64,000 nt of DNA from Paramacrobiotus metropolitanus (taxonomy: Eukaryota; Tardigrada; Eutardigrada; Parachela; Macrobiotidae). Where the stretch lies: assembly GCF_019649055.1 (NCBI RefSeq), contig NW_026570250.1, positions 310,001 through 374,000 on the forward strand, given 5' to 3'. The translations under genes and the position numbers were made by a program. Shown in pieces: positions 1 to 64,000 of this stretch (its first letter is position 1; every line of letters begins with the position of its first letter). The notes beneath the pieces were generated by a model. That model worked only from the letters and a program-made list of their open reading frames with translations, was not told the origin of the DNA and ran no database searches.

Positions 1-312
1 TTGCTCCGGGTCCACAGCGTTTCATCGAACACTGCGGCGGTTTTCCAAGGTACATCAGGGAAAACTCTATAGAAAAACAAAATCTTAGATATTATGTAGA
101 GTAAATAATAGAATTACTTCCATTCTGTTTTCTAGTCGATGGTAAACAGTATGCTAGGAGTTTGCATTTGCCGGCGCTTGTGACCTCTTATCTCTAAATT
201 TCTACGCACCTCGCTTAAGTTTCCCGCCATCAGTATTATCTGCCGCTGCGGTATGACAGATATAGCATAACGCGAAGGCCAACAGGAGCAGCTGAATTTC
301 CGTTCGAACCAT
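1..312 (-). CDS. Secreted peptide precursor, 5' part only (runs off window)
   Basis: Exon 1 (312-210) encodes a 34-residue start with a clear signal peptide: a short charged N-terminus, a Leu/Ala-rich core and an AAA cleavage region. It ends in Lys-Leu-Lys-Arg just before a good donor (G|GTGCGT). An acceptor (CTATAG) then opens exon 2 (66-1) in the same phase. This adds about 22 residues, including the stretch PPQCSMKRCGPG with two cysteines, and continues beyond position 1. A dibasic KR straight after the propeptide, followed by a short Cys-bearing segment, would suit a processed neuropeptide or a small Cys-rich secreted protein. I do not recognise the family. The signal peptide is seen directly, the splice is inferred, and the end of the gene is outside the window. 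Confidence 0.5.
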
Positions 313-396
313 GATTGCCAGAAAGTAGGAAGTGTCGCTTGAAAACCTAACTATGCACACTACGGCGCAGTTAATTCGAAGGAAATTCCTTTGCAA

Positions 397-2203
397 CCTA
401 GTCGGTTAATGATCTTTTAGATGCTACAGATACACGGGAAAAGCTAAAATTCGTGTGGCTTTAAATACCCAAAATAATTTGGCTGGAAGCGACAAATATA
501 TGAGTGACGACAAACATTACCGGTTGCTGTCGCGCTGTCCGAGCAGCGATGCACGGTTTTCTTGTAGTAGGCACTTAGTATCGCTATCTTATAACAAAAG
601 CCTTGTCAGCCGCCATCAAATATATATGTAGTTTTTTGTGGTTCTGGCCTAACTACTATTCTAATTCTTTTGTAAAAACTAAGTGCTGGACGAAAGCAAT
701 TATGGTCGCGTGCCGAACTCTTTGCATCTCATGCATGAAAAGCTTTTCAAGGACAAAAACGTGATATGGCATAATGCACAATATTTGCCTGAATCTATAC
801 TTGGTAAATAATCACGGAAAACCGGAAAAGACTTCGCGGAATTTACGTGATTACGCTCGGTCACTTAAAGCTGGTCTTTATTCTTAAGAACTAGTCAATG
901 AATCAGTAACGAGAAAGCAGTGCAAAGCACTAAACATTTGAGGTGTAACTTCAAGTAATATTAGCCTGCAGTTTTGGTTTTGGAAACGAAGTACTGTTAA
1001 ATATTGTTGAACGAACATCGACACAGCTTACGCGTAAACCGACAGCTGTTGCATGTTTCTGACTCATCAAAATATCACAAAACTGTTTTATTATCTGAAT
1101 TATTTTTTATTACCTGAATTATTTTTATTAGCGTCGTGAATCGGGTCATTTGTTAAACTACTGGAAAACAAAAGGGCGTACTGTTATTTTATCATAAGCA
1201 TGGTTACATTAACAACCCTTACAAAGCCAGTTTTGGGGACAAAATAAGGAGAATAGTGCATTAACGTTAAGTTCCATGTTGTATACTCCCACGTAAATGA
1301 ATGTACAAAATTTATGTGAACAATCATCTGGAACCGGTAAACCAAGAAGCATAATGACTCACAGCAATATATACGATGAATGGTAAATTAAGTAACAAAA
1401 TATGGTAAGCTGGTAAGTTTTGAAGTAAAAAGTACTTACCTATCAGCTTTTAACAACTAAACGTAACTGGGAACAGCAGCAGCTTCGGCAAATTTGGTTA
1501 AAATGTTCTGTAGGATAACCCGACTGCTTCTGCCTGTCGGCTGGGGTTGTGTAGTCGTGAGGTCGTTTGTGTGATTTCAAACTTGTGGCTGTTTTAAAGT
1601 TACGTATTTTAAAGTATATTTGTATTCAACTGCTGACTGGTCATAAATTTTGAATATCTGTATTGTAGTAAAGTAATTATTTATAAGCCCATTCCATGAA
1701 TAAAATCGCCTTTAAAGGGCCAATAATACGATACACCAAGCAGTAGCACGTACTGTACCTGTAATCAAAACATGCGACGTGTAAATTGCAACTCCGTTTT
1801 ATAAACTGCTAAAAAAATTCGCCTACAAAATGCGCCACTCCCGTATCTGTAACTCAAAATACGCCACAGGGTTCTATCGTTCTAGGTATGAAATACATAT
1901 TATGGAATCTTTATAAACGAGTAAAGCCAGCTGTCGGTAAAACGGATTAAAACATCTTTCAGTTACCGTAAACGTTTCTCGTTTGCGTTTTTATAACTAT
2001 TATGGGAGTACTGCGGTTGAGCTGTACATGAAGTTGTAGCACGGACGGCTAAATCTGAGTAATAAATCGGAAAATTATTTCGTGAATTGTGAATAATCGC
2101 ATGGTATCGGATTTAGATTTTCAGAAATTGGCCAGCTAGTGCAGGTACATAATTTATAATATTGGGATTTGGTTTTGTTATAGGAATATAGGTAATTCGC
2201 ACT
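397..2203. other. Intergenic, AT-rich, no gene recognised
   Basis: This stretch lies between the minus-strand peptide gene and the plus-strand GIN-domain gene. Frames are broken by stops in all six directions and I see no exon with a believable acceptor and donor. It would hold the promoters of the two divergent genes, but no clear core element stands out. Confidence 0.5.
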
Positions 2204-2327
2204 CGAGATCACAATCAAATACGTCGGAGATTCGCCGGTTTTTTAATAATTCATTTTTAGTCAGCATATTAATTCCGCAAGCTGGTTTCTGTATTATATA
2301 ATAACAATGATTTATCACAATCGGTGC
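2204..2327. repeat. 124-bp direct repeat, copy 1
   Basis: An exact copy of this 124-base segment recurs at 2494-2617, same orientation, 290 bases downstream. Both begin CGAGATCACAATC and end ATCGGTGC, and the flanks differ immediately outside. The copies lie upstream of the GIN-domain gene. Confidence 0.95.
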
Positions 2328-2493
2328 GAATTTTTTCTACTTTGCGTACGTTAATATGTATATATTGTAGGTAGTCGCGGTCTATATACTATATATAGTA
2401 TATCATATACCTAGATATATGGTCTGTATTCTGTCTGTACAGAAACTGTCCTATGGCTGTCACTCAGAATAATAATTTAATTTTCCAAACAGC

Positions 2494-2617
2494 CGAGATC
2501 ACAATCAAATACGTCGGAGATTCGCCGGTTTTTTAATAATTCATTTTTAGTCAGCATATTAATTCCGCAAGCTGGTTTCTGTATTATATAATAACAATGA
2601 TTTATCACAATCGGTGC
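2494..2617. repeat. 124-bp direct repeat, copy 2
   Basis: Identical to 2204-2327 over its full length by eye. The spacer contains a near-palindromic TATATACTATATATAGTATA run around 2383-2405. Perfect identity implies recent duplication, gene conversion or an assembly duplication. Confidence 0.95.
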
Positions 2618-2899
2618 AAGCGCGCGTAGTTTGACAACAACATCCTAACGTTGTATTGTCATTATTGCATGTGTTGGTTCCGCTGTCGCTAATAACACTT
2701 TTATTTCCAATGTGTGATTGCAATCCTCTTATAACCATCTACAGATACTGTACGCATTACTAGTCCACCGTAAACTTAATTAGCTAACTCCAGACAATCC
2801 TTCTTTAATTCTTCCTTTTTTAAAATTAAAGCAAACTTTAATCAGCTCAAACTACTAACCGTTATCCTTGCTATTGCTATATGTTCCTACAATTGCAAA

Positions 2900-3613
2900 A
2901 TGTCTGCGTTTAATTCGTACGTTGGAGGTTTTATGATTGCAGCATTTGTGGGTGTTGTGCAATGCCAAAACTTGGTGTCTGAAGACCGGCCGGTATCCCG
3001 ATTTTATCAGATAACATCCAGCGGTCCTTTTAATGTTACGATAGCGATGGGAAAAACCGAAGGACTAACAATAGAAGCCAGTCAAGAAATTATCGGGTAC
3101 GTCCAGACAGTGGTGGAAGGTTTAGCGCTTAACCTCCGCTTTGCTCCTGACCTTCCCACCAACATAAGCACCACTGACCCCATCAATATTTCCATCAACG
3201 CCAAGATAATCACGAATCTGGTCTCCAGTGGCACCGGTCCTATAACCTTCTCAACGCCGTGGAAAGCCAAAGATGTGCAGATTATTCTTAGCGGAACCGG
3301 TGACATCACTGCACCGGTTAATCTGAACAACGTCAACGCCGTTCTCAGTGGCACCGGCAACGTGAATATTAATGGAAAATGCAAGAACGTTAACATTTCC
3401 GCCAGTGGCATCGGTGCTTTCAATGGAGCTGATCTGCACGCGCAACAGGTAAATGTGGCCATATATGCGTCGTCCGTGGTCAGTATTTACGTGGAGAACG
3501 GACTGTCGGCATGGATCCCGGGATCCGGACAAGTTATCTATGGAGGCAGTCCCCAAGTTAATCAGCAAATTACCGGAAGTGGATCGGTTATGCGAGCGGA
3601 TCAGGTGGAATAG
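2900..3613 (+). CDS. Secreted GIN-domain (DUF2807-like) beta-helix protein, single exon
   Basis: A 237-residue uninterrupted reading frame with its own ATG and a signal peptide (residues about 1-23, hydrophobic core FMIAAFVGVV, cleavage near VQCQ). The mature part shows the hallmark of the GIN / putative auto-transporter adhesin head fold. An N-terminal segment of the type 'ITSSGPFNVTIAMG' is followed by repeated S-G-T/S-G-x-[IV] turns (SGTGPI, SGTGDI, SGTGNV, SGIGAF, GSGQVIYGG, GSGSV), roughly one per rung of a right-handed beta-helix. It is presumably extracellular, and its ligand is unknown. The family is abundant in Bacteroidetes and other bacteria. Here there is no intron, unlike every other confident gene in the window. 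It has several N-glycosylation sequons (NVT, NIS), consistent with eukaryotic secretion. Family assignment is by pattern recognition only. Confidence 0.8.
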   Translation: MSAFNSYVGGFMIAAFVGVVQCQNLVSEDRPVSRFYQITSSGPFNVTIAMGKTEGLTIEASQEIIGYVQTVVEGLALNLRFAPDLPTNISTTDPINISINAKIITNLVSSGTGPITFSTPWKAKDVQIILSGTGDITAPVNLNNVNAVLSGTGNVNINGKCKNVNISASGIGAFNGADLHAQQVNVAIYASSVVSIYVENGLSAWIPGSGQVIYGGSPQVNQQITGSGSVMRADQVE

Positions 3614-4881
3614 CGAACAAGCAAAATTTCCCGAAATACCTGACTTATAGGTGCTCTCATTTGCATGATGGTAGACGCTGCGGTTTTTTTTAAAGTTTTG
3701 TGTATTCAGCTTAATTTGTGCGCTGTTTAATCTAACAGCAAACTGCAACCCTGCTTGAAATATTTCGGTGTATTATTAAACACGTCAGCAATTAACGCCC
3801 GATATTGTATTATTTGATTATGAATCATTCTACGGCTCGAATCCACACAATCCTTTAAAGAAAATGTCCATAGAAATATGTCGCGCAGATTTTAATTATA
3901 ATCAAAATTATTTGTGCAAAAAATTTAATTATTATAACATTGTAAATGCAACAAAATCTATTTTTCTTATCGATTTATTGTTTAGTTTTATAATTTTTTA
4001 CAAAAACATCAAGGCAGATTGACGTGTTCACGACCCACAAGTGATTCTGTGAACTCATGTGAGAACTGATTTTTTGAGTTATTATGGATTTATGGTATGA
4101 ATCATAATTACCGTATCGCATCAGTTTCACTTTAGTTCGAATTCACTAAACTAGCGCGCACATTATTGCAGTCCCACACGTAAGTTGTCATACAAAGCTT
4201 TACGCATTGATTTCTTAAAGGTAACTTTTGTTATGAGCTAGAACTTCCATTATTTTCAGCATTGTAACTAGGTCATCAGATGACAAATAAGCTGCGCGAA
4301 AGCGAAAGATATACTTAAGTACAATATAAAGAAGGGGCCTGCAGTTATCTACCTGTGTTGGGAGCTAAAGCACAGGTAGCAATCAGGTGTTTAGAGGAGG
4401 CCTTTAGCTCAGTCGCTCTGTATCTTTAGACCACTTCAGAAGCCCTCGGTTGAATCGGCTTCTGGAATAACCGCGAAAATCTGGAAGGAAATAGCTATGC
4501 ATTCGACAGCCCGGCACCCCGATTGTGATTGGTCACCTGGTGCAAATTTCGTCTAGACATGGCAGATAGGAAAGACATCATTACCGCTCACAAATCCTAT
4601 AGACTGGCAATAGGAAGCGTCCCGCCTATTGTTTTACAACGGCTTCATGGCATACACGACAAAAGCGCGCAAAAAAGAAAGGTAATCTGCCTTTACGACT
4701 GTGCTTTCACGCAGAAATTATTATATAAGGCAGATACCTCAAATAAAGGCGATTTCTTATTTGGTTCCAACCAAGTTAACCAATTGACCATATTTCGTCT
4801 AGATAAAAATCCTGCATAAGCTGTTTCTATAATTTTACTTCGTACACTAACATTTAACTGAAAACTATTCCATCTGGTAAA
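3614..4881. other. Intergenic between the GIN-domain gene and CBM14 gene A
   Basis: AT-rich DNA including the 3' end of the GIN gene. An open frame at 4529-4819 has no recognisable domain, signal peptide or splice partner, and I do not call it a gene. A tRNA-like relic is listed separately. Confidence 0.5.
4398..4466 (+). repeat. tRNA-like relic
   Basis: TAGCTCAGTCG matches an RNA polymerase III A box. About 30 bases later CGGTTGAATCG resembles a B box that has lost one base, and it sits in a hairpin (AGAAGCC / GGCTTCT) where a T-arm would be. I could not fold a proper anticodon arm or acceptor stem, so this is at most a decayed tRNA or a SINE head. Confidence 0.25.
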
Positions 4882-7588
4882 ATGAAGTTGATGCTTATTT
4901 TGAGCCTTGCCGGTAAGAAATTTATCAAAGGGTAGAATACTCTGTATTAGCTGTTTTGTCGAACTCTATACACACAGCTGAACATAATATCGAAATTCAC
5001 TACTACCCTACTGTACCCTTTGCAATTTTTAATAGTAATGCCCTTTCTTTATTTAGCGCTGGCATATGCAAATCCAGCCAACTACGGCTTTTCATCGTAA
5101 GTCACAAAACATGAACGTTTAAGAAGCTGTTGTAAAAAGCAAATACGTAAAAACGAAAATGCATACGTAAAATACATACGTAAATAGGAAATTAACACAA
5201 CCGTTTGTTTATTATTATTAATCTATATTTTGTTATGAGTTTAATCAGAAATGTTAAAATTCAATTGTGTATGGCGTTGTGTATTCAGAAATCAGTGGAA
5301 TCCAGTATCGACCCAGGTTTTGGCTGGAAGTGCCCAACAGGCTTCGCAGTTTCCATTACAGAACCTCTACTACCAACAAGTGCAACCTTCTGGTCGTGAC
5401 CTGTACTCTGTCGTTCCGGTCCAGAATCAGTATTACCCGTACACCTCATACCCTTTCACTGCCAATGCCCGTGACCTTTCTGGTACCACCGGCACCGTTA
5501 CCGCGCGCCAGATGCATCAGCTGCCAGGATCAAATTTCCATCAGACGCCTTCCATGACAAGCTTTGCCGGTAGCGTGGAACCACCGGTCGGCCGCAACAT
5601 CCTGACCAACACCTTTACCGACAACACAGCGTTTCCCAACCGCAATTTCCCGGTACAGGATAAAACCATCATTCCAACCCTTTTGAGCGGCATCGACAAG
5701 GCTTCCCAAGATATCCGTACGAATCCTGATACAATCAAGGTTCTGGGGAAAGATGCCACCATCACCATGATTTCCCACGATGACGGTTCCAGCGTGCTGC
5801 TTATCAATGGAACGCATGGGAAGACGGCCGCACAAGATTACTTGAAATGGGTTGACCAGCAGCAAACCATCAATACTACCACCACCGGCACCACCGTCGG
5901 ACAAGACACCCAGACGATTTTTCAGTTTCCTACCAGCAACAACAACATTTGGACCAATACCGGTATGCACAAATAAAACCCTTGAATTAGATTGATTCAG
6001 ACTAATGCGGGAGCTTTAATAAACAGAGATCTTATTGTTTATTTTATAAATTGACACCCCAACAAATTATTTATAATATTTATTTATATAGAATGCTTAC
6101 AAGTTGATACAAGTTGGGAATGTTTTTTATATTTTGGTTTTTGTGAGTCATGACGCATTGACATTCTGAAAAGGCCAGAATATTATATTTATACGTCGTC
6201 GATAGCGTAGTCTTCGAGCGTAATTGTACGAGTACTATATAATTTTTTAAAATTTACCTATGAGACAAAAGTTTTTATGGCCGGAGTCTTGATAAAATGT
6301 TTATGACTTTATAATAGAAAAGCACATGTAATTACGATATTTGACATGAATTATACATTTACTGAGCTCGGTATAAATGGTATGCGATTTATAAAAGTTA
6401 CTGATAACTTACGTACCTATACCTATTAGCGAGACTCGTAAAGCATAACATGTACAACTGCGCTGAACGTGTAGTTCCCCCTGCAAAATATTTAATTCTA
6501 CATGTACAGGTGATGCTACGTGGAAACCCTCAGCCCAAAGCGTCATCAGTGCACTGACAACGCCAACGGACACATTCCAACCGGCAACCTCTAACACAGG
6601 ATTCCAATCAGCGCAGTTTGCCAACGAGAACATCAAGAACGTGGACACCAGCATCAACACGAACACCAAACCCATCTTCGCCGTCAGTGCCGGTCCCATC
6701 CGCAGTCCGTCTAATACCTGGACCGTCAATGCCAAACCCGCCAACGAATGGACTGTTAATGCGAAACCCGCCACCGAATGGAACGTTAATGCCAAACCCG
6801 CCACCGAATGGACCAATATCGACGCGACGACCAACACCGACATCACCAACAAGCCTGTTGCCGTTGTCGCTGTAGTTAAGCCTTCCGTTGCTACCGGAAC
6901 CAGCAGCACCTGGGATGCCACCGCAACAGCCGGCAATGGTAACCTTTGGGTGTTTGACTTCCTGGCACCTCCGGTGACCTCGGCCAAGTTGACGAAAATT
7001 CTTGCGGACGCCGTACCCGGCAAAGATTATCCGGCTCTGACGGAAATCCCCGCAACCTCCTTCACGTGTGCCTCGAAGAAGCGAGTGGGATTTTATGCCG
7101 ATGTGGAAACCAACTGCCAGGTGTTCCATCGCTGCGATGTGGATGGCGTCAAGACGGACTATCTGTGCCCGGAGAAAACCGTATTTAACCAAGTCACGTT
7201 GAACTGTGATTGGTGGTACAATGTTGATTGCGCTAAGTAAGTTTCGAAATCCCTGTACGTTCAAAAACGAATATAAAGAATATTATTTTATGTATAATTT
7301 TTCACAACACAACATACAAATATCAAGATCTTCTTAACCAGACTATAGCTGCCACGGAAGGTGTCAAATGTAGAATTTGCAGATTTTAAAGTGCTGAAGA
7401 CAGTTGTCGTATTTCTTTCTAGTTCACCGAAGTTTGAGCAGTTTGCCAACATCCGTTTGTACACTGACCAACCCCTTTTCGACACTCCTCCCAAGGAATA
7501 TGTTCCTAAATGGGTGAACTTGTATTATGCTCAGCTCCATAAGGACCGTGCGGACAACACCAAACGTTTTTCTTTCACAACTGTATAA
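4882..7588 (+). CDS. CBM14 gene A: secreted protein with one chitin-binding type-2 domain (5 exons)
   Basis: Exons 4882-4912, 5057-5096, 5289-5962, 6510-7236 and 7423-7588 join in phase into 545 residues. The first two exons give a classic signal peptide (MKLMLILSLAALAYA). The middle is Gln/Asn/Thr-rich and low in cysteine. It contains a 10-residue unit of the type xEWTVNAKPA repeated about 3.5 times, encoded at 6713-6817. Near the end of exon 4 is one complete CBM14 domain with six cysteines in the usual spacing (FTC...GFYADVETNC..FHRC...YLC...LNC...VDC). A 54-residue basic/aromatic tail follows. One C-terminal CBM14 domain behind a long linker resembles arthropod CPAP1-type cuticle proteins, so chitin binding in cuticle or gut lining is the likely role. 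It is the first of four same-strand CBM14 genes. Confidence 0.88.
6018..6023 (+). promoter_or_regulatory. Possible intronic poly(A) signal of gene A
   Basis: AATAAA lies 42 bases beyond an in-frame stop (5974-5976) reached if the exon 3 donor (G|GTATGC at 5962) is not used. Use of this site would give a short product without the chitin-binding domain. Confidence 0.35.
6713..6817 (+). repeat. In-frame 30-bp tandem repeat in gene A
   Basis: Three full 30-base units (6713-6742, 6743-6772, 6773-6802) and a half unit encode Trp-containing decapeptides ending NAKPA. Differences between units are mostly at third positions, so the peptide is better conserved than the DNA. Confidence 0.9.
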
Positions 7589-10462
7589 AAGATTTGTTGA
7601 ACATATTTCCAAGGGTAATCATCGTTTCCGTATCTTTGGCTTGGAATAATTCTCGTATAATTGCTACCTGATCTGTATGACGTGTTAAAAGTTTTCATTG
7701 TAATATTGGAAATTTGGAATTGACGAATGTCTTGTACTAGTAAAACCCTTTTTAGAAGTAAGACCTGTTTTTTTGTATCCCGTAGAAACTGACGTGAATA
7801 ACAAGTTCGATTTTTTGATTCCCTATTTCCGCAGTATGGTCATTTTCGGCTTATACAGGTTAAATGAACGGACCGTGACGTCATATGTGCGCCATCTTTC
7901 AGTACCGTATGGTATTTGCACCGTATGAAATCACAAACAAGAAAAGAACACTCGTATAGTATAGGCGTAGTACAGATATAAAACTACTTTGTATAAATTC
8001 ATTTTTGCAGATCAGATTGTGTGAAAATAGCTTGGAGTTAATGGATGTTTGTTAGGTATGGGCATATATGGTCCATTACATAAACAGTAAAAGAAACAAA
8101 CAGCCGAAGGTCCATCGTATGCGTGTCTTGGCAGGCTTGACTAACCCCTCTGCGGTTCTACAAAGCGCGGTATCGCATTGTTTGTCTTGTAACATCTGCC
8201 AAGAATATACCGACAAACAAGAACAGTTTGCTTTCACAGTGTAAAGTGCCATTTGTTAAGAAACTTGAGTACTATGTAGCAAGAGCTGCGAATGTGGTCA
8301 CTTTTGGCGGAGCTACAAGCCGGCGATTAGGCTACGGATGATTTCATTAACAGGATTAATATGTCCCTGTTTGCTGGACTGAGATATGACAAATATGCAT
8401 ACTTCCAAAATGAATTAATTTGTTGACTTGTAATCGGATGTAAATCAAAAATGAGGAAAACAAATGGAGGTTACTGAACATGGATGTTTTTATTTAAGGT
8501 CATACGAATCCAAATCGTGGGAATTCTAAATATGCATGTATACATGCACACTTTTCTGCTGGTTGGTTTACTGAAAGAATGGTGAGAAACACTGGCAATC
8601 AATAATCAATACGACTTAATGAAATCATGTTGTAAACTAGCTTATGGCTATCTGTGACCGGCACGAGCATGCAAAAAAATCACAAACACCATGTTAGATA
8701 CTACACGAAAAATTATACAAGACTGTAGTTTTGCAACAAAATCGATCATTCTTGATGCCCATGGATCGGTCTTTTTCCACCGACACTTTACGCTTATCCA
8801 ACCGGTGCTGGAAACGGACTTGTGAACGTGAAATGTCATCGGTGCTGCTCGCACATAAACCGGTATTTGTCCGGTTACTGCATAATTGTTTAGGGACGTG
8901 TTCAGGTAGTTCCATCCATCAATGCGCTATTGACTCTGCGTAACGTTCATGCAGTAGCGGGGAAGTGTTGGGCATGATGGAAGTGTATCGGTAAACGAAG
9001 TGGAAAGCGGAAGCGACTGTTTCGAACAACATATGTGGTATTCGTTTGCGTACAAAGGGACAAAGGACTATTTATCCTGAAGAATGATACGTAACAAACT
9101 GAAAAATTTTACGTCATTTTTTTGGTAACGGGAAGACTATAGTTCTATACTTGAAGTATCACTCAAACTGAAACATGCCTTTGACTCATTTGTTAACATT
9201 TTAGTGCTTATTGTTAGACCCATTTTGATGTACGGAAATAAAAATTTAGCTGAGTAGGATTTTTTTAATGTTCGAAACACAGGTAATTTCATTTTTTTCA
9301 CTGATTTTGTAACTACAGATTCATTTTGCGCAGTTATTGTTAATGCACCTATGCTAAAAAAATGAACTTTTATGAGTATGGAAAATTTTAAAAAGAAAAC
9401 TAATTCAGAGACCACAATATTTACGTCTACAGTGCTATGAACACATACACTACTCTAGGATATTACCTATGTATAATATCAACATACAGATATTCATACA
9501 AGGCCAGACAAATTGATGGCAAGCTGCATGCATAATTCAAAAATTCATGGTGTTGAACTTTTTACTTTTTGGACTTTATGATTAACCGCATATTTTCCCA
9601 ATTGTGTTTTGTGCTTTTTGCAGCACATTGGGCACCTTGACTTTGCATAGTGATGATAAAGAGCGCCGGTGACAACGTTGTTGGCAGTGAAAAAACAATT
9701 GCGCGCATGCCTATAACCAACTGCAATTGCCAATAGCGATACAGACGGTCGACCCTCCTTTTCATCCATACGATCTTCATAAGTTCATAGTATTGCCGCC
9801 CATTAGCAGCAGCGTTTATGCTGGGCTATCTCAATGCATTTTCTGCCAGATCAGTGAATATTTTGTCCACTAAACAAATACCTCAAAGAAAAACTAAGGC
9901 GTAGTTTGGATTTTAGCATAAAACTGTCGCTAGCCTCGCTGTACCAGTAGTCTACTGTGACAAGATCAGGACGACAGTGTCGTACACAATCAGTACATAC
10001 TTTGATATATCCCTCTCTCTCTCCATCACATTTCCGCTCATCCTTGTCAGTACATCGCCGTACGCCAGGTACCTGACAATTGTCAGTCCACGAGATAATT
10101 GATGTGCTACCAACCGGCAAATCCCTCCATAACTTACACACATACGAACGATCAAGATCATTATAACTGTATTTTTTTTCATTTGTCGGCTGACCACTGA
10201 GCGCGCATTCCTTGACCAGCAAACCAGAAATAAACATATGCGTGGATGTTGGATTAGTCAATGGTGTTGTGTGGCTACGCTGGTGTGCGGTCGGAATTGT
10301 TGATGCCGGTAGCCTAAACCGGATCGCCTGCTTGCGTTGTACGGGCAGAGCCAGCGCTTCCGTTGTCTCGTGCATTGCGCGGGATTGTTCTGTGCACCGG
10401 AGATTATACTGCACACGCATTAATTGTTCTAGAAATCCGGCAAAAAGTGGAACGGATTAATA
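7589..10462. other. Intergenic between CBM14 genes A and B
   Basis: About 2.9 kb containing only short unsupported frames, apart from a doubtful minus-strand Cys-rich frame near 9.85-10.24 kb that is listed separately. No RNA gene or mobile element was recognised. Confidence 0.5.
9851..10237 (-). CDS. Possible Cys-rich protein, doubtful
   Basis: The minus-strand frame is open from 10420 to 9851, and a conservative ATG lies at 10237. The part after that ATG holds eight cysteines in about 85 residues (spacing includes RRCTDKDERKC and VCTDCVRHC), which is unusual for chance translation. Charged and aromatic residues follow. No convincing signal peptide, splice site or known domain is visible. 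It could be one exon of a secreted Cys-rich protein, or noise. It lies antisense just upstream of gene B. Confidence 0.25.
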   Translation of the reverse strand: MFISGLLVKECALSGQPTNEKKYSYNDLDRSYVCKLWRDLPVGSTSIISWTDNCQVPGVRRCTDKDERKCDGEREGYIKVCTDCVRHCRPDLVTVDYWYSEASDSFMLKSKLRLSFSLRYLFSGQNIH

Positions 10463-13400
10463 ATGCCCATTCCATTGTGGCTGTTTGGTACGGAGGATTA
10501 TAACAAACGCTGTGCTTATTGATCAGTTTTTGTTTTATTTTGTCAACAGAATTTTTTGCCCTCTTATCGGCGTTCCAGAGAACCTATGGGGCCAGTCACA
10601 ACGTTTCCGGTTTATCCAGAAATCGTCAGTTTCAGGTAACTGCCATTATTTAAGCTTTCAAATAAAAGCGAAGCTCCCACTTGCATACTTACCATCGATA
10701 TGACGTCGTTGATATCATAAAACACACTGGAAATTACCAGTTTTTAATGCAGTTTCTTCAATTTTCATCAAAATTTCAAGTTTAATATTCTGCAAAATTG
10801 CTCCATAATTATTAAAGGGAGTTTTCTGGATATTCGACGATTGTACTTTATTTAAACCTTGGTTAATTTTTGTGCAGTTTTTGCTGTTATTTTGCTACTA
10901 TTGTGAATCAGTGTAATAATTCCAGTCCGCAGATTTAAAGCATGTATGCTGCAGTAAAATGTAATCTGCGAATAAATCATGGCGGTTTTTTCCAAAAAAA
11001 TTACGTGGTATCTCTACCGTTTCAAATATTTCTACTTGTTCCATCACTCCACCAATTTTTGGTATGCTTCGGCTTTTTTAATTTTTGCCCATTTGGCCAC
11101 TGGTTTGAACTGTAAACAAACAGTCGTTTCTACAATAGAGCAGTGCAGTACATTATGAATGCAAATCTGTCAGACAAGTTTATTTGCATGTGCATTGGTC
11201 AACAGGGCACTTACGGACCTTCTCACAATCCGTCGAATGTGCCCATTCAGACACTTATGTCCAGAAATGTGTGCCGCGGAAGAACAGGCTATGTGGCGGA
11301 CACGAGTCGCAATTGTCAAGTTTTTTACAACTGTCTCCCTGATGGGACGATTACCACTAGCACTTGTCCTGGTGACTACCTTTTTGATGAAACCACTCAG
11401 TGCTGCAAAATGCCCCACGATGTCAATTGTGCCGGTTATCCCGACGCCAACCAGGGTGCCATACGTCCAACGGTTTCTGTAAGTGTGTGAAATTGACCAC
11501 CTGTGAAATACTCAAGAGACATAAAGTATTTTTATACTGCTTCGAAAGTGACACTTCGTTTTTTGTCTAACCATTAATTTAAACTTTATCGGATTCTAAG
11601 TTATTGTTATTGCATGGAATCATATACAACAGTTTCTTCCGTCGTATATAATTATTGTCCATATTGATTGTATATAAAACTGAATTTTATTAGATGAAAA
11701 TTAAAAACAGCGTTTTTCTTTTTGTTGTAAATAGTGCATGGGAAAACGTGGATTCTATCCAGACCTTCCTTCCGGATGCAGGATATTTTACTTCTGTGAA
11801 CCAAGCGGTCGCTCCCGTCAGTTAAGCTGTCCAGGTAAAACTCCAGTTCAGTAATTTTATTGTTAGTAAATCAGTGCATTTATAAAAGGCCATGGCTGGA
11901 GGAAGGGATAGGTCTGTATATAACGATTTATGATTTGTTCGTCGTTTCGTCATTTTTGCTAGTACGTACATACGAGTGAACGTTATTTTTCTTTTCTACA
12001 TACAAGTTGATACAACAAAATTAATAACGTGAGGCTAGGACATGATGCTGATGTGATACCGGTAAAACCTTTAAAATTTAGCCTAATGTTTTGAAAATTT
12101 GTAGATGGATTACTTTTCAATGAGATCATCGGATGTTGTGATATTGCTCAAAATGTTCGCTGCGGAGGAGCTCCACTTCCTCCGTCGACGTCACCGGTTC
12201 CGGTCGACGGCGGGGTAATACACGGTTCAGCAGCTGACTGACCATCAAACACTGACATTCAGCTGCGTATTATATAATTTGGATACATTCATCAATCAAA
12301 TTTTCAGGAAGTGTTTTGCCGCAGCCATCCTCCCGGTTTCTATATGAACCCGACGGACTGTTCAACGTACTTTTACTGCCAGAACAGTAATCGGCACAAT
12401 CTACTACGCTGTCCCAATGGACAGGCATTCAACGAACTGACCAGTAGCTGTGATAATGATTTGAGCCGTTGCAATGGAGTGCAAATTGACCGTAGAGTAA
12501 GTGCCGATCCTGACTGTATGTGTGTGTGCATTTGCAGTTTTTCTCCATTACCACCAGATAAATATTTACCAATGTAAATGTTTATCAAACGCTATCGGAT
12601 CTAATTTGAGTATTTTCACGCTCTCATGCTCTTGAACGTTATATCGGCTTCGAAACGTTATGGCTTATTCAGAACTGCAGAGCGTAAGTGAAATTTATGC
12701 AGTCAAGAGCACATACTGTTCAAATACACGTACACAAATTCCCAATTATTAATCTCGCTAAAAATGCACCATGAGTTACTTCATATTTATTTAACAAGAA
12801 ATAGAAAAAATCTTTCTGAACACTGGTTTTCGCAAATAATATCGATAAATGTCAAGGATATTTTTATAAGACTATTTTTTTTTATTTTTTTTTATCGTGA
12901 TTGCCGCGTTTGTCACTACACTGTCAGACAATTTTTTTGAATTGCTGTATATTACTAGTACGCTTACCTGAAATTTGATTTGTGAGTATAGTGCCGCAAA
13001 TAATTTGACCCGCTAACCATGCATTTCACATTGTGATAGTGTCATACAACCCTTCTATTACGCATCAACAGGTGCGTTAAGCAGATCGCAGATTTATAAT
13101 TGGATTTAAATAAACTTCTTTGCTAGCTCAATGTGCGCTTTGTACTTCACCATTTTTTACTCTGGCAGCGTAATGCATGTTACATAATAAATCTGATATC
13201 TTTGCTAGCCCGAACAACAATGGCGTGCACAACGGCTTTACTTGTTAGAAGGTGGACAATGTTTAAGCAAATCTGCTCACTTGTCAGAAAACCTTACAAA
13301 GCAAACAAACGCTCTACTTTTAATATAGCAGTTTATGTTCGTTTTCGCTGTTTAGTCATCGTTTGCTGATTGTGACAAGTTCGGTAAAAAAGGGATTAAA

Positions 13401-16400
13401 ATTTGTGTTTATTTTAGTGACGAAGTTGTCGCTTGTTGTCAGGTTTTCGATTGCACTGGCCGAAGCGGATGGTATTCGGGTAGCGATCCAAACTGCCAAT
13501 ATGCCTTCTACTGCAACGCCGGAATCGGTTATATGCACAGATGTCAAGGTGGGCAAGATTTGCAAAGTTATAGCTTAATGCACAATTTAAAAAAATTAAT
13601 GGCTTTAAAAAATGAATACAATAAATACAAAACAATACTCATAAGTTTTAATTAGCGTTTCGTGCTGGGAAACGTATTACAAGAGTATCAGTTAACAAAA
13701 AAAAGGCCATAACATCATTTCCGTTCCGCCAAATGAAAGGCAAAGTAAACATCTTCCTTCTCTACCATGTCGCTAAATGTAACGAGAACAGAAACTGCAT
13801 TTCCTCTCTGAATCTCGATACCAATTCTTTGGCGTAAAAACTCTCCTGAGCGGGGGTTGCCTGTGCTGTCGATGATCTTTCTCGACAGCTCTTTGAAGAA
13901 CTTCTTCGTCAGGGGTCCAAATGTACCTGTAGTTTCGATCGCCAGCGGCTGAACGATGTAACGGTCTGCCAGCCCGCTATATTTTTCTAACTTCCGATTT
14001 TCCCGTATTTCCGCTGCACTACCCGGCACTCTGGACGTCTGTGCGATGTACGTTTGCGCAAATGTGTCCGCCACGGTTACATCCCACACGAGCGGCTTTC
14101 CGTTTTTCCAGGGAAAAGCTGTCACACCGTCGGGCCGCTTTCCATCGCCTCTATCCAAGCCCGCCGGCTCGAGTGACGATGGCACTTTTGCCGAACTCAA
14201 CGCCCGTTTGGTCGCTTCATTCAAGACTGCGTGGACACCGTGTCTTCCTTTCGCTAACTTGCATACCAGCCCATGGTGTCCTAGACTGTCTAATAATAAA
14301 TACAAAACTAAAACAAAAACAAAACTAAACAAAACAATAATAATAAATACAAAACTTTTGGCAATATAAATAATAAATACAAAAACAAGCTAACTATGTA
14401 AATGACTTGTGGCAATAAATACAGAACTTTTTATCAAGAGTATAAGAACTGTATGCTAAAACACTGTTGAACTTACAAATATTTAAAATTCTTCCCCCAT
14501 GCTTAGCTTAAAACTTATCGTGAGTTTGTACACCAGATGTTACAAAATTGTTGAATTAAATTATTTAATTAGGTAACTTACGGTGGAATGCATTTACTTT
14601 GTCTTGCGAGCCAAGAGAAAGAGTTCAATGCCCACGCAACGGCAACACCGGAAGTGGTCAAACCGTGGTGATAAGACCGCCAATAACGCCGGTAACTACC
14701 GGTACAATAGCGCCGCCACAAAGGCCTGGCAGCTACGGTCCTGCAACACAAAATCCGTATGGAGATTACCTGTTCACCACGCAACAGCCGTGGAATTACG
14801 GGAATGGTGGCGGTGTGTTAACATACCCATCGGTGACTACAACGGTGTCGACTTATTACACCTATTCGTCCACCCAGCATACCACGAACACTAATCCAGG
14901 ATTAGGGATTGTAAGCACGTGTTAATAGGACAAACAATTACTGCTCGTTAGTGCTAATGAAGAACTTGTTTGCGGTTTGTGTATTTACAGGACCGTACTT
15001 ACGACTGTCGCGGCAAAATCGGCTATTATGCGGTTGTCGAAAGTGGATGTTCACAGTTTATCTACTGTAATCCGGAAGGGATTGCGCATCGTTTTGCTTG
15101 CCCGAGCATTTTACTGTTTAACAATGTAGGTAATCGTGTTAAGCAGATCTGCTAAGCGATCGCAAAGTATCAGCGAAGATCCTACCTATACATTAAAAAT
15201 GAATCGAAAATATCAAACATCATATTATTCATATACATACAGTAATACGAGTGACGCACCATGGCTTAAATTCATTTGATGGGTGAAGTACTGTAAATTC
15301 TCATAAAAATACAGGTACTTATTAAAAACTGCAATAAGTTAATTACAAACGTGTACATGCAGCAAGATATGTAGTATATATCCGTATTACCATACGTATG
15401 TTAACACCTTTAAATATTCAGTTTTAAATTGTTGAATTAGCTGCATAATGCAAAGACAAGTTATAATTTTGGGCCCGTTTAACTGTATATGTAGCTGGCT
15501 CAATAGTCTAAATTAAATGTACGTAATCTAAACAAGGATATCCAGTACTTACTTCTAATTGCAGAGTTTATCAGTTTGTGATTGGCCACAAAACGTTCGC
15601 TGTCAAAATCAATACACACCGGTAAGTCGCTTAGATTTTTGGTCATTTGCAGCCTGTAAAATTACTGCAGACACTAATAAATTTTTGATTTCGAAGGGAT
15701 TTTTGCCCAACACTTTAACCCCGCCAAATTTTGATTGCCGAGGCAAAAACGGATTTTTTGCTGACCGAACACGTGGTAGTCGATTGTTTTATCTCTGTCA
15801 TTCTGACGGTGGGAAATTCCAGTATGTCTGTCCAGGTATGCAAGAGTTCCGTTTATCTTCTGGGTATTTTTATTTATGCGAAAAATGAATCAAGTCGTCA
15901 TGGCCAGTGAAATTTATCTAAATATTTATCGGCAATATAATATTATTGTTACTGTCGTTAGTATGATTATTGATAATCTATTATGTTATTTTTCAGCAAA
16001 TCTGGTGTTCAATGAACGTAAGTTTTGTCCCTTAATTGGACTTAACGGTAATCGATACTGAGTCACTGAATTTTGCGCTTTTTTATTTAGAAACGTCCGT
16101 GTGTGATTGGCCTGACTACATGAAGCAGACTGGTTTTACTTCCGGTTCCCAAACAGTACACAGAATACTTTCAAGCTAATTAAAAATTCTCAGTTTTGAT
16201 CAGAATGTGCACTTTACGTTTCTTAGGGCGGCAGAACGCAGACGTCGGCGGCCCAAGTTGAATGGAACGGACCAGCCTTGGACTGCCGGCTGCGACCCGC
16301 CGGATTCTACGCTAATCCCAACAACAATCAAGTGTACGCCCGCTGCACACCGGATGGCACCTTTATTGCCATGCCCTGCCCACAGGCTACTGTTTTCGAC

Positions 16401-18650
16401 CAGGGACTGGGATTATGTGTTTTTCCTTACCAAGTTGGACAAGCTCAGACCTACCAAGGAAATTACGGAAGTTCGACGAATACCGGTGGCAGCTATAATA
16501 GCAATGTCAACGGTAACACGGGTGGAGCAGATTATCAAGGAAATTACCAAGTGAGACCAACAAGCACCGAACAATACCAGCCGCGTCCCGTACCAAATAC
16601 AGCAACGTTCAGGCCTCCGCCGGTGGTAACGACGACCTCGTATGTCGCTCAGCTGCGTCCGTATACCGGCCCGGGAAGTGGGCAGCAACCACCGTCGGTC
16701 ACTACGGTTGGATACAGTTACAATGAAATCGAAGGTATCCACTAGTGCCAAATCTACAATTAAACTAGCAATAAAACCCAAAAGGGCCGATTTTTGTTCA
16801 TACAAAACAATTTGGCCGGCTTTATTAACAATTTGGAATACCTCCTCTCTACGTCTGATAGAATAGTAAAGGAAATTTAACCGTAACACCAATATAAAAA
16901 CAGTTAACCGCAATATATTACAGCCAGTTGAGCGTTAACAGTAATATATAACTCTTACGCACTCGGCTGCCTTAAAAGCTGTTGGAAGCTTACGGTTCTT
17001 CTTAACATTTGCAGAAAACAATAACAACAACGACAATATTAACTACAACAATAACCAGTACCAGTACTCTACGGAACCCGAGCCCAGCGGTTTCCCGGGA
17101 ACGTATCCCCCGTATACGCCACCGCAATCCCCACCACCACCAGTTGCACCGGTTAATCAGAATTTTCAATCCGGAAACAACATCGATAGTTTCTTCCAAG
17201 GCGAAGAATACAACATCCTAAGCGGCAGCAACCAGTTTTCTCCACAAAACCAAAACAAGCCCGACTATGGTTACGGTCAAGTGCAGCAAGGGAATGTCAA
17301 CTACCAGCAAACCGGTCAGTCGTTTAACTACCAATTCCAAGGGGGAAATTACGGAGGACAACAGCAGCAACAGCAACACCCGGGATATGTACCAACATCA
17401 CAACAAACTCCCGCTGTGTGTCTGGGAGCGGCTGGGCTGTACGCCGACCGTGCCAGCAGTTGTCGACGGTATTTTGTATGTCAGTCTGATGGGAGCGGAA
17501 GTATACGTGTGTGCCCAGGGACGTCTGTCTTTAATGAATTAACCGGTAAATGCGAAAACTCCCGGAATGTCAACTGCTTCTCTAACGCGCCGGGAATTGT
17601 GCAGCCGGTAAGAAATAGCAATGAAAATCCGTGCGGTAAATTGCAGTTCGGCTTGGAGTTTTCATGTGGTTTACGCTGTGCTGTGTTCATAGTCTGTTCC
17701 GGTATGCATGAATGGGAATAATGCCAATAAGTTTGTACCCGATCCGACCAAAGGATGCATGACCTTTTACAACTGTGAGCAAAATGGACGAGGAACCGGA
17801 TTCCGTTGCCCAGCCGGCATGCAGTTCAACCCCAAAATAAATGCCTGTGACGACCCAAGGTAGTATTAAAAACGAATATATAATATATTTATATTATATA
17901 AGTCAAACTAAAATATACAGCACCTTGGAATAAATGATATTGCAAACTTATTCAAATTTAAATTTATTATTAAAATTTCCGGCGGCAAAGTTTATTACCA
18001 GCACTACACTGTAGACAATAAGTTTGTAACTTAATTACAATATGCAGAAAAGCATTGTTTTCAAATGCCATACAATTTAAGAATTAATTCGCCAAATGGT
18101 TTTGTTTGGTAGGAACTGCAACTGCGCTCCAGAGAACGGTGGAACGATTAACATCAAGATTCCTGTACCGACAACCGTGGTCACCGGCACCAGCGACATA
18201 TATCGGTCAAATCTACAACAATATTCCGGAGACTATTCCACAGCTAATCAAAACATGGATCTGGATATTCGAGTTCGCCGGCCTGTCGTTACATCCGGAA
18301 TGTTGCCCTTGGTTCCTGGCTACGATTCGTCTCTGTATGCTGATGCTTCCGGAAGTCATGCGCGCCTGCCAACATTTTTCTCTGACGATGACAGTTTGGG
18401 AAGCAATGCATCCTCCATTGTCCTAGATATTGTTATAGGTCCGCCTTCCAAGGAAAATACCACTTTGGTGGCTGCCAATACAACACAAGTGCCTGAAGTG
18501 GCGAATTCGAACAAAGTTTCCAAATTGGAACAGGCTGATGACGCTTTGCCGGGAGATAATTATTTTAGAATAAACAGAACTAAAAACAAATCATTAGAGA
18601 AGATTTTTAAAATTTTTACTGAGCGGCATTCAAAAGATTCTCTAAGTTAG
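10463..18650 (+). CDS. CBM14 gene B: secreted protein with nine chitin-binding type-2 domains (17 exons)
   Basis: Exons: 10463-10487, 10550-10635, 11206-11478, 11735-11834, 12105-12214, 12308-12496, 13443-13548, 14573-14910, 14991-15125, 15565-15621, 15697-15835, 15997-16017, 16091-16155, 16227-16734, 17015-17607, 17693-17859, 18113-18650. All phases agree and give 1,149 residues. Exons 1-2 encode the signal peptide (MPIPLWLFEFFALLSAF). CBM14 domains fall in exons 3, 4-5, 6, 7-8, 9-10, 11-13, 14, 15 and 16-17. Seven have all six cysteines. Domains 6 and 7 lack C2 and C6 together. Linkers after domains 4, 7 and 9 are Thr/Pro-, Asn/Gln/Tyr- and Ser-rich. Many weak chitin contacts along a flexible chain suggest a cuticle or peritrophic matrix crosslinker. 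Exon 12 has only 21 bases. The intron between exons 7 and 8 carries a retroelement fragment. The nearest relative here is gene C, whose first domain is very similar. Confidence 0.88.
13715..14332 (-). mobile_element. 5'-truncated non-LTR retrotransposon fragment (C-terminal region of ORF)
   Basis: An intact minus-strand frame of 205 codons. From about residue 18 it carries the C-terminal end typical of reverse-transcriptase polyproteins in many animal genomes: a GHHGLVCKLAKGRHGVHAVLN segment, then a DGKRPDG...PWKNGKPLVWDVTV segment. The RPD-x14-D-V arrangement resembles the PD-D core of the restriction-like endonuclease of RLE-type non-LTR elements. No reverse transcriptase domain precedes it, so the copy is 5'-truncated, as target-primed insertion often leaves. 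It lies antisense inside an intron of gene B. AT-rich AATAAATACAAAAC-like sequence occurs on both sides (about 13613-13640 and 14285-14420). The hydrophobic first 17 residues are probably flank, not element. Confidence 0.7.
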
Positions 18651-21100
18651 TTAGACATTTGTTGCGTATTAAGAGCCTGTTTTGAGTTTTTTTTTTCAGA
18701 GACGCCGCTAAACAAACTGTGATGAGATTTTATTGTAAAAAGAAGTGCTATGTTTTATTCTTTGTTGAACCAAAGTTTATTGGAATCTTCCATGAAAAGA
18801 CTAAAAAATATTAAAAAATGTCGATGATTGTCCGAGTATTTTTCCGCGCGCTACTTGGTGGCTGCAAAACGTTAAATATTGGCAAAACCCTCTGCAGTTT
18901 ATGGTTTTTGAGTGCAGTTAGCATATATACAAGGTACTTCAGGTGCGTAGCACCCAATTAAAGGACCCAATATGCGCATTTTGAATAATATTTGTCCATA
19001 CAAATGTTATTAGCTGTGTATATTTTCTTTACTTATAAAACAATAAGTCACGTCCTGGGCATTATTCTATGAAATAAGCAGAACTGACAGCTGACGGGAG
19101 ACATACCGGTTTCATGAGGCGGAACTTTCATTGTCGATACGACAAAGCCACAATAAATCACGAGGCTTAATTAAGATTCCGCTTAAAATTTGCGTAGGAG
19201 TGGGAATAAACTTCTTTGCATGAATAAATATCACAAGTTAAACCTGATATCCTGAAGCGAAATTATGCTTTCTCGTAAATCGTCTTTGATTGAAGATGCT
19301 AACTCTACGGTAAATTAATGAAGGTATCGTATGATGTAGATCAGTATAAAAGTACGAGCTAGAACAGTCTATCTACTGTATGCTGAAGGTGCCGTCTTTG
19401 TAAACTCTTTAAAATATTCCATAGCATAATTCTGCAGTACTGGAAGATTTTACACGATTTTAGTTGTAACACGGCTCATATGATAAAGACAAATAATTTC
19501 AACGAACATCAACTGCACTATTTTATGCAAACAGTAAGAAACTATTGCTCATGCTTTTGCCAATTATTATTTCGCTAAGAAGTGATAGACGCTGCCGTAG
19601 TGCAATGAGTCAGTTGCGTTTGTTTTTCTGTCGAGTTGTCAGGATGCAAGTGCACTAAACTGTTCCCATAAATACAAGACTGTCGAATGCTAGCGACTCC
19701 TGACTCCACCGGATGTAGCCAATGAACTGAGTATTAGCCGGTTGTTTATACCGATTGTTAATTTTGAACTTACATAAAAAAATCACAAAAATTTAAGGTT
19801 AAACAAATTTCTGGCTGCAGGAGCGCACTTGAGCCTTTTCACACCAAAGAAACTGTAAAGTAGTGTACGTGACTGAATTAATTATTGTGCACTTGTTTTA
19901 CGCAGTCCTCGAACGGATACTGAACTTTCTTTTATTATGACTCACAAAGCCAGGTCTTGTGTACTAGTGTGCGGTGGTTGATTTGATAATTAAACGCCGG
20001 GAAATCCAATTTTTAATTTTTTAGCTGGTTTTTATTCCGTTCTCGGAAAATCTGTGTATTTCTGTGCAAAGTTTTGAAAATAGTATATCAGTTTAAAAAT
20101 TTATAAAATTTACAAAGGGTTTATGCAAAGTTGCTGGAACCGGTTTAGCACTAGAGCTGCTAATACGTATACTTAGACGTTCACGATAAAAGAAATTTAA
20201 TTCAGTTTTACTGATACATTTCCAAATATTAATTTTCAACAACAAGATGTACAAAACTGCAGAATTATATGGCAGGGATAATGGCACACAACTAAAAGCT
20301 GGAAATCTATGCCGGTCGCACTTGCCAGAAACGTATGCTGCATACAACGTTGCATTTAGAATGCCTCGGAGATGCATTGAATTGCAAGTTATCCCATTCT
20401 TGCAAAAATCGAAATCGTGATTGCGCAGTTTCTGATGCATGCTCATTCAGATGTATACCAAATCTGTATGTTTCGCTAAAATCGCCATAGAATTTATCAG
20501 GGCAAGTAAACTCTTTATGGACTGTACTAGCGGTGCAGCACGTCGAATGGTTTTAACCGTTTCCGGGATGACCCTTCGCACCACTGTACTGATGTCATTC
20601 GCGTAATACATCATGGATTAGCATAAACAGACGACAAATTAGTTGAGGTGGATCTGCACATGCATTGCATATATTTGAGTGGAACAAGACTTTTTTCTCT
20701 GTTGAATATGATGCGAAAAAACGTCGAAGAGTACTCAGGATGTACCAGAAGTTGTAGTCAGCAGCACGTCTTGAGTAAATAATCAGTCTACTTAATAAGG
20801 GGGCGTTGTCACCCAAGTGAAACGAGATGATATCGGCGATTAGTATTTAAGCTTTAATCGTCCTGATCCTGACACTCTGTAAGTGCTGTCTGTATCTATA
20901 GGGATTTTTTTTACTGCCGGTGAGTACAACAACGCGCGCATGAAGTGATCAGCGACGGTGCTTAAGATCATTTCCAAGTGGATTTTCTGTAATATTGCTG
21001 CCTTAATTGATGAGCCGGTCTTAATAACATTTCCCCACCATCGAATGTTTCCCAGCACGCAAGGCGCAGATTGCGCTTATTAAATTTAATACCTGGACAA
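18651..21100. other. Intergenic between CBM14 genes B and C
   Basis: AT-rich DNA with no exon supported by both acceptor and donor. A minus-strand frame at 20093-20446 shows no domain and no signal peptide. Confidence 0.5.
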
Positions 21101-24100
21101 ATGTTGTGGATTATTATATTGGGTAAGACAATAAATATCCAGCTTTTCTCGCATCGCAATAGAAAAAGTGGTTGTAAAATATGTGTTTTGTTTTTACTAA
21201 ATCTATTATTAGTAACAATTAATAAGTGTATATCGATTAAAAACTACGAGTGAATTTGAGGCAATTTTCAGGATGTACCACTATAATCTCAGTAAGTAGT
21301 GTTTGTTTGTTAATGTTTTTGGTATATCTACTATTTCTGTTGGTTTGTTAAAATATTGCTCGGTGAATTGGTAATACATGTAATCAGATATATTTCATGG
21401 CTGATTAGCGTGATGGTTGCCGAAATTGATATATCATTATCAAATCCTCGCCGCCTTGCGTGAAATTTATATGAGGTACCGCATAATGTATTTGCGGTTA
21501 GAATGTTTACAATTGGGCAAATCGTTCTTTTCACGGGATATTGATTCGCCGATTATTTGCTCAAGGGGAGGATAACAATAATTGATAATGAAATGATCAC
21601 ATTTCAACAGTCCCGGCTATTGAGATTACGTAACTTTGTGCGTAGGATGCGTAGTGCATTCGACGTATGGAGTATCGAGCGAGAACATAACCAATTTTGA
21701 CGGACCAGACCAGCCTGTTGCGGCCAAGCTCATCGGGATAGCTGTGCATGTCCCGCCCGAAACCAAACTACGCTACGAAATGGCGCGCGTGAGTAGCCAC
21801 TGGCTAAACCAGGGAGAACCGGCTTAATGCATCGTGTATTTGTTCTGCAGGTGTTAAATAATACACTTGCCCCGCTAAACTTTTCCACCGTAAGAGCCGC
21901 CATCAACAGCCACCTGAAAAACGCCAATTTCAGTGGCCGCACACAGTCACCCAGAAGAAATGAGACCAGAATTAACGCGAACCAAAGAAGTACACAGGAA
22001 AAACCAAAAACAGGATCGGCTAAGGCATCTGAGACAGAATTGGTCCCAATGGAAACCATACTTGTTCCACAGGTTGTTGCCGATCCTCGCTATGACGTGC
22101 GTAAAACAAAAGTTCATTCACAATTCTTTACGAAATTTCTATGTATTTATATTTAATTAGTATAATATCATTCACAATTCTTTACCAAATTTGTACGTAT
22201 TTATATTTAATTTGTGTTAATAATTGTCACTTGTATAAAATATTAGTGAACTCGGTACTTGATCGTCAGATTAACGGTACAAAAGAAGCGGTACTTTTTT
22301 GTCATAAAGGCGGTAACGTTTAATATTACTGTCTGATGGTAGCCATCACCGGGTGACGCGGCGTATCCCGATAAACCCCATCGACAGACTATCCAGGACA
22401 ATGCTATACAGGATTTTGGCCCCTACTTTCCCGGCACCTTTGCCCCGATCCCCACAGCCGACGTGTGGGTGCCGCGGCCGACGGGCATGCCGCGCAGTAT
22501 TACTCCCGTTGACACCAAATGCCGCGGCCGTATCGGTTACGTTGCGGATCTCGAGCACGGCTGTCAGACGTTTTTCAACTGTTTACCGGACGGATCTTAC
22601 GATAAACTGTCCTGTCCAGCCGGGCTGATGTTTGATCAGGATACTTTATCGTGCCAAAAAGCTCACACGGTGGTCTGTTCAGCGGAGAATGTGAGTAGTG
22701 TATTAAGATAAACCGCCGGTAAAGCCGCTTGCCGGGTTAATATGAAAAATAAACGGAGCTGGTTATAATTGAGATGATAATAACTGCCCTAAGGCCGTAA
22801 ACAACAAATACGCGTACGCTCAATACCAGTGAATGTGCCGGCTGATTGCGTAATGCCGGCAACGGTTGTTTGTATGTGATAGATTTTCGACTGTGCGGGA
22901 AAAACTGGATTTTATGCTGACCCTTTCAGTAGCGACCGAAGTTCATACTTCTTCTGCATAAATGGAGAGAAAAGCCATTTCAAATGTCCGGATGGATTAT
23001 TTTTTAATGAAGTGAGGGAAAGCAGGTTTAATGCCTTGTTATGTTGTAATTATGTTGTAATGAAATCAAAAGCATCCATCAACGAAGAAATATGCAGTGA
23101 CAATTATTTCCATCATACACATGCTTTGTATGTTTTCCTGTGTAGAACTGCGGGGCATGCGATTTACCGCAGAACTGCGGTCCAGCGGCACCGGCATCGT
23201 ACATGCTTTCTGGACCGCTATTCAGTCGTGATCGGCCAAGTTCTCAGGCTAATGTTCCATCAACGTCAAACAAGCAGCTGGCTAACAATCAGCAAAGTAA
23301 ACTACTTACTTCATAATTTTCAAGACCTTTGACGCTTATTCTTTCTTGTGATACACCATGAGGCGATGCAGTATTCCCTGCAACTGGTGATTTTTTGGTT
23401 TGCAAATGCAGTACCTTCTCGCAATGGAAATATTATTCAACAAGGCTCGTTTCCCCATTCAAGCGATGTGGCTCCAACTGCAGCAGCGGATCAACTGACG
23501 GCAACTCCAATAAATGCTCGTTCCCAAGATCCACTATCCAGGGGAAATTCTAACGGCATTAATTTTCAAGGTCCCGATGTATGTATGAAAACCCTACAAC
23601 ATCCAGAATCGTGTGAATACGCAGTATTTTTTAAAAGTTAGGTATTTTCGTTTTTTATCGAATTCCAAACGTTACAGAATTCTATTTTTTTCTCAACAAA
23701 ATTAATCTTGAACAGAAAATTATAGTAATAAATCTTTCGCAATTTTTATTGACGCTTGTAACAGCTTGTAAAGTTACGCACAGCCCGGCTTTTTTATTGA
23801 ATCGATTGAACAACAGTTTAATGACTTGCCATTGTCCACTGCAGGAGTTTGACTGTAGCGGACGGTATGGTCTGTTTGCGGATATTTCATCGGGATGCAC
23901 ATCCTACTGGTAAGTGGTCGCCGGCATCCCCCGCCTGTTCTTTGAGTGCTTTGATAGAGAGACCCCGGTCTGATTCATGCACCACTGGCTCTTGTATTGC
24001 AGGGTGTGCATGCCCAACGGTCTAAAACATCTCCTACAGTGCCCCGCACACTTAAGATTCAACGAACTTCTTGGTGCTTGTGACTGGCCGGATCGAGTTT

Positions 24101-27100
24101 CCTGTAGTTCGCTAATGGTGAGAATCACCTTTTGTCATCAGTGACTCCAACGTTTACAGTATGAGCGGTTTCCGGTCACAGGTTGGAGGGGGCTTTTGTG
24201 CCGACAAGATTGGCTTCTATCCAGATCCAAATAGTAACTGCAAGTCGTATTATTTTTGCTCAGCCGAAGGAAGAACGTACAAGTAATGCGCCCAATACGG
24301 CCACCGGAATGTTGGTTTTCATTTGTTGAAAAGTTAATCATTTTTAGCTTCACGTGTCCGGGAGTGTTGTTATACAATGAGGTCAAGTAAGTGCAAGTCA
24401 TAACAATTCATTTTGACGCCTCTTAAATCCTTAAATATTATGTGTTATAATATTAAAGGTAATATCACGTTCTTATTAATAACAATATTGATAAATCTAA
24501 TGAATACAGAATAAGAAATGCTTATCGTTTTCTCTCTGAAATTATCTTCCCAGTTATATTTTGTTGTGATTGTTGTTACTTGTTATGTAGGTGTTCTGGT
24601 CTAAAAATTTTGGTTCAACCCACGCATTTACGATCACTACATTGCAAATGCAGTTTACCTTATTTTGTAGCGGAGCCTGCGATGACCCCCAAAACGTGCA
24701 CTGTTTGACTGCCCGCATGCTCGATGTAACCTAAACTACCAATTACCAAATTATGTTTACTTTTCCTAACAATTCTGTGTTTCGGTGCAGGGATTCGACT
24801 GTGCGGGTAAAATGGGCTTATTCGCCGATGTCGCGCAAGGATGTCGTGTCTATTACAGCTGCAATGCATATGGAAAGAAGACCCGTCTACAGTGTCCGCA
24901 AGGGCAGATATTTAATGAAAGTATGGTTTCACTGATTAGTAATCACATAATTTTTACTGTTGCTAGTGCAATTTGACCAAGAGCCACTTCGCATGTAATA
25001 GGATCAGGTATCTGCGACATGGAAAGAACGGTACTGTGTGGGCCGGACGGTAGCACGACAGCCTTTGACATGGGCAACGCCTTGGATTCTCGCAGCATCA
25101 CACATATGACTGCGAACACCATCCCCAACTTCAATGTCCAGACACCACCGACCATAACATTGTTTGGATCACCACCCATAGGGCATTCGGGGCACGAAGA
25201 AGCGGGAGCCTTTACAGACATGCGAGATAGGCAGCAACATGGGCCGCCGGGCAATATGCCGCAGCCCAATCTGCCATCGGTCCTGTCTCCACTTCCGGTA
25301 GATGTGCCGCATCAGGAACAGATCATTCCCGTCGACAATTTCCGGCCCAAAGAGAGGCCAAACTTCAACGTTCCGGATGGATTTGGTCCTCCTGGTCAAA
25401 ATAACCGACCAATAGATAATGGACCTCAAGCCGATATACCCAGCAGAAATAACTTTCCCGCGGAGTTTATACCGCTACACAATCTAAATTCCCAACCGAA
25501 TCCAAACAATTTTGATCGACCACAAAATGAAGGTAGTTTTCCGCAGGGCGAACAACAGCAGAATTTCCAGGGAATGTTTTCGCCGCCGAGACAGCAAGAT
25601 GGTAATATTCCGCATGTTCCCAGTCATCCTGAGAATCAGCAACGACCTTTTGTTCCCGAGCGTCCAGTGAACCCAGAGCGCCAACCGATTGCCGATCAGG
25701 CGCCCAATTTTCCACCTGGACAACCGAATATTGTTAGCCACTCTGACACTCCACAGCGTCCGCTTAATCAAGACTTCCCCAACTTTGCTGGCGGACAATC
25801 AAATAACGGCTTTAACCAAGGGGATCAGCCGATCAGAGACACAATGTTCAACACAATGTTTAATCTTGGTCAGCCGAATCGGGAAGCACAGCCGAATACC
25901 GTATTTAATCAGCCGCCGCCTAATCCCATACCTAACCAACCGCTGCCTAACCGAGAGTCAGTCTTCAACGGAAACAGCGGTGACCTCCAACACCAGAATC
26001 AAAATCAAAACCCCATCAACCCGATCAACGCTCCCGCAGCGCCAGGTCCAGGAGCCCAGGCAAACAATGGACCATTCCAACCGGGTAACATCCCGATTAA
26101 TGATCAGCCACACCTGGGGATACAGGCCAACAACGCCGGGTCAGGGTCAGCGCAGAACAATAACTTCCCGCCTAATCAGCAGCAGCCAGTATTCCAAGGC
26201 AACACTGCGCCTCAGCCGAGTTTCAATATAAACGACCGACCGCCGCAGCCACAGCAAAACATTCCGAATCCGATTGACTTCTCCGGAAGAATTCCAATAA
26301 CAAACCATGAAAACGGCGATAAACCCAATATTCCCATAAGTTTCCCACCCGGGCATCAGAATCAGCAATCAGCAGAAATCGAAAGTAGTCGTTTCCCGAT
26401 GAACAATAATAACAATAATAATAATCAAAATGGGCCTCAGCTGGCACAGCCGAATACATTCCCGATCAACAGCGGGCCACAAATCGACGACATAAATTCC
26501 GTCGGAATTCCTAACCGGGCATTCGGTATTTCGCCTCCCATTGGGGCTGGTTACAGTGCCGAACAACAGCCATCAATTCAGAACAATTACCGTCCAAATA
26601 CCGGATACGGCGTAGCGCAACCTAATACCGCGGCGGGTCTGGGCGGCGTGCAACCGGTGCGCCCGGAAGGTGGGCACAGCTACCAACCGAACAACAGACC
26701 CGAGGGACAAAATAGCGGTTACGCTCAACCGAACACCGTCGGCGGTTACCGCCCACCACAAGGCGGCTACGGCCAAGCTCAGCCCAACACGGCAGTGGGT
26801 ATCACCAACATCCAGCCGCAACCGGCACCCGCTTATAACAATAATCCAACACCCGATGCCGGCAAAAATTATGGCGGAGACCATGGCTATAACATGGGCG
26901 TGAATCAGGAAAATTATTTTAATGTGAACGCACAGCAAGGTCATATTCCGGATAGCAATCAGTATGGTGATGCGCATTTCGACGGTGGATTGAATCAAAA
27001 TGGGGGCAATCAAAATGGCGGCAATGTGGACTACAACAACCAGGAACCGCAACGTCCGGTGATAAATGCTGCGACGGGATATTTTGCCTCGGTACCGCAA

Positions 27101-29114
27101 TCCGCCGCGGGAGGATATGGACAGACGAATAATGGAGGTTATGGGGAAGGTGGAGGGGGCGGAGGATATGGTATGCAGAACAGTGCGAATCAAGTAAGAC
27201 TGTCATCACCGCTTTTACAATTCTCTACATCGAACAATATTAATTTTTGCTTTTTTAGAATGAGTTTAGTTGTCGCGGTCTGATTGGATACTATCCCGAC
27301 CTGAACGCCGACTGCCGTAAGTGACTACTCAACTAGCCCGTGCACGGTCTGTTGGCAAATTATTTATTTATCAAAATAAAATCTCGTTGATCTTGTTATA
27401 GGAGTGTACTACTACTGCAAAGCGGATGGCTCCAAGTTCCAGTTCAGATGTCCAGGTATACGCCAGTATTCATAACTGCTTTAGCAGCGCATATAAATTT
27501 CCAAAATGTGTACCTTCGTAAAAAAACATACAAGCGAAAGTTTTTTGTTTCCGAAAGATGGACAAAATTCTTAAAGACGATAACAATGCACAAGATTTAG
27601 TAATGATCGAACTACACATAGTTTTGGATTACGCTTATAGTTATCCGTTACAGCTGACTTGCGTTACAATGCCACTATCGGGGTCTGCGACTGGTCGCGC
27701 AATGTCAACTGTCAAATGCAACGTCCCGGACCGGTAAACAAATCATACCAACAAATTATATTTGGGTATTGTGAAGATTTGTTTTCAGGGCAACATTCCA
27801 ACCTGGAATGAATCCCCTTTCTTTGACTGCCAAGGACGAACCGGCTTCTTCGGTGACTCAGCTCGCGAATACCGCGTCTTCTATTACTGCGAAAGAGATG
27901 GACGGAAGCACCGATTCGTTTGCCCGTCTAACTTACGGTTTAATGTAACCAGTTTTCTGTTGGTAGCATTTTCTGGATCATGCATGTTTGTATATTTTCC
28001 TACAGGATGCACGTGCAGCTTGCGACTGGCCGGAAAACATCTTCAAAGGACCATACGTTGGCGTATGTTAATCAGCTCTGAAATATGTTAGTATAACTGA
28101 CCCAATCGACCTTCGGCTTCAGGAACAAGAATTCGACTGCAGTGGAAAACGAGGCTATTTTGGCAATCCCAACACGCCCAGCGTCTACTATTTCTGTGAA
28201 CAGGATGGAACAGCAAAGAAGTTTGTCTGCTCGGATAGGCTAATTTTCAATTTCCAAATCGGATCCTGCGACTGGCCGGAAAGATTAAACATGAACAACA
28301 ATGGCTTCATGGATGGTGTCAGCCCGATGTATCGTTCCGATTTGCCGGGTGATGGTTTGCATACACAAGGAAAAGAGGCGGCAATAGGGGTACTGCTTAA
28401 TTAAAAACCTTTTCCGTCGCCAATATAAATGTAAGACTTCACTGGATATAGTTGTAAGTTTTACAGATGTCAATCACACCCATGGATGCTCAAGGATCGC
28501 ATTTACAAACATCTCTGCTTAAATCACCATTATCGAAGAACACTTTCCAATGTACGCCGGGGAAATACGGATTCTTCTCCGACGTTACTACAAATTGCCA
28601 AAAATACTTTTACTGTCGCGTTGACGGCAAGAATTTTTCTTTCTCCTGCCCTAACAATGTAAGTATCCCGGCATGCAGTTTTTCTCTAAATACACACTAA
28701 TTTGAGGTGATCATTGTGATTGCAGCTGCGTTTTAACGAAAAACTTGGTGCATGCGATCTGGAGCGGAATGTCCCGTGCATTGCTTCCGGCTCACCGGGT
28801 TTTGCTCAGCTGGCTGTGCAAGTATGTTCAGTAGAAATATTTACACAATTTTTAGCACTGATAATAAGAAATTATTATTATTCTTATTGCAGAAAACGTT
28901 CTTTGATTGCAAAGGGAAGACCGGTTTACTTCCCGATTTAGAAGAGAAGTGCCGGACATTCTTCAATTGCGAGCCGGATGGATCATTCGTAACGTTTGCC
29001 TGCTCGGATGGACTTCTGTTTAATTCTCTCATTGGAGCCTGTGATAGGGCCGATAGTGTACAGTGCAAAACAAAAAGTCTAAATCAAACGCTTAACTGGA
29101 AATTAGGAATGTGA
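21101..29114 (+). CDS. CBM14 gene C: secreted protein with ten chitin-binding type-2 domains (23 exons)
   Basis: Exons: 21101-21122, 21646-21788, 21851-22096, 22343-22690, 22883-23011, 23146-23296, 23412-23578, 23845-23909, 24003-24117, 24182-24282, 24348-24386, 24671-24725, 24791-24920, 25002-27193, 27259-27316, 27402-27455, 27654-27733, 27789-27944, 28006-28062, 28123-28389, 28467-28658, 28726-28821, 28893-29114. The join is in phase throughout and gives 1,694 residues. The signal peptide (MLWIIILGCVVHSTYG) spans exons 1-2. Domains lie in exons 4, 5-6, 8-9, 10-12, 13-14, 15-17, 18-19, 20, 21-22 and 23. Exon 14 adds about 700 residues of Asn/Pro/Gln-rich disordered sequence with recurring QPNT motifs, ending Gly/Tyr-rich. 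Domains 7 and 8 lack C2 and C6. Domain 2 lacks C2 but has an extra cysteine near C5. The likely role is an extracellular chitin-binding scaffold. Confidence 0.88.
22116..22218. repeat. 54-bp imperfect tandem duplication in an intron of gene C
   Basis: ATTCACAATTCTTTAC... is repeated with a 54-base period (22116 and 22170) with a few substitutions. It lies in the intron after exon 3. Confidence 0.8.
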
Positions 29115-29161
29115 GAAATGTGGCGATGACATCTTTGGTTTTGACAGGGTCAGTCATGTAC

Positions 29162-29178
29162 AATAAATTATTAATAAA
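29162..29178 (+). promoter_or_regulatory. Poly(A) signals of gene C
   Basis: Two AATAAA hexamers (29162-29167 and 29173-29178) begin 48 bases after the stop codon and support the predicted 3' end. Confidence 0.65.
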
Positions 29179-30843
29179 ATATACCTTTAACTACGAAATC
29201 AAATCTGTAGTACACATATTACTACAGAAAGCTTATATTAATCATCATATAGAATTGTGTATTTAATGAATTATTTACATGAACGTTAGGAAACCGAAAA
29301 TCCCGCATCAAATCCAGATAAATACCACACCTCACCAATGTGAAAATAACCCCGACTGACGACCAGCTTCTTAAGTAATTAATTATTATGACACGTTACA
29401 TAAAAGTGTTTCCCGGCACATTTCTGGCAGAACGTTAAATATAAACATAGGCAACAATGCCTACCTGCTTTTCCTGCCGCATTAGCAGAAGTCGAAGTGT
29501 AATTCTTAAAATATCCATAGAGTCCAGACTCCAAAATAAAGCTGTAACATGTATCACCAGTATTCAACTTTCGAAGATTACCGCGTAATCATGAACCCGT
29601 GATCGATACTTACTTGCCCGTTTTATGATGAGACCTTCCATGCGAACGACGGTCAATGGGTAGTGACGCGTCCAGGTGATTACAACGTACAATAGAAAAA
29701 TGCCACATTTGTTTACAGTAAACAGCAGCACATGGAAAGCTGCACCCGGCATGGGCGGCTGCAGCAGCAAAATGATGCAGTGAACGGATCTGCACTAAAT
29801 CACACACGTACCGGCGCAAGACAATCCTGGTGGACAGAGAGATCTCTAGTCCGATCCACTCATCGAGTAATGCAGGCATTCCTGGTACACGACCACACAG
29901 CGACGTAGTTGGTCCGTCTTTCCGGTCATAATTTAACATGATGACTTGACATAGTATATAAATGCATCCTGAGCAGAAGTATTTCAGATGCATTTTTAAA
30001 CGTTTAGATAATATGAGAGATTGCACTTGACGGACAGCTGCACTAGCCGGCGCTGTCATTTTTCCTTCGTCCAATTTACTCTACCGTAGCCTTATTGTAT
30101 CATTTCCGGTTGTAACTATCTCTCCTGATTGTTGTGTTGTTTAAAGCATTGTGTCTTCTGCCACAGTTTACAACTTTACTCTAATGAGTGCAAGTTGTAC
30201 ATGAATGTATGTACACAAGATGAGCGTTGCAGGTAGACATAATACGCGCACCCCAACTGACCCATGATACTCTCTGCATATGCTAATGTGGCTCTAAACA
30301 CGATACTGTTAACGACGTACGGCGATATATTTTACAACAATGACCTTCGTCTTTGACCATCAAGGCTGATCGTACAGTAATTTTTTCAATCATCTTTACC
30401 ATGAACGGCAAATTTTGTTGCGTTTTCTGATCGTTTCCTTGGACAGTTTGTGGATCTTACGAATTATTGCATATTCACAATTAGCACGCGGGTGAAAATA
30501 TACTGAAGACTTGAATTAGGTAGACTGAGCGACATTGTTGATGGTGAATCTGAATTACTGTACAGCTATTGCGGAAATTGTCCATCACCTACTCACACGA
30601 ATGAAAGATAAGCCGGTAAGCAAGGATGTTTATTTGAAATTATTAATTGATGTCGGCAGTCGCTAGCCGCCCATAATGCGACCGTTATTTTGACTGCCAT
30701 CCATCCATTAAAGTGGTTTTACAGTGTACTGTTGCATCTGCATGACCTTTAAAAATGATCGAGGCTTCAGCCATGTCTGGGATAAACTGGAATGATTAAT
30801 GCTCGTGGACGGCTACATCGATTCCAGACGATACATTGACACC
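29179..30843. other. Intergenic between CBM14 genes C and D
   Basis: About 1.7 kb upstream of gene D. It contains a doubtful minus-strand splice-like segment near 29.6-30.1 kb, listed separately. The rest shows no gene, RNA or repeat that I can support. Confidence 0.45.
29610..30074 (-). CDS. Doubtful minus-strand open frame with splice-like signals
   Basis: A 154-codon frame, low in stops on this strand. It contains an excellent donor-like GCAA|GTAAGT at 29618 and an acceptor-like TTTTGCTGCTGCAG preceding a Cys-containing stretch (GCSFPCAAVYC). A CGCCG|GTACGT donor-like site lies at 29812. These could mark a small spliced gene antisense to the cluster, but I could not assemble a phase-consistent model with a start and a signal peptide. 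No family is recognised. Confidence 0.2.
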   Translation of the reverse strand: MDEGKMTAPASAAVRQVQSLILSKRLKMHLKYFCSGCIYILCQVIMLNYDRKDGPTTSLCGRVPGMPALLDEWIGLEISLSTRIVLRRYVCDLVQIRSLHHFAAAAAHAGCSFPCAAVYCKQMWHFSIVRCNHLDASLPIDRRSHGRSHHKTGK

Positions 30844-33800
30844 ATGGAGGCGATATTTTGTGTGGGAAGTACGTGGGTTTCTGCTCTTGAAGATCGTTTC
30901 ATTGCTCGATTTTGCGAAGTCTAGTATTTCAAGTTTTTTACTTACTGCTTCCAGGTGTTTTTACTTTTGTACTTATTCTGTGGATGGAATTTTGTTCTGC
31001 CTTGAATGAGACCGCTCAAATCCTCGCAGTAAATACTACTCAGGTATGGAGACTGAATATTTCCAATAGCTGTATTGTAAAAGCTTCAGCGCATGCGAAA
31101 AATACATGAGCTGCCCGAGAATATACAAATAATTATTCAAAATTCTAATCTGAGCACTGAATAGTAATACAAATAGTGTTATTAATGGTCAGAATAGCCT
31201 CCGCAAAAGAATTGTCCGGTTACCAATATGATGTACTCACATGCTTAATTGTAACTGCATGGAAGCTGTAGTTCTGATCATTATTGGAGAAACTTGTCAA
31301 AACATTATCGATAAAACAAATCAAAAAAATCAAGTACCTACTGTGCATACCTGATTACAAGATAATGAAATAATAATACATAAAATGATAATAATGCCTG
31401 TACAAAAATAATGAAAATGTTTGTACTCGTATTTTACGTTCATAAGTATTATTGTAAACTATCAGGTTTATCGTAACTATAAATTGTGAGCTTTTTATTG
31501 TAAAAATTTTAAATTCTAGAGTACTGCAACAAGTATAATAAATTTAATGACTAGGGTAGTATTTATTAAGATAATTTTAACTGCATATAGTATTGTGTAC
31601 CTAGAACAGCGGGACCACTGACCGGATTTAATAAAACAAGCGTAGAGGCTTTGTTAGTGATACTCTTTGGCAGCCAGCTTTATGAGCATTTAGGTTTCGG
31701 TGACTCCGAGGCGATCCGCCGGCTCAACGGGTTTGCTGTGGGATAAACCGTAAAGATGTACGCTACTGTTTAATCCCAATGCCTTTGTTTACAGCTGACA
31801 ATAACACTGAATGCGGACGTTCCGAACAACCTCACGTCTGCGCGAAACATAAGCAGCAGTAGCTGCGTTGGAAAAAATGGATTTTATCCGGATCCCACCA
31901 AAGCTTGTGCGGTATATTATCTCTGTTCTCCAGATGGATCTCGTGTGATATTCGAATGTCCACCAGGACAAAGGTTTGACACTGCGGATCAAGCATGTGT
32001 CAATGCAACATTGGTGCAGTGTGCCGAAGAAGTAAGCATAAGGTTATCGTGTCCATTACAATCCATGCCGCGAAAAGCTTAAATAACTATCAGCCGTTTC
32101 AAAGTTAGGGCCGTTATGCTATTTACAGCTAATCAAAACTATAATATGTTGCGGATTAAATGGTATCACAAAAGCCATACCGCGAATAATTTACAAGCGC
32201 CGCCTGTCCGGTAACCTAAAGTGCTTAAAAACCATTTGCATCCAAAATCCCTAGTTAGTATTATCACTAGGGCCTATGATTAGTTTCGCATTACCAAATA
32301 ATCATATCCAATTTTTAAGAAACGTCAACTGATTCTGCGCCACATTAAATTCGTCTAACATTTTATTTATTAGTGGGCAAAACAATTTTATGCAGGTAAC
32401 TTTCTGACCTTTTTTCGTTCGAATTCCAAACTTGACCTGGACCAAATGATTGCTTTTATTTGGAGCCTGTGCTTTATATAAATTTAGTAGTAATATAGTA
32501 CCATTTATTAGTCAGCTAACTTTTGGTACCGCACAAAAAAATTATAAGTGCGCATTGTGTCGATGGATGAGCATTCTCCAAGCAGGAGTAACACGATTAA
32601 ACGACTCTGACAAAATTCACACACCCTCTTGTCCAGTTTTACTGCTCGTGCAAATAGCATCAGATAAAGAACGAAAGTTGATATCGTTTATGCATTTATT
32701 ATTATTAACCTGGAAATATTTCGTTAAAAGGCTTTGTATTGTGTTTGATTTGTATAAAAAACTCTTCACATCACTGCTACTGTAATTTAAATGCAATAAG
32801 ATGAACAGTGAACATGATCTCTTAATGCAGGTGAATGTAATAAAGCCGGTGACACCAGCTAGTAGAAAGCGCTTACGAGCATTCGGCCCAGAAAATTTTG
32901 CCGTAACGAGTACGGACTTCTCCGACTGGAAATCTGTTGACCACCTTGCCCTAGAATCTGATCTCAGCGACCAAATGCAAACTGTCATACCAGATGACAG
33001 ACCCATCACAACGTCCATTCCCTACAGTAACGAATACGCTACCCAGCTGCAGTCGCGTATCGGTGGCATCTTCTCCAAAACGTCATCTTCACCATTCGTT
33101 AGCCCGGTGGCCTCGAGCTCCAATACGGTCAACACGGTGCAGCGTTCGCCGGCGGGGGTGTTTGACTGTCAGAATCGACGCGGCTACTTCCCCGATGTGA
33201 TGCAGAGGTGTAACAGTTATTACTTTTGCGACGGAACGGGTCGTGCGCTGAAATTCCAGTGTCCGTTGGATCTGGCATTCGACCAGCCGAGTCAGGCTTG
33301 TGTGTATCCGCATAAAGCCATGTGTCCCTTTCCACAAGATGACGGTAGTGATTTCAACAATAAGCAGCTGAATGTCGCCAATAATCAGCAGCAAGCCGGC
33401 AACATGCCTAGCTCGTCCAGCTTCTCTGTAAACAACCAAATAGCCGGTGGCCAACAGACAGGAAGCCTTTTGGGCAACGGACAACAAGGAAGTGTTTCTT
33501 ATTCGTATCAATCGACGCCATCGGGCCCAACAACAGGAGCCCAGAGTTTGACCGGTTTCCCAGCCGGTCAAGGTTTCCAGTCAGTTGGTGGTTCGGCAAC
33601 TGCTTCAGGAAATACCGGGACAACAGCAGGATTTGGTAATGGTTTTAACCAACAGAGTGCATCGGGGCAGCAAGGAAGTTTTCAACAAGGAAGTTTCTCC
33701 CAAGGACCCTACACTGGAGGACAGTCAATAACCTCGTCGCCTAGTGTTTTTTCATCACCGAATTCCCAACAGCAGATTGGTAATCAAGTTGGATCCCAGC

Positions 33801-34324
33801 AGCTACAACAACCGTTTCCCCAACAAATAGGATTTCCAGCTGGATCTCCGATAAATGTCCCAAACCAGCAGCAAAATGGAGTTACAGCACAACAAAATCA
33901 GTTTACTCCGAATCCTCAAAATGTTTTTAACGGAGGCCAACAATCCTTTCAGTCTTCGTCCACCGGGGGATATGGATATGGTCAATCTCAAGGAATTACA
34001 AACGCACCTGGATTGGGCAACTTTAACAGGCCGGGTATCGGTTCCACCCAACCTCAGCAGTCGTTCGGCGGTCAACAACAACTGCAGACTCAACAGCAGG
34101 CACCTGCGTTTTCAGGTGGGGGGTCATATGGGGTGCCCCAAGGTGGAGGCTTGCCTATTTCCGGGACGACCTTCCAGCAAATTGCTCCGCCTGCGCTAAG
34201 TACATAATGCACGTAAATGTAGACATTGTGGATTTGTACATACTAAATAATATCGTAGAAGTTTACATTTTGGAACTATACACTGTATTTTAGCGATATA
34301 CCGGGACGTACAGCATACAGACAC

Positions 34325-34356
<32 letters not shown>

Positions 34357-37300
34357 ATTTATAGATACAATATCTCTCCGAACAGTTACCGTATAAGCCT
34401 GTACTGTAAAGTCATTCTACATCATTTACTTCTTATTTTATACCATTACGCTGTATGGTGAGTACAGTTTTCAACGTTTTGTTGTAATTAATCAAACGGC
34501 TAAAGTTAAATGACAAAAAATAATTACTGAATGTTCCTGGTTGCATTGTACAGGCACCGGTATTATGCAGTTAGCACCTGGGAATTCTCAGCAGACTTCG
34601 TTTGGCTCTCAGGGCCAGTTTTCCAACTCCATTCCTCAGCAGCCATCACGACCGTACCAACAGCCGCCTACTCAGCCACCTTTTCAACAACCTCTCCAAT
34701 CAGGAGGGTTTCAAACACCGACACAACCAGCAGGCCAGTTTCAGACGCCAACGCAGCCGGGGCAATTTCAAAGTCAGCAGACTCAACGGCCACCGTTCCA
34801 GCAAGCTCAGCCCAATACTTTCCCGACACAACAACAGACACAGCAGCCAAGCTACGCTACATTCGGTCCCGCTGGCGGATATGGTGGTGGTTCTCCTGGA
34901 CCTTCTCAGCAAATTATCCAGCCGCAACCAACGCCTTCCTTCACACCACCAGCTTCCCCACCACCTCAAGTTTTTACACCAGGACCTATAGGCCCCGGTT
35001 TGCCGACACAACCACCATTTGCCACGTTACCGGGATCATCCGCATACGGCGGGGGCAATGCCCAGCCTACCAATCCTACCGCACCGGGTGCAGGTCAAAC
35101 TGGCCGCGACGAGCCGCCGGTGTCACCGCCACCGGCAGCAAATACGACGACGCAAGTTGTGCCGCCTATGGAAGGAGTTGCACTCTCGGTGACGGCTGTA
35201 ACACCCACACCGGCCAATGTCACCAAATCAACACAGGCTTTAACGGAAGCACCGGTGCCTTCCATACCGCAGATCGATGCTTCCTGCAACGGTTTACCCA
35301 GGGGTTTTTATCCTCTCCCGGGATGCCGGAAGTATTTTTACTGCTCCACATTTGGCGAACGTCTGAACTATTCCTGTCAGACAGGGAAGATGTGGCATCC
35401 ACAACGGTCGTTATGTGAAGACGAAGAGAAAGTCGTTTGCCCTGTGCCGGCTTCCAAAGATGTGAGCTTTATTTCGACTACTTCAACTGTAGATTCGGTT
35501 TCAGCTAGTGTCGATTTAGTTCAGCGTTAACGGTTTGAAAGAACAAATTCTGAGATAATGGTCCCTAAATTTTTCCAATAAACTAGTAAAGTGCATCACG
35601 AAATCGAAGCGTGCCAAAAGAAAATGCTACAGCCTCAGTTTAATTATAGGTTTCGATGGCATTCTTATTAACTATCCGACTGCATTCAAAACTTGCAAAT
35701 TATACTCAGGTAGATTATCCTGCAGAACACTGTACACTATTATAACTCAAAAGTGCAAAAGAAATTAATTCAGAGTAACAATTTCATTCTTCACAGAATC
35801 CGTTCGAATTACAAGCGGATGATGCGCTTGGTTTGCCTGGTCAAAAAGAAGTTATTTGTGCCGGAAGGATAGGGAATTTTCCTGATACCGTCTCGGGATG
35901 CCGCCGATTTTATCGATGCTTGCCCAACGGTCAGATCGAGAAGCATCACTGCGCGGAAGGAATGCTTTTTAGTATACAGCAAGATATTTGTATGACCCGA
36001 GACCTGGTGAAATGCGGCAACCATACAGTAAGTAATGGTGTATAATGCGCCGGTTTTTTTAAATTCTTGTCTGTAATGAATTTTTATTTTTCAGGCTCAG
36101 ACCGTTACCGGCGAAACAACTGGTTTCACCGTGACAACATCACCCTTCGGTACTTTTCCACCAGTTATCCCGACCAATAATCCGCAAACTTTCTGTGGCC
36201 AGTTGCCGCCTGGGCGGTATGCCAATCTGCAAGATGGATGTCGCTCTTTCTGGATTTGCGATGAAACCGGTCTGGATAAAGTGCAAAGTTGTCCACCGGG
36301 GCTGCTTTTCGATAACACCGTCCAAGCCTGTGACAGTCCACAGAATGTGGATTGTACGAACCGAATAACCAACCAGCCCGCAAATGACGGCGAGACCTTT
36401 ATTCGACAAAATTCTATTAAGCCATTCGTGACTTCCACCATGGTGCCGCAAATTTCCAACTTTAACTGTGCCGGTCAAGGTGGTTTTTTTGCTGACCTCC
36501 AGGCTGATTGCAGGTAGGGCAACTGTTTTTACCCTACTGAAAACAGACCTTTAAAACATATACATACCGGTAAAACCTTTTAAAAGGTTACTATCAATAT
36601 CAATGCAGGATAATTTTGCAGAGTTTATCACTATTGTGGCAACGACGGAAAAGCCTTCAATTTTACCTGCCCTTCTAATTACCGGTATTCCGAAGCCAAG
36701 CAAGCCTGTGATGTTCCGGAACTAACACCGTGCGAAACCAAATTCATTACGCCACAAGGCACGTTTACATTTATGACTGCGACTGGATTTACGCTTCCTC
36801 CATCCACCTTCGCAATGACGTCCCCGACTGAAATGCTGCCGGAAGCTTCGCATCTCCAGCCTGCTGTCGTGGATCCGGCACCTGAAGATACGTTGCAGAA
36901 CCGATGGTTTAAATTTACGGAATCGCCATTTTTTAATAAAGCGGATATGTCAAATGAATGGCATGCCTTGCGACCTTTTAACGTTAACGACAACTTACGA
37001 ATGGGCAGAATGATGACGCGCCAAGGTCGCCCTGCGGTTGCCCTTTTGTCGCAAACTTCTCCAACAGGAACGCAAAGCTCGATAATACAAAACCTTACTG
37101 CAAAAGCGGGAAACGATCGCCTGAAATCCAGCCAAAGAGTGCGCAATCACAACAATAATTTCGATTTTCAGCAAGGATTTTTCGAGGACCAGTTTCAGTT
37201 TCAACCACCACCTCGTACACCGCTTCCCAATGAATTTTTTTCGCAGGACAACTTCACCCCGTTTGTGCGACCTCACTTGAGAGAACCCGGACAGCTGGTT

Positions 37301-40300
37301 GTTAATGCCGAAAGTACACCGTTTGCACGGCCGAATTTTCGAGAACCCAGTCAATTTGTCAATATGGAGAATAATCCGAACATTCCGTTTATCAGGCCAC
37401 ATCTCACCGAACCCGGTCAACTGGTTAACTCGGGACCGAACGCCTTTATGAGAAATCCCGATCCCCGGCTGATCAGCCCTCAGAATTTTTTCGAAAATCA
37501 AAACTTCGATTCCAACCTCAGAACCCCGCTGAACGGCTTACCACGACCTCCGGTTACGGATAATTCATTTCCCTTCAATCCTCCAGCTCAGATACCGTTC
37601 CCGCCGGCAAATCCGATTTCTTCCGGAATGAATGGTCCCTTAGTACAATTAACACCTCCCACACCGTTCCCACCGTTCAACCGTCAGACGGAACCCGAAT
37701 CGATATTCAGTCAAATTCAGGATACGGCCAACCCACCCACATTGCCACAGCAGTTTACGACAGGACCTTTCCCCGGACAATTTGAGCATTTTAACCCGAA
37801 TGCCAACTTCATTGCCCACACCGAGTTTATGAAACAGCAGCCCATGACCACATTCCCCACACCACCACCCATTAATCCATCTTTCAGTTTTGAAGACCCC
37901 GCCTCACGATTGGAACCGCAGTTCGTGCAGACGCCCATCATTACCACTGTAGCGCCGCTGCAAGTGGAAGTCTTGACTCCCCCTCCGACTACGACCACCA
38001 CGACATTTCGTCCACTGACCAGGCCGATTGAATGCCCACTGGGCAGGATGGGCTACTTTGCCGATCCATTGGTCGAATGTCGGCGGTATATTTTCTGCGA
38101 TGGGAAAGGCGGCCGCGCGGAATACACATGCCCGCCGGGAATGGCCTTCAACACCAGCTTGGTGGCGTGCGATCTGGAGATTTTCGTGCACTGCGAAAAA
38201 CCTTCGGAGCTAATGCCATTTAGTCTCACGCCCACCGCCACGCCCTCCATTCCTACGGCGCGGAACGCTTGTTTTGGACGCACAACGGGATATTATGCTG
38301 ATTTCACGTCGGGATGTCGAGAATATTTTTACTGTGCTCCTGCTGGTGTTAGTGGGTTTTCGGAAAAGATGGATTTCCACTGTCCGGCGGATTTCTTATT
38401 TGATGAATATAGAGGTGTTTGTGTGGAGAATGGTCAGTGCATGGTTGTCGAGAAGCTGGCACAAGATCAACTGGACGCTGCGGCTTCGACCAATCAGGGA
38501 GTTTCTCGGCTGCAGGTACAGCATATATACACCTGATCGTAACATTGAACTAAACGTCATTTGCAATTTTTTTACATTTACAGGAGCGGTTTCCTCGACA
38601 GTTCGATATTTCATGGAGTCATCCCAACGATGCCAATTCTCAATTTACGCTTCCTGCGCTGCCAGAGAGACAAAAGGACGAAGCTGTAATTCCGTGCCGA
38701 GAAAACGGCAAATTTGCCGATTTCGATTCAGGCTGCATTGGCTTTTGGAACTGTGAATCACCTTTCCTTTTTGCCAAATTCGTCCGCTGTCCGCCTGGAA
38801 ATTTGTTCGATCCCATTTCCAAGCACTGCATCGCTTCGTATTTGGTACAGTGTCTTCCAGCCCCCGACCAACCTGATAAAAAGGGGAAGACCGCTAAATT
38901 TAGCTGTTTTGGCCGAAATGCTGGTTTTTATGCAGACATCTCTGATGGTTGCCGTAAATTCCACCATTGCACAGTAGACGGCGACATATTCAGCTACACG
39001 TGCCCTTTCGATTGGATTTTTAACGAAGTATGCTCTCTCACAGTATTGCATTAACAGAAAATAAGCGTAACCCATATAATAGTATGCGTACTATCTTTCA
39101 TAAATTAAAGTTGTCGTACAATTTTAGAAAGTTGGCGAATGTGTCCAACCAGACAACCATACCTGCCCGGTGTTCGCGATATCGAAGTATAATGATTTTG
39201 ACTGGTAAGGAGATTAAAATGTAAAGCCATCCAGTTTTGTTTTTTGAGTTTGTGTTCATTGACGCATATTTACATGCGAATTTCTTCCAGTTTTGGTAAA
39301 AGCGGCTATTATGCTGATTTCGGACAACACTGTCAAGTCTTCCATTTGTGTCGACTGAATGGTTCCCGCACAACAATGTCCTGTCCACCGGCAATGGTTT
39401 TCGACGAAAACGAAGCAAAATGTGTATATGGCAATATGTGCGTCCCACCCTTACCGCCGGCTGAACTGGTGGGTATTTCCAAAATATAAGAACAGTGTTA
39501 CAGTAAAATTATTATATGATTATCTTAAGAATATACTTATTCAGTTAACTATGTCTGTAAGTTCCATTACCGAAGAAATCGAATGTGCCATTGCAAACTC
39601 TTCGCTTTTACTGTTTGCCCATTGTATTTATTTTATAGTTTGAGCAGTCACTTGGTGGGTCTCCGGCTCTTCCCAGGATTTTTGAATGCCCACTGGGTTC
39701 GACCGGGTATTTTGGAGACCCTTTGTACGGCTGCCGGGTGTACTGGCAGTGCGTAGATGGTCTAAAACTGCAGAACAGAACTTGCCCAGGTACACATGCC
39801 GTTCGCCATTAAAGCATGGTAACTGATAGTTTACGCAGTAATTGACATAAACAACTCTTTCAGGTTACCTTCGTTTCAACGCATCAACGGAAATTTGCGA
39901 GCGCCCAAATCATGTTATTTGCTTGGACCCTCTCATGCTGGAGCTGATATTCCCTGTAAGTGACCTTTTGTAGTTTTATTACACACACCTGTGTAGACTA
40001 ACGTTTTGCCATTCAGGCTACATTATGAGTATGAATTAAACAAGTTTATGCATTCAGGGTCTCATTCGGGGGCCTTTTACGCCCGATCTAATTCCAAGTG
40101 CTCCCACGCAGCAATTAGTTAGCGACGGGTTCAGCGGGTTTCCTACAGCAGCATTTTCCCCTAAATCGGAAGTCATTAATGGAATGAAACAATTTTGTGA
40201 ACCTGGCTTCTACGGTTATTATGCCGAAGTTCGCAGTAACTGCCACAGTAAGCCACTTATTTTGTGCCTTGTGATTAAGGGAACGGATATTTATGAGCAG

Positions 40301-43242
40301 ACATTTAACACAAACTAATAATATTTTTATTTGCAGCATTCTTCCACTGTGAACGAGATCTAACGAAAAAAAATTACGTGTGTCCGGGTACGTACTTATG
40401 AAACCTACTTACGAACTCATGCCTAATACGCAGCTTATAAATTTTTTTCTGCACGATAATAAAGATGCTATGGAAGTTATTCATGGTCATCTGTGTAGGG
40501 CACATGATGTTCAATGAAACTCTTGTACGATGTCAAGAGCCGGGGCTTTCTGGATGTATGTCGACCAGACCACGTTCATTATTTCCTCAAAATACTGTAA
40601 GCTGCTAATGAATTTTGACAGCATTCTATGTCTACAAATTAAGCTGTAATAATGCAAGTCTAGGACACTTACAGGATGTTCAGCTGGACATAGGTCACGC
40701 AATCTCTGGAAATATGTTGTGTCGAAATCGTGTGGGACTAGTCGCTGATGTGGCAACAGGGTGTCGACACTTCCTAATGTGCCATCTCAATGGAACTTTT
40801 TTCAATCAAAGTTGCCCTGGAGGCTTATTATTTAACGAAAAATCTTCTTTCTGCGAGTGGCCATTCCATGTACGCTGCGGGGATTCGATAACTTCGCAAT
40901 CCGGTTTCGGGTCCAATTTCGCGATGCCAAATGGCCTTACACGGGAAACGGTGCGAAGCATATTTACGAGTGCAGTATGCTGTGCATTTAGTGCTCATAA
41001 CCTTTGTTCTGCCATTTAGATGCCGGCAGATCTCAGCTTGCGATTTGGTTCAAATCTTTTTACGGCATCCGCCGCTTCTCCATCGGCTCGCAGTATTGCC
41101 GACACGCACGGCACTGTATCGGATGGCTTTATGTCTAATAAAGCTGATCCTACAGTGCAATTCCCAGCTACTCGCACATCGTCTCTCCACAACGTCCTCG
41201 AGCAAGTGCCCACCGATCCCTTTTCCATGGCTAATGTAAAAGTCGGTTCTGCCTTCTTCCACCCCGGAGACATGGCCCCGGAAACAGCGCGCTCGCATCC
41301 TGGCGTCTTTGTCCCGCAGTTTCGCCGGCATTTCCCCGAAAGCATGATCAGTTCCGGTAGCCACAGCCTGGACACCTTTCCCATGAAGCCAAAGAATCCT
41401 GGTAGCCAGCCGTTTGGCCCAGCGCGGCCTATTATTTTTGAGAATACCGGTCTGTATGGACCCGGTCGGCCGAAATGGTTTCCTCACTTTACGACGGCCG
41501 GAACGACGACAGTGGCCACTACGACGGCAGCACCGACAACCACCGCTGCTGCTGCTGTAGAGGAGCTGGAGTATGAACCGGAAGAGGGTCTGATGCCGGG
41601 TGCGACAACGGCGGCGCCGGCAGCAGTAGTAACCACCGCCGCGGCGGCACCGGCGAGGGCAATGCCGTTGATCATGGATGGGCTCGCAACAGCACCCCCG
41701 GTACTGAACGACGCGCTTACGGCTAATACCAAGCCTACGGAGCCGCACAAAACGTACGGTGTGGATTGTTATGGGAAGAGAGGATATTTTCTCAGTCCAG
41801 GAACGGGATGTAAATCGTACGTGTTCTGCAAACCGAGTGGTGCACTGTACGGATTTACATGTCCCGGAGAATACTTGTATAATGCTGACAAAGGTTAGTG
41901 ATAACCATCATGCAACCATTACAGGAAGTTTAGAACTATTTACAATCAGTCGTTGTGTGTTAAAATAGAAATCTGTGATTGGCCGGAGAACGTGCTCTGC
42001 TTGGCTGCAAGCTCGCATTCCGTTCCTCAGCCTCCAAATCAACACTGGCAAAGGTCTGCAGTGGACATCGCACCCCGGCTGCGTCGTTCTTTACCCTTTA
42101 CTTGCCCCTACGGAAACGCATACTTCGCCGATGTTGCCAGCAACTGCTTGAGGTATAAAAAATTTAATAGGCGTAGTTGCATGGGAGTGGCAGTAAACAG
42201 GTGGCACAAAGGTTGACTGGTTTACGAGTCAAATTGCCTGATGTTCCGATTTAAAACGGCTTTGACGAGATACTAACATAATGAACCCGAGCAATATTTA
42301 TGAACCCGAGCAAGTAACATTTGAACTGCGAAAAGTTAAATTACCTTCACATTGTAAGTTGGACTAATATTTTGTAATTATTCTTGACAGTTTTTTCTAC
42401 TGCTCTAATAACGGAACCGTGAGCATGTATGACTGTCCTGATCGGCAACTGAAATTCGATGAATCCCGGGGAGTTTGTGACTGGGGCAAAAGAGTTAAAT
42501 GCGCAAACGAAACGGAATATACCGAAGCCACGCAGTCGCCTGTAGCCCTTGAAATTTACCAGGTTAATAAACTAAAATAGCCATAAATAACCATAATAGT
42601 TTAACAATAAAATTCATAGAATTTAGTTAGCATTTTAAGAACTTAACTTGCAGTTGATCAGCCAAATTAAATTGATAACCCTCTTGACAACAGCAGGATG
42701 GTAGAAAAATTTTATTTCTTTACAGTAAAAGGCTACTTACTCATCATATTCCATGTTTTAAAATTTGAATATTTCTGCAGGAAATAGTTGCAAATCCTAC
42801 TACTGCGTCTAGCAATACTGGTTGCCCATCTACCGGGTTTTATGCCGACTATTCTACCGATTGTCACGGTTTTTATTTTTGTGGTCCGGAAGGTAACCGC
42901 CTGAACTACTCATGTCCCGATGGATTAGTTTATGACGAAATCCAGGAAAAGTGCACAAATTCCACTATCGTATGCAAAGAGCACAAATTGTGGAAAAGTT
43001 ATGGGAAGCGCGTTCGTCTTGTGACCCGAACTCGACTAATCTCAGCGAACGGAGAATCCTCGTTAGATTGCCGGAACCGGCGCGGATTATATGCCGATCC
43101 GCGCAGTCGTTGCTTCAATTTCTTTTATTGTTCACCGCAAGGCCTCAAGTTTGAGTACTCCTGTCCAGAAAATATGGCTTTCAATAATGCGCTGAATGTG
43201 TGCGATGAACCGTCGAATTCCAGTTGCTCCGTATTGCCATGA
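30844..43242 (+). CDS. CBM14 gene D: giant secreted protein with 18 chitin-binding type-2 domains (21 exons)
   Basis: Exons: 30844-30868, 30955-31043, 31795-32031, 32831-34199, 34554-35461, 35797-36027, 36095-36513, 36622-38515, 38584-39027, 39128-39204, 39291-39468, 39639-39789, 39864-39955, 40058-40247, 40337-40387, 40499-40596, 40675-40974, 41020-41893, 41969-42152, 42391-42562, 42781-43242. All junctions are in phase; total 8,445 bases, 2,814 residues. The signal peptide (MEAIFCVGSVFTFVLILWMEFCSA) spans exons 1-2. All 18 CBM14 domains keep six cysteines. Three long disordered linkers interrupt them: Gln/Gly/Ser-rich (exons 4-5), Pro/Phe/Asn-rich with three copies of PFxRPxxxEPxQxVN (exon 8, about 37258-37425) and Thr/Ala-rich, mucin-like (exon 18). 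Such a protein could bridge many chitin fibrils in cuticle, pharynx lining or gut matrix. It is the last gene of the cluster. Confidence 0.88.
34325..34350. repeat. (AT)n microsatellite in an intron of gene D
   Basis: About 13 uninterrupted AT units in the intron between exons 4 and 5. Confidence 0.9.
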
Positions 43243-46200
43243 TCACGATGTGCAGTACTGTTGTTTAATGTGTAAAAGAGACATATTATGATTTTGTAAA
43301 GATAACTCTGTTTATTTATGTTTGTAGCTTGTGCTGTAATTTATAAAAGCTGCAGGAATGATGTTTGTTAAATGAATGTTTAAAGATTAATATGCATTTG
43401 AAGTCCAGATTATGTCGGCCGGTGACACGAAAGGTGGACAGCGGTTGCTTATGCAGTAAGAATTATGGAAATTGTCGTTCTTATGGTTTTCTTGGAAGAG
43501 CGTCGCAATAACAGAAACTTCCTCGCTTCGTATCTGTACCGGAGAAATCAGCACGGTGGTGCATCTCTCCCTTTTTCAAATCACAAAACCGTAAATAATG
43601 TTCAGTTTCATTTAATCTGCTTGTAGCCTGCATTAAAAATATGGAACTGGCACTCCATTTTTGCTAATATTAATATTTTTATCCGCGTTAAGCGTAAACC
43701 CAATCACAAAGCATTATCAGGTTATGAATTTGTGCTAGCAATTTGGACCAAAATTCTCAATCCCGAAGGTATTGGTAGTTTCGCATTTTCTTCTAGCCAG
43801 TATAACCGGCAGGGCAACCCACTGTTTGGGCGTTGATACTGTCGGACAGTGTCCACTGGGTGCACACTCTTGTGCCTCACAAGGATTTTATCGAAGCCTT
43901 TTCACCGGCGGTAAATGGAGTGCTGGTCTGCCAATCCCGGTGGAGTGATGTAAACAGGCCATCATCGATATCGTCCAAAAGGTCATCATCACCTAACATA
44001 CATCATGCGGGCCGTTAAGCCAATTTTGAGCACCCGATGCATCATTGCATCAACAAGCGTATTAAGAATTACCCCCATCGAAGCTTTAATGCACAAAGAA
44101 AAGATTTTTCGTGCTATCAGATACATAATAATTCTCAAGAATGTTAAATTACTTGCAATTTATTAAAGCATGGGCAAAAGGAACGGCAAATACGTCTTTC
44201 ATATTTATTGCACTAACCGGTAAGCCGAACCATGAACAGACCGCATATTTATTGTTCACTGCCGAATCTCGGCTCAAGAAATAAAAAAAGACATATAATT
44301 AGGTGCGCGTATAAAAAAGGACGAATTTGTAGCGCATGAATGATGATTATACGACGTTTAGCGCTACAGTGTCCACCGACATTTGTGCTCCACAATTTAT
44401 GTTGTGGTTGTCTCAGGCTGACACACCCAGGAAAAGCACAACATAAATTGTGAGCAGCATTTGTTCCGTATTCTAAGCGAGACAGCTGACCTTAGAACGT
44501 TTTCCTAACGAAAAGGATTGTGTAGTTACAGTTATTATACTAAATTTGTACACACATCCAGTTCAAAGAACTGCATAGCGCTACCTCTACCTGTTAACAT
44601 ACATACCTGCATCCGTGTCGTCGAAAGGATAGGTTTGCACTTTTGCTATAAAAGCAACAATGAGGCATGCCGTCACAATCCACGTCGGCTCCATAAGTTC
44701 CAGAACTGACGGTATCGGGCACAAATAGTTATTTGTTTGTGCTACTACTCGTATAATTTTTATCCTTTGGCTTACAAATGAGAACTCACAATGGGGATGC
44801 TAAACTTGAAAACGTATTTCGACCATCGGCAGCGCAAACCATTGTGCGTATGTGCGATACAGAATACTTATATACAGCCCTAGATACAGTATGTAGTCCT
44901 CTTTTCTACGTTGAAAATGCTAAACTGCTTGCTTGCTTGTTAAATGTGCTGACCCCGGCCTTGAAAAGGAACAACTTAACGGAAAACAGTTTGAAAAACA
45001 GTATCACTCCATTTTGCCACGATCAGCGAATAATTTGAATTTACAGTGCGAAACTTTACTGAATAGACTAATTTGCATGTCGCTGGTCTTTGCGTTGTCT
45101 TTGCGTGCTGCGCTTCGCTAGCTACACTGCGACTTGCAAGTGACGAACTTTCTGCTCGCTCGAAGTTAGAATAGCATCACATTAAAAATTATTGAGACTT
45201 CGGGCTTTTTGCTTTCTAGCGTTGTACACGGTAGTCGGTACTAGTGACTTACTTACCTTAATTATTGTAAAAGCTTCCGGTGCGATCACTGTTATTATTC
45301 ATCCCGTAGCCTGTGGGCACACTTTCCATAAACTTACATTGTCAGTACCACGATTAGAATAGGTTACTTGTAGATTGGCACTGAAATACCGTACCTTCGT
45401 GCTTACGTCAGCACAATACACCCGTCATGTCATTCATTGTCAGGCCGGACCAAGCGTGTTAATTAAGAAAAGAAAACCTTTTAATTTCCTCATTTTTTCC
45501 ACCTTTTTTTCACGAAAAATACAAAGCTAAAGTGACGCCTTATGACGGCCAATAAATTGTTCATTCGATAAATCAGAAGCGTGCGAAATTTGGGATGTCT
45601 TGTACCAGTACAAAACAATTGTACCGGGCGCGGCTACTGTATTAACGTAAGTAATTTTACAAACTACTTATTTTTAGTAAACATGCTAACCCAATTGCAA
45701 AGTATGCATCGCTATTCTGCCGATTCATACAAAAAATAATAACTGCTGTCGTGTGGTTTCTGGATCATAATTTGCATGACATGTTTTAATAACGGTAAAC
45801 ATTTCCCATTCCAACCTGGTTAACACATGACGATGTTTACGATCATGAGCAAAACATTTTATATATAAATATGTAGATATTATCGTACTCGTATACTATT
45901 TACGATTTAGAGAATACAAAGATGCATTATAATGCATTTTTACGAAACAGTTGTACAAGTGATGCAATTCACAATAGTCTGTCAAAGAGGGCAAGCCTAT
46001 TATTAACCTATGGCGTAGCTCTTCCGTACGTTAATAAAGATCACGTATCCAATAGTGATCCATTGATATCCCGAACGACGGATCCGTAAACATTCGGGAT
46101 GAAAAGCTATAGCCAGCCCGCCGGCAGAAAGAATAGTGTAACTGCTGACACTTCGGCCTACTTGTTCCTATTGAATTTGTACGGATATGGTTGTGTATAA

Positions 46201-46537
46201 GCAACACTTTGAATTGTTTATAAGAATTGTGGTCACAGCGCTGCTAAATACATACGTTTGTTTTAAAAGCCGTCTTGCACTATGTTCCAGAGGATTGTAT
46301 GTCTGCTAATTGACGTTTGTGCATAAGTTAAATTACAGACCTCTGTTTTCCACAATACGCCTGCCGTTATCAAAACCATCTCGTTTCACGGTATCTTTAT
46401 TACCGGCCTGCTACAGGTCCTCAAGTATAATTGTGTTACCTTAGAAGAAACACTCCACTGCGTGTGTGTGCCAGCGCGTTATTTTGATATTTATTTCTTT
46501 TGCAAGGAAAGTATTGCCAAAGACCGGTAAAGGTAAA
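43243..46537. other. Intergenic, 3.3 kb, between gene D and guanylate cyclase
   Basis: No coding exon is supported. It holds the 3' flank of gene D, a hairpin at 44391-44452 and the unseen promoter and 5' UTR of the guanylate cyclase gene. Confidence 0.5.
44391..44452. repeat. 16-bp perfect inverted repeat (hairpin)
   Basis: CACAATTTATGTTGTG at 44391-44406 is the exact reverse complement of CACAACATAAATTGTG at 44437-44452, with a 30-base loop. It could be the relic of a foldback element. Function is unknown. Confidence 0.85.
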
Positions 46538-49500
46538 ATGGTGAGTGTACTGATTTACGTACAATAAAAACTGATAATACTTTGTATTCATTAATATGTC
46601 ATAGAATCTTGACTGGCTTAGTGTTTATAATTACTGGTTTCTTACAAAAAGTAAGGAAACGTTTGATGTGATTGTAATGCCTGCGTTTTACTACTCTACC
46701 TCGCAATTGTGATCTGCTTGTAACAATACAAGCAACACCAATATTTACGATTCCCAGTTGCATACTCCGCGACGCTGGGCAGTTGTAAATACGAGTATAA
46801 TGCAGGATGGCGCATTGTTCTGAGTGGTTCTGGAATTTTTATTTCCGATTTTTAATCAGCAACGCAAATTTACCAAATTCTTGCAATCTAATAACTTAAT
46901 GAAACTGCGTAAAGTTTCTGTACTTGACTTTTGCAAGGCTTTCTAGCAATACCCATTTTTAGGTTTAGATAACCAAATTGTCGGTAAACAAGTGTCACAA
47001 TTTCACTCGTTTTCTACAGTATGGATTTGTAAATCGGGCCATCGAGCTACTTGTTACCCGAAAATTTGGAGAAGATGCCTGGATAAAAATTAAGTAAGAC
47101 CAACTACTTTTGATTTCTTTTTATTCATGATCGTTGCAGTGAACTTTGATAACTCATATTGTACTTATAATTAAATACTTACAGATTTAACTGTGAAAGC
47201 TTTTAAGAAGAGATATCGTACTTCCTACAACATAAACGTGTCTTTTGAGCTTAATAAGCTTCTGAGCTTGGTCATCAGTATACCTGTGCACTACCCTCCA
47301 GGCTACAGCTGATTCTTTTCCCGACTATAAAGCTGGAACGTCAAGTGTCAAGTACTGTCTGAGTTCTTTGAGATTATTGACCTTTCATAAACAACATAAG
47401 CAAGGATTATTGATTAGAGGGCACCTATTATAGATTTTATATAAAAGGCGTAAACATTGAAAGTGATGGGAACTGCCATAAATTACGGAACAGTTTAAGA
47501 TGCCAAAATTGATTACAAACAGAAAGGAGCACGAAAATGTTACCTACTCTAGTTTTCCGCAAATAAGTGACAATAGCTACACTCCCAGCTAACGGCAAAA
47601 ATTATTCTAAGTGAAATAACTAAAAGCAAAGTAATTTATAAAATTAGCCCAGATAATGGAAAGACTTTAGTGTTTTAGATTTACAAAATAAGTTTGACTA
47701 AAAATCTTAAAATTTTTAAAACAAAGACGCTGGTTTGAATATATTCTTATGTCAGAAATTTTGAGAAATACCTGCATTCTCCCAACAAAGTGTCAAATCA
47801 TCTGCAGGAAAGATTACCATCAAATAACTACAGTAAACGCGTCAACTTTAATGCAAAACCTGGCTGCAGAGAAAGCTGTTGTACTCGTAGCTGATGTTTG
47901 CTTATCGGCATCGATTTTTCTGAACTTTTAATTACAGTATTTGTTTACAGGCAGGTGGCTGGAGTTCCGGTGGGGAATCAGTACGGAATATTTCAGAGAT
48001 ATGAAGATGCGGAGTCGTACGACTTAGTGGCGGCCGCGGCACAGGTTTTAGGTTAGTAGAAGTAGAAGTTACGTCTTCGCGCGGGATGTATTTATTGGTT
48101 TGTTAGCTGCTTGTATGACAATAACATTAGCGCCAGTAAACATGTACTGGCACCATTACAGTATACTATATGTGCAGCAATAACTGTACATGTGTATTAT
48201 CTTTGTATGGCGATTAATATATATAGTAAATGATTTAGGTGTTCCAGCAGAAGCGGTCTTGGAATTATTTGGGGAATTTTTCTTCGACTTTTGTGTAGAA
48301 TTTGGATATGACAGAATTCTGCGCGCTCTCGGAGCCACGCCCATGGAGTTTGTGGAATGTCTGGACGCTCTTCACGACCACCTGGCGCATTCGTACCAAG
48401 GTATGAGTGCGCCGACCTTTCGCTGCACCCGAGAAGATGACTCGAACCTTTCGTCTTTTCATCTGCACTACCATTCTCATCGTGCCGGTTTATCACCCAT
48501 AGTTGTCGGACTGGTGCGACGCGCGATCAAGGAAATCTTTGACATCGATGTGCAGTTGCAGGTTACCGAAGAAGGACCCAAAGAGCCCGGAGAGGTCAAA
48601 TTTCTAGTCACTGCAGAGAAAAATTCTCTAGAAAATAGCAGAAGAACTCTGGGATCGTCGAATAGTCTGAAAAGTGTAGGACAACACAAAGCAGAACCGT
48701 TTATTAGCGGCGCCACCTTTGGGGAGATGTTCCCGTTTCATATGATGTTCGATCGCAGAATGGAAGTTATTCAAGCCGGTAGGACCGTGACAAGGATCGC
48801 ATTTCACTCCCAATCCGTCAGTTTATCTGATACTTTCGAATGTCTGCGACCAAAAGTACAACTAACATTTGCTAATATTCTGGCACACATCAACACCGTC
48901 TTCGTACTCATTGCAAAGTTTCCTCCGGAAGCCAAGAGACCACTTAGACTAAAAGGCCAAATGATCTTCCAGTGGCAAACGGATACCATAGTATTTATTG
49001 GTTCGCCGTCGGCAGTTGATCTGGAAGATTTACACCAGCAAGGCGTCTGTCTGGCCGATCTATCGTTACACGATGCTTCCCGGGATCGTATTATCCTCTC
49101 CGAAGACTATAATGCACAGTATATCTTATCACAAAGCCTGGAACTGATGACTAATGATCTAAGAGCAAAATATCTAGAAGTCGATGCTGAAAAAGAAAAA
49201 ACCGAAAGGTACATATAATTACAATTAAGAGCCGCATGAAAAACGATCATTGGGGTTTTCGAGCGATTCTCCTCAAATACTAATGCCGAATTACTCAAAA
49301 GTAACCAAGTTAGGTCTGGGGCGCTCGAGTTGAATTTTATGGCATGCATGTTAAACAAAATAAACTGACTATAATAAAGAAACCATAATTTACAATTATA
49401 CGAGTATCATGCAGACACTGAGTGAGAGTACTGTACAGTCTATATAGTTATATGAATACTCATTATCTGTGCCAGGACTTCGGCCCCTGTCCTTCGAGGC

Positions 49501-52500
49501 AAAGGATCTCGGCTTCTACTTCACCAATTTTGTTGCTTTAAAGTACGTCAAAATTCTCTAGGTGTAGCGGTGGATCCAAGATTGTTGGCTTTTTGCCAAA
49601 ATCATTTGTCAAGGTCCAGTGGTCAATCATAAGCTTGTTACCATGGACGCGATAAGAAATGCACACTGTTCTAGCACAACTTGACCCAGAACAGTAGAAA
49701 TATCTGAGCTGCTACTTAACAATAAGTACGAGTACAATACAAAGTAAAAAATTCATGTATAACTTAACACGTTAGTCATCATCACGTTAGTCGTCATTGC
49801 AAGCTATGTACTGTATGTACAAGTAGACAGTCCGTGTTTCGATTAACTTATGTAAAGTGTATCATAATACAGATATTATTACTACACATACGTACAGGTT
49901 CATTAATATTATCAATATTATGACAGTCTGTAAGCGACCACAGAACAACACATCCTTGGAATTACTTATTTTTTAATAGTCATCCGCCAATATTCATCCG
50001 TGCTGGGCTTGTACAGATATAGCCATAGTCACTGTATCACTTAGATGGTACATAATATGTTAATTGACAATAAGTGCCTTATCAAAATACGGGCACTTAA
50101 ACAAATGTGCAAATGGCGTTCTTGCATAGTTGTGTTTATAGTTGATTTTTAATGTGTCCTTTTAGCCTTATTTATTCGCTCATGCCACCAGAAATTGTGG
50201 ATGATTTGCGTCACAAGCGAAAAGTGCAGAGTCGTCGATTCCCGGACGTAACCATAATCATGACCGGCATCGAAGGTTTCTCTAAGTACTGTGAAAACCA
50301 CGAGCCAATTGAAATCGTGAATCTTCTAAATGAGTGTTTCTCGATATTTGACAACCTTCTTGCAAATCCGAAACACTGTGACATTTATAAGGTATTCTGA
50401 CCATATTATTAGGTTGATGCACTAAATTGGTAAGCGCATCAGTTTTGGTTGCTATATTCAAGATCACAGTCAATTTGGCGAGACGCACTGCAACAATTAC
50501 GTGCTTTTTTGCAGGTTGAAACAGTATTAGATCATTACTTGGCAATTAGCGGATGCCCCAAAAATGTTCCTGATAATGCAAAAGCAATTGTGGAACTGGC
50601 AATCGATATCAGAGAAACATGTGCAGAAAACAAATTTCTGGAAGCAGATGATCTTCAGGTACACCGGCAGTGTGATACGTACCTGTCTGTATATTAATTA
50701 TTATGGATTATAGACGACATGCATGGGTTGGGCGTTATTGGATTATCAGCTTAACTTTAACTTACGGCGTTTTAGGGGTTCGATCCATTTATAACTATAC
50801 ATTAAATTTTATGTCTACGTCATCCTGGAACTACCCTCAATAAGACGTAACAATAAGATGCATATGCGTGCAACAGTATAATTGTACAAATAATCTATAT
50901 ATATGCCGATTGCTAATAAGCCGACTAGTGCGATACTGCAACACTTAAATCAATGGAGGTTGCAACAATTGCTTGTTATATTGCCCTCCAGCAGAAACGT
51001 GAATCGTTTGCGCTTGCTGTTTAGTCTGTAACCTTTGTACGAGGACACACTAAGTATACGTGATAGACAAAAACTTAAGCGAGAATAAGTGATAACCATG
51101 CCCAGCTCATGCAACGCGGGCAACCACCCAGGTCCGCAGTTGCTTGTAAGCACATAAAAAATGACGGACTGAAAATTATGCAAACTTTCAACGCTGATTT
51201 CTCGTGCACTCTGGAACGTGACTATTCAACCAATATATCAGAAGACGCAGAAAAAAATAACACGATTTTTGATACCAAATAAGTGAGAAGATACGCTGAT
51301 TCAAACAGATTACAGCTATTTTCATTTTCTCGTAGACTTACCATAGGATCCACGGTCAAGGGTTCCCCACACAGAATCCTATGCTATGTCTACGAGAAAC
51401 TCAAAAACGCTATCTATTGTCTTAATCGCAATAAACTGCAACTTGTTGGGTATCAAAAATCTTGTAGATTTTTTCTGCATCTTTTGCTTCATTGGTCAAA
51501 TTGTTTCGTTTCATATCACACAAGGAATGAGAGCTGGAAGTCAGCATACCCGTCTATGAAGACGAGCTGTTTACTACGCAGTACTTGGACGCCAACCCTT
51601 GGTGGCTGGGTGTACTGCACAACACGTGATTGGTTATCATTTATTCTCACTGGTTTTTTTGTCTATCACGTATACTTAGTGTGTCCTCGTATGACTAATG
51701 TCAGCTGTTTTTCTAGATTACATTTGGTGTTAATTCTGGAGAAATTGTAAGCGGGATAATTGGTGATCGTATGCCACGGTATTGTTTATTCGGCGACTGT
51801 ATAAATATTGCAAGTCGAACTCAAACAAACGGAAAGAAAGGATCGATCAACATTACGCAGTCTACGTACGAGTAAGTACGCCATAACGGGAAAATAATTA
51901 TTAAGTATTAGAGCAAGGTCAGCAAGCACATTCTACGTACATTTTATGATGTCTGATTTTACTATTCGGATGCAACGAGAAACATGCAACAGAGGGCGCG
52001 TGCTGCACCTGCGTACTGCAAAATGTAATTATTTGTACGATACGAGTACAGTACGTCAGAGCTTAAGAAGGCTACTGATCTGCGCAAAATTTAATTTTTT
52101 AAAAAATTCTTGCTTTAACTTGCACGCTTTAAGAAAAAACGAGAGCCGAGTTCTTATAAATATAGTCCGAATCGTATCATTTGCAAGTTTGCTCGTGCTC
52201 AAATGCGCATCGTTCGGAATTTGTGTAAGTACGTGTAAGTAAGATTATTCGTGTAAGTACAGAGGTACAGTAATTTGGCGCTATTTTATTATTTTTGCAG
52301 TCTGCTCCAAATTTCAACGTCAACGAATGCCGCTTCTGCTTTCCATTTCCTCTTTTTCGGCAACATTCCAATCAAAGGCAAAACTCAACCCATGCCCATT
52401 TGGACTGTTGATAAATATCAAAAATTCCCTGAGAACTCTGTCTATACCCAGTCTAATAAAATCGTGGAAGATGACTTTGCCTGTGATAATCAAAAACCGC

Positions 52501-52706
52501 TACAAAGTACCGACGCTGACGACCACTCTCTCCTGAAGCCCGTCCCATCATCTTCGACGTTGCAGAGCAATTCCGACAAAGGTTTTCTTCAACGAGCAAT
52601 CACGCAGCCTGCAAAACATGGATCGTACACAATGATCGCCGAAGAGAAACCGTCTCTTTGTGGGTTCCGTGTCAAGAACACGAGTTGCGTTTGCACAATA
52701 ACGTAA
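46538..52706 (+). CDS. GUCY1B1: Soluble guanylate cyclase beta-1 subunit (8 exons)
   Basis: Exons 46538-46540, 47020-47093, 47951-48051, 48239-49208, 50166-50391, 50515-50658, 51717-51871 and 52301-52706 give 692 residues. This is the nitric-oxide receptor subunit, which pairs with an alpha subunit to make cGMP in the cytosol. The H-NOX heme domain starts YGFVNRAIELL. His105 (LDALHDHL) is the proximal heme ligand at the same number as in mammals, and Y137-x-S139-x-R141 matches the heme propionate motif. A PAS-like H-NOXA domain (FPFHMMFDR...LKGQMIF), a signalling helix and a cyclase domain (RHKR, YKVETV, GDRMPRYCLFG) follow. The first metal-binding Asp is replaced by Gly (TGIEGF), as expected for beta subunits. 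A Ser-rich C-terminal extension is lineage-specific. Oddities are an ATG-only first coding exon and Leu for the usual Gly in VETVGD. AATAAA signals at 52803 and 52808 mark the end. Confidence 0.95.
51040..51689. mobile_element. TA-flanked inverted-repeat element (MITE-like) in guanylate cyclase intron 6
   Basis: The ends are inverted repeats: CGAGGACACACTAAGTATAC... at 51040 is the reverse complement of the segment ending at 51689. It is perfect for 34 bases and then about 70-80% to roughly 60 bases. Both ends abut TA (51038-51039 and 51690-51691), the target duplication of Tc1/mariner-type transposition. No transposase frame is evident. A second inverted repeat lies inside (51326-51349 with 51376-51399, 22 of 24 bases matching). 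It is entirely intronic. Confidence 0.75.
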
Positions 52707-53250
52707 CACGTCATCTTAACTGTAGTTGTTACTTTTTTGCGCCTGTTGTTACTATTCTTATCAAATTCTGTGTTGCTTTGCTGCGAGTCTAAGTTTTTAA
52801 ATAATAAAATAAAACCTAATTTAAATTATGTTATTATTAATACATTATGTTATTGCTGTAATGCATTCTACAGTACAAGTACAATAAATAAGTACAATAA
52901 ATTATAAAACAGTACACGTGAATTTAAAAAAAATTAGTGATAACAATAGGCAATAAACCATGATTACTTAAAAGATCACAGATATAACTTACAGAAACCC
53001 TCAAAAATCGCCATTATTCTGGGTAGAACAACTTGATTTGGTCCGGTGTATGTCCAACTGCCGCAGCCAGCAGAGATCGCTTCTCGCAGTAAGCCAGTTC
53101 ACTAAACACTGCAATTACATGAAAAAGCACCAACGCATACAAACAAACGTAAGGGCGACGCGAAGGTTGTAAGAGAAAGCGACGATACCATTCAGGTGAC
53201 CTTTTCAATACGCGACTCACCAGATAGGATGATAAGTTTATTTATGGTTG
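52707..53250. other. Convergent intergenic region
   Basis: Separates the 3' ends of the guanylate cyclase (plus) and F-box (minus) genes. It carries plus-strand AATAAA at 52803-52813 and minus-strand AATAAA at 53242-53237, the latter 9 bases past the F-box stop. A minus frame at 53220-53014 with a hydrophobic segment is not linked to any supported gene. Confidence 0.6.
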
Positions 53251-56200
53251 TCAAATTCCAGTTTCGCGAAGCTTACCAATTTCGTCTTTCCATAACAAAG
53301 ATGGTATTTCGCCTAGTTCGTGCAGTCGCACTTCCCGCATGTCAGCGGTGAATACATGGCCAGAATTATAGATAATACTGCGGACGCATTCCCAAAACGT
53401 CGCATCGGGAAGCCACCCGATATTGGCCGGATGACCAAAGGGTTGCGTCCAGTCTCTGACGATTTCCATATTCCCAGGATTGTACTGCAGAACTTTCCCT
53501 TTGTCTGCTCCTATCCACAGCTGATTATCTCCGTAGCTCATCGATATATTCCAAGTACCGGCCTCAGCGTCTACCAGCACGCTGTTGTTTCTGAGATCAA
53601 ACAGTTTCAGTTTTCGCACCCCGTTATCCCATCCGGCTAAAATAGCGTCGCTATCCCGCAGAACTATTTTGAAATCGTTACAAATTTCCGTCGACAGAAA
53701 AATCTTATCCCGCATGTAAGGATCTTCTCCTTCTCGGGTATCAAAGACTTCAAACTACAAAGTAGTAAATGCACGCATGAAATATGACAATTCTGCATTG
53801 CATCGCAAATTTCGGAATTTCCTCACCGTTCCTCCTCTAGTGCCGGTGGCAATGAGATTGTTTTTCCAAACATGACTTTGAATTAAACCTGCCGATCTGT
53901 AAAGTAATAAAACAGATACTGTATCATTACTGAAATGCACTGTTACCGTACAGAGGGTTATTCAGCCAAGTGTGGTCAGCGCATTAAAAAAATTCCTATA
54001 ATTCAGCCGTAGCGCAGAGTCAGATTCTAATAATTGTTCTATTATGACAAATTTGTTTTGATGCTTTTTGCAAATTTTTGTGACAATCGAGCTTAAACAG
54101 CCCGCAATATTGGCTACTGACCTAAAGACTCCGACTCTAAACCTTTGACCAGGCAAAATTTGGCTTTCGATGATCTGGCCTTAAAAGGATCGTCTGCTTT
54201 TCAAATCTGGATGGTTTTAATTGTAAAAAACGACGATCCGAATATTTTTCATAACAAAAACGATTCCATATTCTTGCGCGTTCTTGCGGTAGGACGGTTG
54301 GAAAAAACGCGAAAACAGGAAGACACTCGCAGGAGCCATGCTCATTGTGCGAATTCTTACTCACGGAGCTATAGCTATCCTTTTCGTTCCTCCACAAACT
54401 AAAGTTGTAACGCAGGTCTTTCTTCACCATTTACAATGTTCATTGGTCGAAAAAGACGCTCCGCGGATTAAGCCTGGCAGAGAGGAAGAAGTCATCCAGA
54501 ACCAGAAATGTGCTCCCGGGAGCACTGCTGAGAAAACAAGGATGTTGCTTCCTGATCGAAAAAACTAGCAATTCCTTCTGAAAAAGGATTGTTCGAAACC
54601 CCTGACAGGTTTTCAATGGATTATGGCGAAAACCCAAATTTTAAATTAATTTTGAGTAAAGGGAATCCATTTCCTATAGCTGAACTGGTCAACTGTTGCC
54701 AACATGGGGGGGATGAACTTAATTTTTTCCTGGGCTACAGGATAGCGAAATCTTGGCTCGGTTGAATTCAGAATATGATTAAATGTTGTGGCTATCTGAT
54801 ACAATTTTTAAAAAAGTAAAATGAGCCTGCAACGGCTAAGCAGAAATTTTCCAAAAAGTGACCACACTTGGCTGAATAACCCTCTGTAGTGGCAGAGCCG
54901 CGTGTAAGTAGTCGTCACTACGATAATTTTCGCTTGAAAAATCATATACAATATAAGAAAAACGCATAAATTAGGAAAGGAAAAGGAAATGCATAAGGAA
55001 AATGCATAAATGTATAAGGAAAATGCATAATTTTCTCCGGCAGGCTGCGTAGCAGTGTGTACTAAAAATACAGGAAGACCTAGATTTTTTACATAAAGTT
55101 TTTCTCTGTAGCAGAAAATTGGTTTGTGACTTACAGTAGCCTTTGTAAAGGTGAATCGGTGGTAATTAGATGATGCAAATCCCTGATTGCCACTGTTCCA
55201 TCATAAGCGGCACTGCTGAGCAAATTTGCATTTGCCCTCAGCGACGTGACCTTTTGCTGCGATAAAGTTAGTGTGTTAGAACAAACATCAATTCGTCAAG
55301 AGCACTTTTCCGTCTTTTTGAACTCAAAAAAATCAATAAAAAAATTGAAAAAACGATTTCTTCGTATAGCCTTTCGAACCGCAAGGTTTCAGTAATTATA
55401 AGGTGAAATGACAGGTCAGTTAGACAAGGTCACTTGTTTATAAATCTATGAAAAGTCGGGAAGGATTTTCGACTGGTTATTATACAGCGGAACATGAATC
55501 GTAAGCTGCCGTAATAAAACGTGGCGACCGGTCTTACGTCATGGTCCGAATACCGCAGATGAGCTGGTGTTGAAGATGTCGATTTTGACAGAAGCGGTTC
55601 AATATTCCAGACAGAAACACAATCACGATCTTTGGTAACATACGCCAAGGAATTTCCTAAAATTCTTCGCGGTATTGATGAAATCACTGTTCCAGATCTA
55701 TCACTGCTAAAGACGCGAATCGTACCATTGTCCGCAAATTCGATACAGCGGAAGTTCCCAAGTATCTGATCAGGTCCCTCTTCTCCTAGATAGTGTCCCT
55801 CAATGCGTTCAGGTGTAAAATTCCGGTGGATGTTTTCCCACCCATACAAACGGTAGCGCAGATACAACTCTCTCACTACCGACAACTGGTGTTCTAAAAT
55901 CCAAAATTTAACTTTTGCCATGTTCCTCTTAATAATCGTACGTGTCAGTAGCAATGCGAGATAACGTGTTTGAAAGTAAAAAAAAGTTTACTATGCTAAT
56001 CACTGCCAAAAATCACAACAGACTTGTTTCCCGTTGCGGTTTACAGCTGATATCTATATGTCCGAAAGACTAAAAAAATTCAAACCGATACCGGAACATT
56101 GTAGGATAGTTTTGTAGTAATACTCCGAATCCTTTCGCAAACGCTCAGTCCAGTAACGTTTCTCTCCGAAAAGCTGATTAAGCTTATGGCTCCCCTGCGC

Positions 56201-56356
56201 TAATCCACAGGACAATTCCTTCACGTCCAGTTTTCCACCAATGATATGCAGAATCTCGTAAGGCAGATTATCCAGCGCAAGTGGCTCCTCTTCCTTATCA
56301 GTTTCCGCAGGCGGTATTTCACGTAAATATCCACTGTTTTTGTGACTTTCGTCCAT
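53251..56356 (-). CDS. F-box protein with WD-like repeats (5 exons)
   Basis: Minus-strand exons 56356-56092, 55893-55538, 55256-55135, 53896-53827 and 53754-53251 join in phase to 438 residues. An F-box lies at about residues 27-75 (LALDNLPYEILHIIGGKLD...YWTERL). The rest has repeated strands of WD/beta-propeller type, for example NFRCIEFADNGTIRVFSSDR, ANANLLSSAAYDGTVAIRDL, NNLIATGTRGGTFEVFDTR and DAILAGWDNGVRKLKLFDLR. Such proteins are substrate receptors of SCF ubiquitin ligases: the F-box binds Skp1 and the propeller binds the target. The target cannot be read from sequence, and the repeats are too divergent for me to name a subfamily. Intron 3 contains a mariner-like inverted-repeat element. 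The gene diverges from TCTP, sharing a 1.4-kb upstream region with it. Confidence 0.85.
53951..54886. mobile_element. TA-flanked element with 28-bp perfect terminal inverted repeats, in F-box intron 3
   Basis: CAGAGGGTTATTCAGCCAAG (first 20 of 28 bases, 53951-53978) is repeated inverted at 54859-54886, and both ends are bordered by TA (53949-53950 and 54887-54888). This is the structure of a Tc1/mariner-superfamily element of 936 bp. Internal frames (minus 54430-54137, plus 54145-54402) are short and I do not recognise a DDE transposase, so it is probably a non-autonomous or decayed copy. It fills most of the host intron. Confidence 0.8.
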
Positions 56357-57762
56357 GTTTTCTAATTATATACTGTTATACGTATATTTGAGCTCGTTTT
56401 CAGATAGAGTACTTTTCTGTACGTCATCTGTTCGACTGTAAAAACATCACTGAGTAATGAGAAGAACCCAGCGCAAGCTGCAACAAGCTTAAGTACCGTA
56501 CCATCCTACACCGGAAAGAGATGTCATGTGTTTCAGGATTCTGCTGTTCAAACACGAGGTACTGTAGATCCGCTGCGCATCTCTCGATTGCAAGCCTGCA
56601 TGACGCAGCGCTAAAATAGCGTCTGCGATCCAAAGCCGATGCTCGTGCCGGTATGCGTTACCAAATGTTTTTTTGCCATTACTTCGCTAACAGCACTAAC
56701 GTCTTTGCAAAAGTACTCACCAGTCAGTAGGCAAGCAGTCAAGAGCCTGCTTTTGAACACCTGTTTCTGAACAACTTTACTGGCAAGACGGCATGGATCA
56801 GACCCACAATTAGCAGTTCGAACACTCTCCTGCCGTAATGTGGTACAACTTACAATCAGTAAAAGAAATTAAATTTTCGCGTTTTTGGTAGCGACTCATG
56901 ACGGCTTCTGTGTGCGTACTTGTAGAGTAATTAACCATTAATAATTATTAAAATGCCGTAATACCCATTTTGTTCCCTTAATGTTCAATTATTAACTATC
57001 GAAGAAGAAATGTGTGAATAATGTTTCATTTCTGAGTAGTTTGTTTGCATTCAAATCATGCAGTCGGAGAAGAGAGTAAGAATTCCAGATTTTTTAGGCC
57101 TACCGCATCTTAGAAGTTAAAACGATAACGTATTAGACCTTTTTATTTCACAAAACACGGATACAACTGAGAATCAAAAACATTCCTTATCACAACAAAA
57201 AGAGTTCATTTAGCGCTGCCGCTCCTTCCATGCCAATCCATGGTACCGAGTACGGAAGCGGCGTTGACCGTATTCGTTTTTCACTTCCGGTTCGAACCAG
57301 GCTACGGAACTGCTTCCCTTGGAAGGTGGCCCTCAGCAGCAGAGCCTACACGACTTTGTATCACTGCTCATCAGTTTGGACCATTGAACGACCATAAAGT
57401 AACCATAAAGTGACCATGACCATAAAGTAGGTTGTCACAACCATAAAGTAACTGGTTGTCACAACCATAAAGTAACTGGTTGTCACAACCATAAAGTAAC
57501 TGGTTGTCACAACCATGAATTATGTGGAGGCGGAGCTAAATCTAAATATGACTGCATCGCCTTGCATTTGAACTTTGAGGTATTTTATCCGGAGCCGGTG
57601 GATCTCGTTTTTAATGCGTCCACGCTGTCTGCTCACCGTGTAAGTTCTTCGGCGAAGTCTCCTCCGTTTTCTAAGTCCTCGAAATTCCACCATCAGACAG
57701 CCGCCTAATAAACCCCTCCGCAATATTATTATCAAGACGTTTTTTTGCCAAGAACTACCAAA
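56357..57762. other. Divergent upstream region of the F-box and TCTP genes
   Basis: Likely contains both promoters. A tandem repeat at 57430-57516 is listed separately. Frames open through 57190-57350 on the minus strand show no start, family or consistent splice partner. A T-rich run just before the TCTP ATG (TTTTTTTGCC, 57741-57750) could be a 5' terminal pyrimidine tract as found on TCTP messages, but the transcription start is not known. Confidence 0.5.
57430..57516. repeat. 24-bp tandem repeat (3.6 copies), each with a GGTTGTCACAACC palindrome
   Basis: Units GGTTGTCACAACCATAAAGTAACT begin at 57430, 57454 and 57478, with a partial at 57502. The three full units are identical. Each starts with GGTTGT-C-ACAACC, a 13-base near-perfect palindrome. 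Degenerate CCATAAAGT copies extend upstream to about 57391. The array lies 250 bases before the TCTP start codon. Confidence 0.95.
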
Positions 57763-59580
57763 ATGATTATCTACAAGGATTACGTGACAGGTAAATATGT
57801 TGTCATGTTGTGACTGTCGCGATATGGCAACATCTTGTTAAATGTTTGATTAAACGGCAAAGAATTAAATTGAAATATTGCTAACCTATCATCCAATCCT
57901 CCAGCGCGAAATGTTATTTTGGTTTGAACAGATCCTTCGAAATTTTATGCTGCATTATAGATGACTCGAACGAAAACAGCTTTGAAATAAATCTCTGAAA
58001 CTTGTTGAGTTAGTGTTTTACACAATCACGAAAGTGAGCTCTACATTTTTGAAAATTTGAGCAGTGGTGGTGAATCCCTGTGGGTTTGCAGAGGAAATTC
58101 GGTCTTTGTACAGCGAAAGGGTGAATGGTTTTCACTTCACCTTGAACTAAAATTCGGAATTGTCTATTTTAAGCCTTTGACATTTGAATTTTTCACTGTC
58201 CTTTCGTTGCATATTATTTATAATTTATTGTAAGCTTGTTATTTATATTTAATTCGAGTTTTCCATTTTGTATCTTCGTTTATGTTAAAAGGATGTGCTT
58301 GTACAGCAAGTCACCAAGTGCTTGTACTTTTATCTGCCCTGCCTGTATCAGAGCTAGAAAAGTTTTGTTGAAATTGTTAATGATAGAAAAGTTGAAATTT
58401 CTTTTACTGAAATATTTAATTAATAAGGTCTAAGAAAATTAAAATTTGACTGATTTGGATGTTGGGCAAATGGCTTGTGAAGATTTTTTGTGATGACGTC
58501 ATGAATTATTACTGTTGCAGGCGATGAATTGTTCACCGACTCTTACAAAATGAAATTGGTTGATGGCGTGATCTACGAAGTGGAAGGCAAGGTGAGTCAT
58601 TTTTCACCGTTAAGATTGCTGTCGTCTTGTTGCACAAGGTTGCGAGGTTCGGTAGAAATTATTAACTGTCCATTCTAATGCTCAAGACGCCTGTGCTGGG
58701 CGCACTGAGTTTCGCTTTTGGACAAGATCGGTGCTACAGACTCTTGAGAAACTTGTCCAGATCACATTGCTTGACTAGTGGTACTAGTGTCTGACAGAAT
58801 TTCCCACTTCTTTTTTTGCGATTAAATGAATCTGTGAGGTTTTTTGGTTGGTCAACTTTTTGTCGGTGGTTGCAGTACATCCAGCGGAAGGTGGGCGACG
58901 TGGTGTTGGCTGGTGCGAATCCCTCGCAGGAGGAACAGGAGGAGGAATCCGAAGAAGGCACGGAATCAGGCATTGACGTCGTACTCAACCAGCGGCTGGT
59001 GGAGGCCAAATTCTACGAAAACAAGGAAGATTACACCAAGTACATCAAGGCATACATGAAATCGTAAGTTACCTACTCCACGGGCCTCCGTGATTGTGTT
59101 GTTTGTGTACAATTTGTTTTCGTTTGGTTTGCTTCGTTCTTTCGTTTACGTCTACTATTATTTTGGTTTGATAATGGGCGGTTTGTGAGTATTTAAATGT
59201 TGACACCTTGGTCTTTCATTTGCAGGCTCATGAAAAGGGTGGAGGAGACAAAGCCGGCTGAACTGGATGCATTCAAAAAGGGCGCACAGGAGGCTGTCAA
59301 AAGTCTTCTTGGCAGGCACGGAAACATGCAGTTTTTCATGGGTAAGTTTCTTGTAGAATTTGTCTTGCTTGGATAAATACCATTTAATGACGTCCGATGG
59401 CTGCGGTAGTTTTTGGCCTTGTACAGCACTTTTCGGATCATGAGTATTTCTCGATTTGCAGGCGAAAGCATGGATTCAGATAAAGGAATGGTGATTCCCG
59501 TGGAGTACAAGGATACCCCCACTGGCCAGGTTCCTACCCTCTACTTCTTCAAACACGGTCTGGTTGAGGAGAAGGTTTAA
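57763..59580 (+). CDS. TPT1: Translationally controlled tumour protein (TCTP; 5 exons)
   Basis: Exons 57763-57790, 58521-58591, 58876-59063, 59226-59341 and 59462-59580 give 173 residues, against a usual 172. The N-terminus MIIYKDYVTGDELFTDSYK is the family's standard start. Signature 1 is present as LAGANPSQEE, followed by the acidic flexible loop (EEQEEESEEGTESG). The helical hairpin (YTKYIKAYMKSLMKRVEE) and signature 2 (QFFMGESM...GMVIPVEYKD) follow, and the end is TLYFFKHGLVEEKV. TCTP is an abundant cytosolic calcium-binding growth and survival factor linked to translation and Rheb/TOR signalling. All structural elements are intact. The terminal Cys of vertebrate TCTP is absent, as is common in invertebrates. 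Confidence 0.97.
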
Positions 59581-60578
59581 ATGCAACGCTGGCTAATCAC
59601 CACCAGAAATTCGATCATTTCCATGCTTTTTATTTGCCGCTCGTTTTTTGATTAAGATTTAAAGCCACCGAAGTACCGTGCGTCTGCTTCATGAAGTTTC
59701 CGTAACATCTGCCGTTTCTTAACCTGTACGCTTTTTTAAACAAAAAATTTACCAGTTTTTCGACTTCAGTGCTGTGTCAGAGATCATGTACGGGATGAAG
59801 ATTAAAAGTCGATAACACGTGCTGTTATTTATGGTAAATTTTTCAGTATTATTAGACCACAATTCGAAATAATTTACCTTGTTATTGCGTTGTCGCGCAT
59901 ATACCGGTAACGGGAAACATGAGCGCTGTTACCGGTTACTTACCTCTATTCAGGAGTGTTCTCACAGAGACTGCGTAACAGAATTATAAATGTGCCTTTG
60001 TTGGCAGTTTCTGCTTTCGAGTTTGTTGTATTCGCCTTGAAGTTGATGTTGGAAACGTTTCCTAAGAAGCAACTGAACTCACAGAGTCCGCTTACGGTCA
60101 GATGGGTTGCTGAAATGAGTTAGGGTTCTGTTATTAGGAAAAACTGTTCTGTTATTAGGAATTAGACTGCAGGATGCGAAAAAGGGCAGCGTAATCAACA
60201 ACGGGCTGAAAATTTTTTGGACTGACGGGTTTCCAGAATAGTACTACAGATACGTCATGTGCTTGCAAGTTGCAATTTATTCTGTGCAGATGGACCTCAA
60301 CCAAAGTTGCCTTGTCGTATTTAAGAAGTACAACGAATGTTCACCCCTTGTATCCAACGCGGGTGCTTGTGCAAGGTAAGGATTAAATTGTTTTAATAAC
60401 TGCCAGCATAGCGATTATTTATATTTTCGGAAGGTTGCTGGTAAAAAGGTAGCTTTCAAAAATAAAGGGTATTATTGCGGATCAAAGCTTTATGTATTCA
60501 GTATTATGATTTGTTGAGGAGCGAAAATACAGCGCTGCTGCTCGTAGTTCACTACGCACATATTTGAGTTCATTGAAA
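59581..60578. other. Intergenic between TCTP and the astacin-like gene
   Basis: TCTP 3' UTR (an ATTAAA lies near 59801) and the upstream region of the astacin-like gene. No other feature is supported. Confidence 0.55.
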
Positions 60579-62566
60579 ATGAAGAAAATGAACTTTTATG
60601 AATGTGTTATCACTACGTTTCTTTCCTTTTCTATCTTTGTTAAGGTCAACGGATTGTATAACGTTGATATGCAGATGACAAAATGGGCAAAAAACGAAAT
60701 TCCTTTTTACATCGACAAAGGATATGGTAAGTACTCGTATCTCCACTAAGCCACTTTATTGTAGTTTGTACTGATTGTCCAGTGTCCATGCTGCGTGACC
60801 TTCCAGACATTTGTTCTTGCAGATGCTGAGCAAATCAAGCTCATCCGACTGGCGATGGTGAGAGTTATGTCGGAGGTGGATATGTGCGTTAACTTTGTTG
60901 AGGTGCCTGCAAATTCCCCGAAATATAAAATCCGGATAACCCCATTCAGCTCGGATGCTAACATACGGTAAAAATTACAGAATGAAATATCGTAATTCCC
61001 AAAAACCATTTTGACTGCGACTATACGACATTTAACCAATACACTGCATGTAAAAACCGCTATCTTGTGTAGTAGTGTAGCGGCTATTCACAGTTTTGAT
61101 TCGGTTTAATACTTTTATTGCTGTTAAATTCCAGGCCGCAAATCGCAAAGTATTGCCGTTCTTATGCCGGAAAGGTCATAGCTAACGAACGCAAAAACAA
61201 AATGGAACAGGACATGGTGCTCTCATACGGTCCGGGAGGATGCTTCGACGGGACTCTGCACTCACTGATGAAGTTTTTTGCTATCGCGCTTGGCAAACGG
61301 AACGAGCACCAAGGGAAACTGCGCGACCGCTTTCTGCAGACGATCCAGAATAACATTGTGCCCGGTAAAGAGCTTGTTTGGCACAGCTGCTGTTTGACCG
61401 GTAATTACAGAATTGGCGTGGTATTGTTTCAGAAATGCTTTCTGCCTACCGTGTGTACACAGACGACGAAGCTGGCACCAGTCACAGTTGCCAATACGAC
61501 TACTGTAGGTAATGGAAACGCAACGCAGTCTGCATTGAAGTACCGATACTTGGGAAACTAATACAAATTCAAAGCTCACAACTGGTGTTTTGTAACTTTA
61601 GTATTACCCACAATCAGCCATCCGACTTCGCGAAACCTGGTACCAATGCTTTCACTGTTCCATATCCTCCATTTTATATTCCCAAATTAGATCAGCTTTC
61701 GGCCTGTGATTGCATCGAAATTAAATGGATGTATGGATGTGATTATAACAGCTGCCGCAATTGTGAGTTAGCTAACTGCATATTCATCGTTTGCCTATCG
61801 GTAGTAACTTCGAAATAATGGTGAAAGCAGTTATTTTTAATTTGCTGATGATTCGGTTATCTAGTTGATTGCGCCACTGTGACGACTACTACCGCACCAT
61901 CGAACATATCCACCGTAGCAACTACGGTTTCATCGGATACTTCAGGTGGCCCCACAATCTGCTTCTCTACACCATCGGTAACAAGTGACACAACCATGAC
62001 CTTTACCACAACCTTGCCGTCGACGACGTCATCGCCCACAACACCGAGCTCTGCTGGTTCTCTTCCTTGCACGACGGTTGCTGTTCCAACTGGCACCACC
62101 CCTCCACCACCCCCACCAAACGGAGCTGCTGAATCAGATTTCTTCGGTAAGCGATCACCGAAAATATTATACATCGCGATCGCATTGTTCCAGTAAATTT
62201 GAAAATCAAGGACACTTCTTGCTTTTTAATTCTCCATAATGACCTTTTACTGTTTTTAAACGCTCACTATTTCGCTACGATAGGGATGCCGGACGCTCGG
62301 TCCCGATCGTTCACGGGAATGAATCACTTGCGAACTATTAATGCCGACCGGGATTTCGTGAAATGGGCGGATAACACTATTCGTTATTATCTGGATCCTT
62401 CCTACAGTATGTGAATGTTCCTGACAATGTTAATTACCGCAGAAATGAATTACAGTTTGGAGCTGTTTTTTTGTCTGACAGATTTTTCTTATTGGATTGT
62501 TTGTGTCCAGTACAATATCGGATCGGTGCATGTACATATATGAATCGCATATATTAGCGAATCGGT

Positions 62567-62600
<34 letters not shown>

Positions 62601-63993
62601 AAATATATAATATCGGATCGGTGTATGTATATAAAATACGCAACCGTAACACTTTCTTTTAGTTTGTTGAATCTGTCTTTCCCAGGTCCTACACAACAAG
62701 CGAAGATAAGAGACGCAATTTCCAGAGTTATGGGTGACTTGAACGGATTTATTCGATTTATCGAGGTGTCGCCGGCTGATCCATCGTACAAATTGAAAAT
62801 TACTCCAACGGAATATCCTGGGTAAATGTGGAAAATTTTTCCCTATTAGAGGCGATCGTGTACACTCTATAAACATCTGATCTTTGTCCAGCATACAAAA
62901 CAATGGAGGATGTCGGACATTCCCGGGAGTTTACTACCCGTTTGTGGCATCCAATCAAAAAGAACAGCGACTGATTTTAACTTCCGGAGGGAATGGGTGT
63001 TTAGAGGGAAATATTGGCAAGGTCATGAAGTTTTTCGTTATTGTGCTTGGTAGAAGGAATGAGCATCAACGTCCGGATCGCGATGATTTTATACAAGTCG
63101 ATTTTACCAAGATTCAGCCAGGTGAAATTTTTAAAATATTTTTTGCAGTTTGACTTTAAATGTCATCCGAATAATTAAACGACACCAATATGCGTATAAT
63201 TTGAAAAAAAAATTATTCCGGATTTTTGTTTTACAGAATGGCGGCAAGCATACGAAAAATACACAAGTGGTGTGAATGTGACGCTGTTGCGGTACCCTTA
63301 TGATTATTGCTCTATTACTCATAACGAAATGACAGCATATGCCGTAGCCGGAAACAATGCTTTCACAATTAAAAGCAACCAGATCAGCAGAATTCCCAGA
63401 ATGGACCGGTTGAGCGAATACGACTGCAAAATTATCTGCCTGGTTTACGGATGCCCGACAACCTCCTGCGGAACCTGTAAGGCCCGAGATATTTTTCAAA
63501 AAAATTTTGTAATTGTACACGTACACAATGTAACACAATTATTTTGTGGTTTCCAACAGTTACCTGTACGGATAACGGTATAAATGGACAGTCTCCGGTC
63601 CCGGGCGTTCCCACTGGTCAGACAGCACTTCCGGTCACCGTTAGCAATAACGGTACGATGACGACGGTGTGTTATACACTACCGCCCTCGTTATCGGATT
63701 CCACGTTCACGGCTACTACGTTGATTCCGTCGACTGTTGCGTCCACTGCTAGCACCGCTCTGGCTATCACAACCTGTCCTCCCAGTGGCCCGACTACTGT
63801 ATCTCCAGCCGGCTTTGATTCGTCGACTCCGTCAGCATCTTCTAGCACTTTCGTGAGGTAATACTCATAGTTATTTATTATTGGTACTTATGCATTTTTT
63901 ATCAGCAGTATTTTGTTCAAACCTTGTTGCGGTAGTTTTGAAGCTGACTCCTACAAATCGCTGGATTTATATGGCGCAAGCAGTTTTTGTTAA
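60579..63993 (+). CDS. Secreted double astacin-like protein, both modules without the zinc site (12 exons)
   Basis: Exons 60579-60726, 60823-60967, 61135-61364, 61433-61508, 61602-61762, 61865-62146, 62284-62406, 62686-62821, 62892-63121, 63237-63476, 63560-63857 and 63936-63993 give 708 residues. A signal peptide (residues 1-25) precedes an M12A-like module (IPFYIDKGY...CVNFVEV...GGCFDG...YDYCSITHN...LSACDC...MYGC), then a Thr/Ser/Pro mucin-like linker, then a second module with the same landmarks and a second Ser/Thr tail. Where astacins have HExxHxxGxxH, the modules read KFFAIALGKRN (from residue 144) and KFFVIVLGRRN. All three zinc histidines and the catalytic Glu are replaced, and the Met-turn SIMHY is SITHN. 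Proteolysis is therefore not expected. A binding, inhibitory or structural matrix role is inferred. Exon 6 could alternatively read through to a stop at 62196, giving a one-module form. Confidence 0.82.
62515..62640. repeat. (TA)n microsatellite flanked by a short direct repeat, in an intron of the astacin-like gene
   Basis: A TA-rich run (about 62566-62610) sits between two near-identical segments, ATATCGGATCGGTGCATGTA and ATATCGGATCGGTGTATGTA. It lies in the intron before exon 8. Confidence 0.85.
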
Positions 63994-64000
63994 TTTGCCA

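Follow-up and report, generated by a model that had tools for sequence, protein, structure and literature searches.

The last part of the window (by which we mean the whole 64,000-nucleotide stretch of Paramacrobiotus metropolitanus DNA that was analysed) carries two tandem modules that resemble astacins, the peptidases of family M12A, and that seem to have lost the residues for binding and using the catalytic zinc. The question raised by this locus is whether the gene is in decay, hides an intact active site behind wrong exon joins, or encodes a protein kept for some purpose other than cutting. Our analysis speaks for the last of these: we consider it rather likely that the gene encodes a two-module pseudoprotease of a large zinc-less M12A group, the modules of which bind without cutting, and we are highly confident that the group as such is non-enzymatic and selected.

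Gene structure and the former zinc sites

The gene was rebuilt from the sequence (Table 1). Its part within the window consists of 11 exons at 60579-63857, all of GT-AG type, with consistent phases and an uninterrupted frame; exon 12 was found at C30:374220-375654 in a 10-kb stretch from the same genome, and the gene ends 1,654 bases beyond the window end. The whole gene of 12 exons, of which the joins are based on splice signals and homology, is intact and encodes a protein of 1167 amino acids, in which a hydrophobic start of 25 residues is followed by astacin module 1, a Thr/Ser/Pro linker, module 2 and a Ser/Thr-rich tail of 578 residues with PPPPEEW as its C-terminal end. Matching exons of the two modules share the same intron phases, and each former zinc motif lies within a single exon, in both cases of 230 nt (61135-61364 and 62892-63121). 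An extra intron (61509-61601) is present in module 1 only, just after YDYC, and the SIT is joined there by splicing.

Table 1. Features of the tandem-module gene, with positions in the window
Feature	Positions	Strand	Basis or remark
Start codon and signal-peptide-like N-terminus (25 aa), directly before domain	60579..60653	+	by eye; no propeptide in gene model
Exon 1	60579..60726	+	GT donor, ends in phase 1
Exon 2, module 1, C42-equivalent VDMCVNF	60823..60967	+	gene model
Exon 3, module 1, former active-site exon, 230 nt	61135..61364	+	gene model
Former zinc motif of module 1, KFFAIALGKRNEH	61271..61309	+	translation; aligned with canonical motifs
Exon 4, module 1	61433..61508	+	gene model
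YDYC of module 1	61495..61506	+	SIT at former Met-turn comes after intron
Exon 5, module 1 C-terminus, LSACDC...YGC	61602..61762	+	gene model
DC of module 1	61708..61713	+	gene model and group alignment
Exon 6, mucin-like linker 1	61865..62146	+	gene model and composition
Exon 7, module 2 start, FVKWADNTIRYYLD from 62355	62284..62406	+	gene model
Exon 8, module 2, Phe at C42 position	62686..62821	+	gene model
Exon 9, module 2, former active-site exon, 230 nt	62892..63121	+	gene model
Former zinc motif of module 2, KFFVIVLGRRNEH	63028..63066	+	translation
Exon 10, module 2 C-terminal half	63237..63476	+	gene model
YDYC-SIT (former Met-turn) of module 2	63299..63319	+	gene model
DC of module 2	63422..63427	+	gene model and group alignment
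Exon 11, Ser/Thr-rich	63560..63857	+	gene continues beyond window in exon 12

Both modules matched the Pfam Astacin profile (PF01400) over nearly its whole length, module 1 with E = 3.2e-14 and 53.5 bits (profile positions 1-188 of 189) and module 2 with E = 2.1e-19 and 70.4 bits (1-189 of 189), each passing the curated cut-off of 22.5 bits. At the HExxHxxGxxH positions, KFFAIALGKRN is found in module 1 and KFFVIVLGRRN in module 2, neither of which agrees with the active M12A motif. None of the three zinc histidines is present in either module, nor are the catalytic Glu (Phe in both) and the Met of the Met-turn (SITHN in place of SxMHY). When module 2 was aligned by phmmer with the choriolytic enzyme 3vtg, HELNHALGFQHE stood opposite KFFVIVLGRRNE. 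The Glu of NEH, which corresponds to the conserved Glu of the canonical motif after the third ligand and presumably is the residue that binds the mature N-terminus in astacins, is kept in both modules. Neither a contiguous HExxH nor S[IVL]MH occurs in the six frames of 60501-64000; therefore, no whole alternative exon can restore the site.

An initial, sequence-only reading of this DNA had located the two former motifs exactly, as they translate to KFFAIALGKRNEH and KFFVIVLGRRNEH, and had correctly named the loss of the zinc ligands, the catalytic Glu and the Met-turn. Its statement that the HExxHxxGxxHE site was replaced holds for the ligands and the catalytic Glu, but not for the final Glu. 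It had also taken the agreement between the two replacements as far better than chance and as a sign that they look selected. The former motif is indeed identical at 10 of 13 positions, against a background of 87 of 209, and shares the top rank among 205 windows compared between the modules; since P is only 0.011 for a single window, modules 1 and 2 by themselves would not prove selection, and the support comes instead from the family of paralogues described below.

All four structural cysteines of astacins (C42-C198 and C64-C84, in what we take to be their numbering and pairing) are present in module 1, while module 2 is without C42 (Phe). A structure model of the two window exons, with two strands and a helix at residues 41-52, was poor (mean pLDDT 43.7) and is given no weight here.

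The zinc-less group in the same genome

The genome searched (169.8 Mb, 533 contigs) contains at least 164 Pfam astacin matches of all kinds (150 of 445 candidates scored). Trehalose-phosphate synthase matches lie on three of its contigs, which agrees with the paper on the Paramacrobiotus sp. TYO genome (PMC8277472); an exact SL1 match, as a sign of nematode origin, was absent, and a search by way of lipocalin/FABP proteins yielded no tardigrade marker. For comparison, we used a sample composed of stretches around zinc-less candidates, collected by searches seeded with zinc-less modules, and of selected canonical matches. The motif was read in 129 rows from 121 sequences, of which 62 belong to the zinc-less group, 55 carry HExxHxxGxxH and 12 represent other degenerate forms, a ratio that describes the chosen sample and not a genome-wide proportion. 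The zinc-less rows are distributed over 51 loci, the window being one of them, and 59 of these rows cover the motif completely; in some cases (e.g., L021) rows probably represent halves of a single module. The C-terminal halves were joined to the motif exons by a script using position and order, and residues at exon ends may be intron letters. His is found at ligand positions 1, 2 and 3 in 1/59, 3/62 and 0/62 rows, respectively, and the catalytic Glu in 0/59, and the loss of catalytic residues is common to the sampled group with few single-residue exceptions. The fold markers are kept. With the module-2 exon as query, by which only close relatives are detectable, no close relative was confirmed in prokaryote genomes or viral contigs.

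The group has residues of its own at the former site. The position of ligand 1 is occupied by K or R (49/59 zinc-less rows) and that of ligand 3 by N, S or T (50/62); R stands at +9 (48/62), where canonical rows mostly have F or Y, Glu is kept at +11 (60/61), and Q is found at motif -20 (49/53). The position of the Met-turn Met is Thr in 50 of 53 zinc-less rows, with R in two and Q in one (the latter probably intron sequence at an exon end), as compared with M in 27, L in 7 and T in 2 of 36 canonical rows. The Cys after the C-terminal Asp (DC) is present in 50/50 zinc-less rows and 0/35 canonical rows. This Cys and the Met-turn Thr are the strongest group-specific changes. By entropy, the columns of ligands 1-3 rank 41, 81 and 47 in conservation among 141 columns of the group, and that of the former Glu ranks 107; the columns of the former Glu and the second ligand are variable, often aliphatic or aromatic. 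Mean pairwise identity is 43% within the zinc-less motif vs 30% outside, and 74% vs 40% for the canonical rows. The moderate conservation of the ligand columns argues against a strictly conserved new ligand site there and for repacking, and we read the emptied zinc site as repacked rather than as a new catalytic centre.

A tree was constructed for those 100 rows in which at least 85 of the 149 columns are filled, 29 rows being too short for this; the motif, Met-turn and DC columns were left out, and a quick search was used with midpoint root and with neither bootstrap nor outgroup. A branch of length 1.11 (SH-aLRT 99) separates 54 zinc-less rows from 36 canonical rows, four HxxxH rows lacking only the Glu, and six further degenerate rows. 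The zinc-less side is assumed to be the derived side, from the ancestral activity of astacins. Within this side the order of many forks is open, and neither window module falls into a starred set. That all 60 degenerate rows of the tree go back to one origin was rejected by a narrow margin only (44.9 log-likelihood units, AU p 0.0435), in a test based on the quick tree and on a set that includes L081, which lost only the third His. Because degenerate rows are found on both sides of the branch and because of this AU value, the zinc site was probably lost more than once among the astacins of this genome. A recent duplication of one module into two was also rejected, the window modules being identical at 87/209 positions and each nearer to other rows in the tree.

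For the window modules themselves dN/dS could not be computed, because they have no close paralogue and dS is saturated; the selection figures therefore refer to the paralogues. By the Nei-Gojobori method, all 17 exon comparisons between zinc-less paralogues for which dS was 0.2-1.0 gave dN/dS of 0.03-0.36 (e.g., L006/L008, 0.03; L045/L046, 0.04; L052/L053, 0.12; L014/L055, 0.17; L064/L071, 0.24; L051/L053, 0.36), and the other pairs gave the same range (0.01-0.36). The near-identical pair L028/L063 (dN/dS 2.24, 53 codons) involves half a synonymous change and carries no information. Judged by these ratios, the zinc-less paralogues are under purifying selection. On the basis of the profile match for membership and of the paralogues for selection, the window gene is classified here as an intact, selected non-peptidase homologue (pseudoprotease) of M12A. 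The suggestion that the two modules represent a secreted-looking, non-enzymatic family derived from astacin is thus borne out by 62 zinc-less rows at 51 loci, by their position on one side of a supported branch and by the dN/dS values.

Cysteines, N-terminus and tail

Cysteines at YDYC and DC had been proposed as gains that could form a new disulfide. Both are present in both window modules. For the family, the bond as stated did not hold: the alignment speaks against an obligate YDYC-DC disulfide as a common trait, since YDxC is found in 26/52 group rows (16 of the other 26 carry Asn) vs 50/50 for DC. Among 48 rows read at both columns, 23 have DC without YDxC; therefore, in roughly one half of the group, DC must pair with a different residue or stay unpaired. 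From the residues present, the YDYC-DC bond is possible in about half of the group, including both window modules, and impossible in the other half.

A second change concerns C64: it is replaced by Ser in every one of the 13 rows that have Cys at motif -3, and the 37 remaining rows readable at both positions all keep it. Alignment column 128 shows one more Cys in 8/8 of the motif -3 Cys rows covered there vs 0/6 of the others. An extra Cys in exon 2 tends to go along with this swap (9 rows have both, 2 have the exon-2 Cys alone and 13 have neither; Fisher 4e-5), in a table made by hand of 24 rows of YDxC type, without the other half of the group. C84 is kept in 55/56 and C64 in 37/50 rows. The terminal Cys is present wherever its column is occupied (39/39 rows); the Tyr two columns earlier is reached by 50 rows, and up to 11 rows have nothing aligned at the terminal Cys, owing to loss or to an exon end. 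This pattern suggests that, in part of the group, the disulfide network at the helix of the former active site has been rewired. The swap may be a single inherited event, because its 13 rows form one supported clade.

Active astacins are made with a propeptide that carries an aspartate switch. In the window gene, the domain begins with WAKNEIPFYID ten residues after the signal-like segment, and the N-terminus of mature astacins is of about the same length. A similar layout, with a signal-like start leading straight into the domain, is seen in the ORF L018:7650-7886, located upstream of one L018 module. In the exon-1-like ORFs L006:2801-3067 and L009:5854-6078, the domain is preceded by basic stretches that could be propeptide processing sites, and because of these ORFs the missing propeptide appears as a feature of the window gene model, not of the family.

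The mucin-like stretches noted at the outset are present in the window gene, as judged from the composition of its linker and tail: linker 1 contains 30% T, 16% S and 16% P over a 90-residue stretch (S+T 46%), and the 578-residue tail 20% S, 20% T and 9% P (S+T 40%). Five Q-rich amphipathic repeats were counted by eye in the exon 12 region of the tail. The last 259 tail residues gave no other match in the same genome, and the stalk is taken here as a feature of the window gene rather than of the family. By their composition, the Ser/Thr/Pro tracts are probably O-glycosylated.

Possible function and relation to known proteins

The window gene product shares with M12A (PF01400, including crayfish astacin, meprins, BMP1/tolloid and hatching enzymes) the profile match over the domain, the DR of RxDRDxF, YDY-x-S, LSxxD and YGC, the Glu that follows ligand position 3, and most of the structural cysteines, of which astacins have four. 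Its best solved relatives by sequence are the hatching-type enzymes 3vtg and 3lqb, followed by the meprins. Unlike M12A members, it is without zinc ligands and catalytic Glu, has Thr for the Met-turn Met, has lost the Tyr after the Met-turn His, carries the extra invariant Cys after the C-terminal Asp, and shows no propeptide in the gene model. It also resembles secreted mucin-like proteins with folded domains in its Ser/Thr/Pro-rich linker and 578-residue tail, but the folded domains are derived from astacin and the final 259 residues are unmatched elsewhere in the genome.

Retention of the fold after loss of catalysis, in an extracellular setting, is a point of likeness to metallopeptidase pseudoenzymes such as inactive ADAMs (PMC11266112); here, in contrast, the paralogues of a single lineage number in the dozens, and they share diagnostic residues and altered cysteines of their own. 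The review of those pseudoenzymes mentions astacins once, as members of the metzincins (PMC11266112). CLCA proteins, a different family, have zincin-like domains, and some members have substituted catalytic sites (PMC3650047). Large astacin families are not new in themselves, as spider genomes contain orthogroups of 135, 59 and 54 astacin-like genes (PMC8693713). The lineage-specific copy number is similarly large, but the spider genes are treated as venom-type metalloproteases, and dead members are unmentioned in the passage concerned (PMC8693713). In tardigrade papers, NAS metalloproteinases are listed as UV-induced or among glycoproteins, with no mention of dead ones in those passages (PMC9145152; PMC12167791), and a term search in the main text of the Hypsibius/Ramazzottius genome paper gave no word beginning with astacin (PMC5531438). 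Among the listed titles and abstract starts of the open-access PMC literature on astacin pseudoenzymes and tardigrade metalloproteases, no description of such a zinc-less astacin group was found.

We favour a model in which the protein would be secreted via its signal-like start and its modules would keep the astacin fold, with the emptied zinc site repacked by mostly hydrophobic residues together with the recurrent K/R, R and N/S/T. The modules would serve as non-cutting binding modules, a pair of which in the window gene would be borne on a long, probably O-glycosylated Ser/Thr stalk, and the C-terminal amphipathic repeats of the stalk may self-associate. The result would be a multivalent component of an extracellular secretion or matrix, gripping substrates or partners of the kind that the active cousins cut. 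For this role of binding modules on a mucin-like stalk we see about an even chance; its main rivals are regulation of active astacins and a purely structural matrix function.

As regulators, the dead modules could compete for substrates or bind active astacins, acting as decoys or inhibitors. Canonical astacins are numerous in the same genome (the 55 HExxHxxGxxH rows of the sample, and the 164 or more Pfam matches of all kinds), and regulation of active cousins is named, next to scaffolding, among the roles of pseudopeptidases in a review (PMC11266112); the 62 paralogue rows and the mucin-like architecture of the window gene, however, point at least equally to matrix or recognition, and we regard a regulatory role as possible but doubtful. 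The Ser/Thr content of linker 1 and tail, the five amphipathic repeats, the invariant new Cys (50/50) and the altered cysteine pattern would also suit a protein of matrix or mucus that is structural only, the astacin fold being a disulfide-bonded spacer or cross-linking knob without specific binding. This is unlikely in our judgement, as non-cysteine positions, among them R at +9 (48/62) and also Q at motif -20 (49/53), are kept as well, and purifying selection extends across the tested exons. The replacements at the former site are non-random (K/R 49/59, R 48/62, N/S/T 50/62, with E kept in 60/61), which might suggest a different metal or another reaction, but the site has no clustered set of His, Asp or Cys ligands and the columns of the former Glu and second ligand vary, often to aliphatic or aromatic residues, making such chemistry very improbable. 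Even though every catalytic residue is lost, a decaying pseudogene or misjoined exons hiding a normal HExxH were rejected, with a negligible chance left to either, by the open frame over 12 GT-AG exons, the lack of HExxH in any frame of 60501-64000, the supported branch that sets 54 zinc-less rows apart, and paralogue dN/dS of 0.03-0.36, which is not near 1.

Going beyond the favoured model of binding modules on a stalk, we tentatively propose that a tardigrade lineage, perhaps the whole phylum, has made astacin into a secreted, non-catalytic superfamily for recognition and scaffolding, in which more than 50 zinc-less modules, part of them with rewired disulfides, expanded alongside the active astacins, with a tandem pair placed on a mucin-like stalk in at least one gene. 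Single dead members of enzyme families are common, but a dead branch with dozens of paralogues and its own residues and cysteines is unusual. The zinc-less group represents a natural experiment on the reuse of a protease fold after loss of zinc, and adds a concrete family of presumably secreted proteins to the tardigrades, a phylum known for lineage-specific extracellular and protective proteins.

Surroundings and N-terminal ends of the zinc-less genes

The window astacin gene is adjoined on its upstream side by the gene for translationally controlled tumour protein (TCTP), for which a single exon ORF was tested and matched PF00838 (E 5.7e-14). On the stretch L002, a single exon ORF of a candidate small gene gave no Pfam match. 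Among the zinc-less members, ORFs resembling the first exon carry basic stretches, RRKR in L009 and KRAPRQRIKKR in L006, which are possible furin-type propeptide sites of some members.

Features on the window and on stretches (L) and contigs (C) of the same genome
Feature	Location	Strand	Remarks
TCTP gene	window 58530-59580	same as window gene	
AT microsatellite	window 62566-62612		in exon 7-exon 8 intron of window gene
Candidate small gene	L002:3444-4336		Cys-rich, Ly6/uPAR-like look, hydrophobic C-terminus; by eye
GDA1/CD39 nucleoside phosphatase exon	L002:5706-6602	minus	PF01150, E 1.2e-28
Exon-1-like ORF, basic stretch N-terminal to domain	L009:5854-6078	minus	
Exon-1-like ORF, basic stretch N-terminal to domain	L006:2801-3067		
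Glu-less astacin L034	C50:1005.6k		
Glu-less astacin L080	C6:237.7k		
Glu-less astacin L101	C135:32.1k		
Glu-less astacin L102	C7:50.6k		
Glu-less astacin L074	C56:502.9k		motif HGFLH

Astacins without the catalytic Glu

Five astacins have lost the catalytic Glu and kept all three zinc histidines, with the motifs HHILH, HLLMH and HLVLH across L034, L080, L101 and L102, and the pair L101/L102 gave a dN/dS of 0.14. All five may be dead enzymes that bind zinc.

Met-turn and zinc-site loss

Thr occupies the Met-turn (SVTHF, SVTHY) in two rows that retain an intact HELMH zinc motif, L075 and L079, and therefore the M-to-T replacement, taken alone, is no marker of zinc-site loss. The zinc motif itself is degraded in further astacins beyond the main zinc-less group (L030, L032, L056, L076, L077, L124 and L081), of which L081 has lost only the third His. 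L030 and L032 share the motif end LGFDYEH and gave a pairwise dN/dS of 0.16. Because degraded motifs also occur outside the main group, the zinc site was probably lost more than once among the astacins of the P. metropolitanus genome.
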